The notes under the pieces were generated by a model that was given only the letters and a program-made list of their open reading frames with translations, had not been told where the DNA came from and searched no databases. DNA of 64,000 nt from Pedococcus dokdonensis. Lineage in GTDB: Bacteria; Actinomycetota; Actinomycetes; Actinomycetales; Dermatophilaceae. Shown here piece by piece: positions 1 to 64,000 of this stretch (position 1 is its first letter; every line of letters starts with the position of its first letter). Position numbers and translations under genes: made by a program. The stretch spans positions 2,232,001 to 2,296,000 of the forward strand of contig NZ_LT629711.1 in NCBI RefSeq assembly GCF_900104525.1, written 5' to 3'.

Positions 1-796
1 CGGCCACGTCGGGGAAGGCCTGCAGGATGTTGACCGTCGTCATGATGAGGTCGTCGAAGTCGAGCGCGTTGGCCTGGCGCAGGCGCCGCTGGTAGCCGGT
101 GTAGGCCTCGGAGAGCATCCGCTCCTGGTGGGTGCCCTCACCCACCCGCGACGCGAAGGTCTCCTCGTCGACGAGCTCGTTCTTGAGGTTGGAGACCTGG
201 TGGCTGAACGACCGGGGCGGGTAGCGCTTGGGGTCGAGGTCGAGGTCGCGCATGACCATCGCCATCAGGCGCTGGCTGTCGGCCGCGTCGTAGATCGAGA
301 ACGTCGACTTGAGCCCCACCTTGGCCGCCTCGCGGCGCAGGATGCGCACGCAGGCCGAGTGGAACGTCATCACCCACATCGCCTTGGCCCGTGGGCCCAC
401 CAGGGCCGCGACCCGCTCGCGCATCTCGGCGGCGGCCTTGTTGGTGAAGGTGATGGCCAGCACCTGCCCCGGCTGCACGCCGCGGGCGGCCAGGAGGTAG
501 GCGATCCGGTTGGTCAGCACGCGGGTCTTGCCCGAGCCTGCGCCGGCGACGATGAGCAGCGGGCCGCCCTCGTGCAGGACCGCCTCACGCTGCTGCGGGT
601 TGAGCCCCTCGAGCAGCGTCTCGGGGTCGGTATGGCGCGCGCCCCCCTCATCGGGGCCACGCCCCTCGGCAGCCGCCTGGGCCCAGGTCGGGACACCGCG
701 GTCGTCGACTGCCGTCGCACGGGCTGCCGCTGCGGAAGGGCGGCGGTCGGGGGGCTGCGGGCCGTCGAGGCCCAGGTCGTCGAAGAGCGTGCTCAT
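1..796 (-). CDS. pcrA: ATP-dependent DNA helicase PcrA/UvrD, 5' part (cut by window start)
   Basis: Superfamily 1 3'-5' DNA helicase acting in repair and replication-conflict resolution. Reading the minus strand from the ATG at 796 gives about 265 residues with no stop before the window edge. The first ~55 residues are a low-complexity acidic/Ala-rich extension, common in actinobacterial PcrA. They are followed by the Q-motif region LNPQQREAV, Walker A GAGSGKT (residues 84-90), motif Ia AITFTNKAA and the FHS segment of domain 1A. The rest (1B, 2A, 2B) lies outside the window. The divergent GNAT starts 80 bases away, so the short gap must carry both promoters. UvrD2 or RecB-like paralogues are less likely because the Q and Ia motifs are classic PcrA. 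Confidence 0.9.
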
Positions 797-876
797 GTTG
801 GTCCCAGCCTACGTGCCCCGGCCGACAGACCGGATATCCCGTGGCTGCCCCGTGGACGCCGCGTTAGCGTCGAGCC

Positions 877-1440
877 ATGACCCGCCTCGTCGACCCGCAC
901 GTCCGCTACCAGGCGGGCTACCTGGCCGCCTCCGACGAGTTCGTCCGCACGGGCGAGCAGCGGGACGGCGACGGCGACCTGGCCCAGCCTGCCGAGCGTG
1001 GGTACGCGGGCTACACCTTCACCCGTGAGGGCCTCGCGGACCCCACGGAGTTCGCGAGGTTCGTGGCGCAACGCGTCGGCGCTCGCGACGAGGACGCCCC
1101 GCGCCGGTCCAACTGGACGGCCTGCCACTTCTTCTGGGTGGTCGACGACGACGACGAGTACGTCGGGTCGCTCGCCCTTCGCCACGAGCTGACCGAGTGG
1201 CTGCTGAGCGAGGGCGGGCACATCGGCTACAGCATCCGCCCGTCGGCCCGCCGCCGCGGCCATGCCCGCGACGCGTTGCGGCTCGCCCTCCCGGTGGCTC
1301 GCGAGGAGCTGGGCCTCGAGCAGGTCCTGCTGACCTGCAAGGAGGGCAACGAGGGCTCCCGCCGTGCCATCGAGGCCAACGGCGGTGTCTACGAGGACTC
1401 CCGCAACGGCACCCGGCGCTACTGGGTGCCCACGGGCTGA
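877..1440 (+). CDS. GNAT family N-acetyltransferase
   Basis: Predicted acetyl-CoA-dependent N-acetyltransferase of 187 residues; substrate unknown. The acetyl-CoA-binding segment is visible as GYSIRPSARRRGHARDA, an RxxGxA-type pyrophosphate loop. It is followed by a C-terminal LLTCKEGNEGSRRAIEANGG stretch typical of the RimJ/RimL-like branch, where an Asn/Ser-rich turn precedes the last helix. A paralogue with the same architecture and the shared TFTREGL element lies at 3615-4184, separated by the MFS and UDG genes. ATG start. A 64-base gap leads to the MFS gene, so co-transcription is possible. Confidence 0.85.
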   Translation: MTRLVDPHVRYQAGYLAASDEFVRTGEQRDGDGDLAQPAERGYAGYTFTREGLADPTEFARFVAQRVGARDEDAPRRSNWTACHFFWVVDDDDEYVGSLALRHELTEWLLSEGGHIGYSIRPSARRRGHARDALRLALPVAREELGLEQVLLTCKEGNEGSRRAIEANGGVYEDSRNGTRRYWVPTG

Positions 1441-1504
1441 CCGCCCTGGCACCCGCATCGGCTGCCGCCGATATCCCGTTGCGCCACCCCGTAGCGTTGG
1501 TGCC

Positions 1505-2776
1505 GTGGACGGCGAACAGCGGGCTCTGGTCCTCCTGCGGGAGCGGGAGTTCGCCGTGCTGTTCTCGGCCCGCACCCTGTCGATGCTGGCCATCGCGTTC
1601 GCACCCGTCGCCCTGGCGTTCGGGATCCTCGACCTGCCCGGCGCCACCGCGACGACGTTGTCCGTGGTGCTGGCCGCCGAGTCCGTGGCGATCGTGGTGT
1701 TCGTGCTGGCCGGCGGCGTCGTGGCCGACCGCTACCCGCGCCACCGGATCCTCCAGCTGGCCGAGTGGGTCAACGCTGCCGCCCACCTGGCCCTGGCCCT
1801 GATGGTGATGACGCGGCACGCGCCCACCGCGGGGCTCGCGGCTGCGGCCGCCGTCTCCGGCACGGCCACCGCCATGGTCTGGCCCGCCCTGACCGGCATC
1901 GTCCCCGACGTCGTCCCGGCGGCCGGTCTCCAGCAGGGCAACGCGCTGCTCGGCCTCGGGGGCAACATCGCCCGGGTGGCCGGCCTCGTCGCCGGTGGCG
2001 TGCTCGTCGTCGCCGTCGGTGCGGGCTGGTCCCTCGTGGTCGCAGCTGCCCTGTTCCTCGCGGGCGGTGCCCTGGTGTCACGGCTGCGGCCGCGCTGGTC
2101 GTCGGCCAGGGACAGCAGCGGTTCGGTCCTCGCGGACCTGCGCGAGGGGTGGGTCGAGTTCCGGTCGCGGCAGTGGCTGTGGGTGGTCGTCGTCCAGTTC
2201 TCCGTCCTGGTCATGGTCTGGCAGGCCGCCCACCTCGTGCTCGGGCCGGTCGTCGCCAAGCAGGAGCTCGGCGGGCCCGCGGCCTGGACGGCCGTCCTCA
2301 CCGGCGAGTCGGTCGGGCTGATCGTCGGCGTCCTGATCGCGCTGCGCTGGCGGCCGCGGCGCCCCATCCTGGCCGTCACCCTGATCAGCTTCGGCGCGGC
2401 TCCGCCCTACCTGCTCCTCGGCGGGCACGCGCCGCTCTGGACCGTGGTGCTGGCCGCCTTCGTGCTGGGGCTGTGCTTCGACCTCTTCACCGTGCTGTGG
2501 CAGACCACCATCCAGCGCGAGGTGCCGGCCTCGGCCGTCTCCCGGGTCAGCTCGTACGACGAGCTGGGCTCGCTCCTGCTCGGGCCGATCGGCCTGCTGC
2601 TGGCGGGACCGGCCGCGGCCCGGTTCGGCGCGCACCCGGCTCTGGTCGTGTGCGGCCTGGTCATGGTGGCGACGACCCTCTTCGCGCTGTGCTTCCCCAG
2701 CGTCCGCAACCTCACCTCCAAGGGGCCGGCGGCCCCCACGGGGGCGGCGCGCGGTGTCCCGGGGCTGGTGCCGTGA
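1505..2776 (+). CDS. MFS transporter (drug/metabolite exporter type)
   Basis: 423-residue integral membrane protein with about 12 hydrophobic segments and a cytoplasmic loop of the [12 protein letters not shown] type between helices 2 and 3. This is the MFS signature G-x-x-x-D-R-x-x-R/K. It belongs with the enterobactin-exporter/MFS_3-like permeases; substrate cannot be read from sequence. I chose the GTG at 1505 because the open frame upstream lies inside the preceding GNAT and lacks hydrophobic character, and the first helix starts about 20 residues after this GTG. The stop overlaps the GTG of the uracil-DNA glycosylase gene by four bases (GTGA), implying translational coupling. Confidence 0.85.
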
Positions 2777-3612
2777 GCAACGTCGACCCCCACCCCGTGA
2801 CGGGTGAGCTCTTCGAGTCGCCGGTGCCGCCCGGCACCGGCTGGCCGGGCGATCCCGCGACCGCCGCCACACCGGTGGCCCGCACCGTCGCCCAGACCTC
2901 CGCCCTCGCCTGCACCGCCCCCGATGTGGCCGAGCTGGACGCCCGGATCTCGGTGTGCCGGGCCTGCCCGGGGCTGGTCGCGTGGCGCGAGACCGTTGCG
3001 ACACAAGGGCGCCGAGCGTCGTTCGCCGACCAGCCCTACTGGGGCCGACCCGGTCCGGGGTTCGGTGACCCCGATGCCGAGGTCCTCGTCGTCGGGCTGG
3101 CGCCCGCCGCCAACGGCACGAACAGAACGGGCCGGATGTTCACCGGTGACCGGTCGGGCGACTGGTTGTATGCCGCGTTGCACCGTGCCGGGTACGCCAA
3201 CCAGCCGCAGTCCGTGGCCGCCGGCGACGGGCTGGCGCTGACCGGGCTCCGGATCATCGCGACGGTTCGCTGCGCGCCGCCCGCGAACAAGCCGTCAACG
3301 GCCGAGAAGGCCACCTGCGCGCCCTGGCTCGACCGCGACCTCGAGCTCGCCGCACCCCGGCTGCGGTCCATGCTGGCGCTGGGCTCGATCGGCTGGGACG
3401 CCGCCGTCGGCAGTGCGCGACGGCTCGGCTGGGAGGTCCCGCGACCCAAGCCGCGCTTCGGCCACGGAGCGGAAGCCGTGCTCACGACCCCCGACGGGCG
3501 CCCGGTGCGGCTGGTCGGGAGCTACCACGTCAGCCAGCAGAACACCTTCACCGGCAAGCTCACCGAGGCGATGCTGGATGCGGCGATCGCGCGGCTCGGC
3601 GAGGACGCCTGA
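2773..3612 (+). CDS. udgB: Uracil-DNA glycosylase, family 5 (UdgB type)
   Basis: Base-excision repair glycosylase removing uracil and other deaminated bases from DNA, 279 residues. Four cysteines placed as C62-x2-C65 and C167-x14-C182 match the 4Fe-4S cluster of family 4/5 enzymes. The motif [14 protein letters not shown] (108-121) is the family-5 active-site motif, which lacks the acidic water-activating residue of family 4. The later GSYHVSQQN carries the conserved His. A Pro/Thr-rich N-terminal extension of ~50 residues precedes the core. The GTG start overlaps the MFS stop by 4 bases; the next gene follows after 2 bases. High GC makes cytosine deamination repair a plausible need. Confidence 0.9.
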
Positions 3613-3614
3613 CG

Positions 3615-4184
3615 ATGGTGCTGCTCGCGATCCCGCACGTCAGGTTCCACCGCTCCTTCCTCGACGCCGCCGACGAGTTCCGCGCTGCCGGGCAGTGGCA
3701 GCACGACGGGATCCTGAGCCTGCCTGCCGACGGCGACTTCCCCGGCATCACGTTCACCCGTGAGGGACTCGAGGAGCCCGGCGAGTTCGCCCGACTGGTG
3801 GCCAACCGGGTGGGCGACGCCGACGACGACGCCCCACGACCCCCGGGGTGGGCAGCGACCACGCACTGGTGGATGGCCGACCCGGACCGGCCGGACGAGT
3901 TCGTCGGCGGGATCTCCTTGCGGCACAGCATCGACCACCCGATGCTCGCCAGCATCGGCGGCCACGTCGGCTACGGCGTCCGACCGGGAGCTCGGCGCCG
4001 GGGCTTTGCGAGCGACGCGTTGAGGCAGGTGGTCCCGCTGGCTGCCGCGCGCGGCATACCGAGGCTGTTGGTGACCTGCGACCTCGACAACGAGGCGTCC
4101 GCCCGGACCATCGAGGCCAACGGCGGCGAGCTCGAGGGCGAGCTGCGCGGCAAGCGCCGCTACTGGATCGCCACGGACGCGTAG
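3615..4184 (+). CDS. GNAT family N-acetyltransferase (paralogue of 877-1440)
   Basis: 189-residue acetyltransferase starting two bases after the UDG stop, so very likely in the same transcript. Segments shared with the 877-1440 product include TFTREGLEEPGEFARLVANRV near residues 50-70, the CoA loop GYGVRPGARRRGFASDALR and the tail TIEANGG...RRYWIATDA. The pair therefore looks like an old local duplication with the MFS and UDG genes between the copies. Inside the CoA loop region an Ile is encoded by the very rare ATA codon within the sequence GGCATACC (4053-4060), one of the heptamer sites discussed in the findings. Substrate unknown. Confidence 0.85.
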   Translation: MVLLAIPHVRFHRSFLDAADEFRAAGQWQHDGILSLPADGDFPGITFTREGLEEPGEFARLVANRVGDADDDAPRPPGWAATTHWWMADPDRPDEFVGGISLRHSIDHPMLASIGGHVGYGVRPGARRRGFASDALRQVVPLAAARGIPRLLVTCDLDNEASARTIEANGGELEGELRGKRRYWIATDA

Positions 4185-4222
4185 CCGGCGCCGCCGCGAG
4201 GCGTCCGTCAGGGGTTCCGCGA

Positions 4223-4285
4223 ATCTGACAACACCGGTGTCTTCACAGGTCAGAGGCCCTGTCGATGGGGTCGGTGCTGTCAGAT
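4223..4285. promoter_or_regulatory. Imperfect inverted repeat upstream of the cell-wall protein cluster
   Basis: ATCTGACAACACCG (4223-4236) is repeated inverted as CGGTGCTGTCAGAT (4272-4285) with one mismatch and a 35-base spacer. The left arm also overlaps a perfect 10-bp palindrome ACACCGGTGT (4231-4240). The element lies in the 196-base gap before 4381. It could be a terminator for the upstream GNAT operon or a regulator site for the secreted proteins; sequence alone does not decide. Confidence 0.4.
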
Positions 4286-4380
4286 CGCGGTTGCGGGGTG
4301 CCGGACACCGCGACCGCTCGTGACAGTGGGCACCGATCGGTCGCCGGACCGACTCCCCCACCCTGACCGGAGGACGCCCC

Positions 4381-5241
4381 ATGCTTCGATCCCTGTTGTC
4401 GGTGACGGCAGCCACTGCCCTGGCCATCACGCTCGGTGCGGCCCCGCCCGGGGCCGGCTCCGCCCGAGCGGCCACCGCAGGAGGATCGGCAGCCACCCTC
4501 CCCACGGTCAACATGGAGGCGACGGTCAAGGCGGCCCAGATCGACCCGCGGCGCGCCGACGACACGGTGACCACCGGCGCCAAGGCGAGTGTGCTGGCCG
4601 TCGAGCAGGCGCTCCAGGCTCGGCACCTGCTCGACGCGAGCTGGGTCGACGGCTACTTCGGCACCAAGACGGTCGATGCCTACGCGGCCTACCAGCGGTC
4701 GCTCGGCTACACCGGGCTCGACGCGAACGGCCTGCCGGGCCGCACCTCCCTCACCACGCTCGGCCAGGGGCGGTTCACCGTCACCCACCCGATCAGCCCG
4801 GGAGCCCGGGTGGACTGGGACGGGCAGACCGTGAACGAGCGCACGCAGAGCATGTTGCGGGCGGCCGAGGGCATCCTCAACCGGTCGATCGTGCTCGACC
4901 AGGGCTCCTACAACCCCGGCGGTGACCCGACCTCGGCCGGCACCCACGACGGCGGCGGGGTCGTCGACATCTCCGTCGCGGGGATGACCACCGCGACCCG
5001 CACGAACGTCGTGCGGGCGCTGCGCCAGGTGGGCTTCGCCGCGTGGCTGCGAAACCCGAACCAGGGGGACTGGCCCTGGCACATCCACGCCGCGGCAATC
5101 AACGACACCGACCTGTCGAGCCAGGCCCAGCACCAGGTCGGCGACTACTACCTCGGACTCAACGGCCTGGCGAACCGTCAGCCCGACGACGGCCCGCGGA
5201 TCACGATCCACACCTGGGAGGAGTACCAGCGCCTGCAGTGA
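4381..5241 (+). CDS. Secreted peptidoglycan-binding protein with M15-like peptidase domain
   Basis: 286-residue exported protein. Residues 1-32 form a signal peptide (positive start, hydrophobic core, Ala-rich cleavage region). Residues ~65-128 are a peptidoglycan-binding type 1 domain (YFGTKTVDAYAAYQRSLGY). Residues ~150-245 resemble the zinc D,D-carboxypeptidase/peptidase M15 fold, with SAGTHDGGGVVDI giving candidate ligands H189 and D196 and WPWHIH giving H234/H236. The expected job is trimming peptide stems in the cell wall. The ATG at 4381 has a GGAGG Shine-Dalgarno about 9 bases upstream. It is the first of three consecutive exported wall-active genes, followed after 44 bases by the next. 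Confidence 0.75.
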   Translation: MLRSLLSVTAATALAITLGAAPPGAGSARAATAGGSAATLPTVNMEATVKAAQIDPRRADDTVTTGAKASVLAVEQALQARHLLDASWVDGYFGTKTVDAYAAYQRSLGYTGLDANGLPGRTSLTTLGQGRFTVTHPISPGARVDWDGQTVNERTQSMLRAAEGILNRSIVLDQGSYNPGGDPTSAGTHDGGGVVDISVAGMTTATRTNVVRALRQVGFAAWLRNPNQGDWPWHIHAAAINDTDLSSQAQHQVGDYYLGLNGLANRQPDDGPRITIHTWEEYQRLQ

Positions 5242-5285
5242 CAGCACCGCACCACCACCAACCCACCACGCAGAAGGAAGACACG

Positions 5286-6119
5286 ATGAAGCGAAGCAAG
5301 TTCCTCGCCGCAGCCAGCCTGGCCGCGGCAGTCCTCACCTCGATGCTCGCGGTCGCGGCGCCGGCGCAGGCCGCATCCCGTGACGGCGTGTGCAACGACG
5401 GCGAGTTCTGTTACTACTACAACAGCGACGAGGCCGGTTCGATCTCCGACTTCACCGGCTCGATCGACGACTACGGCACCACCCAGCCGAGCTGCTACGA
5501 CTTCAAGGGCGCAGGCAACGGCAAGGGCCTGTGCGTCAAGAACAACGCCGCCTCGGTCTGGAACCGCAGCTCCAAGACGGTGCGGGTCTACTTCAACAGC
5601 GGGTATGCCGGCACGTACCAGTCGATCGCGGCCGGCGCCAAGGCCAACCTCAACGCCACCCTCAAGAACAACAACGCCTCGCACAAGTTCGGCCCGTTCA
5701 GCTCGGCCAGCTGCTCGATCGCCGGCACCGGCGACCCCAAGACCTGCGCCGAGGCGGTCACCTGGGCCAAGAACCACGTGCACAGCGGTTACCAGGACGG
5801 CTACTACAACCTGTGTGACCACCTCGTGGGGCTGGCCTACGGCTTCGCGCACAGCGGCTCCACCACCGCGCTGGCCCACTGGAACGCGATCCCGAGCAGC
5901 TTCAAGCACGCCGGCTCGACCGACGTGCCCGCAGGCGGACTCGCCTTCTTCGGCGAGGGCTCAGGCCACGTGATGATCTCGATCGGCGGAGGGAAGTTCA
6001 TCTCCAACGACATCCACGGCAACGGCTCCTACACCGAGACCACGATCGCGGAGATCAAGTCGTCCTGGGGCAAGCCCTACCTCGGCTGGGCCCAGCCCTG
6101 GTTCCAGGCCAACCACTGA
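5286..6119 (+). CDS. Secreted I36-domain protein fused to an NlpC/P60-like amidase domain
   Basis: 277 residues. Signal peptide 1-30 ending APAQAAS. Residues ~33-136 form a Cys-rich domain resembling the peptidase inhibitor I36/beta-gamma-crystallin-like family (GEFCYYYN, SVWNR, four Cys). Residues ~150-277 resemble a CHAP/NlpC-P60 cysteine peptidase: candidate nucleophile C177 in YNLCDHLVGLAYG and His228 in GLAFFGEGSGHVMI, the PGDLVFF-HVGI pattern of that fold. A wall hydrolase carrying its own inhibitor-like or wall-binding domain is the best reading. The I36 domain is about three-quarters identical to that of the next gene, whose C-terminal half is unrelated. AAGGAAG Shine-Dalgarno before the ATG. 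Confidence 0.75.
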   Translation: MKRSKFLAAASLAAAVLTSMLAVAAPAQAASRDGVCNDGEFCYYYNSDEAGSISDFTGSIDDYGTTQPSCYDFKGAGNGKGLCVKNNAASVWNRSSKTVRVYFNSGYAGTYQSIAAGAKANLNATLKNNNASHKFGPFSSASCSIAGTGDPKTCAEAVTWAKNHVHSGYQDGYYNLCDHLVGLAYGFAHSGSTTALAHWNAIPSSFKHAGSTDVPAGGLAFFGEGSGHVMISIGGGKFISNDIHGNGSYTETTIAEIKSSWGKPYLGWAQPWFQANH

Positions 6120-6131
6120 CCGGATGAGCCT

Positions 6132-6177
6132 CGACCGGCGGGTGGGTGGGCGCACGTGGCCACCCACCCGCCGGTCG
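6132..6177. terminator. Strong hairpin between the two I36 genes
   Basis: An 18-bp perfect stem (6132-6149 pairing with 6160-6177) closes a 10-base loop. It sits in the 79-base gap between two same-strand genes, only 13 bases after the upstream stop and 21 bases before the next ATG. With no U tract it may act as an attenuator or mRNA-stabilising structure that sets unequal expression of the two secreted proteins. Confidence 0.6.
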
Positions 6178-6198
6178 CGCGACCCAGAGGAGACCACC

Positions 6199-7128
6199 AT
6201 GTCGAGACGAACAACGGCGTTCGCCACCCTGCTGGCCACGATCACCCTTGCGGTGACCGGGCTGTCGCTGGCGGGGCCGGCATCGGCAGCCGACCGTGAC
6301 GGCCAGTGCCAGAGCGGGGAGTTCTGCTACTACTACAACAGCAACGAGGCCGGCTCGGTGTCCGACTTCACCGACTCGCTGGATGACTACGGCGACACCC
6401 AACCGACCTGCTACGAGTTCAAGGGGGCCGGCAACGGACAGGGCGTGTGCGTCAAGAACAACGCCGCCTCGGTCTGGAACCGGACCGGCAAGACGGTCCG
6501 CATCTACTACAACAGCAACTTCGCCGGGGCCCACCAGGACGTGGCAGCCGGGACGAAGGCCAACCTCAACGCGACCCTGAAGAACAACAACGCCTCGCAC
6601 CAGCTGCTCAGCACGACGACGGGCTGCCACACCGACGGCACCAACACGACGAAGCCCACGTCGATCCTCGTCTACCGCGTGCAGCTGGGACGGGTCGACC
6701 GGGTCGCCTTCAAGACGTACGTCGAGAACGTGCTGCCCAACGAGTGGATCTCCAGCTGGCCCGCCGAGTCCCTGAGTGCCGGCGCGATGGCGGTCAAGAG
6801 CTACGGCTGGTACTGGGCCCTGCACTCGACCCGCAAGACGTCGTGGGGTGCGTGCTACGACGTCCGGGACGACACCGGTGACCAGGTCTACCGACCGTCG
6901 TCCGCGCTCTCGTCGACCAGCGCCGCGGTCGACCGCACGTGGAGCACGAGGATGACGCGCAGCGGCAACATCCTCCAGGCCCACTACTGCTCGACCACGA
7001 CGGCGTGCGGCGCGTGGGTGGACGGCAACTGGATGTCGCAGTACGGCTCGCGCGACCTGGCCGCCGGCGGCTCCGGCTACCAGGCGATCCTGCGGCACTA
7101 CTACTCGGGAATCGTCCTCACGTCCTGA
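6199..7128 (+). CDS. Secreted I36-domain protein fused to a SpoIID/LytB domain
   Basis: 309 residues. Signal peptide 1-33. I36-like domain ~34-137, nearly the same as in the preceding gene. Then a SpoIID-type domain (~150-305): VYRVQLGRVDRVAFKTYVEN, VLPNEWISSWPAESLSAGAMAVKSYG and DVRDDTGDQVYRP match the conserved blocks of stage II sporulation protein D, a lytic transglycosylase family that cleaves denuded glycan strands. Non-sporulating actinobacteria carry such domains in secreted wall enzymes. Together with the amidase-like protein at 5286 and the M15-like protein at 4381 this makes a wall-remodelling set. Shine-Dalgarno AGAGGAGA before the ATG. Confidence 0.75.
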   Translation: MSRRTTAFATLLATITLAVTGLSLAGPASAADRDGQCQSGEFCYYYNSNEAGSVSDFTDSLDDYGDTQPTCYEFKGAGNGQGVCVKNNAASVWNRTGKTVRIYYNSNFAGAHQDVAAGTKANLNATLKNNNASHQLLSTTTGCHTDGTNTTKPTSILVYRVQLGRVDRVAFKTYVENVLPNEWISSWPAESLSAGAMAVKSYGWYWALHSTRKTSWGACYDVRDDTGDQVYRPSSALSSTSAAVDRTWSTRMTRSGNILQAHYCSTTTACGAWVDGNWMSQYGSRDLAAGGSGYQAILRHYYSGIVLTS

Positions 7129-7132
7129 GCTG

Positions 7133-7167
7133 GCGGCCGCCCGTCCCGCCCCAGGGCGGGCGGCCGC
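7133..7167. terminator. Rho-independent-like terminator after the SpoIID-domain gene
   Basis: GCGGCCGCCCG (7133-7143) pairs perfectly with CGGGCGGCCGC (7157-7167) around a 13-base loop, starting five bases after the stop codon at 7128. No U tract, as is usual in high-GC actinobacteria. Confidence 0.6.
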
Positions 7168-7268
7168 GTCGTCCCCTGTGCAGCCCTGGCCTGCTCTCCG
7201 GGTGCCGATGTCCGATTTGAGGGGTAACCTCACCTTCGCTCGGATCACGACGACGCCGAGGAGGGGGC

Positions 7269-8219
7269 GTGGGGGACCGTACGACGACCATGAGGGCGCA
7301 GGCCATCGAGGGGTTTGCCGCCACGCTCGCAGACCTGCGCGACGCGGCGGGACGACCGTCGTTCAGGGTGATGGCCGGGCGCTCGAAGGCCATCTCGCAC
7401 ACCACCTTGCACGAAGCGGTGCACGGCAACCGGCTGCCGAGCTGGGCCACGACAGCAGAGTTCGTCAAGGCCTGTGGTGCCGACCCCGGGCTCTACCGCG
7501 AGCAGTGGGCCAGGGCCAGCTGCGCTGTCGCGGCCGTCACGCACGGGGCCGTGAAGCCGGCCGAGACGGCGGTCGACGGGCCCGAGCACGATTCGTCCGA
7601 AGCCGTGCCGACCACCTCCCGGCCCGAGCCCACCGCGCGCTGGTGGCGTCGAGATCGCCGGGTCCTGCTGGGAGCGGCTGCGACCGTGTTCGCGGTGGCC
7701 TCCGGCCTCGGCGTCACGTGGTCGGCCCACGGCCAGGCTGACCCGCCGGCACGACCTGCCCGAGGTCCGGTGGCCGCGGACTGCCCGGTGCACCAGCAGA
7801 ACCCGCCCGCGGCCGCACCGACCCACCGAGGTGATCGCGCGACCTTCGTCTCGGACGTCACCCTGGGCGACTGCAGCCACGTGCCGGCGGGCCAGGTGGT
7901 GACGAAGGTGTGGCGCCTCAAGAACGCCGGCTCGGTCCCGTGGGTCGGCTACACGCTGCGCCGCATCGACCTGCCGCAGGGACGCGACCAGTGCCAGACC
8001 ATCCCCGACGTCACGGTCTCCGACACGGCGCCGGGGGCGCAGGTCGACGTGGCCGTGGGTGTCACCCTGCCGAGCCGCCCGACGTTCTGCCTCGTGCGGT
8101 TCAAGCTCGTGGACGCCGCCGGCCAGGTGGCCTTCCCGGGGAGCCGGCCGGTCACCTTGCAGGTCATCGTGGACCCGCGCCGGAGCCCGGAGGCGCAGGT
8201 CGTGCGGTCCGGCTCCTGA
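7269..8219 (+). CDS. Membrane-anchored HTH protein with extracytoplasmic NBR1-Ig-like domain
   Basis: 316 residues. N-terminal ~1-85: a helix-turn-helix of the actinobacterial XRE-like type (SKAISHTTLHEAVHGNRLPSW, then EFVKACGADPGLYREQW). Residues ~120-140 are basic (WWRRDRR), then one transmembrane helix LLGAAATVFAVASGLGVTW. Residues ~185-300 match the NBR1 central Ig-like domain (DVTLGDCSHVPAGQVVTKVWRLKNAGSVPWVGY). The layout is that of a one-component transmembrane regulator: DNA-binding inside, sensory fold outside. The GTG at 7269 follows a GAGGGGG Shine-Dalgarno. A short inverted repeat TGAGG-N5-CCTCA lies upstream at 7218-7232. Ligand and targets unknown; the neighbouring wall hydrolases are candidates. 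Confidence 0.75.
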   Translation: MGDRTTTMRAQAIEGFAATLADLRDAAGRPSFRVMAGRSKAISHTTLHEAVHGNRLPSWATTAEFVKACGADPGLYREQWARASCAVAAVTHGAVKPAETAVDGPEHDSSEAVPTTSRPEPTARWWRRDRRVLLGAAATVFAVASGLGVTWSAHGQADPPARPARGPVAADCPVHQQNPPAAAPTHRGDRATFVSDVTLGDCSHVPAGQVVTKVWRLKNAGSVPWVGYTLRRIDLPQGRDQCQTIPDVTVSDTAPGAQVDVAVGVTLPSRPTFCLVRFKLVDAAGQVAFPGSRPVTLQVIVDPRRSPEAQVVRSGS

Positions 8220-8223
8220 GGGG

Positions 8224-9594
8224 TCACCCGCTGGGCAGCTCGACGCGGAAGCAGGTGCCGCCCTCGGCCACCGCCCGCTCGACCGTGATGGTGCCGCCGA
8301 GACCGTCCACGAGGGCTTTCACCAGGGCCAGCCCGAGACCGGTGCCGACGCGGCGGACGCCGCGGTAGCGCTGGTAGAGCTCGGACCGCTCGAACGCCAC
8401 CGCCATGTCGTCGTCGGTCAGTCCCGGGCCGCCGTCGCGGACCTCCAGCACGGCACGCCCGTCCCGGGTGCGCAGCGCGAGCACCAGCGGGGCGCCGGCG
8501 TCGGTGACCCGCAGGGCGTTCTCCGCGAGACCGTCGACCACCTGCCGGAGCCGCACCGGATCGCTCCGGACGGACACCGGCCCCGACGGCCGCTCGACCG
8601 AGAACAGCACCCCTTCGCGGCGACACCGTTCGCCCCACACCTGTGCGGCCTGGTCGACGAACTCACGCAGGTCGAGCTCCACCTCGTCGAACCGGAAGTC
8701 GTCGGCGCCGAGCCTGGCGAGGTCGAGCAGGTCGGCGACGAGGCGTTCGAGCCGGGCCGACTCGGCCACGATCGTCCGTCCCGCGGCGGGCACGGCGTCC
8801 CCGGTGATCACCCCGTCCTGCAGGCCCTCGGCGAAGCCCTTGACCGCCCCGAGCGGCGTGCGCAGCTCGTGCGACACCGACAGCAGGAACTCGCGCTGCC
8901 GTCGCTCGCTGTGCTCCAGCGCCTCGGCGAGCGCGTTGACGGACTCCCCCGTCTCGGCAACCTCGGTCGGTCCGCCGGGCACGACGCGCACGGCCCGCTC
9001 GCCGGAGGCCATCCGGTGCGCCGCGGCAGCGGTGCTGCGCAGAGGTGCCGCGAGGCGTCGCGCGAACAGCACCGAGGCGAGCACCGCGAGGACCAGTCCG
9101 ATCACCAGGGCGAGCAGCACCCGGTTGAGCAGGCGCAGGCTCTGGCCGGTGGCCAGGCTGGCCCGCTCGGCAAAGACGACCGTCGCGCCGGTCGACAGCG
9201 GTCGCACCTCGACCAGCACCTTCCGGCCGTCGATGCGCAGGGTGTGGGAGCCGCTCGCCGTCCGCTGCGCCTGCGGCAGCCGGGTGTATGCGGTGCGCGC
9301 CAGGGCGTCGCCCGCCAACCGACCTCCCGGCCCCTGCCAGGCCACCGGGGTGTCCTGCTGTCGGACCACCCGGAGGGCCGGCGTGATGTCGACGGGGCGA
9401 CTCGCCTCGAGGACTGCCGTCACCAGATCAGCCTTGCTGCGCAACGCTTTTCGTGCTTCACCCTCGGCGGCGCCACGCACCAGCCCCACCGACACCAGGC
9501 CGGCGACGACGACCGCGATCGTGACGACCGCAGCCATCAGGGCGGCGGTGCGCCGCTCGAGCGTGCCCCGCCGGGCTGGACCTGTCACCCTCAT
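8224..9594 (-). CDS. Sensor histidine kinase (HAMP, HisKA, HATPase)
   Basis: 456-residue membrane kinase. First TM helix ~17-40, a sensor segment of ~120 residues outside, second TM helix (LLALVIGLVLAVLASVLFA), HAMP linker, dimerisation/phosphoacceptor helix FLLSVSHELRTPLGAVKGF with the phosphorylated His, and ATPase motifs N (GLAENALRV; the usual N-x-x-x-N is only partly conserved), G1 (VRDGGPGL) and G2 (GTGLGLALVKAL). The ATG overlaps the response regulator stop by four bases (ATGA), so the pair is translationally coupled. It ends convergently four bases from the NBR1-domain gene. Signal sensed is unknown. Confidence 0.9.
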   Translation of the reverse strand: MRVTGPARRGTLERRTAALMAAVVTIAVVVAGLVSVGLVRGAAEGEARKALRSKADLVTAVLEASRPVDITPALRVVRQQDTPVAWQGPGGRLAGDALARTAYTRLPQAQRTASGSHTLRIDGRKVLVEVRPLSTGATVVFAERASLATGQSLRLLNRVLLALVIGLVLAVLASVLFARRLAAPLRSTAAAAHRMASGERAVRVVPGGPTEVAETGESVNALAEALEHSERRQREFLLSVSHELRTPLGAVKGFAEGLQDGVITGDAVPAAGRTIVAESARLERLVADLLDLARLGADDFRFDEVELDLREFVDQAAQVWGERCRREGVLFSVERPSGPVSVRSDPVRLRQVVDGLAENALRVTDAGAPLVLALRTRDGRAVLEVRDGGPGLTDDDMAVAFERSELYQRYRGVRRVGTGLGLALVKALVDGLGGTITVERAVAEGGTCFRVELPSG

Positions 9595-10298
9595 GGCCGC
9601 TCGACGCTGTAGCCGACCCCACGCACGGTGCGGATCGGGCTGTCACCACCGAGCTTCGCACGCAGCTGGGCGATGTGGACGTCGACGGTGCGGGTGGGGT
9701 CGTCGGCCGGGTAGTCCCACACCGCGGTCAGCAGCTCGCCGCGGGTGTAGACCCGTCCGGGCCTGGCCATCAGGTGGGCGAGCAGGTCGAACTCCGTCGT
9801 CGTCAGGGGGATCGGGCGGTCGTGCAGGCGCCCTCGGCGGGTGTCGGTCTCGAGGACGAGCGGTCCCACCGTGAGGGTGCGCGGCTCCTGCCCAGCCGAC
9901 TGCGCGGCTCGGTGCTGGCGCCGCAGCAGGGCGCGGACCCGCGAGGCAAGCTCGCGCGGCGAGTAGGGCTTGGTGACGTAGTCGTCGGCGCCGAGCTCGA
10001 GCCCGATGATCCGGTCGACCTCGTCGTCGCGGGCGGTCACGAAGATCACCGGGGTCCAGTCGTCTCCCGAGCGCATCCGGCGGCACACCTCGATGCCGTC
10101 CACACTGCCCGGCAGCCCGATGTCGAGCAGCACCAGGTCGTGGTCGCGACGCGCCACCGCGCTCAGCGCCGCGTCGGAGTCGGTCACCACGTCGACCCGG
10201 TGACCGTCGCGCTCCAGGTAGAGCCGGGCCAGCTCGGCGAGCGCCGGCTCGTCCTCGACGAGCAGCACGCGCGAGGTCACCCCCGGTGTCGTGGTCAT
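9591..10298 (-). CDS. OmpR/PhoB-family response regulator
   Basis: 235 residues. Receiver domain with VEDEP acidic pair, phosphoacceptor Asp in LVLLDIGLPG, conserved Thr in FVTARD and Lys in VTKPYSP. Then a winged-helix trans_reg_C domain ending RTVRGVGYSVE. The ATG at 10298 is chosen because the long open frame further upstream runs antisense through the divergent gene and has no domain. It probably binds the CCGAAC repeats in the 144-base divergent promoter region and controls both itself and the His-rich membrane protein gene at 10443. Confidence 0.92.
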   Translation of the reverse strand: MTTTPGVTSRVLLVEDEPALAELARLYLERDGHRVDVVTDSDAALSAVARRDHDLVLLDIGLPGSVDGIEVCRRMRSGDDWTPVIFVTARDDEVDRIIGLELGADDYVTKPYSPRELASRVRALLRRQHRAAQSAGQEPRTLTVGPLVLETDTRRGRLHDRPIPLTTTEFDLLAHLMARPGRVYTRGELLTAVWDYPADDPTRTVDVHIAQLRAKLGGDSPIRTVRGVGYSVERP

Positions 10299-10311
10299 GG
10301 CGCAACCGTCG

Positions 10312-10398
10312 CCGAACCGGGGGTGCCACGGCAAGCGGCCTCGCGGCATACCGGCTGATCGGTGCTCGGCCGTGGCCGAACCCGAACATTCCCCGAAC
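10312..10398. promoter_or_regulatory. CCGAAC direct repeats in the divergent promoter region
   Basis: CCGAAC occurs at 10312, 10376, 10382 and 10393. The copies at 10382 and 10393 are exactly 11 bp apart, the spacing expected for two OmpR-family monomers on one DNA face. The block sits between the response regulator (starting at 10298, minus) and the membrane protein (10443, plus). Assignment to this regulator is an inference. Confidence 0.45.
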
Positions 10399-10442
10399 AC
10401 TGCGGACACGTCGCTCGGACATCGGGCGGGCATGGTCGGCGC

Positions 10443-11609
10443 ATGGACATCCGAACCCTCCTCATCCGCTGCGCGGCGCTGCTCACCGTCGGGGCCGCCC
10501 TCATCCACGTCGGGGTCAGCGCCGACCACTTCCAGGAGTGGTGGGCTGCGGGCCTGTTCTTCCTCGTCTCCGCGGCCGCCCAGCTCGGGTGGGCCGTGTG
10601 GTGCTGGTCGCGACCTGTGTCGCGACGCGTGCTCCTGGCGGGGGCCGGGGGCTCGGTGGCGCTGGCCCTGGTCTGGGTGGTGTCGCGCTCCAGCGGCCTG
10701 CCGATCGGACCGGAGGCCGGCGTCGCCGAGCCGGTGGGCGTCGCCGACACCGTCTGCGTCGCGCTCGAGGTGCTCAGTGCCGCCCTCGCGGTGGTCGCCG
10801 CCACCGCGTGGGCTCCGTCGCGGCTCAGGTCGCCGTCGACCCCGCATCGCGCGGCGGCGATCACGGGTGCCGTCGCGGCCCTCACGCTCGTCGCCAGCGG
10901 CGCGGCCATCGCGGCGCCCGGTCACGGCCACGCCACCGACGAGGCCTCCGCGTCGACGACGCACAGCCACGGCGATGCCACGACCGACGAGGGCGATGAC
11001 GCCGAAGGCGCCGTGCACGCGCACGACCACGGCGACATCCCGAACCTGCCCGACACCAGCCGGGCGACGCCCGAGCAGACCGCCGCCGCCAAGGACCTCC
11101 TCGCGAAGACGATCGCAGCGACGGCTGCCTACCGTGACCCGGCTGCCGCGACCAAGGCGGGGTTCGACGTGCAGGCCGCCTGGGACCGCAAGCAGAAGAA
11201 GCTCGCTGCCCTCGGCAAGGAGGCCCGCGACAAGGGTCAGGTGCACGTGCCCAAGAAGGCCAACCGCGCCGACGGCAGGATCCTGGACCCGAATGCCCCG
11301 GAGACGCTGATCTACCGTCGGTCCGCAGAGGGGAAGTTCACCCTCGTGGGGGTCATGTTCACGGCCGAGAAGAAGGCGCCGCCGACGAGCTACCAGCCGT
11401 ACGTCCGCTGGCACACCCACGAGGCGTGCACCGGTGGTGGCGTGAAGAAGCTCAAGCCGGTCGACGGGAAGTGTGCTTCGGGGACGACCCTGCGCACCTC
11501 GGGCGCCATGACGCACCTGTGGTTCGTCGACCAGTCCCAGCTCGCCCAGGCGTATGCCGTGAAGCCCCCGGTGAAGGCGATGGTCGCCTACCAGAAGGCG
11601 CTCTCCTGA
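10443..11609 (+). CDS. Membrane protein with His/Asp-rich linker and extracytoplasmic C-terminal domain
   Basis: 388 residues; family not recognised. About five TM helices fill residues 1-160 (ends ...ASGAAIAAPGHGHATD). Residues ~160-200 are a His/Asp/Glu-rich linker (GHGHATDE, THSHGDATTDE, AHDHGD) that looks able to bind divalent metals. The C-terminal ~190 residues form a soluble domain with RWHTHEACTGGGVKKL and MTHLWFVD, again rich in His plus two Cys. Divergent from an OmpR-type two-component system that probably controls it. A copper- or other metal-related role is a guess from composition only. Confidence 0.6.
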   Translation: MDIRTLLIRCAALLTVGAALIHVGVSADHFQEWWAAGLFFLVSAAAQLGWAVWCWSRPVSRRVLLAGAGGSVALALVWVVSRSSGLPIGPEAGVAEPVGVADTVCVALEVLSAALAVVAATAWAPSRLRSPSTPHRAAAITGAVAALTLVASGAAIAAPGHGHATDEASASTTHSHGDATTDEGDDAEGAVHAHDHGDIPNLPDTSRATPEQTAAAKDLLAKTIAATAAYRDPAAATKAGFDVQAAWDRKQKKLAALGKEARDKGQVHVPKKANRADGRILDPNAPETLIYRRSAEGKFTLVGVMFTAEKKAPPTSYQPYVRWHTHEACTGGGVKKLKPVDGKCASGTTLRTSGAMTHLWFVDQSQLAQAYAVKPPVKAMVAYQKALS

Positions 11610-11633
11610 CCGACCTCGCCTAGGGTCGGAGGC

Positions 11634-12620
11634 ATGACCTCGACCACCGCCCGCGCCCTCGTCGTTCCCCGCAACGGTGACTCCTCGGTCCTGGAGGTCC
11701 AGGACGTGGAGGTGTCACCTCCGGGGGCCGGCGAGGTGCAGGTCGAGGTGGCGGCGGTGGGCGTCAACTTCATCGACGTCTACCAGCGACAGGGCGTCTA
11801 TCCCCTCCCGACACCGTTCGTCTCGTGTTCGGAGGGCGCCGGCACCGTGACCGCCGTCGGGTCGGGGGTCACCGACGTGGCGGTCGGTGACCGGGTCGCC
11901 TGGGGCAGCGGGCTGGGTGCCGGCGCGACGGTCGTCAACCGCGCCGCCGACACCCTCGTCCCGGTGCCCGACGGGCTCGACCTCGATGTCGCCGCGGCGG
12001 CGATGCTCCAGGGCATGACGGCGCACTACCTCGTCAACTCCACGTATGCCGTGGGGCCCGGCACCACCGCCCTTGTCCACGCCGCGGCGGGCGGGGTCGG
12101 GCAGCTGCTCGTGCAGATGGTCAAGGCCAAGGGCGGACGCGTGGTGGCCACCGCGGGGTCCCCGGACAAGCTCGAGATCGCCCGGCGGCTGGGAGCCGAC
12201 GCGGTGGTGAACTACCGCGAGTCGGACGACCTCGCGGCGCAGGTGCGGGACGCCAATGGCGGCAACGGAGTCGACGTCGCGTACGACGGCGTGGGCAAGG
12301 CGACCTTCGACGCGTCGCTGGCCTCGCTCCGGCCGCGCGGGCTGATGGTGCTCTTCGGTGGGGCGAGCGGACAGGTGCCGCCGTTCGACATCCAGCGGCT
12401 CAACGCGCTCGGGTCGCTCTTCCTCACCCGGCCCACCCTCGGCAGCTACACCGCGACGCGCGAGGAGCTGCTCGAACGCGGCACCTCGGTGCTGCGCGAC
12501 CTCGCTGCCGGACGGCTCGCGCTCGAGGTGGGTGGCCGCTACCCCCTGGCTGACGCGGCCGCGGCATACGACGACCTCGAAGCCCGCCGCACCACCGGCA
12601 AGCTCCTCCTCGTCCCCTGA
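11634..12620 (+). CDS. Zinc-independent quinone oxidoreductase (MDR family)
   Basis: 328-residue medium-chain dehydrogenase/reductase predicted to reduce quinones or enones with NADPH. GroES-like domain at the N-terminus (VNFIDVYQRQGVYPLPTPFVSC), Rossmann fold with AAAGGVGQLLVQM, then VVATAGSPDKLEIARRLGADAVVNY, which is diagnostic of QorA/zeta-crystallin types. The Cys/His ligands of a catalytic zinc are absent. ATG start 24 bases after the previous gene. No close functional link to its neighbours is visible. Confidence 0.9.
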   Translation: MTSTTARALVVPRNGDSSVLEVQDVEVSPPGAGEVQVEVAAVGVNFIDVYQRQGVYPLPTPFVSCSEGAGTVTAVGSGVTDVAVGDRVAWGSGLGAGATVVNRAADTLVPVPDGLDLDVAAAAMLQGMTAHYLVNSTYAVGPGTTALVHAAAGGVGQLLVQMVKAKGGRVVATAGSPDKLEIARRLGADAVVNYRESDDLAAQVRDANGGNGVDVAYDGVGKATFDASLASLRPRGLMVLFGGASGQVPPFDIQRLNALGSLFLTRPTLGSYTATREELLERGTSVLRDLAAGRLALEVGGRYPLADAAAAYDDLEARRTTGKLLLVP

Positions 12621-12674
12621 CCGTCCGGCTCACCAGCTCGTCGACGGTGGTCGTCCCGAGCTCCTCGACGCCGC

Positions 12675-12709
12675 GACCCTCTCTCCGGGGGAGACTCTCG
12701 TGCTTGACC
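12675..12709 (+). promoter_or_regulatory. Predicted MerR-type operator upstream of the NTF2-like gene
   Basis: The stretch CTCTCCGGGGGAGACTC (12681-12697) is a near-palindrome. It is followed by GTGCTTGAC with TTGACC at 12704-12709. The same elements recur at 13974-14009 beside the merR gene, with GGGGGAGACTC and GTGCT-GAC at identical spacing. MerR regulators with GyrI-like domains typically bind such C-run/G-run dyads. Confidence 0.55.
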
Positions 12710-12741
12710 CTCCCGCCCCGCGAGCGCACAGGCTCGAGCAC

Positions 12742-13089
12742 ATGGAAAACAACCACAAGACCCAGTCCCTGCCCGCCACGATCCGCACCTTCCTGGACGC
12801 CCAGGAGGTCCGCGACCCCGAGGCCGCCCTCGCCCTCTTCGTCGAGGGCGCCGTCATCTCCGACGTCGGCGAGTCCTTCGCCGGCGGGGAGGGAATCCGC
12901 CGCTTCATCGTCGAGGCCGGCGCGGAGTTCACCTTGACCACCGAGATCACCGACGTCCGACAGGACGGACCCGTCTGGGTGGTCAGCGAGCACCTGGAGG
13001 GCGACTTCCCCGGCGGGAAGGCGGACCTCGACTACCGCTTCACGCTCGAAGGCGACCGCATCTCGCGGCTCGACATCGTCCTCGGCTGA
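12742..13089 (+). CDS. NTF2-like / SnoaL-fold protein
   Basis: 115-residue small alpha+beta barrel protein (TIRTFLDAQEVRDPEAALALF, then beta-rich VWVVSEHLEGDF...LDYRFTLEGDRISRLDIVLG), typical of the nuclear-transport-factor-2-like superfamily. Members range from ketosteroid isomerases to ligand-binding domains, so the activity is open. ATG at 12742 begins right after the Pro-rich leader; the frame upstream is antisense-like noise from the reductase gene. A MerR-type operator lies 33-67 bases upstream, and merR itself is convergent downstream across a shared terminator. A small-molecule-induced function is therefore plausible. Confidence 0.75.
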   Translation: MENNHKTQSLPATIRTFLDAQEVRDPEAALALFVEGAVISDVGESFAGGEGIRRFIVEAGAEFTLTTEITDVRQDGPVWVVSEHLEGDFPGGKADLDYRFTLEGDRISRLDIVLG

Positions 13090-13119
13090 TCGCCCACGGA
13101 AGGATGGGCGACGAGCGAC

Positions 13120-13146
13120 ACGACCGGGCCTTCAGGGCCCGGTCGT
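13120..13146. terminator. Bidirectional terminator between NTF2-like gene and merR
   Basis: ACGACCGGGCC (13120-13130) pairs perfectly with GGCCCGGTCGT (13136-13146) around a 5-base loop, in the 61-base gap between two convergent genes. Confidence 0.75.
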
Positions 13147-13150
13147 CAGG

Positions 13151-13963
13151 TCACGAGTGGCCCGAGGAGCCGACCCGGAACACCGGCCACCCGATCTCGG
13201 TACGCCAGGCGGCCGGGTCAGGGGTGTCCCGCGGTCCCACCAGGTAGCGCTCGCGCACCGGACCGTCCACCGTCAGGGCGTTGCTCGCCACCCACGTGCC
13301 GAGCTGCCCGTAGGTGACCTCCACGCTGTCGTGCTCGCCCTCGTGGATCGTGACGACGAGCTCGACGGCCGGCAGGGTCACCGGGTGTACGCGCCCACGA
13401 GTGGGCGGCTCTGGAGTCGGCCGGTAGACCACCAGGCGCCCGCGGCCCCGCTCGAACAGCGCGTTGTCGTAGAGCCCGCCGGGCGGTCCGTGCTCCGGCG
13501 TGGGGCCGACCACCGCGTCGAGCTCGGCCATCGCGCCGGCATACCAGGCCGAGACGTCCGGCTCGTCGACGAGGTCCTCGACCGCCGCCACGGTCGTCGC
13601 GGGTTCCGCGCGCACCTCGACCTCCAGGGGCGCGGGTTCCGGGGCGAGCAGCCGCCGCAGCGAGACGACCGCGGCGCGCGTGCGCGCCAGCTCCGACTCG
13701 AGGCGGCCGACGTGCTCGGCCACGAGCGCGGCTCTTTGATCGGGGTCGGGCGAGCGGAGGATGCGCTGCACGTCGGTCAGCGGGACCTCGAGCTCGCGCA
13801 ACCGGTGGATCACCTGGGCGACCGGGATCTGGTCGGTCGAGTAGTAGCGGTAGCCGCTGGAGGGGTCCACCACGTCCGGCTCGAGCAGCCCTGCTTCGTG
13901 GTAGCGGCGCAACGTGCGCACGCTGAGGTGGGTCATGCGCGAGAACTCGCCGATCGCCAACAT
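13151..13963 (-). CDS. MerR-family regulator with GyrI-like ligand-binding domain
   Basis: 270 residues. N-terminal winged HTH (FSRMTHLSVRTLRRYHEAGLL, then SGYRYYSTDQIPVAQVIHRLREL), coiled-coil dimerisation helix ~80-115, and a C-terminal GyrI/effector-binding domain (EVRAEPATTVAAVED to the end) as in BmrR-type multidrug sensors. The ATG at 13963 starts directly in the MLAIGEFSR motif typical of this family; longer frames upstream are antisense to DinB. A dyad at 13974-14009, immediately upstream of the start, probably autoregulates it. The same dyad precedes the convergent NTF2-like gene. Confidence 0.88.
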   Translation of the reverse strand: MLAIGEFSRMTHLSVRTLRRYHEAGLLEPDVVDPSSGYRYYSTDQIPVAQVIHRLRELEVPLTDVQRILRSPDPDQRAALVAEHVGRLESELARTRAAVVSLRRLLAPEPAPLEVEVRAEPATTVAAVEDLVDEPDVSAWYAGAMAELDAVVGPTPEHGPPGGLYDNALFERGRGRLVVYRPTPEPPTRGRVHPVTLPAVELVVTIHEGEHDSVEVTYGQLGTWVASNALTVDGPVRERYLVGPRDTPDPAAWRTEIGWPVFRVGSSGHS

Positions 13964-13973
13964 GCCCGCAGTC

Positions 13974-14009
13974 TGCACTCTCCCCCTGGGGGAGACTCCA
14001 GTGCTCGAC
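13974..14009. promoter_or_regulatory. Predicted MerR operator between merR and dinB
   Basis: CTCCCCC-T-GGGGGAG (13980-13994) is a perfect 7-bp dyad nested in an outer repeat GCACT...AGTGC. On the minus strand TGGAGT and CAGACT flank it 19 bp apart, the long spacer that MerR proteins compensate by DNA untwisting. It lies 11 bases from the merR start and 78 bases from the divergent dinB start, so either gene, or both, may respond. Confidence 0.55.
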
Positions 14010-14086
14010 GGTGCACCCGCGGACCTGGCGTCGCTGGCCGGCTCTCGAAGCCCTGCGCTGACACCGGCGCAGGGCAGGATGGGGAC

Positions 14087-15235
14087 ATGGCTTCCGCGAG
14101 CCCCGCCCATGCCGCTGTGCCGTGGGTGCTGCACGTCGACATGGACCAGTTCATCGCCGCCGTCGAGATCCTGCGCCACCCCGAGCTGGCCGGGGTGCCG
14201 CTGGTGGTGGGTGGACGCGGCGACCCGACCGAGCGCGCGGTGGTGTCGACCGCGTCCTACGAGGCGCGCGAGTTCGGGGTCCGGTCCGGTATGCCGCTCA
14301 AGGTCGCCGTGCGCCGGTGCCCCGAGGCGGTGTTCCTCCCGGTCGACGCGCCCGCCTACGAAGCGGCCTCCGCGCGGGTCATGGAGACCCTGCGAGGTAT
14401 GCCGGGTGCGGTCGTCGAGGTGCTCGGGTGGGACGAGGCGTTCGTGGGGGTGACGACGTCCGATCCGGTGGCCTACGCGCAGTCGATTCGGGCGGCGGTC
14501 CTCGAGGCGACCGACCTGCACTGCTCCGTCGGGGTCGGCGACACCAAGGTGCGGGCCAAGATCGCCACCGACTTCGGCAAGCCGCGCGGGGTCTACGTGC
14601 TCACCCGCGACAACTGGTTCGAGGTGATGGGCGACCGGCCGACGATCGCGTTGTGGGGAGTCGGGTCGAAGATCTCGCAGCGGCTGGCCTCGCACGGCTA
14701 CCAGACGGTCCGCGACCTGGCGTCCGCCGACGAAGCCACGCTGGTGGCGGAGTTCGGCCCGTCGATGGGTCCGCACTACGGCCGGCTCGGGCGCGGGGTC
14801 AGCTCCGCGACGGTCGACGACACGCCATGGATCGCGCGGGCGCACGGCCGCGAGACGACCTACCAGACCAACCTCGTCGAGCCCGACGAGGTGGCCGAGG
14901 CGATCCGGTCGCTCGCGGGCCAGGTGGTGGAGGACCTCCGCCGTGAGGGGCGGGCCTGCCAGCGGGTCTTCCTCAAGGTGCGGTTCGCGCCGTTCTTCAC
15001 CACCAACCGGGTGCGCAAGCTGGGTGAGCCGACCTTCGACCCCCAGGTGATCGCGACGACCGCGCTCGACCTGCTCACCGGGCTCGCCGACGACCGGCCG
15101 ATCCGGCTGCTCGGGGTCCGGGCCGAGATGGTGCCACCCGAAGGCGGGTACGTGGACCCCCGCACCAGCGGTCGGGGTGGCCCGAGCGCGCGGTCGGCCG
15201 GCACCGGTGGCGGCACCGAGGACGTCACCCCGTAG
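14087..15235 (+). CDS. dinB: DNA polymerase IV (Y-family, DinB)
   Basis: Translesion DNA polymerase, 382 residues. HVDMDQFIAAVEI supplies the first catalytic Asp and steric-gate region, VEVLGWDEAFVGV the Asp-Glu catalytic pair. SVGVGDTKVRAKIATDFGKPRGV forms the palm/thumb, WGVGSKISQRLASHGYQTVRDLA the helix-hairpin-helix, and the C-terminal ~120 residues the little finger. A Gly/Ser/Thr-rich tail follows; no clear beta-clamp-binding pentapeptide is seen there. ATG at 14087 follows GGCAGGATGGGG. The divergent merR with its operator in between raises the possibility of chemical-stress induction. Confidence 0.9.
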   Translation: MASASPAHAAVPWVLHVDMDQFIAAVEILRHPELAGVPLVVGGRGDPTERAVVSTASYEAREFGVRSGMPLKVAVRRCPEAVFLPVDAPAYEAASARVMETLRGMPGAVVEVLGWDEAFVGVTTSDPVAYAQSIRAAVLEATDLHCSVGVGDTKVRAKIATDFGKPRGVYVLTRDNWFEVMGDRPTIALWGVGSKISQRLASHGYQTVRDLASADEATLVAEFGPSMGPHYGRLGRGVSSATVDDTPWIARAHGRETTYQTNLVEPDEVAEAIRSLAGQVVEDLRREGRACQRVFLKVRFAPFFTTNRVRKLGEPTFDPQVIATTALDLLTGLADDRPIRLLGVRAEMVPPEGGYVDPRTSGRGGPSARSAGTGGGTEDVTP

Positions 15236-15242
15236 GGCGGCG

Positions 15243-15923
15243 TCAGAGGAGGCGGCGGCCCATCGCCCAGGCGGTCAGCTCGTGCCGCGACGACAGCTGC
15301 AGCTTGCGCAGCACCGACGAGACGTGGGTCTCGACGGTCTTGACCGAGATGAACAGCTCCTTGGCGACCTCCTTGTACTGGTAGCCGCGGGCGATCAGTC
15401 GCATCACCTCGCGCTCCCGGGCCGAGAGCCGGTCGAGCTCCTCGTCGACCTGCGCGACCTCGCCCGCGGCCGCCCCGAACGCGTCGAGCACGAACCCGGC
15501 CAGTCGTGGCGAGAACACGGCGTCGCCGTCGGCCACCCGCTGGATCGCGCGGGTCAGGTCGGTGGCGCTGATCGTCTTGGTGACGTAGCCCCGGGCGCCG
15601 GCCCGGATCACGGCGATGACGTCCTCGGCCGCGTCGGAGACCGAGAGCGCCAGGAACCGGACCGGCTGGCCGTCCGCGGTCTCCAGGCCCTTGCAGCCGT
15701 GGATCACGTCGATGCCACCGTTGCCGTTGCCCCCCGGCAGGTGGACGTCGAGCAGGACGACCGGCGGCCTGACGTCGCGGATCACGGCGATCGCCGTGTC
15801 GACGTCGGGGGCCTCCCCCACGATCGACACCGCTCCCCCGAGCTCGGCCCGCACGCCCGACCGGAACATCCGGTGGTCATCGACGAGCACGACTTCGACG
15901 GGCTTCTTCTCAGGCGTGTTCAC
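15243..15923 (-). CDS. NarL/LuxR-family response regulator
   Basis: 226 residues. Receiver domain with VDDHRMFRSG, phosphoacceptor Asp in VVLLDVHLPG, and Lys in GYVTKTIS. LuxR-type HTH at the C-terminus (LSAREREVMRLIARGYQYKEVAKELFISVKTVETHVSSVLRKL). The GTG at 15923 overlaps the last 14 bases of the kinase gene, which marks them as partners. TTCAGGGT repeats in the divergent region upstream of the kinase are its likely targets. In related actinobacteria this arrangement monitors envelope or antibiotic stress. Confidence 0.92.
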   Translation of the reverse strand: MNTPEKKPVEVVLVDDHRMFRSGVRAELGGAVSIVGEAPDVDTAIAVIRDVRPPVVLLDVHLPGGNGNGGIDVIHGCKGLETADGQPVRFLALSVSDAAEDVIAVIRAGARGYVTKTISATDLTRAIQRVADGDAVFSPRLAGFVLDAFGAAAGEVAQVDEELDRLSAREREVMRLIARGYQYKEVAKELFISVKTVETHVSSVLRKLQLSSRHELTAWAMGRRLL

Positions 15924-17298
15924 GGGTCTCCTCGGGGGCGGGCTGGGCGGGCGGGGCAGTCGCTGACGGGTCGGGGTCGGCCGCGGGCTGGGGCGGGCGC
16001 AGGTCGGGCGGCAGGCCGAGGCTGACCTCGGTGCCGTTCTCGAGCCGACGCACCCGGGCAGTGCCACCGTGCCGCTCCATCCGGCCGAGGATCGACTGCT
16101 TCACGCCCAGGCGGTCCTCGGGGATGTCGCCCAGCTCGAACCCGGGACCGTGGTCACGCACGAATGCCTCGACCCCCTGCGGGCCCACCTCGAGGTAGAC
16201 CGACACCGGGGGCGCGCCGTGGCGCACCGCGTTGAGCAGCGACTCGCGCACCGCCCGGACCAGGGCCTGGCCCCCGTCGTCGAGCGGCCGGTCGCCGGTG
16301 GAGACCACCTCGATCGGGGTGCCGTGCAGGTCCTCCACCTCGTGCGCGGCCTCGACCACCGCGGTGGCGAGGGTGGCGTCGGAGTCGGCCGGACCGGCAT
16401 ACAGCCACGAGCGCAGCTCGCGCTCCTGGGCCCGGGCCAGCTGGGTGACGGCGCCGGGGTCGCCGGCCTTGCGCTGGATCAGGGCCAGGGTCTGCAGGAC
16501 CGAGTCGTGCAGGTGCGCGGCGATGTCGGCGCGCTCCGTGGCGCGGGCCCGCTCGGCCTGCTCGTGCCGCAGGTCGGACCACAGGCGCAGCGCCCAGGGC
16601 GCCGCGATCAGTGCGACGCCCGCGAGCACCGCGAGCACCGCGGCACCGATGTCCCAGATCGCGGCGAGCGAGCGCCCGCGGGTGGCCATGATGACCAGCC
16701 CGGTGAGCGCCAGGATCCCGCCGAAGGCGAGCCTCGCGACACTGAAACGCCGGGTGCCGGTCTCGGACCCGAGCCAGCGACCACGCTGCGAGTCGTCGAG
16801 CTGGGACCACGCGAGCACGGCTCCGGCGGCGACCACGAGCAGCGGAACCAGGATGCCGAGGCGCGCGTTGAGCCCGGCATTCTGCGCCACGACGATGAGG
16901 CCGATGCCCAACAGCAGCCCACCCACGAGCAGCACCCGTGTCGCGTCGCGCTCGGCCGGTGCGGTCACCGGTTCGGGTGCACCACCAGCCGTGGCGAGGG
17001 CGTCCGCGTCCGCGGGGTCGACCGCGCGGCGACCCGCACCGACCACCCCGCCGCGCGACTGGGGCGTCAGCGCCCAGAGGAAGATGTAGGCGACCAGGCC
17101 GGCACCGGTCGGGATCGACAGCAGCACGAAGGCCAACCGGATCCAGCGGACCGGCCAACGCAGGTGGCGGGCGAGGCCGATGGCGACCCCCGCGATCACC
17201 TTGCCCTCGGCGGGGCGGGTGAGCTGCGGACGCGCGGCGCGGCGTTCTGCGGCCCTCGCCTCCGCTGGGGGGACGGGCCGCTCGTAGGGAGTCGGCAT
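15910..17298 (-). CDS. Histidine kinase with N-terminal PspC domain
   Basis: 462 residues. Residues ~30-95 form a PspC domain (EGKVIAGVAIGLARHLRWPVRWIRLAFVLLS), followed by further TM helices to ~residue 230. Then a HisKA_3 phosphoacceptor region (ADIAAHLHDSVLQTLALIQ; His in HLHDSV) and an HATPase_c domain (ESLLNAVRHG, VRDHGPGF, LGVKQSILGRMERHGG). PspC kinases pair with NarL regulators and sense membrane stress in actinobacteria. ATG at 17298 chosen; the frame extends another 30 residues upstream but reads into the promoter repeats. Divergent from the PspC-toastrack gene. Confidence 0.9.
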   Translation of the reverse strand: MPTPYERPVPPAEARAAERRAARPQLTRPAEGKVIAGVAIGLARHLRWPVRWIRLAFVLLSIPTGAGLVAYIFLWALTPQSRGGVVGAGRRAVDPADADALATAGGAPEPVTAPAERDATRVLLVGGLLLGIGLIVVAQNAGLNARLGILVPLLVVAAGAVLAWSQLDDSQRGRWLGSETGTRRFSVARLAFGGILALTGLVIMATRGRSLAAIWDIGAAVLAVLAGVALIAAPWALRLWSDLRHEQAERARATERADIAAHLHDSVLQTLALIQRKAGDPGAVTQLARAQERELRSWLYAGPADSDATLATAVVEAAHEVEDLHGTPIEVVSTGDRPLDDGGQALVRAVRESLLNAVRHGAPPVSVYLEVGPQGVEAFVRDHGPGFELGDIPEDRLGVKQSILGRMERHGGTARVRRLENGTEVSLGLPPDLRPPQPAADPDPSATAPPAQPAPEETREHA

Positions 17299-17338
17299 GC
17301 CCTCATCCTGACGCACGATCCGGGAGATGCCGAACGCA

Positions 17339-17378
17339 TTCAGGGTGGTTCCGGCCCCCTTCAGGGTCGGTTCAGGGT
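17339..17378. promoter_or_regulatory. TTCAGGGT direct repeats between PspC kinase and PspC-toastrack genes
   Basis: TTCAGGGT occurs at 17339-17346, 17360-17367 and 17371-17378, that is 21 and 11 bp apart (two and one helical turns). The block sits in the 116-base divergent promoter region, so one regulator bound there could control both transcription units. The NarL-type regulator encoded downstream of the kinase is the obvious candidate. Confidence 0.55.
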
Positions 17379-17414
17379 CGACCCTCATGGCAGCAGTGCG
17401 GTCCCGACGACACC

Positions 17415-18911
17415 ATGGATGACATGACGCAGAACCCTGGGCCGACCGCAGGCCCGACCAACCAGACCCGCCCCGGGAGCCAGCCGGGCCACACCAATGG
17501 GCTCGACCGCTTCTTCGGCTGGATCCGCTCCGTGGACCTGCGCCGGGACGGCGACGACAAGTGGCTCGCCGGCGTGTGCTCCGGCATCGCCCAGCGCCTC
17601 GGCGTCGACCCGATCGTGATCCGCGCGGTCCTGGTGCTGTTGGTCGTCCTCGGAGGTGTCGGCATCACCGTCTACCTCATCGCGTGGGCGTTCCTGCCCA
17701 ACAACCGCGAGGAGATCATCGCCGAGAAGGCGCTGCGCGACGGTGACGTGCTCGGCATCATCCTGCTGGTCGTCATCGGCCTCTCGCTCGCGGGCGGCAC
17801 CGGCCTCGCCGGTGACAACTGGGGCATCGGCTGGGTCTGGTGGGTGCTCGTCCCCGTGGGTCTGGTGGTGTGGCTCGTGACGCGCAACCGTGGTCACAAG
17901 CCCCCTGGCCAGCCCGCCTACGGCCCTCCCCCGGCGTCCTACACGCCACCGTCCGCGCCCTATGCCGCGCCCTATGCCGGGCCGTCCGCTTGGTCCGCCG
18001 CACCGGCGACGTATGCCGCCGCGCCCGGCACGCCCACAGCAGCCAGCTCGCCCACCGTGACGAGCCCCGTACCCGAGTCGACCGACTCCCCGACGCAGGA
18101 GACGCCCACCGTGTCCACCACCACCTACGCCCCCGGAGCCCCGGCTCCCGTGGCCACCCCGCCCGGCGGGGTCTACGGCCCGCCGCCCGCCCCGGTCGCC
18201 CCGCGACCGCGTCCCCCGAAGCCGCCACGGGCACCGCGCCGCCGCAGTGGCGGATTCGTGGCCACCCTGCTCGTGGGCGGTCTGGCCCTCGCCGCCTACG
18301 GCGCGACGCTCTCCCTCCACGACGCGAACAATTGGGCGGGCAGCGACGAGACGGTCGCCCTCGCAGCGGCCCTCGGGGTCCTCGGCCTCGGCACCCTCGT
18401 CCTCGGCCTCCTGGGCCGTCGCGCCGGGTTCACCGGGTTCCTGGCGGTCGTGCTGGCCCTGGTCACCTGGACCGCGTCGGTCGTGCCGGACGTGACGTTC
18501 GGTGGTGGCATCGGTGAGCGCACCTGGCGTCCGTCGGCCACCGACACGTCGGAGCGCTACCGGCTCAGCATCGGATCGGCCGAGCTCGACCTCGCCAGCA
18601 CCCCCGACAACCCGGGCACTGCTCGTGAGATCGAGGCCCGGGTGGGCATCGGCGAGCTGCGGATCTACATCCCCGACAACCTCACCGTCGAGGTGCGCAG
18701 CTCGGTCGGCGCCGGCGACATCTCCCGGATGGGCTCCCCCGACCTCGGGCCGATCGCCCCTCCCGGGGTGGACGGCGACGGCGACCCGGTCCAGCTCGAC
18801 GGCCATGACGGTCGCAACATCAGCACCGTCGAGACCTTCGGCACCGGCACACCGGATGTCGTGATCGACGCCCACGTCGGCCTCGGCCAGATCCTGATCG
18901 GCAAGGGGTGA
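17415..18911 (+). CDS. PspC domain membrane protein with C-terminal toastrack-like domain
   Basis: 498 residues. Disordered N-terminus, then a PspC domain with two TM helices (~50-100: KWLAGVCSGIAQRLGVDPIVIRAVLVLL), two further helices, a long Pro/Ala/Thr-rich linker (~160-275), more TM helices, and a C-terminal beta-repeat region (RLSIGSAELDLAS, ARVGIGELRIYIP, EVRSSVGAGDI, IDAHVGLGQILIG). That tail matches the toastrack/LiaF-like fold that accompanies PspC. It probably works with the divergent PspC kinase/NarL regulator pair in envelope-stress sensing. GTGA overlap with the next gene. ATG at 17415 or 17424 are both possible. Confidence 0.85.
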   Translation: MDDMTQNPGPTAGPTNQTRPGSQPGHTNGLDRFFGWIRSVDLRRDGDDKWLAGVCSGIAQRLGVDPIVIRAVLVLLVVLGGVGITVYLIAWAFLPNNREEIIAEKALRDGDVLGIILLVVIGLSLAGGTGLAGDNWGIGWVWWVLVPVGLVVWLVTRNRGHKPPGQPAYGPPPASYTPPSAPYAAPYAGPSAWSAAPATYAAAPGTPTAASSPTVTSPVPESTDSPTQETPTVSTTTYAPGAPAPVATPPGGVYGPPPAPVAPRPRPPKPPRAPRRRSGGFVATLLVGGLALAAYGATLSLHDANNWAGSDETVALAAALGVLGLGTLVLGLLGRRAGFTGFLAVVLALVTWTASVVPDVTFGGGIGERTWRPSATDTSERYRLSIGSAELDLASTPDNPGTAREIEARVGIGELRIYIPDNLTVEVRSSVGAGDISRMGSPDLGPIAPPGVDGDGDPVQLDGHDGRNISTVETFGTGTPDVVIDAHVGLGQILIGKG

Positions 18912-19405
18912 TCGCCATGACCAAGAACGACGCCCACGACGACCCGACCTTCGACACCTCGACCACCGACGACACCACCCAGCTGGAGCAGACCGTGCAC
19001 ACCGACCGGACCGAGCAGCTCGACACCACCGAGCGCACCGAGCAGCTCGACACCACGGAGGCCACCCGCGCCATCGCGGTCGACGAGCCCGCCACCCCCC
19101 GCGACCTGTTCGGCAACCCGGTCGTCGGCGACGAGCGCACCGAGCCCGTCGGCACGGCACACGGATCGCACGAGCACCCGGCCACGCCGCTCCCTGAGCG
19201 TCCCACGGGGCCGCACGCACCGGCGATCGTGCTGGGCCTGGTGTGCATGGTCGTGGCCGGCATCATTCTCGGGCAGGAGCTCGGCGACCTCAGCGTGGAC
19301 TGGGGCGACGTCGGCCCGGTCGGGATCGTCGTGACCGGCGCCGTGCTGGTGCTCTTCGGGCTGGTCGGCCTGCTCTCCTCGCGTCGCGGCGCCAGGACCC
19401 CCTGA
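18908..19405 (+). CDS. Small acidic membrane protein of the PspC operon
   Basis: 165 residues; family not recognised. The first ~105 residues are acidic and Thr-rich with a short internal repeat (TEQLDTTERTEQLDTTEATR) and are probably disordered. The C-terminal ~55 residues contain two TM helices (APAIVLGLVCMVVAGIILG, VGIVVTGAVLVLFGLVGLL). It overlaps the upstream PspC-toastrack gene by four bases (GTGA), so it is translated from the same mRNA and probably works at the membrane with it. An internal ATG at 18917 could be the true start. Confidence 0.7.
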   Translation: MIAMTKNDAHDDPTFDTSTTDDTTQLEQTVHTDRTEQLDTTERTEQLDTTEATRAIAVDEPATPRDLFGNPVVGDERTEPVGTAHGSHEHPATPLPERPTGPHAPAIVLGLVCMVVAGIILGQELGDLSVDWGDVGPVGIVVTGAVLVLFGLVGLLSSRRGARTP

Positions 19406-19448
19406 CCTCACCCCGCCACTGACCTCACGCCTGTCGGGGTGGGGTCAG
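19402..19448. terminator. Terminator between convergent PspC operon and NUDIX gene
   Basis: CTGACCTCACCCCG (19402-19415) pairs with CGGGGTGGGGTCAG (19435-19448) with one G-T wobble. It spans the 39-base gap and touches both stop codons. Confidence 0.65.
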
Positions 19449-20158
19449 TGGGCGGCGAGCCAGCGGCGCATGTGGGGGGCGAAGGAGCGGCTCAGGTGCA
19501 CGCGGTCGAGCTGGTCGCGCGGCACCCACCGGACACTGGCGGTCGATCCGCCGACGTCGTGCACCACAGGGTCCGAGGGCGCCGGGCAGCGGGCGGCATA
19601 CACGATGCGCACGGCGTGGAAGTCCTCCAGCCGGCCGCTGGGCGCCCGCCCGATCCAGTGCGAGGTCTGCGCCTCCAGGAGTCGGACCGACTCGATCTGC
19701 TGACCGCTCTCCTCCCACACCTCGCGGTGCAGCCCGGCCACCGGTTCCTCGCCGGGATCCAGCCCACCCCCCGGGAGGGTCCAACGCCCGGGTGCGGAGG
19801 TCAGCTCCGACAGCTCGGTGAGCAGCACTCCCCGCGAGCTCGTGACGACGCCGTATGCCGCGGTGCGCTGGTAGGGGCTCGCCTCCTCCCCGGGTGCGAG
19901 CACCAGTCCGGGGTCCGTGGGGACCGCCGAGGCCGCCGGCACCACGGCGGACGACGGGGCCACCGTGTAGTGCAGGACCAGGGCACCGTCGGCCTGTCGG
20001 CGTGCGTCGTCGAGGTGCGGGCGTGACCAGCCGAGCCGGGCCAGCTCCCGCACCGGGTCGTCGCCATGGGCGAGGACGAACTCGACCACCGGGCGCCCCG
20101 GCGCGGCGTCGGCGCGGACGATGATCGGATCTCCTTGCGACGCAACGGGTTCGGTCAC
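19445..20158 (-). CDS. NUDIX hydrolase
   Basis: 237 residues. The C-terminal ~140 residues form the NUDIX domain with the complete signature G-x5-E-x7-REVWEE-x-G (GGLDPGEEPVAGLHREVWEESG), so it should hydrolyse a nucleoside-diphosphate-linked substrate. The N-terminal ~95 residues are an additional domain of unknown role (VVEFVLAHGDDPVRELARLGW). The GTG start overlaps the stop of the glycosyltransferase gene by four bases (GTGA), so the two were co-translated before the latter acquired its frameshift. Confidence 0.85.
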   Translation of the reverse strand: MTEPVASQGDPIIVRADAAPGRPVVEFVLAHGDDPVRELARLGWSRPHLDDARRQADGALVLHYTVAPSSAVVPAASAVPTDPGLVLAPGEEASPYQRTAAYGVVTSSRGVLLTELSELTSAPGRWTLPGGGLDPGEEPVAGLHREVWEESGQQIESVRLLEAQTSHWIGRAPSGRLEDFHAVRIVYAARCPAPSDPVVHDVGGSTASVRWVPRDQLDRVHLSRSFAPHMRRWLAAH

Positions 20159-21281
20159 GTGGCGCCTGCCCGGCGATACTCGTCCTCGGCCAGTGCGGCG
20201 ACGGCCGGCCAGTCCTGTGCCGGGGCGACCTCGCGGTTGTGCGTGGCGATGCCGGCGCGCAGTGCCGAGTCACCGACCAGCTTCGCGAGCCCGACGGCCA
20301 GCGCGTCGTCGTCGGCACCGAGCAGTCCGTTGACGCCGTCGACCACGAAGTCGCCCACACCGGTGTCGAGCCGTGCGACCACCGGCAGTCCCGCGGTCCG
20401 GGCCTCGAGCGCTGCGATCCCGAACGCCTCGAGCCGCGCCGGCGTGAGGTAGATGTCGCTGTCCCAGTAGCGGGCTCGTAGCTCGTCGCGCCCGACCCGA
20501 CCCGGCATCGACACCCAGTCGGACATGGCGTGCCGCTCGGCGAACCGCTCGAGCCGCCCGCGCTCCGGTCCCTCACCGAAGAGCGTCAACCGCATCGGCC
20601 GGTCCCCGCCGAGCCGGTCGCGGGCCCGAGCTGCGACCTCGAGGACGGCCAGCGGCCGCTTGCGCGCGGCGAAGCGCATCGCGGCCACCACCTCCGCGGG
20701 AGCGCCAGGATCACGCGAGAGGCGGGCTGGTGGTCGCCACAGCCCGGTGTCGATGCCGTTGGGGAAGACCCGCACCTCAGTACCGCGGCCGACCACTCCC
20801 TGCACCGACGCCGCCGCCACCCCCGAGACGGCCGAGAGCGCGGCGCCGTGCGCCCCCAGCGGCGGGCGTGGCCGAGCGCGCGGAACACCGGCTGCGACCG
20901 CTCCATGAGGCAGTGCCAGGTGATCGCGGTCGGCAGGCCGAGCCCCAGGGCGACCCGCGCCATGTCCGTGGCGAACGGGCTGACCACCCCCATGTGCACG
21001 TGCGCCACGTCGAAACCACCTGCCGCGAGGCGCCGACGCACCTCGGGTGGCGCAAGCGGGTTCACCGGCAGCTCCCACGGCAGCCGGATCGCCATCCGGT
21101 GCACCGGCACGCCGTCGACGTCCTCGACGAAACCGTGCCGCTCGCCGCGCTCCCCCTGCGTGGCGGTGAAGACCTCGACCTCGTGACCCCGCGCCTGCAG
21201 CTGGGCCGCGAGGTCGTGCGTCTGGACCTCGATCCCGCCCAACCTGGGCAGGTAACAGTCCGTCAGCAGCGCCACCTTCAC
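20155..21281 (-). pseudogene. GT4 glycosyltransferase, interrupted by a frameshift
   Basis: The N-terminal GT-B half starts at the GTG at 21281 (VKVALLTDCYLPRLGGIEVQ, then HVHMGVVSPFATDMARVALGLGLPTAITWH) and runs to RALGHARRWG. The C-terminal half is in another frame: HGAALSAVSGVAAASVQGVV, VRVFPNGIDTGLW, then the GT4 motif LEAFGIAALEARTAGLPVV. The halves join cleanly if one base is added to the five-C run at 20853-20857 (G run in the mRNA). Predicted role: GDP-mannose or similar sugar transfer in glycolipid assembly, like PimB-type enzymes. It could be a real mutation, a slippage-controlled gene or a sequencing error. Neighbouring PIG-L and YbhN-like genes suggest a glycolipid context. Confidence 0.8.
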
Positions 21282-21316
21282 AGGCAAGAGCCTGCCATGC
21301 GACAGGATGGCTCGTG

Positions 21317-22138
21317 ATGACCCACACCCTGGTGGCGTTCCACGCCCACCCCGACGACGAGGCGCTGCTCACGTCGGGCACCCTCGCGCGCGCGGCCGCC
21401 GAGGGTCACCGGGTCGTCGTGGTGGTGGCCACGGACGGCGACCTCGGGCTGGCGTCGGACGACTTCCGGGGCGACGGCCGCCTGGGCGCCCGACGGCTCG
21501 AGGAGCTGCGCCGTTCGGCCTCCGCGCTGGGGGTCGCGCGGGTCGTCTACCTCGGCTACGCCGACAGCGGCCTGGGTCCCGAGCTCCACCCCGACCCGCC
21601 GGATCGGGTCCGGTTCGTGCGCGCTCCCCTCGCCGAGGCCGCCCAGCGGCTCGCCGACGTGCTCCGCGAGGAGGACGCCGACGTGCTCCTCAGCTACGAC
21701 CGCAACGGTGGTTACGGGCACCGCGACCACGTCCGCGTGCACGAGGTGGGTGCCCGGGCGGCATACCTCGCGGGGACGCCTCGTGTCCTGGAGGCCACGG
21801 TGCCGCGCGACACGATCGCCCGGGCGGTCGACCTGGCCGCCAAGGTCTACCGGTTCCCGCCCGAGTTCGACCGGGCCGCGTTCGGGCGGGCGTTCAGCGC
21901 CCGCTCCGAGATCACCCACCGGATCGACGTGCGCCGGTATGCCGCCGCGAAGCGGGCTGCGATGCGCGCGCACGCCTCGCAGGCGAGTGCAGACGACGGC
22001 GCGGACCGCACCCTGGCGGCGTTCCTGCGCATCCCGCGACCGTTGTTCGACCTGGTCTTCGGGCGCGAGTGGTTCGTCGACAGGCAGCGACCGGCCGGGG
22101 CGCCGATGTCGCACGACGTGTTCGAGGGGCTGTCGTGA
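21317..22138 (+). CDS. PIG-L family N-acetylglucosaminyl deacetylase
   Basis: 273-residue zinc hydrolase of the LmbE/MshB/Mca family, which removes acetyl groups from GlcNAc-inositol-type substrates or cleaves mycothiol conjugates. Zinc motif AHPDDEALL at residues ~9-17 (His, Asp, Asp) and the second site HRDHVRVHEVG near residue 136. LSYDRNGGYGH precedes it. The start is the ATG at 21317 (an adjacent GTG at 21314 is possible). Its end overlaps the GTG of the next gene by four bases. True MshB or Mca would be ~290-300 residues, so the exact substrate stays open. Confidence 0.88.
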   Translation: MTHTLVAFHAHPDDEALLTSGTLARAAAEGHRVVVVVATDGDLGLASDDFRGDGRLGARRLEELRRSASALGVARVVYLGYADSGLGPELHPDPPDRVRFVRAPLAEAAQRLADVLREEDADVLLSYDRNGGYGHRDHVRVHEVGARAAYLAGTPRVLEATVPRDTIARAVDLAAKVYRFPPEFDRAAFGRAFSARSEITHRIDVRRYAAAKRAAMRAHASQASADDGADRTLAAFLRIPRPLFDLVFGREWFVDRQRPAGAPMSHDVFEGLS

Positions 22139-23244
22139 GCAGCATCGAGTCGACCGACGGGACCACCGAGGTGGGTTCGGACGGGGCCGGCACCCGCCCA
22201 CCCCGGTCGCGGCTGCGCACGGTCATCCAGGGGGCGCTGGGGCTGGGGCTCGCGGCGTTCCTGCTGGCCTGGGGCGTGCCGCACTTCGCGGACACCACGT
22301 GGTCGGAGATCTGGCGGGTGCTCTCGCGCGTGCCGGTCGGCACCGCACTGCTGCTGCTGGGCGGCGTGGTGGTCGGGCTCTACTGCTACACCTTCACCCT
22401 CACCGGGTCGATGCGCGGGCTGCGGCACTGGCAGGCACTGATCGTCAACGTGGCCGGCTCGTCGGTGGGCAACCTGCTCCCCGGCGGTGGGGCCGCCGGG
22501 TTGGCCGCGACCTACACGATCTGCCGCTCCTGGGGTTTCTCGCGACGCGACATCTCGACGTCCGCGATCGTCACCGGCGTGTGGAACGTGCTCGCGCGAA
22601 TCGCCTTGCCGGTGCTGGCGATCCTGGGTCTGCTGGCCGGCAACGACCAGGACGTCCCCACCAAGCTCGAGGACCTGGCCGTCGCCGGCGCACTGAGCGG
22701 GTCGGTGATCCTCGCCGTGTTCGTGTCGATCCTGGCGTCCGAACGAGCTGCCATCGCGATCGGGCAGGGCCTCGACAAGGTCATCGGCCGGCTCTGGAAG
22801 CGACGCAGCATGAGCGTGCGCTCGCTGGTGGTCGACCTGCGGGCCAGGATCAACGACGTCGTCCGGAGCGGCTGGCTCAGCATGACCCTCGGTCTGGTCG
22901 GCTTCTTCGGCGTCTACTACCTGCTTTTCCTGCTCTGCGCGCACACCACCGGCGTCGACCTCCCCTACGGCCAGCTCTTCGCGGCCTATGCGATCGGCCG
23001 GCTGCTGACGGCGGTCGGGGTGACCCCGGGCGGTCTCGGCGTCACCGAGGCAGCCACCACGGTGGCCCTGGTCGGTTGGGGCGCAGGCAGTGCCGAGGCC
23101 GGCGCAACCGTCGTCCTCTTCTCACTCTTCACCCACTTCATGGAGGTCCCGCTCGGTGCCCTGGGCTGGGCGGCTTGGTCGGTCAGTCCCAAGAAGGCAC
23201 CTGCCGAGGAGACCGCGACGGACCAGGAGCCTGCCGATGAGTGA
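22135..23244 (+). CDS. YbhN/AglD-type integral membrane protein (lysylphosphatidylglycerol synthase TM-region family)
   Basis: 369 residues with about eight TM helices. Family motifs are visible: WQALIVNVAGSSVGNLLPGGGAAG near residue 100 and IGRLLTAVGVTPGGLGVTEAA near residue 290, the paired PGG signatures of the UPF0104/LPG-synthase-TM superfamily. Members move or modify glycolipids at the membrane. Lies in one overlapping run with the PIG-L deacetylase (4-base overlap) and the small hydrophilic gene (8-base overlap), opposite a GT4 glycosyltransferase. A lipid-glycosylation locus is a reasonable inference. Confidence 0.85.
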   Translation: MSSIESTDGTTEVGSDGAGTRPPRSRLRTVIQGALGLGLAAFLLAWGVPHFADTTWSEIWRVLSRVPVGTALLLLGGVVVGLYCYTFTLTGSMRGLRHWQALIVNVAGSSVGNLLPGGGAAGLAATYTICRSWGFSRRDISTSAIVTGVWNVLARIALPVLAILGLLAGNDQDVPTKLEDLAVAGALSGSVILAVFVSILASERAAIAIGQGLDKVIGRLWKRRSMSVRSLVVDLRARINDVVRSGWLSMTLGLVGFFGVYYLLFLLCAHTTGVDLPYGQLFAAYAIGRLLTAVGVTPGGLGVTEAATTVALVGWGAGSAEAGATVVLFSLFTHFMEVPLGALGWAAWSVSPKKAPAEETATDQEPADE

Positions 23245-23665
23245 CGCGGAACGCGAGAAGTCGGAGCGAGCCGAGCGCGCGGCCTACCACGTCGAGGCGG
23301 ATCGCAAGCGCCGTGAGCGCGAGTCGGCGAAGGCCCAGGTGCTCGTCGACCAGTTCGTTCGCGACGCCGTCGCAGCGGGGATCGCGACCACCGAGCTGAC
23401 CGCCCGCCCCTACTCGGGTCGCGGCCGCTACCGCACCGGTCTCCAGGGGTGGTTCCTGCGTCCGGACCTGTCCGTGGGGGTGGACGTCGACGGCGGCTAC
23501 CACCCCCTGGTGGTGTCACCGGAGCGGTGGGGTCGCTGGCGCGGCGTCACCCTGACACCGAGCCCGCCACCGCTGCAGGTCGGCGAGGGAGCGCGGGACG
23601 GCGAGTCCATCGCGCTCGACGCCTTGCTCCAGCGGCGGCTCGACGCGGGCAACGGCTTCGCCTGA
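23237..23665 (+). CDS. Conserved-looking small soluble protein, function unknown
   Basis: 142 residues, ATG start overlapping the previous stop by 8 bases, so translationally coupled. The N-terminal ~45 residues are highly charged and helical (EREKSERAERAAYHVEADRKRRERESAKAQ), a probable coiled coil. The rest reads as a compact alpha/beta domain (GRGRYRTGLQGWFLRPDLSVGVDVDGGYHPLVV). No family recognised. Codon use matches the neighbours. Confidence 0.65.
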   Translation: MSDAEREKSERAERAAYHVEADRKRRERESAKAQVLVDQFVRDAVAAGIATTELTARPYSGRGRYRTGLQGWFLRPDLSVGVDVDGGYHPLVVSPERWGRWRGVTLTPSPPPLQVGEGARDGESIALDALLQRRLDAGNGFA

Positions 23666-23828
23666 GGAGGCCGGGTGCGGCGTGGCGCCGGCCAGGACGG
23701 CCCTGTCGTAGGAGGCGTCCGCGTCGTCGACGGTGAGCACCGCCGGGTGGCGGGGCACTGTCAGACCCTGCTGCCAGGATGACTTCACCGGCTTGGGAAG
23801 AGGGTCGGGGACTGCGTTGGGGGACGTG

Positions 23829-25238
23829 ATGAGGACAGCGGGGCGGGACCGGCGGGGCGTGGCCTCGGTGCTGACCACCGACGACCTGCACTGCTTCCTG
23901 GCCCTGCTGCCGCTCCTCGACCCGGACGTCGACGACGCCGAGCGGGTCGAGCAGATCGGTCTGTTGGAGTCGATCAAGGCAGCCGCAGCGGGCGCTCAGG
24001 CACGTGCGACCGTGGCCTTCGCCGCGTCCCAGCGCGAGACGCAGGCCGTCGCAGGCGTGCCGCGCGGCGAGCGTGGTCGCGGGATCGCGGCGCAGGTCGC
24101 GTTGGCGCGCAGGGACTCCCCGGCTCGTGGCTCCCGGCACCTCGGGCTCGCCGAGGCGTTGGTCCGCGAGCTACCGCACACGATGGAGCACCTCGCGGCG
24201 GGGTCGGTCAGCGAGTGGCGGGCCACCATCGTCTGTCGCGAGACCGCCTGTCTCAGCCCCGAGGACCGCGGCGCGGTCGACGAGGCCCTGGCCACCGAGC
24301 TGCCGGGGCTGGGAGACCGTCAGGTGGAGGCCAGGGCCAGGGCACTCGCGAGCCAGCTCGACGCGGCGGCGATGGCGCAGCGGGCCCGCCGCGCTCACAG
24401 CGAGCGTCGGGTCAGCCTGCGGCCGGCTCCCGACACGATGACCCACCTCACGGCGCTGCTTCCCGTCGCCCAGGGAGTCGCGGTCCTCGCCGCGCTGGAG
24501 ACGGCCGCCGCGTCGGCCCGGGCCGGCGGTGACGATCGCGGGCGCAGCCAGCTGATGGCCGACACCCTGGTCGAGCGGGTCACCGGCCAGGCGACCGCGG
24601 AGGCGGTCCCGATCGAGGTCCAGCTGGTGCTCCCCGCAGCAGGGGGTGACGAGCCCGCGCGGCTGGGCGACCAGGTGCTGCCGGCGCAGACCACCCTCGA
24701 CCTGCTGGCCAGTGCCCGGCAGGCGGGCGCACGGGCGACCCTGCGCGAGGTCATCGCGACCACCGACGGCGTGGACCTCGCGCACGTCTCGGCCCGGCGC
24801 CGAGCCCTGCCCGAGCAGCCCAACCAGCCAGCCCGGACTCGCGGGTCGGGCGAGCCCGCCCCCGCGGACGGCGCACCCGGTCGACTGTTCACCGGCGCGG
24901 CGCGGCGATTCATCCTGCTGCGCGACCAGCGCTGCCGCACCCCGTGGTGCGACGCACCGATCAGACACCTCGACCACGTGATCGCGACCCGCGCCGGTGG
25001 CTCCACCACCACGGCGAACGGGCAGGGGCTGTGCGAGGCCTGCAACTACGCCAAGGAGGCGCCGGGCTGGCGGGCCAGGACGGTGCGGGCCGGACCGGCG
25101 CACACCGTCCGCACCACGACACCCACCGGGCACAGCTACGACTCGACAGCCCCGCCAGTGCTGCCGGCACGGGTCCGCGCGAGAGCGGCGACCAGCCCGC
25201 TGGAGAGACTCTTCGAGGCGCTGCTGCTCAGCGCTTGA
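23829..25238 (+). CDS. DUF222 / HNH endonuclease (13E12-repeat family)
   Basis: 469 residues. The N-terminal ~320 residues match DUF222, a helical domain found in many copies per actinobacterial genome. The C-terminal HNH motif is complete: FILLRDQRCRTPWC (Cys pair), IRHLDHVIATRAGG (catalytic His in LDH), ANGQGLCEACNYAKE (Asn and second Cys pair). Predicted metal-dependent DNA nuclease; biological role of the family is unsettled. A 163-base gap upstream contains no other gene. It converges with gatD, with an 11-base overlap of coding ends. Confidence 0.88.
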   Translation: MRTAGRDRRGVASVLTTDDLHCFLALLPLLDPDVDDAERVEQIGLLESIKAAAAGAQARATVAFAASQRETQAVAGVPRGERGRGIAAQVALARRDSPARGSRHLGLAEALVRELPHTMEHLAAGSVSEWRATIVCRETACLSPEDRGAVDEALATELPGLGDRQVEARARALASQLDAAAMAQRARRAHSERRVSLRPAPDTMTHLTALLPVAQGVAVLAALETAAASARAGGDDRGRSQLMADTLVERVTGQATAEAVPIEVQLVLPAAGGDEPARLGDQVLPAQTTLDLLASARQAGARATLREVIATTDGVDLAHVSARRRALPEQPNQPARTRGSGEPAPADGAPGRLFTGAARRFILLRDQRCRTPWCDAPIRHLDHVIATRAGGSTTTANGQGLCEACNYAKEAPGWRARTVRAGPAHTVRTTTPTGHSYDSTAPPVLPARVRARAATSPLERLFEALLLSA

Positions 25239-26037
25239 CCAGACGCCGGACCTGCCGCTGGCGAGCCTCGTCGGCGATGCCGTCGTCCTGCGGGACGGGT
25301 TCGAACGGCCGCCCCGTCGCCTGCTCCGCCGCGAGCGCGATGAGGGCGTCGGCGAAGACCGGGTTGGCGGGGAGGATCGGGCCGTGCAGGTAGGACCCGA
25401 ACACGTTGCCGGTCCGTGCGCCCTCGGTGCCGTCGGTGCCGTTGTTGCCGAACCCGGACCGCACCCGCCCGAACGGCGCCTGTCCGGCGCCGAGCGTGGT
25501 CGACCCGCTGTGGTTCTCGTAGCCCACGACGTCACCGAAGTCGGTCGAGAGCACGACCGGCCCGATCATCCGCTTGGCGTTCCCCTGCGTCGTGACATCG
25601 AGGATGCCGAGCCCGGGGAGCCGCTTGCCGTCGACGGTGATGAAGGCGTTGCCGAGCAGCTGGTACATCCCGCAGATCATCAGCATCGGCGTGCCACCCT
25701 CGGCGAGGGCCCGCAGCCGGGCGGCGATCTGCTCAAGGTCGGCCTCGACGCGCACCTGTCCGGAGTCTTGGCCGCCACCGCCGACGACGAGGTGCGCCTG
25801 CTCCGGGAACTCACCGCCCGGGTGGTGCTGGTGGACGACCGGGCTGTAGCCGTGCCGCCGGATCCGCGCGGCGAGGGTGCGGGTGTTTCCGAGGTCACCG
25901 TAGATGCTCATCTCGCGCGGGTAGAGGTGCACCACGTGGATGACGCCCTTCCCGGCGCGGTCGGCGTCGGGGACGCGCGCCGACCCCTCGGGCTCGCCGG
26001 GGATCGCGACGTCGGGTAGGCCGCCGGGCTGGCTCAT
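25228..26037 (-). CDS. gatD: Lipid II isoglutaminyl synthase, glutaminase subunit GatD
   Basis: 269 residues. Class I glutamine amidotransferase fold related to CobB/CobQ: nucleophile Cys in LMICGMYQLLG and catalytic His in VFGSYLHGPILP. The N-terminal half carries VHLYPREMSIYGDLGN, characteristic of GatD rather than CobQ. It releases ammonia for MurT, which amidates D-Glu of lipid II to D-isoglutamine. The ATG overlaps murT by four bases (ATGA). An extra ~30-residue N-terminal tail precedes the fold. A shorter start after this tail is possible, but the overlap favours 26037. Confidence 0.9.
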   Translation of the reverse strand: MSQPGGLPDVAIPGEPEGSARVPDADRAGKGVIHVVHLYPREMSIYGDLGNTRTLAARIRRHGYSPVVHQHHPGGEFPEQAHLVVGGGGQDSGQVRVEADLEQIAARLRALAEGGTPMLMICGMYQLLGNAFITVDGKRLPGLGILDVTTQGNAKRMIGPVVLSTDFGDVVGYENHSGSTTLGAGQAPFGRVRSGFGNNGTDGTEGARTGNVFGSYLHGPILPANPVFADALIALAAEQATGRPFEPVPQDDGIADEARQRQVRRLVKR

Positions 26038-27350
26038 GACGCCTCCTCGCCGATGTCGGGCAGGTCGTAGCGCGCGGCCAGGGTGCGCCGCAGCGCCATC
26101 ATCGCGGTGTAGGTGCAGAAGATCCGCTTGGGTTCCTCGGGGTGCTGCGCGAGGAACGCGTCGAGTGCGGTGTCGAGGTCGGGCTCGACCCCGCCGACCG
26201 GCACGTCGTCGTACTGCAGCCGCAACGCCATGTCGTAGCCGCGGACCCCGCTGGTGGTCGTGACGCCCCGGTCGCGGAGGCTGTCGAAGCTGACGTCGTA
26301 GAGCCAGGAGACGTCGCGGCCGTCGGCGTAGTTGTCGTTGATCGCGATCATCGTCGCGACCGGCGTCGATCCGTAGGTGCCCAGGGCCACGGTGAAGCCG
26401 GCCGGGTTCTTCACCAGGACGAGCTCGAGCGGCTGGCCGTCGACCATGACGACCTCGCCACGCCCGAACGGCGGCGTGACCGCGCGCAGGGCGGCGGCGG
26501 TCGCCGCCGGGTCGAAGGCGTCGCCGAGCAGCATCCGAGCGGTCGCCGTCGCCGCGGTGGCGTTGATCATGGCCGCCAGGCCACGCTGCTGGAGCTCGAG
26601 CGGTCCGACCGTGCCGGAACCCGTCCCACCATCACCGAACAGCACCTCGAAGGTGCGCTCGTCGCTCGGCTTGAGCAGCCCGTCGTCCGGGCCAGCGACC
26701 GGTGGCACGAAGTCGTCCTCGAACCGCACGTCCTGCTCCTGCAGCTCGGGTAGCCGGTCGGCGATCGACGCGTCGACCCCGAAGTAGCGGATCGCCACCC
26801 CCTGCGCGACCCGGTCACGGATCCGCGAGACGAACGAGTCGTCGAGGTTGAGCACCACCCCGCTCGTGGTCTGCTCGGCCAGGCTCGCAAGCAGCTTGGC
26901 GGTGTGGTCGATCTCGGCGAACCGGTCGAGCTGGTCACGGGCGACGTTGAGCAGCAAGGCGTGCGTGGGCTTCACGGCCGCGGCGAACTTGAGGGCGTGG
27001 GCCTCGTCGAGCTCGAGGACGGCGAGGTCGGCCGTCAGCCGTCCACGGACCGGCAGCTCGCCGAGCATCGAGGAGATGACACCGCGGGTGAAGTTGGAGC
27101 CGGTCGGGTTGGTGAAGACGGTGCGGCGGTGGGCCCGCAGGACGGCGACGAGCATCTTCGTCGTGGTGGTCTTGCCGTTGGTGCCGCTGACGACGACGAT
27201 CCCGCCGGGCACGTCGGCCAGGGCGTGGGCAAGGAAGCCCGGGTCGATCCGCTCGGCCACCAGGCCCGGCAGGGCGGAACCGCCACCCCGCAGCCGCGAG
27301 GCTGCCCGCGCCGCCTTGCCTGCGACCACTGCCGCCGTCGTCCTCAGCAC
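26034..27350 (-). CDS. murT: Lipid II isoglutaminyl synthase, Mur-ligase-like subunit MurT
   Basis: 438 residues from the GTG at 27350. Mur ligase central domain with P-loop VVSGTNGKTTTTKML, MurT-specific LNVARDQLDRFAEIDHTAKLL, and C-terminal DUF1727 region (LVLVKNPAGFTVAL, INDNYADGRDVSWLYDVSF with catalytic Asp). Works with GatD to amidate the peptidoglycan stem. The four-Cys zinc ribbon inserted in firmicute MurT is not visible here: the corresponding stretch (residues ~190-260) has no cysteine. A 30-residue longer frame upstream reads through the promoter and was not used. Confidence 0.9.
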   Translation of the reverse strand: MLRTTAAVVAGKAARAASRLRGGGSALPGLVAERIDPGFLAHALADVPGGIVVVSGTNGKTTTTKMLVAVLRAHRRTVFTNPTGSNFTRGVISSMLGELPVRGRLTADLAVLELDEAHALKFAAAVKPTHALLLNVARDQLDRFAEIDHTAKLLASLAEQTTSGVVLNLDDSFVSRIRDRVAQGVAIRYFGVDASIADRLPELQEQDVRFEDDFVPPVAGPDDGLLKPSDERTFEVLFGDGGTGSGTVGPLELQQRGLAAMINATAATATARMLLGDAFDPAATAAALRAVTPPFGRGEVVMVDGQPLELVLVKNPAGFTVALGTYGSTPVATMIAINDNYADGRDVSWLYDVSFDSLRDRGVTTTSGVRGYDMALRLQYDDVPVGGVEPDLDTALDAFLAQHPEEPKRIFCTYTAMMALRRTLAARYDLPDIGEEAS

Positions 27351-27439
27351 GCCCCAAACCCTAGTGCGTCCGAGGTCGCGGCCCGGTCGCGGGCCGGACG
27401 GTGCGACGTGGCCGCAAGCACGCGGCATACGATCCACGC

Positions 27440-28666
27440 ATGTCGTCCGCTCCCACGCCGTTCACGCCCGACGAGACCTGGTTGGCGGGTGAGCGCACCC
27501 GGCTGTGGACCTTCGCGCGCGGGGCAGTGCACCCGAACGGCGGCTTCGCGTGGCTGGACGACCGGGGCGAGCCCGAGCTGGACCAGCCGGTGCACACCTG
27601 GCTGAGCTGCCGGATGACGCACGTGGCGGCCCTCGAGGTGCTGCAGGGCAACGACGACGCCCGCGCGGCCCTCGACCACGGGGTGCACGCGCTGCGCGAG
27701 GTGCTGCGGGACCCCGAGCACGGTGGCTGGTTCGGGTCGGTCGACCCGACCACGCACGAGCCGGTGGTGGCGACGAAGGAGTGCTACGCGCACGCCTTCG
27801 TGCTGCTCGCGGCATCCAGCGCGGTTGCCGCCGGACACCCCGGTGCGCAGGGGCTGCTCGACGACGCGCGGGAGGTCTACGCGACGCGGTTCTGGAACGA
27901 CGCGGACGGCCTCGCCATGGAGAGCTGGGACCGCGCGTGGCGGACGGCTGAGGACTACCGCGGCGTCAACGCCAACATGCACAGCGTCGAGGCGCTGCTG
28001 GCCGTCCACGAGGTCACCGGCGACCCGGAGCCTCGCGCCCAGGCCGCTCGGATCGTCGAGCGTGTCGTGCACGGGTTCGCCAGCGGCAACGACTGGCGGC
28101 TGCCCGAGCACTTCACCGCCGACTGGCTGCCGCTGCCCGACTTCAACCGCGACACCCCGGCCGACCAGTTCCGGCCGTTCGGGGTGACGATCGGTCACCT
28201 GCTGGAGTGGTCACGGCTCACCCTGCACCTGCGCACCGCGCTCGGCGCGGCCGCTCCGTCGTGGCTGCTCGACGACGCGATGTCGTTGTTCGACACCGCG
28301 GTTCGCGACGGCTGGCACGCCGACGGCGAGGACGGCTTCGTCTACACGACCGACTTCCAGGGCGTGCCCGTCGTGCGCAACCGGCTGCACTGGGTGCTCA
28401 CCGAGGGCATCGGTGCGGCGTGGGCGCTGGCGCGCGAGGTGGACGAGCCGTCCTACGCCGAGTGGTATGCCGTGTGGTGGGCCGAGGCCGAGCGGCACTT
28501 CATCGACCGCGTGGACGGGTCGTGGCGGCACGAGCTCGACCCGTCGAACCAGCCGGCCGCCACGGTGTGGGTCGGCAAGCCGGACGTCTACCACGCCTAC
28601 CAGGCCGCCCTGCTGCCGTCGCTGGAGCCGGCTGCGTCGTTCGCGGGCGGCCTGCTGCACCGCTGA
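27440..28666 (+). CDS. AGE-family epimerase/isomerase
   Basis: 408-residue (alpha/alpha)6-barrel sugar epimerase/isomerase of the N-acylglucosamine 2-epimerase superfamily (also mannose isomerase / YihS-type). Recognisable blocks: HTWLSCRMTHVAAL, CYAHAFVLLAASSA, NANMHSVEALLAVHEVTGDP, GVTIGHLLEWSRLTLHL and the C-terminal WRHELDPSNQPAATVWVGKPDVYHAYQA, with the catalytic His pair. Sugar preference cannot be told. Monocistronic by spacing; divergent from murT with a 89-base gap that includes a GGCATAC heptamer. Confidence 0.88.
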   Translation: MSSAPTPFTPDETWLAGERTRLWTFARGAVHPNGGFAWLDDRGEPELDQPVHTWLSCRMTHVAALEVLQGNDDARAALDHGVHALREVLRDPEHGGWFGSVDPTTHEPVVATKECYAHAFVLLAASSAVAAGHPGAQGLLDDAREVYATRFWNDADGLAMESWDRAWRTAEDYRGVNANMHSVEALLAVHEVTGDPEPRAQAARIVERVVHGFASGNDWRLPEHFTADWLPLPDFNRDTPADQFRPFGVTIGHLLEWSRLTLHLRTALGAAAPSWLLDDAMSLFDTAVRDGWHADGEDGFVYTTDFQGVPVVRNRLHWVLTEGIGAAWALAREVDEPSYAEWYAVWWAEAERHFIDRVDGSWRHELDPSNQPAATVWVGKPDVYHAYQAALLPSLEPAASFAGGLLHR

Positions 28667-28753
28667 CCCGTCGGCGACTGCTCCGGTCGCGGTCCGGCTC
28701 GTCCGTCGGGTCCTGACCGATGAGGTATCGGCTTCCCGGCGGTCTGTACCTGC

Positions 28754-29284
28754 ATGGAAACCAAGAACCTCGCTGACCTGTACGACCTGCCACTCCTCGA
28801 GTGGGGCCCCGTCGAGACCCAGCTCGGACCTGCGCTGACCCAGGCGCCGGGCACCGGCGGACCCGACCGGCACACCTGTTGGTTGAGCACCGTCAACCCC
28901 GATGGCAGTCCGCACGTCACCGGTGTCGGGGCCTTCTGGGACGACGGTGCGTTCTGGGTGGTGACCGGGAAGTCCACCCGCAAGGGCCGCAACCTGCTCG
29001 CGGAGCCGCGCTGCGCCATGAGTGTCTCGACGAGTGACTACGACCTGTGCGTCGAGGGCTCGGCCGAGCTCGTCACCGACACCGCGAAGGTGGCCCGGAT
29101 CGTCGCCGTGGCCGCGGACGGCGGTTGGCCTGCTGAGGTGGACGCCAGCGGCATTGCGGTCACCGCGCCATACAGTGCACCCTCCGCCGGGCCCCCGCCG
29201 TGGTCGGTCTTCCGGATCGAGCCGAAGTCAGCGACCGCCTTGTCCGTCCACGAGCCGGGCGGCGCCACCCGCTGGACCTTCTGA
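28754..29284 (+). CDS. Pyridoxamine-5'-phosphate-oxidase-fold flavoprotein
   Basis: 176 residues. Split-barrel FMN/F420-binding fold: TCWLSTVNPDGSPHVTGVGAFWDDGAFWVVTG followed by KGRNLLAEPRCAMSVSTSDYDLCVEGSAELV is the usual pattern for pyridoxamine phosphate oxidase-like proteins of actinobacteria, many of which use F420. It lacks the C-terminal dimer segment of genuine PdxH, so a general reductase is more likely. A second member sits at 32387-33007. Confidence 0.85.
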   Translation: METKNLADLYDLPLLEWGPVETQLGPALTQAPGTGGPDRHTCWLSTVNPDGSPHVTGVGAFWDDGAFWVVTGKSTRKGRNLLAEPRCAMSVSTSDYDLCVEGSAELVTDTAKVARIVAVAADGGWPAEVDASGIAVTAPYSAPSAGPPPWSVFRIEPKSATALSVHEPGGATRWTF

Positions 29285-29424
29285 AGGGGCACGTCCAGCA
29301 GGCCGAACGTGCAGCCGGCGCCCTGTCCGGGTTGACGGTGGCCGATGACTTCTTTGCCCTGCGCGGGTCATAGTGCTGACTGCCGCGCGAAGGCGCGGCC
29401 CGTTCCGAAGGAGAAGCGCCCGGT

Positions 29425-30054
29425 ATGGCTGAAGGCATCACCGTGACCCCCGTCCTCGTGGCCACCCTGCTCGCCGAGGAGGAGCGGATGCCCGTCTACG
29501 TGCACGTCGTCGACCACCCGCAGGGCCGCGTGCTCGTCGACACCGGCATGACGGAGCTGCATCCCCTGGTCGATGACATGGACCCCCAGCTCACTCCCCT
29601 CAGCGAACAACCGGGCTTCGACCTGTCGAGCATCGACCTGGTGGTCAACACGCACCTGCACTTCGACCACTGTGGCGGCAACCACCTCTTCGAGGGCCTG
29701 CCGGTGCACGTGCAGCGCCGGGAGCTGGAGGACGCGCGGACCGAGGACGACTACACGATCCGTGAGTGGGTCGACGCGCCGGGCGTGGCATACGTGCCCG
29801 TCGACGGCAAGCACGAGCTGCTCCCCGGGGTGTGGCTGGTCCCGGCGCCAGGACACACCCTTGGCTCACAGGTCGTCGTGGTCGACAGCGCGGCCGGCAA
29901 GGTCGTCATCTGCGGCGACACAGCGGTCTTCCACGCCGAGCTCGACCAGCCGACCACCGAGGGCCAGCGCCTGGTCCGGTCGCTCGACCCCGTCGAGGCC
30001 TGGCTCTCGCACGAGCACCAGCCCTGGCGCCCCGAGCGGCTGACCACCGGCTGA
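29425..30054 (+). CDS. Metallo-beta-lactamase-fold hydrolase (lactonase-like)
   Basis: 209 residues. Metal site THLHFDHCGGN (HxHxDH) with a further His in PAPGHTLGSQVVV and Asp in ICGDTAVF, and a terminal His in WLSHEHQPW. This pattern and the opening VYVHVVDHPQGRVLVDTGM resemble N-acyl-homoserine-lactone lactonases, though substrate range in the family is broad. A Shine-Dalgarno AAGGAGAA precedes the ATG. Converges with the PAP2 phosphatase gene, 11 bases apart. Confidence 0.85.
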   Translation: MAEGITVTPVLVATLLAEEERMPVYVHVVDHPQGRVLVDTGMTELHPLVDDMDPQLTPLSEQPGFDLSSIDLVVNTHLHFDHCGGNHLFEGLPVHVQRRELEDARTEDDYTIREWVDAPGVAYVPVDGKHELLPGVWLVPAPGHTLGSQVVVVDSAAGKVVICGDTAVFHAELDQPTTEGQRLVRSLDPVEAWLSHEHQPWRPERLTTG

Positions 30055-30065
30055 GACCTCGTCGG

Positions 30066-30758
30066 TCAGCGGTGCCCGGTGGCCTTGCGGCGCAGGTACG
30101 CCCAGGCGAGCAGCGCGCAGGCGATGCCGTTCGCGAATCCGACCAGGATGTCGGTGAGGTGGTGCATCCCGCGGTAGAGCCTGGCCCACGCCACGAGCAA
30201 CGGGACCACGATGCACACGACGGTGACCAGCCGGCGCAACCAGGGCTGCTGGATCCGTTGCGCCAGGAAGGCGAAGCTCAGCCACAGCGCCGTCGAGGCA
30301 CCCACGTGACCGCTCGGGTAGCTCGACGTCGGAGGGGCCGGGTCGAGGTGGGGCACGTGCGGCCGCTGGCGCCCGACCACTGCTGTGGCGATCACGAAGA
30401 CCGTTGCCTGCAGGGAGATCGCGATCGCCGGGACCACCGCCACCCACCACTGGCGAGTGCGCCACCAGACGAGCAGCACGGCCACGACGCAGATTCCGAT
30501 GACGATCTCGGTGTTGCCGATGTGCGACCACACCTTCGTCACGGTGTCCCACGTGGGGGTGCGGAGCTCCTGGACGTCCTTGCTGATCGAGTCCTCCGAG
30601 TCGAGGCCACCGAGCGGGCCACGGATGAGGAGCCCGACGCCGACGATCGCCAGCCAGAGGACCACCGCCGGCGCAACCGCGCGCACGACCAGGTCCCGCA
30701 CGGCTGACCCGATACCGGGCGAGGAGGTGTCGTCGTCGTAGCGCGTCAGGAAGGCCAT
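30066..30758 (-). CDS. PAP2-family membrane phosphatase
   Basis: 230 residues, six TM helices. Phosphatase motifs in order: a degenerate KxxxxxxRP-like element GRQRPHVPHL, SYPSGHVGAS (PSGH), and RLYRGMHHLTDILVG (SRxxxxxHxxxD type). Predicted to dephosphorylate lipid phosphates such as undecaprenyl pyrophosphate or phosphatidate at the outer membrane face. Start at the ATG 30758, which has a GAGGAG Shine-Dalgarno; the frame is open for another 30 residues upstream without hydrophobic content. The 204-base gap to the next divergent gene holds no ORF and should carry both promoters. Confidence 0.88.
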   Translation of the reverse strand: MAFLTRYDDDTSSPGIGSAVRDLVVRAVAPAVVLWLAIVGVGLLIRGPLGGLDSEDSISKDVQELRTPTWDTVTKVWSHIGNTEIVIGICVVAVLLVWWRTRQWWVAVVPAIAISLQATVFVIATAVVGRQRPHVPHLDPAPPTSSYPSGHVGASTALWLSFAFLAQRIQQPWLRRLVTVVCIVVPLLVAWARLYRGMHHLTDILVGFANGIACALLAWAYLRRKATGHR

Positions 30759-30962
30759 GGATCTCCTCAGGATCGGTCGGGTCGTCGTCCGGGCGGGTTC
30801 GGTCGACCCATCATGCGGCCCGCGTGCTCCGAAAGGCCGGTGGAGCACCGCAGATGTTCTAGGGGCGGTCGTGGCGGCGGTTGATGCGGTGGCGGCGGAC
30901 GAGTCCTACCGTCGACCCAGACCCTGCACCCGGCAGGGCGTCGACCATGCGAGTGAGGAGCC

Positions 30963-32345
30963 ATGACGCGTACTCGAGCCGTTGATGTCGACTACCTGGT
31001 GGTGGGTGCGGGCGCGACGGGGATGGCGTTCGCCGACGCAGTCACGGACCACTCCGACGCCCGGGTCGCCCTGGTCGACCGCCGGCACGGCGTCGGCGGG
31101 CACTGGCTGGAGGCCTACCCCTTCGTCCGCCTGCACCAGTCCTCGGCGTTCTACGGCGTGCCGTCGACGCTGCTCGGGGGCGGGCGGTTGCAGGAGCGCG
31201 GCCCGGAGAAGGGGCTCCAGGAGCGCGCCTCCCAGCCGGAGATCTGCGCCTACTACGCGCGCGTGCTCGACCGGATGACCGCGACGGGACGGGTCGAGTT
31301 CTTCCCCAACACCGAGTATGCCGGTGACCGCACCTTCGTCTCGCGCGTCTCCGGTGCGCGGTTCGAGGTCCCCCCGACCTGCCGGGTCGTGGACGCCAGC
31401 TATCTCGCGCCGAGCATCCCGGCCGAGAAGCCGCCGCCGTTCGCGGTGGAGGCGGGGGCGCGCGTCGTGCCGGTCAACGACCTGGCGCGGCTGGAGGAGG
31501 CACCGAGCCAGTACGTCGTCGTCGGTGCGGGCAAGACCGCGACCGATGCCTGCATCTTCCTGCTCTCGCGGGGCGTCGACCCCGACGCGATCTGCTGGGT
31601 GCGCCCGCGCGACCCGTGGATGATCAACCGCGCGGTCGTCCAGCCCGACCCCTCCATCTTCCTCGGGATGGTCGCCGACACCTGGCTCGCCGCAAGGGAA
31701 GCCGCGTCACTGGACGACCTGTTCCTGCGGCTCGAGGACGCCGGCATCATGCTGCGGGTCGACCGCTCGGTGCTGCCGACGATGGCCAAGGCACCCACCC
31801 TGGCGAGCTGGGAGCTGGAGCAGCTGCGCACGCTGTCCAACGTGGTGCGTCGTGGACACCTCACTGGCGTCTCCCGCGGCGCGCTGTCGTTCGCCGACGG
31901 TTCGGTCTCTGTCGCGGACGACGCGGTCGTCGTGCACTGTGCCGCCGACGGGCTGAAGTACCCGCCGCTGACGCCGGTGTGGACCCCGGACGCGATCATC
32001 CTGCAACCCGTTCGCGCTGGCTTCCCCTGCTTCGGCGCCGCGATCACCGGCTACGTCGAGGCGACTCGTGAGAACGACGACGAGAAGAACCGGCTCTGTC
32101 CACCGTCCCGCTACGGCAACTCGCTCGCCGACTGGGCGCGGATGAACGTGGTGGGCACCCGCGCCGTGCAGACGTTCTCGGCGGAGCCCGACATCAGGGA
32201 CTGGGCCAACCGGGTGGCCCTGAACCCGGCCCGCGTCGCGGTCGACCACCCCGCGTCACCCGCGCTCGACGACGCACGCGAGCGTCTCGCCAGACACACC
32301 GAGCCCGGCCTGGCCAGGATGACCGAGCTGATCCGGACCGGCTGA
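30963..32345 (+). CDS. FAD/NAD(P)-binding oxidoreductase, function unassigned
   Basis: 460 residues. N-terminal dinucleotide-binding motif VDYLVVGAGATGMAFADAV with Asp/Arg at the strand-2 end (LVDRRHGVGGHW). A second Rossmann motif YVVVGAGKTATDACIFLLSRG near residue 180 suggests NADPH binding, as in flavin monooxygenases. FMO fingerprints (FxGxxxHxxxY/F) are not seen. The start follows GTGAGGAG. No operon partner on this strand. Either a monooxygenase or a family of orphan flavoproteins. Confidence 0.75.
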   Translation: MTRTRAVDVDYLVVGAGATGMAFADAVTDHSDARVALVDRRHGVGGHWLEAYPFVRLHQSSAFYGVPSTLLGGGRLQERGPEKGLQERASQPEICAYYARVLDRMTATGRVEFFPNTEYAGDRTFVSRVSGARFEVPPTCRVVDASYLAPSIPAEKPPPFAVEAGARVVPVNDLARLEEAPSQYVVVGAGKTATDACIFLLSRGVDPDAICWVRPRDPWMINRAVVQPDPSIFLGMVADTWLAAREAASLDDLFLRLEDAGIMLRVDRSVLPTMAKAPTLASWELEQLRTLSNVVRRGHLTGVSRGALSFADGSVSVADDAVVVHCAADGLKYPPLTPVWTPDAIILQPVRAGFPCFGAAITGYVEATRENDDEKNRLCPPSRYGNSLADWARMNVVGTRAVQTFSAEPDIRDWANRVALNPARVAVDHPASPALDDARERLARHTEPGLARMTELIRTG

Positions 32346-32386
32346 GGGGCGCGCTGCTGGGGCTGCTCCGGTTCCCCAACCGGCCT

Positions 32387-33007
32387 TCACCGCCCGAGCA
32401 CCTCGCGCTCGCCCGGGTCGCGGGCGGGGTCATGGCTGGGCAGCGCGTCGACCGCCCAGTCCGAGCGCTTCCACTCGGGCACGGGGGTCAGGCAGTCGTC
32501 GCGCGGCACGAACCGCGAGCGCTGCTTCAGCTCGTAGCGGTGGATGTAGCGCGGACAGTTCGGGAAGACAGCGCGCGGCCGCACCCGCACCACGAACTGG
32601 GCCTCGGGGTAGTCGGCCAGCAGCGGGTCGTCGGGGTCGATGCTCGCGGTGCCGTCCAGCCGCATCCGGTGGCCGCGCTCGAGGTCGATGAACAGCATCC
32701 CCACGTCGGGGTGCACCAGCAGGTTGCCGGTCGACAGGTACATGCCGTTCCCGTCGTAGTTCGGGAACGCCACGGTGCGCTCGTCGACGACGCGGACGAA
32801 GCCGGGCTCACCACCCTTGTAGGAACAGGTCGGTCGGCCCTCGGCGTCGGCGGTCGCGAGGAAGAACATGTCGCGGGCCTCGATGAACTCGCGATCCCCC
32901 TGGCTGATCGTGTCGTGGACGAGCAGTCCGTCGATCCGGTCGGCCAGTGCTCGCGTGTCGAACCGGTCCTGCAGCGACCGGCTGCCCTCGTTGAACCCTG
33001 CGCCCAC
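32387..33007 (-). CDS. Pyridoxamine-5'-phosphate-oxidase-fold flavoprotein
   Basis: 206 residues. Split-barrel flavin-binding domain: FFLATADAEGRPTCSYKGGEPGFVRVVDERTVAFPNYDGNGMYLSTGNLL, then VGMLFIDLERGHRMRLDGTASID. The start is ~23 bases from the metallo-beta-lactamase stop at 33031 on the same strand, so it may be the last gene of the subtilase-MBL transcript, although the gap (33008-33030) contains its own Shine-Dalgarno-like GAGGAG. Substrate unknown. Confidence 0.82.
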   Translation of the reverse strand: MGAGFNEGSRSLQDRFDTRALADRIDGLLVHDTISQGDREFIEARDMFFLATADAEGRPTCSYKGGEPGFVRVVDERTVAFPNYDGNGMYLSTGNLLVHPDVGMLFIDLERGHRMRLDGTASIDPDDPLLADYPEAQFVVRVRPRAVFPNCPRYIHRYELKQRSRFVPRDDCLTPVPEWKRSDWAVDALPSHDPARDPGEREVLGR

Positions 33008-33030
33008 AGCTCCTCCTCGTGTCGGCCCGG

Positions 33031-34101
33031 CTAGGACAGCTCGACCCGGATGACCGGCTCGGCGGCTGCCCGCGTGCGGGTGGCGAAGGCTCGCCCGTCC
33101 TGCAGGTCGGCGAGCTTGGTTGCCGCAAAAGGGATCTCGTTCGTGAGGTGGATCGTGTACTTGTCGGCAGACCCCCTCGCGCCAACCAGCGCCTCCAACG
33201 TCTCCTCGTTGGGGTGGTGGTGCCGCACCCCGTCGGCGGAGATGACGTAGTGGTCTGCAGTGACCCGCTCGAACAGGTCGGGCTCCATGTTGTTGATGCT
33301 GCCGTGGTGCGGCAGCTTGAACACGTCAACGTGGAGGCCTCCACCCTTCGCCACCAGTCCGCTCTGCTCCAAGCCGGTGAGCAGGCGGTCGCCGCGCGCG
33401 TCGCCGGTGAGCAGCGCCGTCCGACCTCCGTGCTCGACGTGCACGACGATGCTCGACAGGTTGGGGATCGAGCGGTCCGTGTAGGAGGCCGCGAGGACGC
33501 CAGGGTCCTTGGCCTTCTTCGCCTGACGCCACTTCGTGGCGAGGGCGTCCAGCGCGGCCTGGTCCGGTGCCACGACCGTCACGGCAAGGCCCGCCAGGTC
33601 GGTGACCGCACCGCATACCAAGGGGGCTTCGAATGGTTGGTTTCCTTGCAGGCCGAGCACTTCGGCCGCGTCACGGATCTCGCGTCCCTGGTTGTAGCTC
33701 GCGGCCACTGCCTCGTCGTGATGGGCGTCGTCGAGCAGCGGCTGCACCGATGCCGAGAGGTCGGGGTCGACCCGGTCGACCAGCTCCTCGACGGCGTTGA
33801 ACCAGAGGCGCCGCACCGAGATCGGGTCGGGCTTGTGGTCACGGCGGGCCCTGCGGATCTCGGCCAGCAGCCGCACCAGCCCTGCCGCGTGGTCGTCGTC
33901 GACGTGGGACAGCATCACCGCGTCGAGAGTCGGCGCGCCCACGCCCGACCGCGGGAGGCGAGGCAGCAGGGCGGCCCTGAGGCTGCCCTCCCAGAGACCG
34001 GTCGGGCCGCCGTCGACGAGCATGGCACGGTCGCCGCCGTCGCCCCAACGGGTCAGGAAGGCATCGCCGTGCTTGGCGTCGAAGAACTCGAGGGTCAGCA
34101 C
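33031..34101 (-). CDS. ComEC-type metallo-beta-lactamase-fold protein paired with subtilase
   Basis: 356 residues, no signal peptide. Opens with LTLEFFDAKHGDAFLTRWG, the N-terminal strand of the ComEC/Rec2-type MBL family. Metal-site motif MLSHVDDDHAAGL replaces the usual HxHxDH with HxDDDH, as in ComEC relatives; KLPHHGSINN and TGDARGDRLL supply further ligands. Predicted soluble cytoplasmic hydrolase, perhaps of a phosphodiester or nucleotide. Start is one of the adjacent GTGs at 34104/34101, 5-8 bases after the subtilase stop, with the Shine-Dalgarno overlapping that stop. The tight coupling implies a joint function with the protease. Confidence 0.8.
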   Translation of the reverse strand: MLTLEFFDAKHGDAFLTRWGDGGDRAMLVDGGPTGLWEGSLRAALLPRLPRSGVGAPTLDAVMLSHVDDDHAAGLVRLLAEIRRARRDHKPDPISVRRLWFNAVEELVDRVDPDLSASVQPLLDDAHHDEAVAASYNQGREIRDAAEVLGLQGNQPFEAPLVCGAVTDLAGLAVTVVAPDQAALDALATKWRQAKKAKDPGVLAASYTDRSIPNLSSIVVHVEHGGRTALLTGDARGDRLLTGLEQSGLVAKGGGLHVDVFKLPHHGSINNMEPDLFERVTADHYVISADGVRHHHPNEETLEALVGARGSADKYTIHLTNEIPFAATKLADLQDGRAFATRTRAAAEPVIRVELS

Positions 34102-34109
34102 CACGCACC

Positions 34110-35897
34110 TCAGATCGACTGCATCGCGCGGAGGACGTCGAGCAGCCCACTGCCCTGAAAGGCCTTCTCGCGACCGAGATCGGTGGCGGTGGAGCAGAGG
34201 ATGTCCTTGACCCGCTCGGGGCGACCCAGCAGCTCGCGGTAGCGCGCGACGAGCATCGCAGCGGCGCCGCTGACGTGGGCGGCCGCCTGGCTCGTGCCGT
34301 GCATCGCGGCGATTCCACCGCCCAGCACCGGCCCGTCGATGTCCTCTCCCGGAGCGAGCAGGTCGGGCTTGCTGCGCCCGTCGGCCGTGGGCCCGCGCCC
34401 CGAGAAGTAGCTGACGCCATGACGGTGTGGGTCGCTTCGATGGGTCGAGCCGACGGTGATGACCGAGTCGGCGTTCCCGGGGTCGGAGATGCTCAGCGTC
34501 TGGTAGCCGCCGCCGGTGGTCCGCATGACCCCGCTGAACCCCGAGTTGCCGGCCGCGGTCACCACGACCACCCCCGACCTGACAAGCCGGTCGGCCTCGA
34601 CGCAGACCGGGGTCCACCCGCAGGAGTGCGTCGCGACGTCGTGCGGCACCGAGAGGCTGACGTTGGCGCCGGCGATGACGATGCGGCCGGCTTGCTCGTT
34701 GATGTGCCGGATCGCCTGCAGCGCCGCGACGATCGAAAACTCGTCGCCCCTGCCGTCCTCCCCCAGCACGCGGAAGTCGTACAGCTTGATGTTCGGGCAC
34801 AATCCCGCGAACTGCTGCTCCGGCCAGTGCGCGCCGATGATGCCGGCGACGTGGGTCCCGTGCGGGTTCTTCGGCGGCTCGTAGTCAGCCGGCGGCGGGT
34901 AGGGCGGGGGCTCGGGGAGCGGCAGCTCTGGGAGCTGGACCTCGAGGTAGGGCAGTGCGCGAACCCAGTCGACCAGCCCGTTGTCCGTGGCGTCGAGCGA
35001 GAGCCGCCGGCGCGCGCCCACGAAGTCGAGACACCGCACCACCCTGGTCGGGCCGCGGTCCCACTCGGGTCGCACGGAGTCGGGCCGGGGCCACCATTCG
35101 TAGAAGGCCGGGTGCGTGACGTCGACACCGCTGTCGACCACCGCCCAACCGATGCTGGAGCAGTCGACGTCGAAAAGCTGCTCCGCGGCATCGGCCTTGA
35201 CGGTGATCCGCGACCGGGTGACGGCGGTGCTCGCGGTCCGGTTCAGCGTCACCGAGACAACCGGGTAGCGCTGTCGGCGGTCGATCACCTTCGATCGCGG
35301 GTTGCCCGGAGCCTGGGTGACCGCGCGGTCCACGACCGCCGTCCGCAACAGCCTGAAGGCCTCCGTGTATGCCGCGACCGGGGGTCTGGCTCGCGCCTTC
35401 GACTCCCGGGGCTGCCGGGCGCCGTGGACGACCGTGGCGAGGACCCGCACCAGCCAGACCAGCTGTCGAGCCCGCTCCTGGACCCGTTCCTCGGACGACG
35501 GGGTGCTCATCGGCACCGCAGGCGGCGACACGCCCCTTCGTACGTCGGCCTCCGCGGCTGCTGACAGCCCTTGGGCGGTGGCCACCAGGCTGGCCAGGTT
35601 GGTCATCGGCAACACGGCACGAACCAGTTCCTCGAGAGTCATCACCGCCGAGACGAAGCTGCCCGAGGCGAGCGGGTTGGCGTCGGGCATCTGGACCTTG
35701 TGGAGCTCCTGGAGCACCTTGCGGGTCCCGTGCTCCTCGTTGATGGCGAGGATCACGTCCACGCGGCGCGGGGGGACGTCTCCGTTCGCGGCAGCGAAGG
35801 CATTCCACACGTCGAAGCGCACGGGGCAGTCGGTGGCCCACACCACCGGCACCGGTCCGGTGCCGTAGAACACGGCAGCAAGCTGGTCTCGATCCAT
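34110..35897 (-). CDS. Cytoplasmic subtilisin-like (S8) protease with novel N-terminal domain
   Basis: 595 residues. Residues ~1-245 are an uncharacterised N-terminal region starting DQLAAVFYGTGPVPVVWAT; no signal peptide or TM helix. The S8 domain (~245-595) has an intact triad: D255 (AVVDSGVDVTHP), H346 (NPHGTHVAGIIG) and S536 (MHGTSQAAAHVSG), plus oxyanion Asn in VTAAGNSG. No C-terminal sorting signal. An intracellular subtilase with a large regulatory N-terminus coupled to an MBL-fold gene fits a proteolytic effector or signalling module. The upstream gap contains AACCGATTGGAACCGGTT (35911-35928), a possible operator. Confidence 0.85.
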   Translation of the reverse strand: MDRDQLAAVFYGTGPVPVVWATDCPVRFDVWNAFAAANGDVPPRRVDVILAINEEHGTRKVLQELHKVQMPDANPLASGSFVSAVMTLEELVRAVLPMTNLASLVATAQGLSAAAEADVRRGVSPPAVPMSTPSSEERVQERARQLVWLVRVLATVVHGARQPRESKARARPPVAAYTEAFRLLRTAVVDRAVTQAPGNPRSKVIDRRQRYPVVSVTLNRTASTAVTRSRITVKADAAEQLFDVDCSSIGWAVVDSGVDVTHPAFYEWWPRPDSVRPEWDRGPTRVVRCLDFVGARRRLSLDATDNGLVDWVRALPYLEVQLPELPLPEPPPYPPPADYEPPKNPHGTHVAGIIGAHWPEQQFAGLCPNIKLYDFRVLGEDGRGDEFSIVAALQAIRHINEQAGRIVIAGANVSLSVPHDVATHSCGWTPVCVEADRLVRSGVVVVTAAGNSGFSGVMRTTGGGYQTLSISDPGNADSVITVGSTHRSDPHRHGVSYFSGRGPTADGRSKPDLLAPGEDIDGPVLGGGIAAMHGTSQAAAHVSGAAAMLVARYRELLGRPERVKDILCSTATDLGREKAFQGSGLLDVLRAMQSI

Positions 35898-36041
35898 GGC
35901 TCACCCCTCGAACCGATTGGAACCGGTTTCGGGCTTCCTGCCGGCGCCGTCCCCGAAGTGCTCCTAGGTTCCTCCGAATCACCTGTGCAGGCAATGGTCC
36001 CCGGGTCGGGTCGCCAGATCCACGCGACCGAACCGCGGCAG

Positions 36042-36533
36042 CTAGCCGCGGAGCCGGCGGAGCCGGCGGAGCCGGCGGAGCTGCCTCGCCCGGGCTGCCG
36101 CCAGCACCCCCACGACGCCGTTCACCGGGAAGAGGACGAACGACCACAGCACGGTCGCGGACGACCAGCCGTTCGAGGCGACGCTCCCGCGCAGGTCGCC
36201 GTCGAAGAGCCCGAACAGCATGCTGGCCAGGCAGACCACGCTGAGCACCACGGCCGCGATCATCGGGTAGCGCGTCTTCCAGTTCCGGCTGGCCACCCAT
36301 GCGAAGGCCAGCTGGACCAGGGCCATCGGGAGCGGCACCGTGGACTCGGTGTCGAAGCCCCAGGCGTGCGGCAGGGTGTCGATCCCCTGCACGGCGGCGA
36401 TGACTCCGCCGACCACGTCACAGACCAGCAGGACGAGCATGGCCAGCACCAGTGCTCGTCCGGACGCCACCACCGGCCGGTCCCACACGGCATACCCGGG
36501 ATGGGGTCCGCCATCCCTCAACGGTTCGCTCAC
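36042..36533 (-). CDS. Four-TM integral membrane protein
   Basis: 163 residues from the GTG at 36533. Four hydrophobic helices (ALVLAMLVLLVCDVVGGVIAAV, VPLPMALVQLAFAWVAS, YPMIAAVVLSVVCLASMLFGL, VLWSFVLFPVNGVVGVLAAARA). The C-terminus ARQLRRLRRLRRLRG is encoded by four 9-bp copies of GGAGCCGGC (36050-36085), a short tandem repeat whose copy number may vary between strains and would alter a positively charged tail. Function not recognised. Confidence 0.7.
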   Translation of the reverse strand: MSEPLRDGGPHPGYAVWDRPVVASGRALVLAMLVLLVCDVVGGVIAAVQGIDTLPHAWGFDTESTVPLPMALVQLAFAWVASRNWKTRYPMIAAVVLSVVCLASMLFGLFDGDLRGSVASNGWSSATVLWSFVLFPVNGVVGVLAAARARQLRRLRRLRRLRG

Positions 36534-36612
36534 GCACCCACCATGCCCCCACCGGCGCTCCAGTGGGAGATGCAATCAGCGCAGTAGAGGTGCTTGGCTG
36601 AATACTGCACGG

Positions 36613-37110
36613 GTGGGAGTCCGCAACTACCTCGTCGAAGGGGTCTCGGGCACGGGCAAGACGTCGGTGTGCCACGAGCTCGCCCGCCGCGGCTACCCGG
36701 CGATCAACGGTGACCGGGAGCTTGCCTACCAAGGGAACCCGGACACCGGTGAGCCCTTGGACGGTGCCGTGCACCAGCACCACATCTGGGATGTGGACCG
36801 GGTCCGGGCGCTGGTCGCCGACCACACCCAGCCGATCACGTTCTTCTGCGGGGGCTCGCGCAACTACGACACGTTCATCGACCTGTTCGACGGCGTGTTC
36901 GTCCTCAACGTCGACCTCGAGACCCTGCACCGACGGCTCGACCAGCGCGGACCCGACGAGTGGGGTTCGGACCCCTCGGCCCGTGAGCTCATCGTCCGAC
37001 TCCACCGCACCAAGGAGGACATTCCCAGCACCGGCGTCGTCATCGATGCCACTCCCCCGCTGACCCAGGTCGTCGACGAGATCCTGCGCCACGTGGACCG
37101 CGACCTCTAG
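36613..37110 (+). CDS. P-loop nucleoside/nucleotide kinase-like protein
   Basis: 165 residues from the GTG at 36613. Walker A EGVSGTGKTSV at residues ~8-18, adenylate/shikimate-kinase-like core with ITFFCGGSRNYDTFIDLFDGVFVLNVD and a lid region RRLDQRGPDEWG. Small size and architecture fit orphan AAA/kinase proteins annotated as nucleoside kinases or gluconate-kinase-like. Substrate unknown. A longer frame upstream starts inside the neighbouring divergent gene and is not supported. Confidence 0.78.
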   Translation: MGVRNYLVEGVSGTGKTSVCHELARRGYPAINGDRELAYQGNPDTGEPLDGAVHQHHIWDVDRVRALVADHTQPITFFCGGSRNYDTFIDLFDGVFVLNVDLETLHRRLDQRGPDEWGSDPSARELIVRLHRTKEDIPSTGVVIDATPPLTQVVDEILRHVDRDL

Positions 37111-37217
37111 AGAACAGCCCAAACCCGGGCAGGTGGGGTGTTTGCCGCAAACCCTTGGCACCATTGCGGCGCCACCCCGGAGCGGATCACCATGGCTGCT
37201 GTGAGGGGGTGGTCACC

Positions 37218-39059
37218 GTGACCGCACAGTGGCACGTGGAAGGGCCCGCGGTGGCCGGGGCAGCGACGCTCGATGGTGTCTTCCAGGCCGTGATGACGGC
37301 CCAGAACATCCGCGCGGCATCGGTCGCCATCGCCTCGGGGCGGACGATCTACGCCAAGCGCGCGTACACCTGGGCCGAGCCGGGCAACCCGGTCACGACG
37401 ACGACCACGACGTTCCGGCTCGCCAGCGTCAGCAAGCTGTTCACGGCGGCGGCTATCCAGCGGCTCGCCGACGAGCGCAAGATCGACCTCAACGCCTCCG
37501 TGTTCGGCTACCTCGGCCTGTTCGACCCCAACCCGCACGACACCAACAAGGACCTGATCACGATCGGGCAGTGCGCGACCAGCCTGAGTGGAATGCCGCA
37601 CGACTACGACACGTCCGGCACGAAGCTGCGCGACATCTCGATCGGGCTCGGGCACCACGCCTCGATCGCCGAGCAGGCCCGGCACATGTACTTCGTCAGC
37701 CCACTCGCCTTCACGCCCGGGTCACCGCCTCCGGGAACTGGCGACACCGGATACTCGAACACCGCCTTCGACGTCTGCGCCGCCGTGATCGAGAAAGCCA
37801 GCGGCATGCGCTACGTCGACTACCTCACCAAGGTCGTGGCCCGTTCCATGGGTCTGTATGACGTCGCGGGTGCCCGGACGGCGCGTGGGGACCGGCTGCC
37901 GGGAGAAGTCGGCGGCTACGACAGCCCCGGCACGCTGTTGCCCTCGCAGCTCGACCTCGCGCCCACCGCCACCGAGGTGGACGTCTACGGCGGCGACTTC
38001 TACCTCGAGGGGCGACCCGCGAGCGGCGGGTTGCTGGCGAGCCCGGCCAGCGTGGCCCGCTTCATCGACCGGCACAACGTCTACGGGCTAGGGGGACGCA
38101 ACAGCGGCACCCGGTACGGCACGTTCGTCGGCACCAGTGCAGGGGCCACGACGACCATGCCGACGACCGGCCGGTGGGACTTCGCCTGGGCGACGAACCG
38201 CGAGATCGACAACACGCTCAAGGACCAGCTGACCAACGGCATCGTCAGCTATCTCGGGACGTTCGGCGCGAGCCTCACCACCCCGTTCGACGTGGACGAG
38301 GGTTTCGCGATCCGCGGGGTCCTGCTGCTCGGGGGCTTCCGGACGCAGCACGAGCTCAACGCCATGTCGTACGAGGACATGCGCAACACCCTGATCGTCG
38401 AGATGTCCAAGCACAGCAACCAACCCATCGGCTGGTACCAGGGACAGGACGACGCCACGCTCGGGGGGATGGGCGCCGCGATGGTCTACCTGCGGCACAC
38501 CGGCAGTCGGGACGACGCTGCCCTGCGACAGATGAGCGCCGACGACCAGCGCAACACCCTGATCGTCGAGATGGACGCGCAGACCGGGCAAGGGCGCGCG
38601 CTGCAAGGCTTTTCGACGCTCGACCTCGTGCTCATCGCTCTCGGCAGCGACCTGGCCATCCGCGGCCGGGTGCCGGGCCTGGTCAGCTCGTGGATCCGCG
38701 GTGTCCTGCTCGTGGGGCGGTTCCGGACGCAGCAGGAGCTCAACACGATGTCGCACGACGACATGCGCAACACCCTGATCGTCGAGATGACCAAGCACAG
38801 CAACCAGTCCACCGAGTCCTACCAGGCGCTGAACGACGCCCAGCTCGAAGGCGTGGGTGCGGTCATGGTGCTGATGCGCAACGCCCGCATCCGCGATGAC
38901 GGTGCGCTGCGCCAGATGAGCGCCGACGACCAGCGCAACACGCTCATCGTCGAGCTCGACGCGCAGACCCGGCTCGGCCGCGAGCTGCAGGGGCTGTCCA
39001 ACCTGGGCCTCGCCCGCACCGCCCTCGGCGACCGCCCCGCGATGCACTCCGGCGCCTGA
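37218..39059 (+). CDS. Beta-lactamase-fold serine hydrolase with duplicated C-terminal RNTLIVE repeats
   Basis: 613 residues from the GTG at 37218 (GAGGGGG Shine-Dalgarno 8 bases upstream). Residues ~20-370 form a class C beta-lactamase/penicillin-binding-type hydrolase: nucleophile motif RLASVSKLF (SxxK) and TGYSNTAFDV (YxN); the third KTG-like motif is not clear. Residues ~370-605 hold four copies of a module centred on MSxDDxRNTLIVEM/L, at residues ~389, 445, 517 and 573. They alternate 56 and 72 residues apart, that is two copies of a 128-residue unit. No signal peptide is evident, unusual for this fold. The repeat domain is not one I can name; a binding role is likely. Confidence 0.78.
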   Translation: MTAQWHVEGPAVAGAATLDGVFQAVMTAQNIRAASVAIASGRTIYAKRAYTWAEPGNPVTTTTTTFRLASVSKLFTAAAIQRLADERKIDLNASVFGYLGLFDPNPHDTNKDLITIGQCATSLSGMPHDYDTSGTKLRDISIGLGHHASIAEQARHMYFVSPLAFTPGSPPPGTGDTGYSNTAFDVCAAVIEKASGMRYVDYLTKVVARSMGLYDVAGARTARGDRLPGEVGGYDSPGTLLPSQLDLAPTATEVDVYGGDFYLEGRPASGGLLASPASVARFIDRHNVYGLGGRNSGTRYGTFVGTSAGATTTMPTTGRWDFAWATNREIDNTLKDQLTNGIVSYLGTFGASLTTPFDVDEGFAIRGVLLLGGFRTQHELNAMSYEDMRNTLIVEMSKHSNQPIGWYQGQDDATLGGMGAAMVYLRHTGSRDDAALRQMSADDQRNTLIVEMDAQTGQGRALQGFSTLDLVLIALGSDLAIRGRVPGLVSSWIRGVLLVGRFRTQQELNTMSHDDMRNTLIVEMTKHSNQSTESYQALNDAQLEGVGAVMVLMRNARIRDDGALRQMSADDQRNTLIVELDAQTRLGRELQGLSNLGLARTALGDRPAMHSGA

Positions 39060-39067
39060 GGCGCGGG

Positions 39068-39811
39068 TCAGGCGGAGTGGCCGGCCTCCATGGCGGCCTT
39101 GACGTCGGAGGCGTACTGACCCGAGCGCTCCTGCCCGGACAGGTCGCCGATCGCGTCCATGGTGGCGTCGGTGATCGCGCGCAGGAGCGCAGCCTTCTGG
39201 TACTGCGCCGAGAGCTCCTCGACGTCGATCGGCTTGCCGAACTTCACGGTGACCCGCGCCGGGCGAAAACCGTTCGAGCCGGAGGGCTGCACCTTGTCGG
39301 TGCCGATCACGGCGCAGGGCAGCAGCGTCGCCCCGGTTGAGAGTGCCATCCGGGCCACGCCGGTGCGCCCGCGGTGGAGACGACCGTCCGGCGAGCGGGT
39401 GCCCTCGGGGTAGACGCCGAACGCCTCGCCGTGCCGCAGCACCTCCTCTGACAGCTCGAGCGAGGCAGCCGCGGCCCGCGGGTCCTTGCGGTCGACGGGG
39501 ATCGTGCCGGCCGTCGAGTGGAACCACCGCACCGCCGCCCCGCGCACCCCATTGCCCTGGAAGTACTCGGCCTTGCCCAGGAAGTGCACCTGCCGACCGG
39601 AGGCCAGCGGGATGACGATCGAGTCGATGAACGACAGGTGGTTCGACGCGACGATGAGCGAGCCCTCGCGCGGCACGTTCTCGCGACCCTCCACGTGCAG
39701 CCCGGTGAGCAGCTTCAACGGCGGGCCGATGAGGACGTAGCGCATCACGGCCCGGCTCACGGCGTCGTTCACCGCGGCCGTGCTGAGACCGCGCGCCCTA
39801 CCCGGCCGCAC
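39068..39811 (-). CDS. plsC: 1-acyl-sn-glycerol-3-phosphate acyltransferase (PlsC family)
   Basis: 247 residues. Acyltransferase blocks: SNHLSFIDS (HxxxxD catalytic), HFLGKAEYF, GVYPEGTRSPDG (block III EGTR) and LLPCAVIGTDKVQP. Converts lysophosphatidate to phosphatidate in phospholipid synthesis, or acylates a related lysolipid. GTG start three bases after the guaA stop on the same strand, so it is the last gene of a five-gene minus-strand operon. The C-terminal ~50 residues are acidic/helical and extend beyond the core domain. Confidence 0.88.
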   Translation of the reverse strand: MRPGRARGLSTAAVNDAVSRAVMRYVLIGPPLKLLTGLHVEGRENVPREGSLIVASNHLSFIDSIVIPLASGRQVHFLGKAEYFQGNGVRGAAVRWFHSTAGTIPVDRKDPRAAAASLELSEEVLRHGEAFGVYPEGTRSPDGRLHRGRTGVARMALSTGATLLPCAVIGTDKVQPSGSNGFRPARVTVKFGKPIDVEELSAQYQKAALLRAITDATMDAIGDLSGQERSGQYASDVKAAMEAGHSA

Positions 39812-39813
39812 GT

Positions 39814-41485
<1,672 letters not shown>

Positions 41486-41488
41486 AGG

Positions 41489-41836
41489 TTACCGGCGCGC
41501 AGCAGCGAGCCGCGCCTCGGTCTCACCCGCGACCCTGCGCTCCGCCCAGAACGACAGGAACGGCACGACACCGGCCAGCATGACCAGCACCATGCGACCC
41601 AGCGACCAGCCCACCTTGAACCCGAGGTTCGCGGTCGCGACCAGGTAGACGATGTAGATGAACCCGTGCGGCTGCGGCCACCAGTCCAGCGCGTGGTTGT
41701 CGAACCCGTAGCGCAGGACCATCTCGAGCACCAGCACGAGCAGCCCCACGCCGACCACGAACGCCATCACCTTGAAGAAGCCGAGCGCCTTCCGGGCCGC
41801 CTCGGGGTCCTTGATCTCAGTCGCCTGTGTCGTCAC
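41489..41836 (-). CDS. DUF3817 family membrane protein
   Basis: 115 residues with three TM helices (KVMAFVVGVGLLVLVLEMVL, HGFIYIVYLVATANLGFKVG, RMVLVMLAGVVPFLSFWAERR), matching the DUF3817 family found beside guaA in many actinobacteria. The signature region is WPQPHGFIYIVYL. GTG at 41836 was chosen because the GAGAGG Shine-Dalgarno sits nine bases upstream; the ATG at 41845 abuts that Shine-Dalgarno. It overlaps the end of the SURF1 gene by 20 bases. Function unknown. Confidence 0.82.
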   Translation of the reverse strand: MTTQATEIKDPEAARKALGFFKVMAFVVGVGLLVLVLEMVLRYGFDNHALDWWPQPHGFIYIVYLVATANLGFKVGWSLGRMVLVMLAGVVPFLSFWAERRVAGETEARLAAARR

Positions 41837-42572
41837 GGACCGCATCCTCTCGCACCATCCTGAACCACATGAACGCGGCAAAGCCGCCGAAGATCCACCA
41901 CTGCAGCGCGTATGCCGCGTTGCGCCACTTCAGCCCGCCCGTCACCTCGGGCGGCGGCACCCGTTCGACCCCCGCCGGGGCAGGGATCCCGACCCCGGCG
42001 CCGGTCCGCTCCGTCTGGGCGAAGACGAACGCGTTGTAGAGCTCGCCCGGCCACTCGTTGACCAGCGTCGAGAAGTCGATCGAGCCCCGCGCCTCCTGCG
42101 GCCAGGCCGGGAGTCCGGCCGGCGGGTCGGCCGGCGACTCCCCCGGGGCGAGCGTGCCGTCGACGGACACCGGCCCCGACGGGGGCTCGACCGGAGTGGT
42201 CGGGTCGAGCACGAACCCCCGCACGACGGCGAGCCGCGCTCCCGACTCGGTGACGTCGAGCGGCGTGACGACCCAGTAGCCGGTGCGGCCGTCCAGACGT
42301 CGCGGGCCGACGAGGAACTGGTCGGCCGCGGCATACCTCCCGATCGCGGTGACGGCCCGGTTCGACTGGTCGTTCGGAAACGCCTGGTGCGGCCTGATGA
42401 CGGTGTCGACGAGGGCGGGGCGCGCCTCGTGCGCCTTGCGCAGCGCGTCGGCCAGGCCCTTGTCCTGGGCGACGTGGAGCTGCCAGAGGCCGAGCTGGCC
42501 GCAGGCCGCCATGATCACGAGCAGGAGTGCGAACAGGCCGAGCCACCGGGGCTTGAGGGCGGTTCGCAGCAC
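41817..42572 (-). CDS. SURF1-family protein (cytochrome oxidase assembly)
   Basis: 251 residues. N-terminal TM helix (WLGLFALLLVIMAACGQLGLWQL) with the GxWQ-like WQLHVAQDKG start of the SURF1 family, a soluble middle segment (YAAADQFLVGPRRLDGRTGYWVVTPL, LAVVRGFV) and a C-terminal TM helix with the motif WRNAAYALQWWIFGGFAAFMW, diagnostic of SURF1/Shy1. Helps assemble heme-copper cytochrome c oxidase. GTG start four bases after the upstream gene; overlaps the next by 20 bases. Confidence 0.9.
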   Translation of the reverse strand: MLRTALKPRWLGLFALLLVIMAACGQLGLWQLHVAQDKGLADALRKAHEARPALVDTVIRPHQAFPNDQSNRAVTAIGRYAAADQFLVGPRRLDGRTGYWVVTPLDVTESGARLAVVRGFVLDPTTPVEPPSGPVSVDGTLAPGESPADPPAGLPAWPQEARGSIDFSTLVNEWPGELYNAFVFAQTERTGAGVGIPAPAGVERVPPPEVTGGLKWRNAAYALQWWIFGGFAAFMWFRMVREDAVRDDTGD

Positions 42573-42576
42573 CCGG

Positions 42577-43830
42577 TCAGGCTACGGGAAGCCTCGAGTC
42601 GTCGAAGACGAGGATGCTCCCGCCGTAGCAGGCGACCCACACCATCTTCCTGGTCGGCTCGTAGGTGATGCCGATCGGGTGGTAGTCGGTCTTCACCTCG
42701 TCGACCACCTCGAGGTCGCTGGTGCGCAGCTTGGTCACCGTCGACGACTCGTAGTTGACCGAGTAGATGGCGGCACCGTCGGGCGAGATCGCCATGGACC
42801 GCGGCTGGCTGCCGGTGCGGACCCACTTGAGGACCTTGCCGGTGCTGCGCTCGAGCTTGCTCACCGTGCCGTCACCGTTGTTCGTGACGTAGAGGTACCT
42901 GCCGTCGGGGCTCTCGACGATGTGCCTCGGGCCGTCCCCGGTCTGGGCGTAGGCGTGCACCGCGCGGCCCCGGAGGTCGACGCGGACCACCCGGTCGGAG
43001 CCCATCAGCGCGACGTAGGCGGTGCGGCTGTCCGGCGAGACGGCGACACCACGGGGGTACTTGCCCCCCAACGGGATCCGCGCCGTCTCCCGGCCCGAGG
43101 AGGCATCGATGATCGACAGGTCCCACGAGCACCAGTTGGTCACGAGCACGGTCTTGCCGTCAGGTGTCACGGCCACGTACTTCGGCACGGAGCCGACGGC
43201 GACCACCTTGTCGATCGCGTACGTCCTCGTGTCGATCCGGTAGACCGTGCTCGGCGAGGTGCCGTCGCCCTTGGTGCAGGTGTCGAGCCCCTCGGGCCCG
43301 TAGCCCTTGCCGTACATCGAGTAGTTCGAGACCCACGCGTAGCGGCCGTCGGGGGTGAAGGCCACCTCGACCGGTGACCCCTTCGAGGTGCCGGGGTGGC
43401 CCTTCACGCCGAACTCCGAGAGGTCGACCGAGTCGTCGATCGACTGCAGCCGGGCACCGTCCGCGCGAAAAGCCACGACGCTGTGCGTGTACATCATGTT
43501 CTGGGCGAAGACGAGACCCTGCTTGCTGGCCACCACCGACTTCGGGGTGAGTCCGCCGGTCAGCCTCAGCACCCGCACCATCGCCGTCTTCGCCGAGGGA
43601 CCGGGGTCGCCCTGCGGCTCGACCGGGCTGGGCTTCGGCACGGGGATGCCGGGTCGCGACACGGCCGCCTTCACGGGCGTGGGCCGGGGTGCGGCGGCCT
43701 CGGCGGAGCCACCCGACAGGACGCCGACCAGCCGGCTGACACCCAGCACGCTCAGCGCGACGAAGGCGACGACGACCAGCAGCGCGACGCGCCTGCGGCG
43801 CACGTAGACGGCCTCGTTGCGCACCACCAT
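42577..43830 (-). CDS. Membrane-anchored YVTN/NHL-type beta-propeller protein
   Basis: 417 residues from the ATG at 43830. One N-terminal TM helix (RRVALLVVVAFVALSVLGVSRLVGVL) then a Pro-rich linker and a beta-propeller built of YVTN-style repeats: PDGRYAWVSNYS, PDGKTVLVTNWC, PDSRTAYVALMG, PDGRYLYVTNNGDGTV, PDGAAIYSVNYES. Such propellers are extracytoplasmic binding scaffolds. The same frame stays open 1,840 bases further upstream as antisense to the ABC genes, which is a GC-bias artefact. First gene of the operon leading through surf1 and guaA to plsC. Confidence 0.85.
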   Translation of the reverse strand: MVVRNEAVYVRRRRVALLVVVAFVALSVLGVSRLVGVLSGGSAEAAAPRPTPVKAAVSRPGIPVPKPSPVEPQGDPGPSAKTAMVRVLRLTGGLTPKSVVASKQGLVFAQNMMYTHSVVAFRADGARLQSIDDSVDLSEFGVKGHPGTSKGSPVEVAFTPDGRYAWVSNYSMYGKGYGPEGLDTCTKGDGTSPSTVYRIDTRTYAIDKVVAVGSVPKYVAVTPDGKTVLVTNWCSWDLSIIDASSGRETARIPLGGKYPRGVAVSPDSRTAYVALMGSDRVVRVDLRGRAVHAYAQTGDGPRHIVESPDGRYLYVTNNGDGTVSKLERSTGKVLKWVRTGSQPRSMAISPDGAAIYSVNYESSTVTKLRTSDLEVVDEVKTDYHPIGITYEPTRKMVWVACYGGSILVFDDSRLPVA

Positions 43831-43965
43831 CGCCACCCACCCCTTCCCGCCACGCCCTTCACCCGCACGGTATGCCGGGTCCGTGCGACCACCCCGAAGG
43901 CTCACCGCGCACGGGTGAAAATCGGTGTCGGGCTGTCGTGCCCACGGCATACCGTGGTGCCTCTG

Positions 43966-45702
43966 ATGCAGACGATCCCGTTCCCCGACCCCGGCCGACC
44001 CGACACCCGCAGCACGGCGCGGTTCATGCTCTGGGTCGGGCGGCAACAGTGGCGCACCCAGGTGCTCGGGATGCTGGCGGGGATGGCGTGGATGCTGGCC
44101 ATCGCGCTGGTGCCCGCCGCGGTCGGCAAGGGCGTCGACGACGGCATCGTGCCCGGCGACCTCGGCGGCCTGCTCCGGTGGGCCCTGGTCCTGATCGGGC
44201 TCGGCGCGGTCTGTGCGGTGACGGCCGCGATCCGGCACTACTTCGCCGTCTACAACTGGCTGTTCGCGTCCTACCGTGGCGCCCAGCTCACTGCCCAGGG
44301 GGCGGAGCGGGCCGGACCCGCGCTGACCCGCACCATGCCCTCGGGCGAGGTCGTGGCGGTCTTCGCCAACGACGTGATGCGGCTCGGCGGTCTCTACGAC
44401 GTGATGGGCCGGTTCTCCGGCGCCGTCGTCAGCTATGCCGTCGTCGGGGCGATCCTGCTCGCCGCGTCGCCCGCGCTCGGGTGGCTGGTGCTGCTCGGCG
44501 GTCCGGTGATGCTGGCCAGCCTGAGCCTCATCGTCCGGCCGCTGCAGCGTCGCCAGGCCCGCCAGCGTGAGGAGGCCGGTCGCCTGACCACCCTCGGCGC
44601 CGACACCGTCGCCGGCCTGCGGGTGCTGCGTGGGATCGGCGGCGAGCAGACCTTCCTGCGCCGCTACGAGCAGCAGTCGAGCCGGGTGCGCGAGCGCGGG
44701 TTCCAGGTCGCCGGCATCCAGGCGGCGCTCGACTCCGCCGAGGTGCTGATCCCCGGCATCTTCGTCGTGCTGGTCACCTGGCTCGGCGCGCGTGAGGCGG
44801 TCACCGGCGAGATCACGGCCGGTCAGCTGGTGGCGTTCTACGGCTACACGGCGTTCCTCACGATGCCGTTGCAGACCGCCATCGAGGTGGTCGACCGCGG
44901 CATCCGCGCCCAGATCGCGGCGGGCAAGATGCTCCGCGTGATGGCGGTCCAGCCCGACCACGACGCCGCCCGCGCCTCGACCGCACCGGTCCCGGCGGAC
45001 GACGCCGACCTCGTCGACCCGCTGTCCGGCACCGTGGTCCGTGGGGGACGGCTCACCGCGATCGTCTCCGCGCGGCCCGAGGAGTCCGCCGCCGTGGCCG
45101 ACCGCCTCGGCCGACACGGACCCGGCCCGCACCAGACGACGTGGGGCGGCACCCGGCTCGATGACCTCGCGATCAACGACGTGCGTCGGCATATCGTGGT
45201 CAGCGAGCCCGACCCGCGGCTGTTCACCGGCGTGCTCCGCGACCAGCTCCGCGGTGCTGATGTCGGCGAGACTCAGGACGGTACCGGCGACCGTGCGGTG
45301 ATGGCCGCGCTCACCACCGCGAGCGCCCTCGATGTCCTCGACGCCGTCGCCGACGGCCTCGACGGCACCGTCGAGGAGCGCGGGCGGTCCTACTCGGGTG
45401 GCCAGCGCCAGCGGCTCGCGCTGTCGCGGGCCCTGCTCACCGACGCCCCCGTGCTGGTGCTGGTCGAGCCGACCAGCGCGGTCGACGCCCACACCGAGGC
45501 CCGGGTCGCCGAGCGACTGGCCGAGCACCGCCGCGGACGCACCACGGTGGTCACCACCGTCAGCCCACTCCTGCTCGGCCAGGCCGACGAGGTCGTCGTC
45601 CTCGAGGACGGCCTGGCCACCCTGACCGGCACGCACCGCGAGCTGCTGGACCACCCGGCATACCGACACATCGTGATCCGCGGAGAGGAGGACGACCAGT
45701 GA
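43966..45702 (+). CDS. ABC exporter subunit with degenerate nucleotide-binding site
   Basis: 578 residues. Type IV exporter membrane domain (six helices, ~1-310) and a C-terminal NBD. The NBD retains the signature loop YSGGQRQRLALSRALL (~476), but Walker A is gone: where GxxGxGKS/T is expected the sequence is TAIVSARPEESAAVADRL (~366-383). Walker B reads VLVLVEPTSAVD (~496), with Val in place of the Mg-coordinating Asp. Alone it could not hydrolyse ATP. It is the partner of the next gene, which overlaps by four bases and has the opposite set of defects. Start at ATG 43966; GTG 43954 is an alternative. Confidence 0.88.
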   Translation: MQTIPFPDPGRPDTRSTARFMLWVGRQQWRTQVLGMLAGMAWMLAIALVPAAVGKGVDDGIVPGDLGGLLRWALVLIGLGAVCAVTAAIRHYFAVYNWLFASYRGAQLTAQGAERAGPALTRTMPSGEVVAVFANDVMRLGGLYDVMGRFSGAVVSYAVVGAILLAASPALGWLVLLGGPVMLASLSLIVRPLQRRQARQREEAGRLTTLGADTVAGLRVLRGIGGEQTFLRRYEQQSSRVRERGFQVAGIQAALDSAEVLIPGIFVVLVTWLGAREAVTGEITAGQLVAFYGYTAFLTMPLQTAIEVVDRGIRAQIAAGKMLRVMAVQPDHDAARASTAPVPADDADLVDPLSGTVVRGGRLTAIVSARPEESAAVADRLGRHGPGPHQTTWGGTRLDDLAINDVRRHIVVSEPDPRLFTGVLRDQLRGADVGETQDGTGDRAVMAALTTASALDVLDAVADGLDGTVEERGRSYSGGQRQRLALSRALLTDAPVLVLVEPTSAVDAHTEARVAERLAEHRRGRTTVVTTVSPLLLGQADEVVVLEDGLATLTGTHRELLDHPAYRHIVIRGEEDDQ

Positions 45703-47522
45703 TCACCGACCACGCCCGCCGCACCCTGCCCATCGCCGACATGCGCGGCGTCTGGGAGCACACCCGCGGGCTCGCGCGCGAGCACCGCGGACTGGTGACA
45801 CGGGTGCTCGGGCTGCACGCGTTCGCGGCCCTCGCGGCGCTGGCCGCCCCGTGGCTGGTCGGTCGGCTCGTCGACGTCGTCAGCGGGAGCCACGGCGACA
45901 CCGGCACCGTCGACAAGATCGCCGTCGGGCTCGCGGTCGCGGTGCTCACCCAGACCGGACTGACCTGGGCGGCGCGGCGCTCGTCCTTCATCCTCGGCGA
46001 GACCGTCTTCGCGCAGCTGCGCGAGCAGTTCGTCGGGCGGGCGGTCAACCTGCCACTGTCGACCGTCGAACGCGCCGGCACCGGCGACCTGGTCGCGCGC
46101 ACCACCAACGACGTCGAGGCGCTGTCGCACGTGGTGCGGTTCGGCATCCCGTCGCTGTTCGTCGCGTCGATGACGGTGCTGATGACGACCGTCGCGGCGT
46201 TGTTCACCTCGCCCCTGGCGACGCTGCCCATCCTGCTCGGGCTGCCGTTCTACTGGTTCTCCACCCGGCGCTACCTGCGGCACGCCTCCGACGGCTACCT
46301 CTGGGAGCGGGCCACCTACGCCCAGCTCAACGGCGTCATCGCCGAGACGGTCGACGGGGCACGCACCATCGACGCACTGTCCCTGACCGAGGTGCGTCGG
46401 GCCCGGTTCCACGAGGCGTTGCGCGAGTGCTTCCAGGCCGAGCGCTACACGCTGAGCCTGCGGCTGCACTGGTTCCCGTCGGTGGTGTTCGGCTACTACG
46501 TGCCGACCGCCGGTGCCGTGCTGTGGGGCGGCTGGCTGGCGATCAACGGCCACATCAGCGCCGGCGCGGCCACCGCCGTCACCCTCTACATCCACCAGAT
46601 GACCAACCCGCTCGACGAGGTGCTCGGCTGGCTCGACGAGATCCAGGTCGGCGCGACCTCCCTGGCCCGGGTGATCGGCGTCGGCGACGTGCCGCCCGAC
46701 CGGGTCAGCACCGGCGAGGAGCCGGCCGGTTCCGACCTGACCGTCGACGACGTCCGCTACGCCTACCGCCAGGGACACGACGTGCTGCGGGGTGTCTCGC
46801 TCGACCTGCGGCCCGGTGAGCGGCTTGCCATCGTCGGCCCCTCCGGCGCCGGCAAGTCGACCCTCGGACGGCTGATGGCCGGCATCGACGGACCCCGCGA
46901 GGGCAGTGTGGAGGTCGGCGGTGTGCCGCTCGTCGACCTCACGCTGGGCCAGCTGCGCGGTGAGGTCGCGCTCGTCACCCAGGAGCACCACGTCTTCGTG
47001 GGCACCCTGGCCGACAACCTCCTGCTGGCCCGGCCGGGCGCGACCCGCGACGAGCTCGACGCGGCACTGCGGGCGGTCGACGCGCACGAGTGGGCGGCCG
47101 GCCTGCCCGAGGGACTCGACACCCAGGTCGGCAGTGGCGGACACGTCCTCAGCGAGGCCCAGTCACAACAGGTCGCGCTCGCCCGGCTGGTGCTCGCCGA
47201 CCCGCACACCCTGGTGCTCGACGAGGCGACCTCGCTGCTCGACCCGCGCGCCGCCCGGCACCTCGAGCGGTCCCTGGCGGCGGTCGTCGAGGGCCGCACC
47301 GTCGTCGCGATCGCCCACCGGCTGCACACCGCCCACGACGCCGACCGGGTGGCCGTGGTCGAGGACGGGGTGGTCAGCGAGATCGGCACGCACGACGAGC
47401 TGGTCGCCGCCGACGGCCCCTACGCCGCGTTGTGGGCCTCCTGGCGCGACCAGCCCGCCGCAGCCACCGGCGTCTCGGGTGGGGGCCCCGGCGGCCACTC
47501 CGAACCCACCGCCGAGTCCTGA
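45699..47522 (+). CDS. ABC exporter subunit with intact ATPase motifs but degenerate signature
   Basis: 607 residues. Six-helix exporter domain then NBD with intact Walker A IVGPSGAGKSTLGRLM (~380) and Walker B TLVLDEATSLLD (~504), H-loop IAHRLHT. The LSGGQ signature is replaced by LSEAQSQQVALARL (~484). In a heterodimer with the previous protein, this Walker A/B faces the partner's intact SGGQ to make one working site, while both decayed elements face each other. Substrate unknown; the family exports drugs, lipids or peptides. GTG start overlaps the previous stop (GTGA). Confidence 0.9.
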   Translation: MITDHARRTLPIADMRGVWEHTRGLAREHRGLVTRVLGLHAFAALAALAAPWLVGRLVDVVSGSHGDTGTVDKIAVGLAVAVLTQTGLTWAARRSSFILGETVFAQLREQFVGRAVNLPLSTVERAGTGDLVARTTNDVEALSHVVRFGIPSLFVASMTVLMTTVAALFTSPLATLPILLGLPFYWFSTRRYLRHASDGYLWERATYAQLNGVIAETVDGARTIDALSLTEVRRARFHEALRECFQAERYTLSLRLHWFPSVVFGYYVPTAGAVLWGGWLAINGHISAGAATAVTLYIHQMTNPLDEVLGWLDEIQVGATSLARVIGVGDVPPDRVSTGEEPAGSDLTVDDVRYAYRQGHDVLRGVSLDLRPGERLAIVGPSGAGKSTLGRLMAGIDGPREGSVEVGGVPLVDLTLGQLRGEVALVTQEHHVFVGTLADNLLLARPGATRDELDAALRAVDAHEWAAGLPEGLDTQVGSGGHVLSEAQSQQVALARLVLADPHTLVLDEATSLLDPRAARHLERSLAAVVEGRTVVAIAHRLHTAHDADRVAVVEDGVVSEIGTHDELVAADGPYAALWASWRDQPAAATGVSGGGPGGHSEPTAES

Positions 47523-47615
47523 CGGACGAGAGTGCGGCCCGCGGACTGCTCCGGGAGGTCGCCCCGAAAGTTTCGAGACCTGCCGTAACCCCCGCTCATC
47601 GCCGTCGTTGTCTGG

Positions 47616-47663
47616 GTGGTGTGGCTGGAGACCCACCCCCCGGCTCGTCTCCAGCCACACCAC
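47616..47663. terminator. Bidirectional terminator between ABC operon and GMC oxidoreductase
   Basis: GTGGTGTGGCTGGAGAC (47616-47632) pairs perfectly with GTCTCCAGCCACACCAC (47647-47663) around a 14-base loop, in the 192-base gap between convergent genes. It is the only structured element I see in this gap. Confidence 0.75.
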
Positions 47664-47714
47664 TCAAGACGGTGGTCGACGCAGCGCAGGGGCGTGCGTC
47701 GCCCACCGTCTTTC

Positions 47715-49418
47715 TCAGATGGTGGCGCTCTCGTGGGTGTAGCGGGTCACGGCGGGGCGGGCGGCCTTGACGGCGTCGAGCCGCTGGTAGGCCGTGCCTT
47801 GCGCGGGGCGCGGGTCGGCCTCGCCCCTGTTGGGCCACAGCGACATCGCCCGCTCGGCCTGGGCGGTGATGGTCAGCGACGGGTTGACGCCGAGGTTCGC
47901 CGAGACGGCCGACCCGTCCACGACGTGCAGGTCGGGATACCCCCACACCCGCTGGTAGCCGTCGACCACACCACGCTCCGGGCTCGACCCGATCGCGACC
48001 CCGCCGAGGAAGTGCGCGGTGAGCGGGATGTTCGCGATCTCGCCGACGCTGCTGCCGGCGAAGGCCCGCAACCCGGTCGCCTGGCTCAGCCGCAGTGCGA
48101 GCGCCTGCATCGCCTGCTGTCCGGCGGGGATGTAGGTGGGGTTCGGCTCCCCGTGTCCCTGCCGCGAGGTCAGCCCACGCCCGCCGAACAGCCCGCTGGT
48201 GCCGTTGACGTGCAGCGAGTTGTCGCGCGACTGCATCACCAGCCCGATCACGGTCCGCTCGCTCCACCGGTAGGTGGACAGCGAGCGCGCGAACACCACC
48301 GGGTGCCTGACCACCTCGACGACGAACTGCAGCGGCCGCGGGAGCTCACCGCCCGGCACGAGGATGGTGGCCAGCAGCCCCATGGCGTTGGAGCCGGGTC
48401 CGTAGCGGCAGTTCTCGACGTGCGTGTCTGCGTCGGGATGGAACGACGACGTGATCGCGACGCCGCGCGACAGGTCCTGACCGGGCTTGACCTTCTCCAT
48501 CATCACGCCGTTGACGGCCTCGGAGTTGGTGCGGGTCAGGTGCCCTAGCCGAGCGGACAGCCGCGGCAGCACGCCGGTCTGGCGCATCGCGTGGAGCAGC
48601 TTCTGGGTGCCCCACGTCCCCGCCGCGAACACCACCTGGTCCGCGGTGACGGTATGCCGTGCGCGCCGGAACCACGCGCCGGTCGCCTCGTGCGTCACGG
48701 CATACCCGCCCAGCCGGCGCGGGGCGACGCGGACGACGGTGCGCAGCGGCTCGATGGTGACGCCGAGGCCCTCGGCGAGCGCGAGGTAGTTCTTGACGAG
48801 GGTGTTCTTGGCGCCGACCCGGCAACCGACCATGCAGTTGCCGCACTGCGTGCAGCCGGTGCGGTCGGGCCCCGCACCACCGAAGTAGGGGTCTGGCACG
48901 CGCTTGCCGGGCATGCCGTAGAACACGCCGGTCGGGGTCTTGCGGAAGGTGTCGCCGACGCCGAGGTCCGCCGCGGTCTGGCGCATGACCTCCTCGACGA
49001 CGCCCTCGCACGGGTTGGTCACGACACCGAGCATCGTCGAGGCGGTGTCGTAGTGCGGCGCGAGCTCGGACTGCCAGTCGGTGAGGTCGGCCCACTGCCG
49101 GTCGGCGAAGAACGCGGCCGGCGGCACGTAGAGGGTGTTGGCGTAGTTGAGCGAACCGCCACCGACCCCCGCGCCGGCCAGGATCATGACGTCGGGCAGG
49201 CGGTGCACCCGTTGCACGCCGAAGCACTTCAGCCTGGGCGCCCAGAGGTAGCGGCGCAGGTCCCACGACGTCTTGGCGAAGTCCTCGTCACGGAACCGGC
49301 GCCCCGACTCGACCACGTGCACGCGGTAGCCCTTCTCGGCGAGGCGCAGCGCGGTGACCGAGCCACCGAACCCCGACCCGACGACCAGGACGTCGTAGTG
49401 GTCGCCGCCTCCCGTCAC
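47715..49418 (-). CDS. GMC-type FAD oxidoreductase (cholesterol-oxidase-like)
   Basis: 567 residues. FAD-binding motif YDVLVVGSGFGGSVTALRLAEKG, GMC box LAGAGVGGGSLNYANTLY, CTQCGNCMVGCRVGAKNTL cysteine-rich segment as in ChoD-type proteins, and C-terminal LGVNPSLTITAQAERAM. The same gene (choD) sits beside guaB3 in mycobacteria, and the cysteine block distinguishes this branch from classical secreted cholesterol oxidase. No signal peptide. ATG overlaps the aldehyde dehydrogenase stop by four bases, so an alcohol-to-aldehyde-to-acid relay is possible. Confidence 0.88.
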   Translation of the reverse strand: MTGGGDHYDVLVVGSGFGGSVTALRLAEKGYRVHVVESGRRFRDEDFAKTSWDLRRYLWAPRLKCFGVQRVHRLPDVMILAGAGVGGGSLNYANTLYVPPAAFFADRQWADLTDWQSELAPHYDTASTMLGVVTNPCEGVVEEVMRQTAADLGVGDTFRKTPTGVFYGMPGKRVPDPYFGGAGPDRTGCTQCGNCMVGCRVGAKNTLVKNYLALAEGLGVTIEPLRTVVRVAPRRLGGYAVTHEATGAWFRRARHTVTADQVVFAAGTWGTQKLLHAMRQTGVLPRLSARLGHLTRTNSEAVNGVMMEKVKPGQDLSRGVAITSSFHPDADTHVENCRYGPGSNAMGLLATILVPGGELPRPLQFVVEVVRHPVVFARSLSTYRWSERTVIGLVMQSRDNSLHVNGTSGLFGGRGLTSRQGHGEPNPTYIPAGQQAMQALALRLSQATGLRAFAGSSVGEIANIPLTAHFLGGVAIGSSPERGVVDGYQRVWGYPDLHVVDGSAVSANLGVNPSLTITAQAERAMSLWPNRGEADPRPAQGTAYQRLDAVKAARPAVTRYTHESATI

Positions 49419-51007
49419 GCGCGCCCCACTGCCTTGAGGACGCGCAGCGCCGCCGTCATCACCCGGGCGTAGGTCTCCTCACCCATCCCGGCGACGGGGG
49501 CGATCGGCAGGAGGTACTGGGCGGTGACGTTCTGCGACTCGGTGTACTTCAGGATGCCCTCGCTGCCGTGCCGCCGACCGACCCCCGACTGCTTCATCCC
49601 ACCCATCGGGGACGCGACGCTCCCCCAGGCCGCGGCATACCCCTCGTTGACGTTGACGGTGCCGGCGTGGATCGCCGTGGCGATGCGGCGTCCGCGGCCG
49701 ACGTCGCGGGTGTAAACGGCGGCGTTGAGGCCGTAGTCGGTGTCGTTGGCGAAGCGGATCGCCTCCTCGTCGCTGTGCACGCGGTAGATCGCGACGACCG
49801 GGCCGAAGGTCTCCTCGTCACGCAGTGCCATGGCGGCGGTGACACCGTCGAGGACGGTCGGCTCGTAGAAGTAGGGCCCGACATCGGGGCGGGCGCGTCC
49901 GCCGGTGAGCACCCGGGCACCCTTGGCCCGGGCGTCCTCGACGTGCGCCGAGACCCGCTCGAGCTGCTGGGCGGAGACCAGCGACCCCATGTCGGTGCCA
50001 TAGGCCAGCTCCCGCCCCAGCGACATCTGCCCGACGGCGGCCACGAACCGCCGCGTGAACTCGTCGGCGACGGCCCCGTGCACCAGCAGCCGCTCGATCG
50101 AGATGCACAGCTGACCGGCCGACGAGAAGCAGGCCCGCACCGCGCCCTCGACCGCCTTGCCGAGGTCGGCGTCATCGGCGACGTACATCGAGTTCTTCCC
50201 GCCGAGCTCGAGCGAGTAGCCGACCAGCCGCCCGGCGACCGAGCCGGCCACCCGCCGACCGGTGTCGGTCGAGCCGGTGTAGCAGACGTAGTCGCTCAGG
50301 TCGACGACCGCCTGCCCGACCGTGGGCCCGTCACCGAGCACCACCTGCAGCACCGACTCGGGCAGACCCGCCTCGGTGAGCAGCTGGACCGCCTGCAGCG
50401 CGGTGAGGGAGGCCTGCAGGTCGGGTCGCAGGACGACGGCGTTGCCCGCCATGAGCGCCGGGATGGCGTCGGTGATCGCGAGTGACAGGGGGTAGTTCCA
50501 CGGGCTGACGATGCCCACCACCCCGCGCGGGTGGTGGTGGACGGTGCTCTGGGTGAGCACCGGGAAGAGCCCTGCGCGGCGCCGCGGACGCAGGTATGCC
50601 GCCGCGGCGCGGGCATAGTGCCGCGCCACGATCGCGACGTCGGCGACCTCCTCGAACGCCTGGCGCCGGGTCTTGCCGGACTCCAGCTGCACGATGTCGA
50701 GCAGCTCGACCTGCCGCTCGAGGACGAGGTCGTGGTAGCGCAGGAAGATCCGCTCGCGCAGCTCCATCGGCGTCCGGGCCCAGGCGCGCTGGGCAGCACG
50801 GGCCGAGTCGACGGCGACGGCGACGTCCTCGCGGGTCGACACCGGCAGCGACGCGAGTGGGGCGCCGGTCAGCGGCGTGTGGCTGACGTGGTGCTCGGCC
50901 CGGGGGGCCGACACGACGCGCCGGGCGAGCCGGCGGACGAGCGCCGGGTCGACGGCATACGTGGCGGTGGGGTCGGTCTCGGGGTCGGCGACGACGTCGT
51001 GGGCCAT
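49415..51007 (-). CDS. gabD2: Succinic-semialdehyde-dehydrogenase-like aldehyde dehydrogenase
   Basis: 530 residues. ALDH fold: VGIVSPWNYPLSLAITDAIPALMAGNAVVLRPD, catalytic Glu in YSLELGGKNSMYV and Cys in GAVRACFSSAGQLCISIERL (C in GQLC), then DEETFGPVVAIYRV and VNVNEGYAAAWGSVASPMGGMKQSG. Closest in style to actinobacterial GabD2/SSADH, which oxidise succinate semialdehyde with NADP. N-terminal ~45 residues are an extra tail. Translationally coupled to the GMC oxidoreductase downstream; 63 bases from guaB3 upstream. Confidence 0.88.
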   Translation of the reverse strand: MAHDVVADPETDPTATYAVDPALVRRLARRVVSAPRAEHHVSHTPLTGAPLASLPVSTREDVAVAVDSARAAQRAWARTPMELRERIFLRYHDLVLERQVELLDIVQLESGKTRRQAFEEVADVAIVARHYARAAAAYLRPRRRAGLFPVLTQSTVHHHPRGVVGIVSPWNYPLSLAITDAIPALMAGNAVVLRPDLQASLTALQAVQLLTEAGLPESVLQVVLGDGPTVGQAVVDLSDYVCYTGSTDTGRRVAGSVAGRLVGYSLELGGKNSMYVADDADLGKAVEGAVRACFSSAGQLCISIERLLVHGAVADEFTRRFVAAVGQMSLGRELAYGTDMGSLVSAQQLERVSAHVEDARAKGARVLTGGRARPDVGPYFYEPTVLDGVTAAMALRDEETFGPVVAIYRVHSDEEAIRFANDTDYGLNAAVYTRDVGRGRRIATAIHAGTVNVNEGYAAAWGSVASPMGGMKQSGVGRRHGSEGILKYTESQNVTAQYLLPIAPVAGMGEETYARVMTAALRVLKAVGRA

Positions 51008-51070
51008 GCTCGCAGCCTAAGCGCGGCGGCCTCTCCTTACCAGCAGTAAGTTCGCGACCTTCCCCACACC

Positions 51071-52192
51071 TCAGCTGCGCTGGTAGGGGGCGACCACGAC
51101 CTCGACCCGCTGGAACTCCTTGAGGTCGGAGTAGCCGGTCGTGGCCATCGCTCGACGCAGCGCGCCGATCAGGTTGCTCTTGCCGTCGGCGGTGCGTCCC
51201 GGGCCGAACAGGATCTGCTCGAGCGGCGCCAGCGCCCCGACCTCGACCCGCTCACCACGCGGCAGCTCGGGGTGGTGCGACTCCGAGCCCCAGTGCAGCC
51301 CACGACCGGGCGCCTCGGTGGCCCGTGCGAGCGCAGCGCCGAGCATGACGGCGTCGGCGCCGCAGGCAACCGCCTTGACGATGTCACCGCTGTCACCCAT
51401 GCCGCCGTCGGCGATGACGTGCACGTAGCGGCCCCCGGACTCGTCGAGGTAGTCGCGCCGGGCCGCGGCGACGTCGGCGATCGCGCTGGCCATCGGCGCG
51501 TGGATGCCGAGCGTGCGCCGGGTGGTGTGCGCCGCTCCTCCGCCGAAGCCGACCAGCACCCCTGCCGCTCCGGTGCGCATCAGGTGCAGCGCAGCCGTGT
51601 ATGACGCGGCGCCACCCACGATGACGGGCACGTCCAGCTCGTAGATGAAGCGCTTGAGGTTGAGCGGCTCGGCCCGACCGGACACGTGCTCGGCGCTGAC
51701 CGTGGTGCCACGGATGACGAACAGGTCGACCCCGGCGTCGACGACGGTCTTCCAGAACTGCTGGGTGCGCTGCGGGCTGAGCGCGCCCGCCACGGTCACG
51801 CCGGCCTCCCTGATCTCTCGCAGGCGCGAGGTGATCAGCTCGGGCTGGATCTCGGCCGCGTAGATCTCCTGCATCCGGGCGGTCGCGAGGGCCGGATCCA
51901 GCGTGGCGATCTCGGCGAGCAGCGGGGTGGGGTCCTCGTAGCGGGTCCAGAGTCCCTCGAGGTCGAGGACCGGCAGCCCACCCAGGCGGCCGAGGGCGAT
52001 CGCGGAGTCGGGCGACACGACCGAGTCCATCGGGGCGGCGATCACCGGGATGTCGAAGTGGTAGGCGTCGATCTGCCAGCCCACGGACACGTCCTCGGGG
52101 TCGCGGGTGCGGCGCGAGGGCACCACGGCGATGTCGTCGAAGGAGTATGCCCGGCGGCCGCGCTTGCCTCGGCCGATCTCGATCTCAGTCAC
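51071..52192 (-). CDS. guaB3: GuaB3-type IMP dehydrogenase-related protein
   Basis: 373 residues, the (beta/alpha)8 IMPDH core without CBS domains. MTEIEIGRGKRGRRAYSFDDI and APMDSVVSPDSAIALGRLGGL are family hallmarks; VIADGGMGDSGDIVKAVACGADAVMLG is the phosphate-binding loop. The catalytic loop [11 protein letters not shown] of IMPDH reads GFGGGAAHTTRR here, so the catalytic Cys position is His; the actinobacterial GuaB3 group is known to diverge from GuaB. It is probably not a standard IMPDH. Its start lies 329 bases downstream of the guaB stop, across a hairpin-bearing gap. Confidence 0.88.
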   Translation of the reverse strand: MTEIEIGRGKRGRRAYSFDDIAVVPSRRTRDPEDVSVGWQIDAYHFDIPVIAAPMDSVVSPDSAIALGRLGGLPVLDLEGLWTRYEDPTPLLAEIATLDPALATARMQEIYAAEIQPELITSRLREIREAGVTVAGALSPQRTQQFWKTVVDAGVDLFVIRGTTVSAEHVSGRAEPLNLKRFIYELDVPVIVGGAASYTAALHLMRTGAAGVLVGFGGGAAHTTRRTLGIHAPMASAIADVAAARRDYLDESGGRYVHVIADGGMGDSGDIVKAVACGADAVMLGAALARATEAPGRGLHWGSESHHPELPRGERVEVGALAPLEQILFGPGRTADGKSNLIGALRRAMATTGYSDLKEFQRVEVVVAPYQRS

Positions 52193-52520
52193 CGCGCAAG
52201 GCTATCGGCAGCCGACGGGTGCTCGGTCGCGCGTGCCCGTCCGAGCCAGAGGCGACGTCCCGTCGCCGGGTGAGGGGGGCGACCGGCGACGGGACGTCCT
52301 TGGATCGTCGCGACCGACCATGGTCCGTCAGCGACGACGTTCTGGGGCTCCCCTGCTGGACGAGATCTCGTCCGTTGCCCAACCCTAGGTGGCCGGTCCG
52401 CAGTGCGTATCACCCAGATTGCGTATGCCGCTCTGGACACCTCCCAGACGGGGCCGAGGACGCACCCGGCCGCCGGCCACCCGGCATACCGGGGCCGCTG
52501 TGCCGGCCCGACGGACGCGG
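52193..52520. other. 328-base gap between guaB and guaB3 with a strong hairpin
   Basis: No convincing gene. GACGTCCCGTCGCCGG (52254-52269) pairs perfectly over 16 bp with CCGGCGACGGGACGTC (52283-52298) around a 13-base loop containing a G run. On the minus strand this hairpin lies ~220 bases after the guaB stop and ~60 bases before guaB3, fitting a terminator or an attenuator. Two GTATGCC/GGCATAC heptamers (near 52422 and 52490) also lie here; the second sits in a small CCCGG-CATA-CCGGG hairpin. Confidence 0.6.
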
Positions 52521-54197
<1,677 letters not shown>

Positions 54198-54347
54198 TCA
54201 TGTCCAAGCCTTGTCCACCATCTGGGACGGCTGTCGTTCGTGTGAACGCCCTTGAACAAGTCCTTACGTTCCGGCCCTGTTTCCGCAGGTCACACAGCGA
54301 TAGCGTCCGAGACGTGCGGCAAGGCGCCGCGGGGAGAAGAGGACGAC

Positions 54348-54641
54348 ATGGCTGAGTTGTCACGGCTTCCGGGACCTGTTGCCGACCTGTGGAACTGGCA
54401 GCTCGAAGGCTCCTGTCGACAGTTCAACCCCGAGGTCTTCTTCCACCCGGAGGGAGAGCGTGGCCCGGCCCGTCGGTCGCGAGACTCGCAGGCCAAGGAG
54501 GTCTGCCTCTCCTGCCCCGTCCTCAAGCAGTGCCGTGAGCACGCGCTCCGGGTGCGCGAGCCCTACGGCGTGTGGGGCGCGATGACCGAGGACGAGCGCG
54601 AGCAGCACTACGCCGGCCACACCGTGCCCGCCGCCAGCTGA
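54348..54641 (+). CDS. whiB3: WhiB-family iron-sulfur regulator (WhiB3-like)
   Basis: 97 residues. Four Cys ligands for a redox-sensitive 4Fe-4S cluster: one in EGSCRQFNPEVFF and C-x2-C-x5-C in EVCLSCPVLKQCREH. The G[I/V]WGG-type loop is YGVWGAMTEDER. The N-terminus LPGPVADLWNWQLEGSCR closely recalls WhiB3, and its position between guaB and groEL matches whiB3 in mycobacteria. WhiB3 binds the primary sigma factor and controls redox and lipid genes. ATG at 54348 with GGGGAGAAGAGG upstream. The 225-base gap before it carries the promoter, in which I find no unambiguous boxes. Confidence 0.9.
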   Translation: MAELSRLPGPVADLWNWQLEGSCRQFNPEVFFHPEGERGPARRSRDSQAKEVCLSCPVLKQCREHALRVREPYGVWGAMTEDEREQHYAGHTVPAAS

Positions 54642-54663
54642 CCGGCGACCTACACTCGGCTGC

Positions 54664-54897
54664 GTGAGCAGCCCCGCAGCGCCCCTCGAGGTCCCGATCC
54701 GCGACGAGTCCATCCGGCTCGGCCAGCTGCTCAAGCTGGCGGGGGTGGTCGACGACGGCGCCATGGCCCGGTCGGTGATCGAGCTCGGTGAGGTCACCGT
54801 CGACGGTGCCGTCGAGACCCGCCGCGGTGCGCAGGTGCGCCCCGGCCAGGTCGTGACGTATGGCGGTCAGTCGCTGACCGTGGTCAGCGACACCTGA
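54664..54897 (+). CDS. S4 RNA-binding domain protein
   Basis: 77 residues, essentially one S4 domain: IRLGQLLKLAGVVDDGAMARSVIELGEVTVDGAVETRRGAQVRPGQVVTYGGQSLTVV. Resembles the YbcJ/YaaA class of free-standing S4 proteins that bind structured RNA. GTG start 22 bases after whiB, so possibly co-transcribed. The next 250 bases hold the hairpin tandem array. Confidence 0.85.
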   Translation: MSSPAAPLEVPIRDESIRLGQLLKLAGVVDDGAMARSVIELGEVTVDGAVETRRGAQVRPGQVVTYGGQSLTVVSDT

Positions 54898-54912
54898 CCC
54901 TCGCCGTCGCCT

Positions 54913-55131
54913 ACTCATGCAAAAGGCGAGTTAGCGCCGCCGTCGCTAACTCATGCAAAAGGCGAGTTAGCGCCGCCGTCGCTAACTCATGCAAAAGGCG
55001 AGTTGGCGCCGCTTTCGTCGCCCACTCATGCACAAGGCGAGTTAGCGCCGCCGTCGCCCACTCATGCACAAGGCGAGTTTGCGCCGCCGTCGCCCACTCA
55101 TGCACAAGGCGAGTTAGCGCCGCTGCCGCCG
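54913..55131. repeat. Six-copy 36-bp tandem repeat with hairpin units
   Basis: Units start at 54913, 54949, 54985, 55024, 55060 and 55096; the period is 36 except for one 39-bp step (a 3-base insertion). In the intact copies GCTAACTC and GAGTTAGC form an 8-bp stem with an 11-base loop ATGCAAAAGGC. Later copies read GCCCACTC, which weakens the stem. All copies keep GGCGAGTT-GCGCC. The array fills the gap between the S4 gene and the convergent sensor gene. There are no variable spacers, so it is not a CRISPR. Confidence 0.9.
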
Positions 55132-55144
55132 CCCGTCGGTCACC

Positions 55145-56212
55145 TCACGGGAAGCGGTCCAGCGGACCGGTGATGGCGTCGACGGCCGGTGGGTCGAGGA
55201 CGATCGTGATGTGCCGCTGGCCGTTCACGTGGAAGTGCGGGAGGCACTGGGGCGACGACGTGAGCCACACCCGCTGCCCTGCCGTGGTGACTGCTCGCAG
55301 GACGTAGGTGAGCGGCAGGTGCGCCTCGGCGTTGCACCCGGGGTCCAGGGCCGCGGTCGTCCCGGTGCGGGCCAGGCTGGCATTCAGCAGCGCGAGGTCT
55401 CGCTCACCGAACGGGCCCCGTCGCGGGTACAGCATCGTGGGCACGGTGTCCGAGGTGACCGCGAGCGGGTCGATGGCCGGGTAGGTGCACGACGACGCGG
55501 ACGCGAGCACCGTCCCCTTCGGCAGCTCGACCGGGTTGGAGTCGGGGTCGTGCAGCGCGGACGGGCAGGTCGGGTAGTCGTCGAGGGGTGGCAGGGCGGC
55601 GGACCAGTCGGCGGACTGCTCGGCCAGGCCGACGTAGTAGGAGTCGAGGAACACCCAGCCGTCGCAGAGCAGATCGGTGTTGAGGTAGGTCCTGGCCTGT
55701 CCCTGCCGGTCACGGACGCTCACGGTGAACGCCGGACCATGCGGCCGGTCCCCGCACTTCTTGGCGTCCGGGTCACTCGCGAGCCGCCAGTTGAGGAGGT
55801 CGAGGGTGGCCGGGCGAACGACCGCTTCGTCGGGCGGCAGCGAGCCCGGCCAGACCGAGTCGCCTCCGACCAGGGCACAGACGAGCACCGCGTCGGCCCG
55901 CTCGCTGAGCGGCGAGGCGGGAACGCCGCCCAGCGGGCTGATCGTCGACTGGAGCTCGGGGCACGGGTTGATCGGCCGGCTCTGGCTCGGTGACGGCACC
56001 GCCGGCTCGGCCGCGCGGTTGCGGAACACCCCCGAGGCGCCGACGCCGACCACCGCGACGACAACGGCGGCGCCGGTCGCCACGGCCGCTCGGCGCAGCC
56101 GCCGGGTGCTGATGGCTTGCCGCCGGGCCGCGACCGCCAGGTCCGAGGTGTCGAACTGTTCCGGGACCGCGGCGTGCATCGCGTCCCTCAACCGGGTCTC
56201 GAGGTCAGTCAT
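55145..56212 (-). CDS. Single-TM sensor/anti-sigma-like partner of SigE-family sigma factor
   Basis: 355 residues. Cytoplasmic N-terminus of ~40 residues (LETRLRDAMHAAVPEQFDTSDLA), one TM helix ~42-63, and a ~280-residue extracytoplasmic domain with about ten cysteines (likely disulfides). The domain is homologous to that of the 56895-58382 product: AVLVCA, SVWPGSLPPDE, GPAFTV, CDGW, SYYVGLAEQ, CPSALHD and LPKGTVLASASSC have counterparts there. The start overlaps the sigma gene by 8 bases. It should hold the sigma factor at the membrane or sense a signal for it. No zinc-anti-sigma HxxxCxxC motif is present. Confidence 0.75.
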   Translation of the reverse strand: MTDLETRLRDAMHAAVPEQFDTSDLAVAARRQAISTRRLRRAAVATGAAVVVAVVGVGASGVFRNRAAEPAVPSPSQSRPINPCPELQSTISPLGGVPASPLSERADAVLVCALVGGDSVWPGSLPPDEAVVRPATLDLLNWRLASDPDAKKCGDRPHGPAFTVSVRDRQGQARTYLNTDLLCDGWVFLDSYYVGLAEQSADWSAALPPLDDYPTCPSALHDPDSNPVELPKGTVLASASSCTYPAIDPLAVTSDTVPTMLYPRRGPFGERDLALLNASLARTGTTAALDPGCNAEAHLPLTYVLRAVTTAGQRVWLTSSPQCLPHFHVNGQRHITIVLDPPAVDAITGPLDRFP

Positions 56213-56735
56213 GACGGGCCCCCTCGTCGACGAGCAGAAGTGGACTGTGGCGCAAGGTGGCGAACGCCCGCGCGCACTGGCTCTTGATGGTGCCGACGCT
56301 GCACCCCAGGAGCTCGGCGGCCTGTGCCTCCGTGAGGTCCTCGAAGTAGCGCAGCACCACGGCGGCGCGCTGGCCGCGGGGAAGGGTGGCGAGCGCGACC
56401 AGCAGGTCGCGTCGCAGCTCGGTGACGTCCTCAGGGGCGGGGCCGGCGGCGTTCGTGGGCTCCGGCAGGACCTCGGTGGGGTACTCGGCGTTCCACCGCC
56501 GACGCCACCAGGCGAAGTAGGTCGTCAGCATCACCTTGCGGACGTAGGCGTCGGGTCGGCCGTCGCTGTCGCGGGCGACCCGTGACCAGTGCGGCCACAC
56601 CTTCGCGAGCGCGGTCTGGACGAGGTCCTCGGCCCTCTGGTGGTCGCCGGTCAGCAGCCACGCGGTGCGCAGGAGGTCATGGCCTCGGGCTGCGACGTAG
56701 TCGTCGAAGCCGGGCGGTACCGCGGCTCGTTCCAT
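56205..56735 (-). CDS. SigE-family ECF RNA polymerase sigma factor
   Basis: 176 residues from the ATG at 56735 (GAGGTGG Shine-Dalgarno). Sigma region 2: FDDYVAARGHDLLRTAWLLTGDHQRAEDLVQTALAKVWPHW. Region 4: ALATLPRGQRAAVVLRYFEDLTEAQAAELLGCSVGTIKSQCARAFATLR with an intact HTH. This is the large actinobacterial SigE/ECF group named by family databases. It overlaps its membrane partner by 8 bases. The locus sits where mycobacteria carry sigD with its anti-sigma gene. Confidence 0.9.
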   Translation of the reverse strand: MERAAVPPGFDDYVAARGHDLLRTAWLLTGDHQRAEDLVQTALAKVWPHWSRVARDSDGRPDAYVRKVMLTTYFAWWRRRWNAEYPTEVLPEPTNAAGPAPEDVTELRRDLLVALATLPRGQRAAVVLRYFEDLTEAQAAELLGCSVGTIKSQCARAFATLRHSPLLLVDEGARHD

Positions 56736-56894
56736 CACGACCACCTCGTCCCGGCTCGGCCTCGTCTTCACACTTGTCAGAAGCGGCCGGGCGCCCTCTC
56801 AGGTTGTCAGCCACGGTCGACTTTCGCCTCCACCGTCGCGAACTCGTCCGGCGCCTGAGGTCTGGGAAGGGAGGCGCGACGCGGGGCCGGTTGG

Positions 56895-58382
56895 CTACCG
56901 GGCGACGAGGAGGCTGCGCAGCATGTCACCGGTCTGGTCGCTGAGCGCCCAGGTGTCCCGTGGGCGCCAGTCGACCGAGAGGCTGTCGGGGCAGCTGCCG
57001 CTCAGCTCGACCAACCGGCCCTCGAAGGTGCGCGCCTCCACGACGAACAGCGCGCCGCTGGCCGGACACACCGTGGCGGTCTGGGCGCGCGAACCGGACC
57101 GTCTCAGGTCGGCGTTCAGCTGGTCGAGCTGCGGCGAGCCCATCACGTTGGCGCGGACCGGGCGGAACTTCGGCAGCTCGCCCGGCACCGGCCTGGGGTG
57201 CAGGCACGCCGTGGCTGCCTCGAGGACGGTCCCCCGCGGCAGGCTCGGGCGCGCCGAGCCGGACGCGTCGGTGGTGCGACCCAGCACCGACGGGCAGCCG
57301 AGGAAGATGTCGTCGATGGATCCGGCGGCGCGCTGGTCCAACACGCCTTGTTCGGCCAGCGCCGTGTAGTAGCTGGCCAGAGCCGGCCAGCCGTTGCAGG
57401 CCAGACCTTCGTTCGCGTAGGCGCGGACCGTTCCGTCGATGCCCTGGAGCAGCAGCCGGAACGCCGGCCCGGTGGGCAGGGCGGGACACTCGGCGCCAGC
57501 CGTTCGGGGCGCCAGCACGAGTGCGTCGACGGCGAGCGGGGCACTCACCGGTGCGTCCGGCGGCAGGAACCCCGACCACACCGAGCCCTCGTCGGTCTGG
57601 GCGCACACCAGCACTGCTGCCACGGTCCGGCTCAGCGGCTCAGCGGTGACGGCCGGGGGCACCGGCGTCGCGGCCGAGGTCCGACAGGTCACGGCGGTGG
57701 CCGTCGGGGAGGGGACCGGCGTGACCCGGTTCGGTTCTCCGGCTGCCAGCAGCCCGCCGACCGCCACCGCAACAACTAGGGCAACGGCAGCGAATGCCCA
57801 GCCGCGCACCCCACGCCAGCGGGCGGCATACGGGCGGGACTGGTCGAGCAAGCCGGCCACGGAAGGATCCGGTGGTGGCAACAGCTCGAGGGCTGAGCGC
57901 AGGCTGTCCTCGTCGAGGCCGAGCCGGCCGCCCACCCGGTCGAGCGCGTGCACGCGGTGGCGGTGGGCGGTGGCGACGACGTCGTCGAGAGCGGCCGCCA
58001 CCTGAGCGTCCGAGAGTCCGTCGAAGGTCCACAGCACCAACGCCACCCGTTCGCGGGGGCCGAGCTCGGACAGGGCGCTGAGCAGGTCCGCGCGCGAGGG
58101 CGGGTCGGCCTGGGGAGTCGCCGGGGCGGCACTGCCGGGTCGGCGGTGGTGGTGCCGGAGGTAGCCGGCGACGACCGCGCGCCGCAGCTCCGCGTCGTAG
58201 GAGCCGGCGCCGACCTGCGAGAGACGGTGCCACTGCGGCCAGCTTCGGCGCAGCGTCGTCCGGACGAGCTCCTCGGCCGCACGGTCGTCGCCCACCAGCA
58301 GCCAGGCCGTCCGCAGCAGGTCGCTGCCCCGCGCGACGACGTACTCGTCGAAGCTGGGAGGTTCGGCGAACCGCTCCGCCAT
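56895..58382 (-). CDS. Membrane-tethered sigma factor: ECF sigma fused to TM helix and sensor ectodomain
   Basis: 495 residues. Region 2 at ~11-52 (FDEYVVARGSDLLRTAWLLVGDDRAAEELV), region 4 at ~100-152 (LSELGPRERVALVLWTFDGLSDAQVAAALDDVVATAHRHRVHALDR). One TM helix ~194-215, and an extracytoplasmic Cys-rich domain ~230-495 homologous to the separate sensor at 55145. The region-4 HTH is degraded: the SVGTIKS recognition helix of its neighbour is replaced by DVVATAH. It could be a tethered sigma released by proteolysis, or a sigma-like decoy. Start ATG 58382 or GTG 58388. No frameshift separates the parts: one continuous frame. Confidence 0.82.
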   Translation of the reverse strand: MAERFAEPPSFDEYVVARGSDLLRTAWLLVGDDRAAEELVRTTLRRSWPQWHRLSQVGAGSYDAELRRAVVAGYLRHHHRRPGSAAPATPQADPPSRADLLSALSELGPRERVALVLWTFDGLSDAQVAAALDDVVATAHRHRVHALDRVGGRLGLDEDSLRSALELLPPPDPSVAGLLDQSRPYAARWRGVRGWAFAAVALVVAVAVGGLLAAGEPNRVTPVPSPTATAVTCRTSAATPVPPAVTAEPLSRTVAAVLVCAQTDEGSVWSGFLPPDAPVSAPLAVDALVLAPRTAGAECPALPTGPAFRLLLQGIDGTVRAYANEGLACNGWPALASYYTALAEQGVLDQRAAGSIDDIFLGCPSVLGRTTDASGSARPSLPRGTVLEAATACLHPRPVPGELPKFRPVRANVMGSPQLDQLNADLRRSGSRAQTATVCPASGALFVVEARTFEGRLVELSGSCPDSLSVDWRPRDTWALSDQTGDMLRSLLVAR

Positions 58383-58444
58383 GGTCACCCCACTCTGCGC
58401 AACCTGCCTCCCGGCATCGTATGCCGCGGGTGCCGGGCATGCGG

Positions 58445-58475
58445 AAGGCCCGCCCCCGAGCTGGGGACGGGCCTT
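58445..58475 (-). terminator. groEL terminator
   Basis: AAGGCCCGCCCC (58445-58456) pairs with GGGG-A-CGGGCCTT (58463-58475) with one bulge, 13 bases after the groEL stop on the minus strand. Confidence 0.75.
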
Positions 58476-58487
58476 CGGCGAGAGGGG

Positions 58488-60119
<1,632 letters not shown>

Positions 60120-60146
60120 CTAGCAATGAGTTCAGGGTTTGAAGGC

Positions 60147-60188
60147 GACATGCCCTGTATGCCGGCCAGCCGGCATACAGGGCATGTC
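60147..60188. promoter_or_regulatory. Perfect 42-base hairpin between groES and groEL
   Basis: GACATGCCCTGTATGCCGGC (60147-60166) is followed after two bases by its exact reverse complement (60169-60188). A 20-bp stem with a 2-base loop, 19 bases after the groES stop. Each arm contains a GTATGCC/GGCATAC heptamer. Likely an mRNA structure (partial terminator or stabiliser) that sets the GroES:GroEL ratio. Confidence 0.8.
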
Positions 60189-60207
60189 ACTCATGCGGTG
60201 CGGATGC

Positions 60208-60501
60208 TCAGCCGACGATGGCGAGGATGTCGCGCGCGGAGAGGATGAGGTACTCCTCGCCGCCGTGCTTGATCTCGGTGCCGCCGTACTTGCTGTAGAT
60301 CACGCGGTCGCCGACGGTGACGTCGAGCGGGACGCGGTTGCCGTTGTCGTCGATGCGGCCCGGGCCGATCGCAAGGACCTCGCCCTCCTGGGGCTTCTCC
60401 TTCGCGGTGTCCGGGATCACGAGGCCGGACGCGGTGGTCTGCTCGGCCTCGACGGACTTGACGACGATGCGGTCTTCGAGCGGCTTGATGGAAACCGACA
60501 C
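60208..60501 (-). CDS. groES: Co-chaperonin GroES
   Basis: 97 residues. Heptameric cap of Gro[39 protein letters not shown] with the mobile loop (SGLVIPD), then [25 protein letters not shown]. The GTG at 60501 is chosen for its GGGGAGG Shine-Dalgarno 8 bases upstream and because it gives the standard 97-residue length; the frame upstream is leader RNA. Transcribed from the promoter at ~60647-60676 within two CIRCE elements, leaving a 140-base 5' leader. Confidence 0.97.
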
Positions 60502-60614
60502 GGTGAGGACCTCCCCTTCGGGAATGTCGAAAGTTGGACAGTGAGTGGTGATGCGTGTGGTGCTGGGGTGCTGCCGGTCCGGTCGCCGTCGCGGGGGTCG
60601 ACCGGTTGGCTGCG

Positions 60615-60641
60615 TTAGCACTCGGCGAACCGGAGTGCCAA
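60615..60641. promoter_or_regulatory. CIRCE element 1 (HrcA operator)
   Basis: TTAGCACTC-N9-GAGTGCCAA at 60615-60641 matches the CIRCE consensus TTAGCACTC-N9-GAGTGCTAA with one mismatch. It covers the predicted transcription start of groES. Confidence 0.93.
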
Positions 60642-60646
60642 CGGCA

Positions 60647-60676
60647 AATCTAGGCTCGTGGTTAGCACTCGGTCAA
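60647..60676 (-). promoter_or_regulatory. groES promoter
   Basis: On the minus strand TTGACC (60676-60671) and TAGATT (60652-60647) are 18 bp apart, a good housekeeping -35/-10 pair. The -35 box lies in the spacer of CIRCE 2 and the expected start falls in CIRCE 1, so HrcA would block polymerase from both sides. Confidence 0.75.
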
Positions 60677-60688
60677 CTCGAGTGCCAG
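60662..60688. promoter_or_regulatory. CIRCE element 2 (HrcA operator)
   Basis: TTAGCACTC-N9-GAGTGCCAG at 60662-60688, two mismatches from consensus in the right arm, 47 bp from CIRCE 1. Confidence 0.9.
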
Positions 60689-60784
60689 AAGTCTCGCGGG
60701 CGTTCGCCGAGGGCGGACGCGCCGGGTCGGGACTGGGTGGTTATCCGGTGGCGCGGACCCCTCGCGACGCGGCAGGGTCGAGCC

Positions 60785-61624
60785 GTGACCGACACCTCCC
60801 CCGCCACCCCACCCGCCGAGGCCGCTGCCCTCCTGCGTGCGTACGACGAACAGCTGCGCCAGGAGGCCGAGGTGCCGTCGGCGATCACGGTGGACCGGCT
60901 GGGGCCTCTGGTGCTGGCGACCTACCTCGGCGGGCGTGGCTTCATCACCTACCGCAGCCTCGACACCGAGGACCGACCCGCCGACGAGGCCTTCGTCCGC
61001 GACCTGGTCGGGCAGGCGCTCGCGCACTACCAGGCCCTTCCCGAGATCAGCACCGTCGAGTGGAAGACGCGCGGCCACGACCACGCGCCCGGGCTGCACG
61101 ACGCCCTCGTCGCCCGCGGCTTCACCCCCGACGAGCCAGAGTCGATCATGGTCGGCGAGGCGTCCCTGCTCGCGGTCGAGGTCGAGCTGCCGGACGGCCT
61201 CTCCGTCCGCCGGGTCACCGACGAGGACGAGGTGCAGGCCATGACGGCCATGCAGGGCGAGGTGTTCGGGGACTCGCCTGCCCAGCTCGCTGCGATGGCC
61301 GAGCAGATCCTGCACCGGCTGCGGACGCGGGACGACATGGAGATGTGGGTGGCCGAGGACCGCGGGCGGATCGTCAGCGCGGGGCGGCTCGAGCCGGTGG
61401 CCGGCACCGAGTTCGCCGGGATCTGGGGTGGCGCGACGCTGCCCGAGTACCGGGGTCGTGGCATCTACCGGGCCCTCACGTCGGCCCGGGCCAGGTCTGC
61501 GATCGAGCACGGCAAGCGCTACATCAACAGCGACTCGACCGAGTTCTCCCGGCCGATCCTCGAGCGGTCGGGCTTCCTCAAGGTGTCGACGACCACCCCT
61601 TACGAGTGGCGACGCGAGAGCTGA
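60785..61624 (+). CDS. GNAT family N-acetyltransferase
   Basis: 279 residues from the GTG at 60785. The N-terminal half (~1-130) is a degenerate GNAT-like domain; the C-terminal half (~135-279) is a catalytic GNAT with VRRVTDEDEVQAMTAMQGEVF, WVAEDRGRIVSAGRLEPV and CoA loop GGATLPEYRGRGIYRAL. Tandem-GNAT layout as in mycothiol-synthase-like proteins, though substrate is unknown. Its 5' end is ~100 bases from the divergent CIRCE/groES promoter. The upstream open frame overlaps that promoter and was not used. Confidence 0.85.
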   Translation: MTDTSPATPPAEAAALLRAYDEQLRQEAEVPSAITVDRLGPLVLATYLGGRGFITYRSLDTEDRPADEAFVRDLVGQALAHYQALPEISTVEWKTRGHDHAPGLHDALVARGFTPDEPESIMVGEASLLAVEVELPDGLSVRRVTDEDEVQAMTAMQGEVFGDSPAQLAAMAEQILHRLRTRDDMEMWVAEDRGRIVSAGRLEPVAGTEFAGIWGGATLPEYRGRGIYRALTSARARSAIEHGKRYINSDSTEFSRPILERSGFLKVSTTTPYEWRRES

Positions 61625-61631
61625 CGTCCGA

Positions 61632-61677
61632 GTCGTGTGCCTGAGCGCGCGCCCTGGCCCGCGCTCAGGCACACGAC
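61632..61677. repeat. 46-bp hairpin repeat, copy 1
   Basis: GTCGTGTGCCTGAGCGCG (61632-61649) pairs perfectly over 18 bp with 61660-61677 around a 10-base loop, eight bases after the GNAT stop. Identical to copy 2 (62808-62853) except one base at the end of the loop region. It may serve as terminator and/or a REP-like dispersed element. Confidence 0.9.
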
Positions 61678-61764
61678 CACGATGGGCACAACCGTTCGGG
61701 TGTCTCGGGCGTCTGGGTGGATGAGGGCCCGATCGGGTCCGCGCACGAATCGGGGGGTTCCACA

Positions 61765-62802
61765 GTGAAGTCGATCCACGCAGTCATCGCCGTCTCCGCC
61801 GCCGCCCTGCTGGCCGCCGCGCCGGCCGCGGCGCTCAGCCTGCGCCCGGCGCCGGACCGGGCGGCACCGGGCACCGTCGCGAGTGCCAGCCCCAGCCGGA
61901 CGGCCCCGGCAGCAGGGGCAATCACCCCCGTCGCCTCCGCGACAGCCGTAACACCCAGCAGGCCTTCGTCAGCGACTCCTCCAGGACAGTCCGCCGCCAC
62001 GACGGTCCGTCCCTCCGCCGCGACGACCGGTCCCACGGTCGGCAGCCGACCGCGAGCGGTCGTGTCCGAGCTGCCGAAGGCCTCGACAGCCAAGCCCAAG
62101 GCCCCCTCGAACGACACCGCCCGCAAGGCCGTCGCTGTCCGCGCGCTCCCGACCACCCTTCGGCTCGACGTCGCGGGCGCGACCCTCGACTCCCTCGAGT
62201 CCGGGCTGGCTGCCGACTGCGGCTTCCCGGCCACCGACCGGGCGGTCTGGTACCGGGTCGACGACCCGAGCGGCCTCGGCTTCGTCGTGGACGCCTCGGG
62301 TTCGGACCACCGGGTGGGGATCGCGATGCTCGGCGGCGACCCTCGCGACAACGTCCTGATGGGCTGCAGCGGCGGGTCGGTGCTGACGGCGTCCGGCGGC
62401 CCCGCCGGACCGTTCTACCTCGCGGCGCTCTCCGACGCGCGGACCGCGACCCACCTCGAGCTGGCCTTCCGAGCGCTTCCGGCGCCCGCCGCCACGGTCA
62501 CGCTCGACGCCGTCGGCGCGCTCGACGGGGGCGGCGCACGGCTGAGCGGCACCTACTCCTGCACCGGCTCCGGCTCCCCGACCACCGTGACGATCTCCGG
62601 GCGGCTGTCCCAGGGCGGGACCCAGGGGATCTCCTCCCCCGTCGACGGGACGTGCGACGGGGCGACCCACGCGTGGAGCCTGCTCGTGACCGGGCCGCAG
62701 GCGTTCTCGACCGGCACCGCCCAGGCCGTCGTCACTGCGAGTGCCTGCTCCGGGCCGGGCTGCACCAACAAGACCGCCCAGGGCACCGTCACCCTCTCCT
62801 GA
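61765..62802 (+). CDS. Secreted protein of unknown function
   Basis: 345 residues from the GTG at 61765 (GGGGGG Shine-Dalgarno 8 bases upstream). Signal peptide KSIHAVIAVSAAALLAAAPAAALS, then an Ala/Thr/Pro/Ser-rich low-complexity stretch (~30-125). A first beta-rich domain follows (~130-245; CGFPATDRAVWYRVDDPSGLGFVVDASGSDHRVGIAML), reminiscent of pre-peptidase C-terminal-like folds, then a ~100-residue domain resembling immunoglobulin/jelly-roll modules (GTYSCTGSGSPTTVTISGRLSQ; three to four Cys). No catalytic motif. Bracketed on both sides by near-identical 46-bp hairpins. Confidence 0.7.
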   Translation: MKSIHAVIAVSAAALLAAAPAAALSLRPAPDRAAPGTVASASPSRTAPAAGAITPVASATAVTPSRPSSATPPGQSAATTVRPSAATTGPTVGSRPRAVVSELPKASTAKPKAPSNDTARKAVAVRALPTTLRLDVAGATLDSLESGLAADCGFPATDRAVWYRVDDPSGLGFVVDASGSDHRVGIAMLGGDPRDNVLMGCSGGSVLTASGGPAGPFYLAALSDARTATHLELAFRALPAPAATVTLDAVGALDGGGARLSGTYSCTGSGSPTTVTISGRLSQGGTQGISSPVDGTCDGATHAWSLLVTGPQAFSTGTAQAVVTASACSGPGCTNKTAQGTVTLS

Positions 62803-62807
62803 CGAGG

Positions 62808-62853
62808 GTCGTGTGCCTGAGCGCGCGCCCTGGCCTGCGCTCAGGCACACGAC
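62808..62853. repeat. 46-bp hairpin repeat, copy 2
   Basis: GTCGTGTGCCTGAGCGC (62808-62824) pairs perfectly with GCGCTCAGGCACACGAC (62837-62853), six bases after the secreted-protein stop. 45 of 46 bases match copy 1, in the same orientation. Confidence 0.9.
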
Positions 62854-62881
62854 CGCGACGGCATACGCAACAATGCGCGAC

Positions 62882-64000
62882 ATGGACCTGGCCCTGCTGC
62901 GACGGCTGACGACCGGCGAGGGCTGGGGACTGCTGCAGTCACTGCCTCCGTATGACGAGGCGGGCGCGCTCGCGCTCCAGCAGCGGCTGCGGGGCGCGGG
63001 CTTCGACCCCGAGCTCGTGGCCGCCGCGCTCAACCAGGCTCGGCTCCGCGCGAAGGCCGTCGACAAGTTCGGCGAGTTCGCCCGGGGCATGGTGCTGACC
63101 TCCGACGGGCTCGAGCAGGCGACCCGGCTGGCAGTCGCCGCCCAGCACGCGCAGCGGTTCCGGGCGGCGGGCATCCACACGGTGCACGACCTCGGCTGCG
63201 GCATCGGCGCCGACGCGATGGCGATGGCCGGGCTCGACCTGCGGGTGCGCGCGATCGACGCCGACGAGCTCACCGCCGGGATCGCCGCCGTCAACTTGCG
63301 GCACTGGCCCGACTCGACCGCTCAGCACGGCATGGTCGAGGAGTTCACCGCCCCGTCCGGCGAGGGTGCCCGCGGCGTCGGCGCGTGGCTCGACCCGGCG
63401 CGGCGCACGCCCGGGGTGGCCGACGTGACCGGCCGCACCCGGCGCATCTTCAACCTGGCCGAGATCTCGCCCAGCTGGCCCACGGTGCAGGAGGTGGCGC
63501 GTGCGCTGCCCGCGACCGGGGCCAAGCTCAGTCCTGCGTTCCCCCACTCCGCCCTACCCGGTGGCGCCGAAGCGCAGTGGACCTCGTGGGAGGGCGATGT
63601 CGTGGAGTGCGCGGTCTGGTTCGGGCCCCTGGTGCGGACCGCGGGTCGCAGCGCCGCGGTGCTCCGCGCGCGCGGCCCGGCAGTGGTGGTCACCGAGGCC
63701 GACACCGACGGCGACACCCCGGCCCTGGTCAACCTCGCCGAGCTCGGCGGCTGGCTCTACGAGCCCGACAAGGCCCTGCTCAGAGCCGGGCTCGTGGGGG
63801 CACTGACCGCCGCCACCGATGGCGCCGAGCTCGATGCCGGGGTCGGCTACGTCGGGTCGAGCCGGTCCGTCGACCTCCCCTATGCGCGCCGGTATGCCGT
63901 GGTCGAGGCGATGCCGTTCAACGTCAAGGCCCTGCGCGGCTGGCTCCGCGACCACGGCATCGACCGGCTGACCATCAAGAAGCGCGGGATCAGCGTGGAC
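62882..64000 (+). CDS. THUMP-like class I SAM-dependent methyltransferase, 5' part (cut by window end)
   Basis: 373 codons visible, open at the window end. SAM-binding motif I VHDLGCGIGADAMAMAGLDLRVRAIDADELT, catalytic-region WLDPARRTPGVADVTGRTRR, and C-terminal THUMP-like segment (DLPYARRYAVVEAMPFNVKALRGWLRDHGIDRLTIKKRGI). This actinobacterial family, commonly found next to groES-groEL, is presumed to modify RNA. Start at ATG 62882 or the in-frame ATG 62873. The expected length is ~400 residues, so only the last part is missing. Confidence 0.88.
   Translation, partial: MDLALLRRLTTGEGWGLLQSLPPYDEAGALALQQRLRGAGFDPELVAAALNQARLRAKAVDKFGEFARGMVLTSDGLEQATRLAVAAQHAQRFRAAGIHTVHDLGCGIGADAMAMAGLDLRVRAIDADELTAGIAAVNLRHWPDSTAQHGMVEEFTAPSGEGARGVGAWLDPARRTPGVADVTGRTRRIFNLAEISPSWPTVQEVARALPATGAKLSPAFPHSALPGGAEAQWTSWEGDVVECAVWFGPLVRTAGRSAAVLRARGPAVVVTEADTDGDTPALVNLAELGGWLYEPDKALLRAGLVGALTAATDGAELDAGVGYVGSSRSVDLPYARRYAVVEAMPFNVKALRGWLRDHGIDRLTIKKRGISVD

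What the first reader, a model, noticed from the sequence alone, without database searches (positions are those of the whole stretch)
55145..58382. Split and fused versions of the same sigma-sensor system side by side
Seen: the 56205 sigma and 55145 single-TM protein are separate genes. The adjacent 56895-58382 gene encodes in one frame the same order of parts: sigma regions 2 and 4, TM helix, and a homologous Cys-rich ectodomain sharing AVLVCA, SVW-G-LPPD, GPAF, SYY-LAEQ, CPS-L and LP-GTVL. Known: ECF sigmas with C-terminal TM extensions exist. Inference: gene fusion or fission after duplication. The fused form is a membrane-tethered sigma that would need proteolysis to act, or a decoy that competes for the signal or core polymerase.
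Basis: partly seen in the sequence, partly recalled or inferred. Interest (0 to 1): 0.75.

Follow-up and report, generated by a model that had tools for sequence, protein, structure and literature searches.

The report
Retired sigma factor fused to membrane sensor
In a soil actinobacterium, a gene-switch protein and its membrane sensor exist side by side both as two separate genes and as one merged gene, and the merged copy looks as if it has lost the ability to switch genes on while being kept by evolution for another, probably regulatory, job.

Summary
Window 56205-56771 (SigE-family ECF sigma) and 55145-56212 (single-TM, 8-Cys ectodomain) overlap by 8 bp. The neighbour 56895-58388 encodes sigma2, sigma4, the anti-sigma-like stub, TM and a homologous ectodomain in one frame (38% and 41% identity). 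It is no frameshift: 9 of 11 genus genomes carry it full length.
One slot (groEL-X-WhiB-guaB) shows the history: split pair alone (1 genus genome, 1 of another genus), split plus fused (this genome), fused alone (8), empty (1). Split is ancestral; the fused sigmas form one clade (100/99).
The fused sigma half has lost hallmarks: Gln of DLVQ 32/32 related sigmas vs 0/56 fused, Tyr of AYVR 32/32 vs 0/56, Ser of VKS 28/32 vs 0/56. A promoter-like motif precedes all 5 split sigmas of the genus and none of 9 fused genes. Yet sigma2 is the best-conserved part, under purifying selection, and the model resembles some anti-sigma-bound sigmas and PhyR.
Best reading: a membrane-anchored sigma mimic rather than an active tethered sigma; partner unknown. 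New variant of known sigma/anti-sigma fusions.

The parts
56895..58388 (-). Fused gene (497 aa from GTG 58388; ATG at 58382 gives 495 aa): sigma2-like, sigma4-like, anti-sigma stub, TM, ectodomain
   Evidence: ORF; 56 full-length rows (own protein included); conservation; AF2 model
58143..58355 (-). sigma2-like domain of the fused protein (residues about 12-82); most conserved part, 28 of 75 positions identical in at least 98% of 56 rows
   Evidence: dN/dS
57918..58097 (-). sigma4-like domain of the fused protein (residues about 98-157); family GTVKS motif replaced, R/H-rich helix
   Evidence: Pfam r4_2 18.2 bits, cut-off 25.7
57813..57917 (-). anti-sigma-like stub retained in the fusion (residues about 158-192), homologous to the N-terminus of split TM proteins
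   Evidence: alignment
57738..57800 (-). TM helix of the fused protein (residues about 197-217, by eye; AF2 helix 178-211 at low confidence)
56898..57695 (-). 8-Cys ectodomain of the fused protein
56205..56771 (-). Split SigE-family ECF sigma factor (188 aa from GTG; ATG at 56735)
   Evidence: TIGR02983 184.3 bits, cut-off 141.55
56782..56808 (-). Promoter-like motif GACAACCT-N14-CCGCT before the split sigma; only exact match in this genome
55145..56212 (-). Split membrane protein (355 aa): short cytoplasmic anti-sigma-like segment, TM, 8-Cys ectodomain; overlaps the sigma gene by 8 bp
58488..60107 (-). groEL, upstream border of the slot
   Evidence: PF00118; synteny
54664..54897 (+). 77-aa ORF (S4-like by eye, not family-scanned), downstream border of the slot
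   Evidence: place conserved by tblastn with its antisense ORF
54252..54641 (+). WhiB-family gene, downstream border of the slot
   Evidence: PF02467 84.5 bits

Best explanation
The fused gene is a retired sigma factor. An ancestral two-gene module (SigE-family ECF sigma plus membrane anti-sigma with an 8-Cys ectodomain) sat downstream of groEL. In one lineage the two reading frames were joined into one protein. Its sigma half then lost hallmark residues and the upstream motif of the split sigmas, but kept its fold and the cytoplasmic anti-sigma stub. It now works as a membrane-anchored sigma mimic. In the default state sigma2-sigma4 fold back on the stub of the same chain. A signal at the ectodomain changes this, and the mimic then exchanges partners: it takes up an anti-sigma stub of a related SigE-type system (in this genome the neighbouring TM protein is the obvious candidate), in the way PhyR takes up NepR. 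Shown here: homology, slot history, one clade of fused sigmas, residue and motif loss, purifying selection, predicted compact fold. Inferred: that the TM protein is an anti-sigma, the closed default state, partner exchange, identity of the partner, the signal.
Confidence: 0.42

Rival explanations
1. Membrane-tethered active sigma (IutY/ECF52-like): proteolysis in or near the TM helix frees the N-terminal half, which binds core RNAP and a new promoter set.
For: Same architecture as IutY and the ECF48/52/53 groups (PMC8999054 passages; PMC5411451 passages). Fold and purifying selection kept. Pfam region 4 in 20 of 56 rows; Lys to Arg is conservative.
Against: Gln of DLVQ, Tyr of AYVR and Ser of VKS are in 0 of 56 fused proteins. 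No copy of the split sigmas' upstream motif. Scores far below the SigE-family cut-off.
Confidence: 0.23
2. Membrane-bound one-component DNA-binding regulator (ToxR/CadC-like, recalled): the altered sigma4 helix-turn-helix binds DNA directly while anchored, without acting as a sigma.
For: sigma4-like HTH fold kept, with FixJ/EvgA-type structural neighbours and weak LuxR-family matches in 8 of 56; Arg/His-rich helix.
Against: sigma2, not the HTH, is the most conserved part (0.83 vs 0.68), unexpected if the HTH were the output.
Confidence: 0.15
3. Core-RNAP or ectodomain-signal decoy: the fused protein titrates polymerase or ligand and so dampens the neighbouring split system.
For: Homologous ectodomain and tandem arrangement in this genome; contig lengths 5853 and 7073 recur in the hit lists of both proteins, suggesting the same arrangement on two metagenome contigs (contigs not fetched).
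Against: Loss of the region 2.2 Gln speaks against core binding (role of that Gln recalled). 5 of 9 fused-bearing genus genomes have no close split pair.
Confidence: 0.12
4. Slowly decaying remnant without function.
For: Absent from G141 (empty slot) and from G145.
Against: Open and full length in 9 of 11 genus genomes; dN/dS 0.05-0.48 in sigma2, sigma4, stub and ectodomain in the 5 pairs reported (one 12-codon linker comparison gave 2.25).
Confidence: 0.04

Closest known systems
IutY of Pseudomonas putida (ECF243) and actinobacterial ECF48, ECF52, ECF53
   Same: One protein with N-terminal ECF sigma, anti-sigma part, TM and extracytoplasmic domain (PMC8999054, PMC5411451, PMC5826349; passages only)
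   Different: IutY keeps an active sigma freed by proteolysis; the same is expected for the others. Here hallmark sigma residues are lost, no zinc-finger or FecR-type domain shows in the Pfam scans, and the ectodomain is a different 8-Cys domain
PhyR sigma-like domain (alphaproteobacterial general stress response)
   Different: PhyR has a receiver domain as its switch; here the sigma-like part is joined to a membrane anchor and carries its own anti-sigma stub
CnrH-CnrY / class II anti-sigma factors
   Different: In the fused protein sigma and anti-sigma stub are one chain; class II membership of the stub was not shown
SigE-family sigma (TIGR02983) plus TM protein pairs of actinobacteria
   Same: The split pair looks like an ordinary member: of 20 loci outside the genus fetched for the TM module, 17 have a SigE-type gene directly upstream on the same strand (counted by hand)
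   Different: The fused form was seen full length only in Pedococcus/Phycicoccus where names are given and only in this genus of the family

Membership tests
SigE-family sigma factor (TIGR02983) | Score above the curated cut-off 141.55 bits | tested here: not met
   Fused: 75.9 bits; 5 further fused proteins 67.1-88.5; best E-value among 56 is 4.4e-25, the 88.5-bit one. Split sigma: 184.3, met
Functional ECF sigma factor | Region 2.2 Gln and region 4.2 VKS as in its own family | tested here: not met
   Q 0/56 vs 32/32; S 0/56 vs 28/32; K 0/56 vs 31/32, but R in 30/56 and R also in solved M. tuberculosis SigE. That the Gln contacts beta-prime is recalled (sigma70 Q406)
Functional ECF sigma factor | Recognisable region 4 helix-turn-helix | tested here: inconclusive
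   Pfam r4_2 precomputed for 20 of 56 rows; 18.2 bits vs cut-off 25.7 in the window's own
Functional ECF sigma factor | Directs transcription with core RNAP | not testable with these tools
   Needs in-vitro transcription
ECF48/ECF52/ECF53 fused sigma | Zinc-finger anti-sigma domain between sigma and TM (PMC8999054 passage) | tested here: not met
   No zinc-finger family in the Pfam scan of the window protein or among the families listed for 56 members
IutY type (ECF243) | FecR-like periplasmic domain (recalled), receptor partner | tested here: not met
   No FecR match in the Pfam scans; receptor partner not searched
IutY / ECF52 mechanism | Regulated intramembrane proteolysis frees the sigma | not testable with these tools
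   Needs tagged protein and site-2 protease mutants
PhyR | Sigma-like domain plus receiver domain | tested here: not met
   No receiver domain in the Pfam scans. The works-like claim is separate
PhyR-like mechanism | ECF fold with core and promoter residues degenerate | tested here: met
   Fold. Residues: with the region 4 caveats above. Anti-sigma binding itself not tested
Class II (CnrY-like) anti-sigma, for the stub | Two short helices before a TM helix | tested here: inconclusive
   About 41-residue stub; AF2 helices 3-14 and 23-54 (the latter running into the TM) at block pLDDT under 65

The most novel reading that the evidence does not exclude
A membrane-anchored, signal-gated sigma-factor mimic born by fusion of an ECF sigma with its own transmembrane anti-sigma: a one-protein partner switch that carries decoy sigma, anti-sigma stub and sensor together, with the ancestral two-gene, tandem and fused-only states preserved in one genomic slot.
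Probability: 0.36. Interest if true: 0.7.

Novelty: new variant of a known kind. Interest (0 to 1): 0.52.

Why it matters
Fused sigma/anti-sigma proteins are read as tethered sigma factors waiting for proteolysis. This case suggests that such a fusion can instead retire the sigma function and keep the fold as a membrane-bound mimic. Because split-only, split plus fused, fused-only and empty states all occur in one slot in close relatives, the change can be traced and tested step by step with gene deletions in soil bacteria.

Tried and rejected

In the tblastn synteny the row named S4dom used the antisense ORF 54523-54918(-); the likely gene is 54664-54897(+).

Literature: seven papers were seen as 'find' passages only, none whole (PMC8999054, PMC5826349, PMC7406223, PMC3174212, PMC5411451, PMC4598750, PMC8103513); the rest only in search listings. 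Searches showed, by titles and abstract starts, no membrane-anchored sigma mimic; that is not proof of absence.

Full report
OBSERVATION. The window lies in a 3.94 Mb single-contig genome (G000); the named relatives of its fused protein are Pedococcus/Phycicoccus. On the minus strand, after groES-groEL, come the fused gene (56895-58388), the split sigma (56205-56771) and the split TM protein (55145-56212). The split sigma passes the SigE-family cut-off (184.3 vs 141.55 bits); the fused one does not (75.9). Ectodomains are 38% identical over 229 aa and sigma parts 41% over 152 aa. Against 11 other TM proteins with the same N-terminal module the best E is 8.2 (fused) and 0.11 (split).

THE FUSION IS REAL AND CONSERVED. 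56 of 59 database hits, the window's own protein among them, are full-length fusions; only the 7996 candidates sharing most words were scored. In the genus, 9 of 11 genomes have it (G000, G138, G139, G140, G142, G143, G144, G146, G147); G145 and G141 do not. Of the other 175 family genomes none lists a match above 62.7 bits (at most 8 candidates scored per genome). In GTDB genome contigs 37 loci were found, 5 full length, all Pedococcus/Phycicoccus; this scan is pattern-based and not exhaustive.

ONE SLOT, FOUR STATES. groEL on one side and a small ORF, a WhiB gene and guaB on the other border the same slot. Fused alone in the slot: G138, G139, G140, G142, G143, G144, G146, G147 (in G142 about 3 kb of other DNA lies between groEL and the fused gene). 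Fused and split in tandem: this genome. Split alone: G145 (sigma stop and TM start overlap as ATGA). Empty: G141. Outside the genus, G037 has the split pair in the same slot, with groEL, WhiB and the small ORF. Hence split is ancestral. G142, G144 and G146 also have a split pair elsewhere; the TM protein of G146 matches only over its first 86 residues.

TREES. Sigma parts (47 rows: 21 fused, 6 split, 20 others): the fused rows form one clade (100/99); fused plus split lie together against the others (96/93). The deep root is not resolved by the tree; direction comes from the slot. Ectodomains (32 rows, two long rows dropped): the neighbour's lineage of 9 split rows separates from fused plus G145 plus G142 (100/100); the fused rows alone get only 41/0. 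The fused gene therefore seems to descend from a split pair of the G145 type. The neighbour is an older paralogue, or was acquired beside it; that is not resolved.

THE SIGMA HALF IS CHANGED BUT KEPT. In 32 SigE-type sigmas of the family (the 31 others have 31-70% identity to the split sigma) 49 positions are conserved at 75% or more. Fused proteins keep 77.5% of the 28 nonpolar and 40% of the 21 polar ones. 24 sigmas of comparable distance from the split sigma (mean identity 41%, fused 37.5%) keep 88% and 87%; as the positions were chosen from that set, this is partly by construction, and one reference keeps only 49%. Gln of DLVQ, Tyr of AYVR, Lys and Ser of VKS are in 0 of 56 fused proteins and Arg of VLR in 2 (references 32, 32, 31, 28 and 31 of 32). 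Lys became Arg in 30 of 56, and solved M. tuberculosis SigE has Arg there; it and RpoE keep the Gln and an aromatic at the Tyr position (read by eye). That the Gln is a core-contact residue (sigma70 Q406) is recalled. Pfam region 4 is still found in 20 of 56 fused rows. sigma2 is the most conserved domain (mean 0.83, 28 of 75 positions at 98% or more; sigma4 0.68 with 7 of 55; ectodomain 0.73 with 52 of 250). Nei-Gojobori dN/dS in 5 pairs (two pairs with G143 fell out) is 0.09-0.25 in the sigma2 core, 0.12-0.48 in sigma4 and 0.28-0.41 in the ectodomain. The fused chain also keeps the short stub that starts the split TM proteins, so sigma and complete membrane protein are joined.

PROMOTER MOTIF. 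GACAACCT-N14-CCGCT stands before 6 of 6 split sigma genes; it was read off these six, so this is by construction. Independent points: over 11 genomes there are 6 exact matches, 5 of them before the five split sigmas and one in G147 in a locus without a SigE match. TGACAAC-N16-CCGCT gives 7 matches, the same 5 plus 2, against 4 for the backward control. Sigma genes of Nocardioides and Pimelobacter relatives, not used for the motif, have GACAACC at a similar place (6 of 6 loci with 58-62% identity: L154-L158, L160). Fused genes have nothing better than 4 mismatches (8, G143 as L150). So the split sigma probably drives its own operon and the fused gene has left that loop.

MECHANISM. Most likely the fused protein is a membrane-anchored sigma mimic that works through protein contacts (0.42 for the whole account; that it is not an ordinary active sigma I hold at about 0.65). 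Its partner in fused-only genomes must be another SigE-type anti-sigma or the protein itself. That the TM module belongs to SigE-type sigmas is supported by 20 loci outside the genus fetched: 19 have a SigE-type gene within about 1.5 kb, 17 directly upstream on the same strand (counted by hand). Rivals: tethered active sigma, membrane one-component regulator, decoy for core or ligand, remnant.

NOVELTY. The one-chain architecture is known (IutY, ECF48/52/53; PMC8999054 passage). A sigma mimic is known (PhyR). Their combination, with its ancestors preserved in one slot, I did not find in the listings of the searches made.

Noticed in passing
window 54902-55130: Tandem array of about 6.3 copies of a 36-bp unit directly behind the split TM gene, holding terminator-like hairpins.
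   Followed up: partly
window 61632-61685 and 62808-62861: Two 54-nt copies, 94% identical, that read as a palindromic hairpin by eye and flank the gene 61717-62802 (DUF6299, 29.8 bits); terminator or REP-like element.
   Followed up: no
L071 6650-7480 (G146): TM protein matching the split TM family over its first 86 residues only, with an unassigned ectodomain, next to a SigE-type sigma: possible sensor-domain exchange on a constant stub.
   Followed up: partly
L062 6043-9036 (G142): About 3 kb of extra DNA between groEL and the fused gene; none of the other fused-bearing slots compared has it.
   Followed up: no
window 56782-56808: The split sigma's promoter-like motif has a single exact site in the genome, its own; its other targets, if any, are not recognisable this way.
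   Followed up: partly
[not shown]
   Followed up: partly
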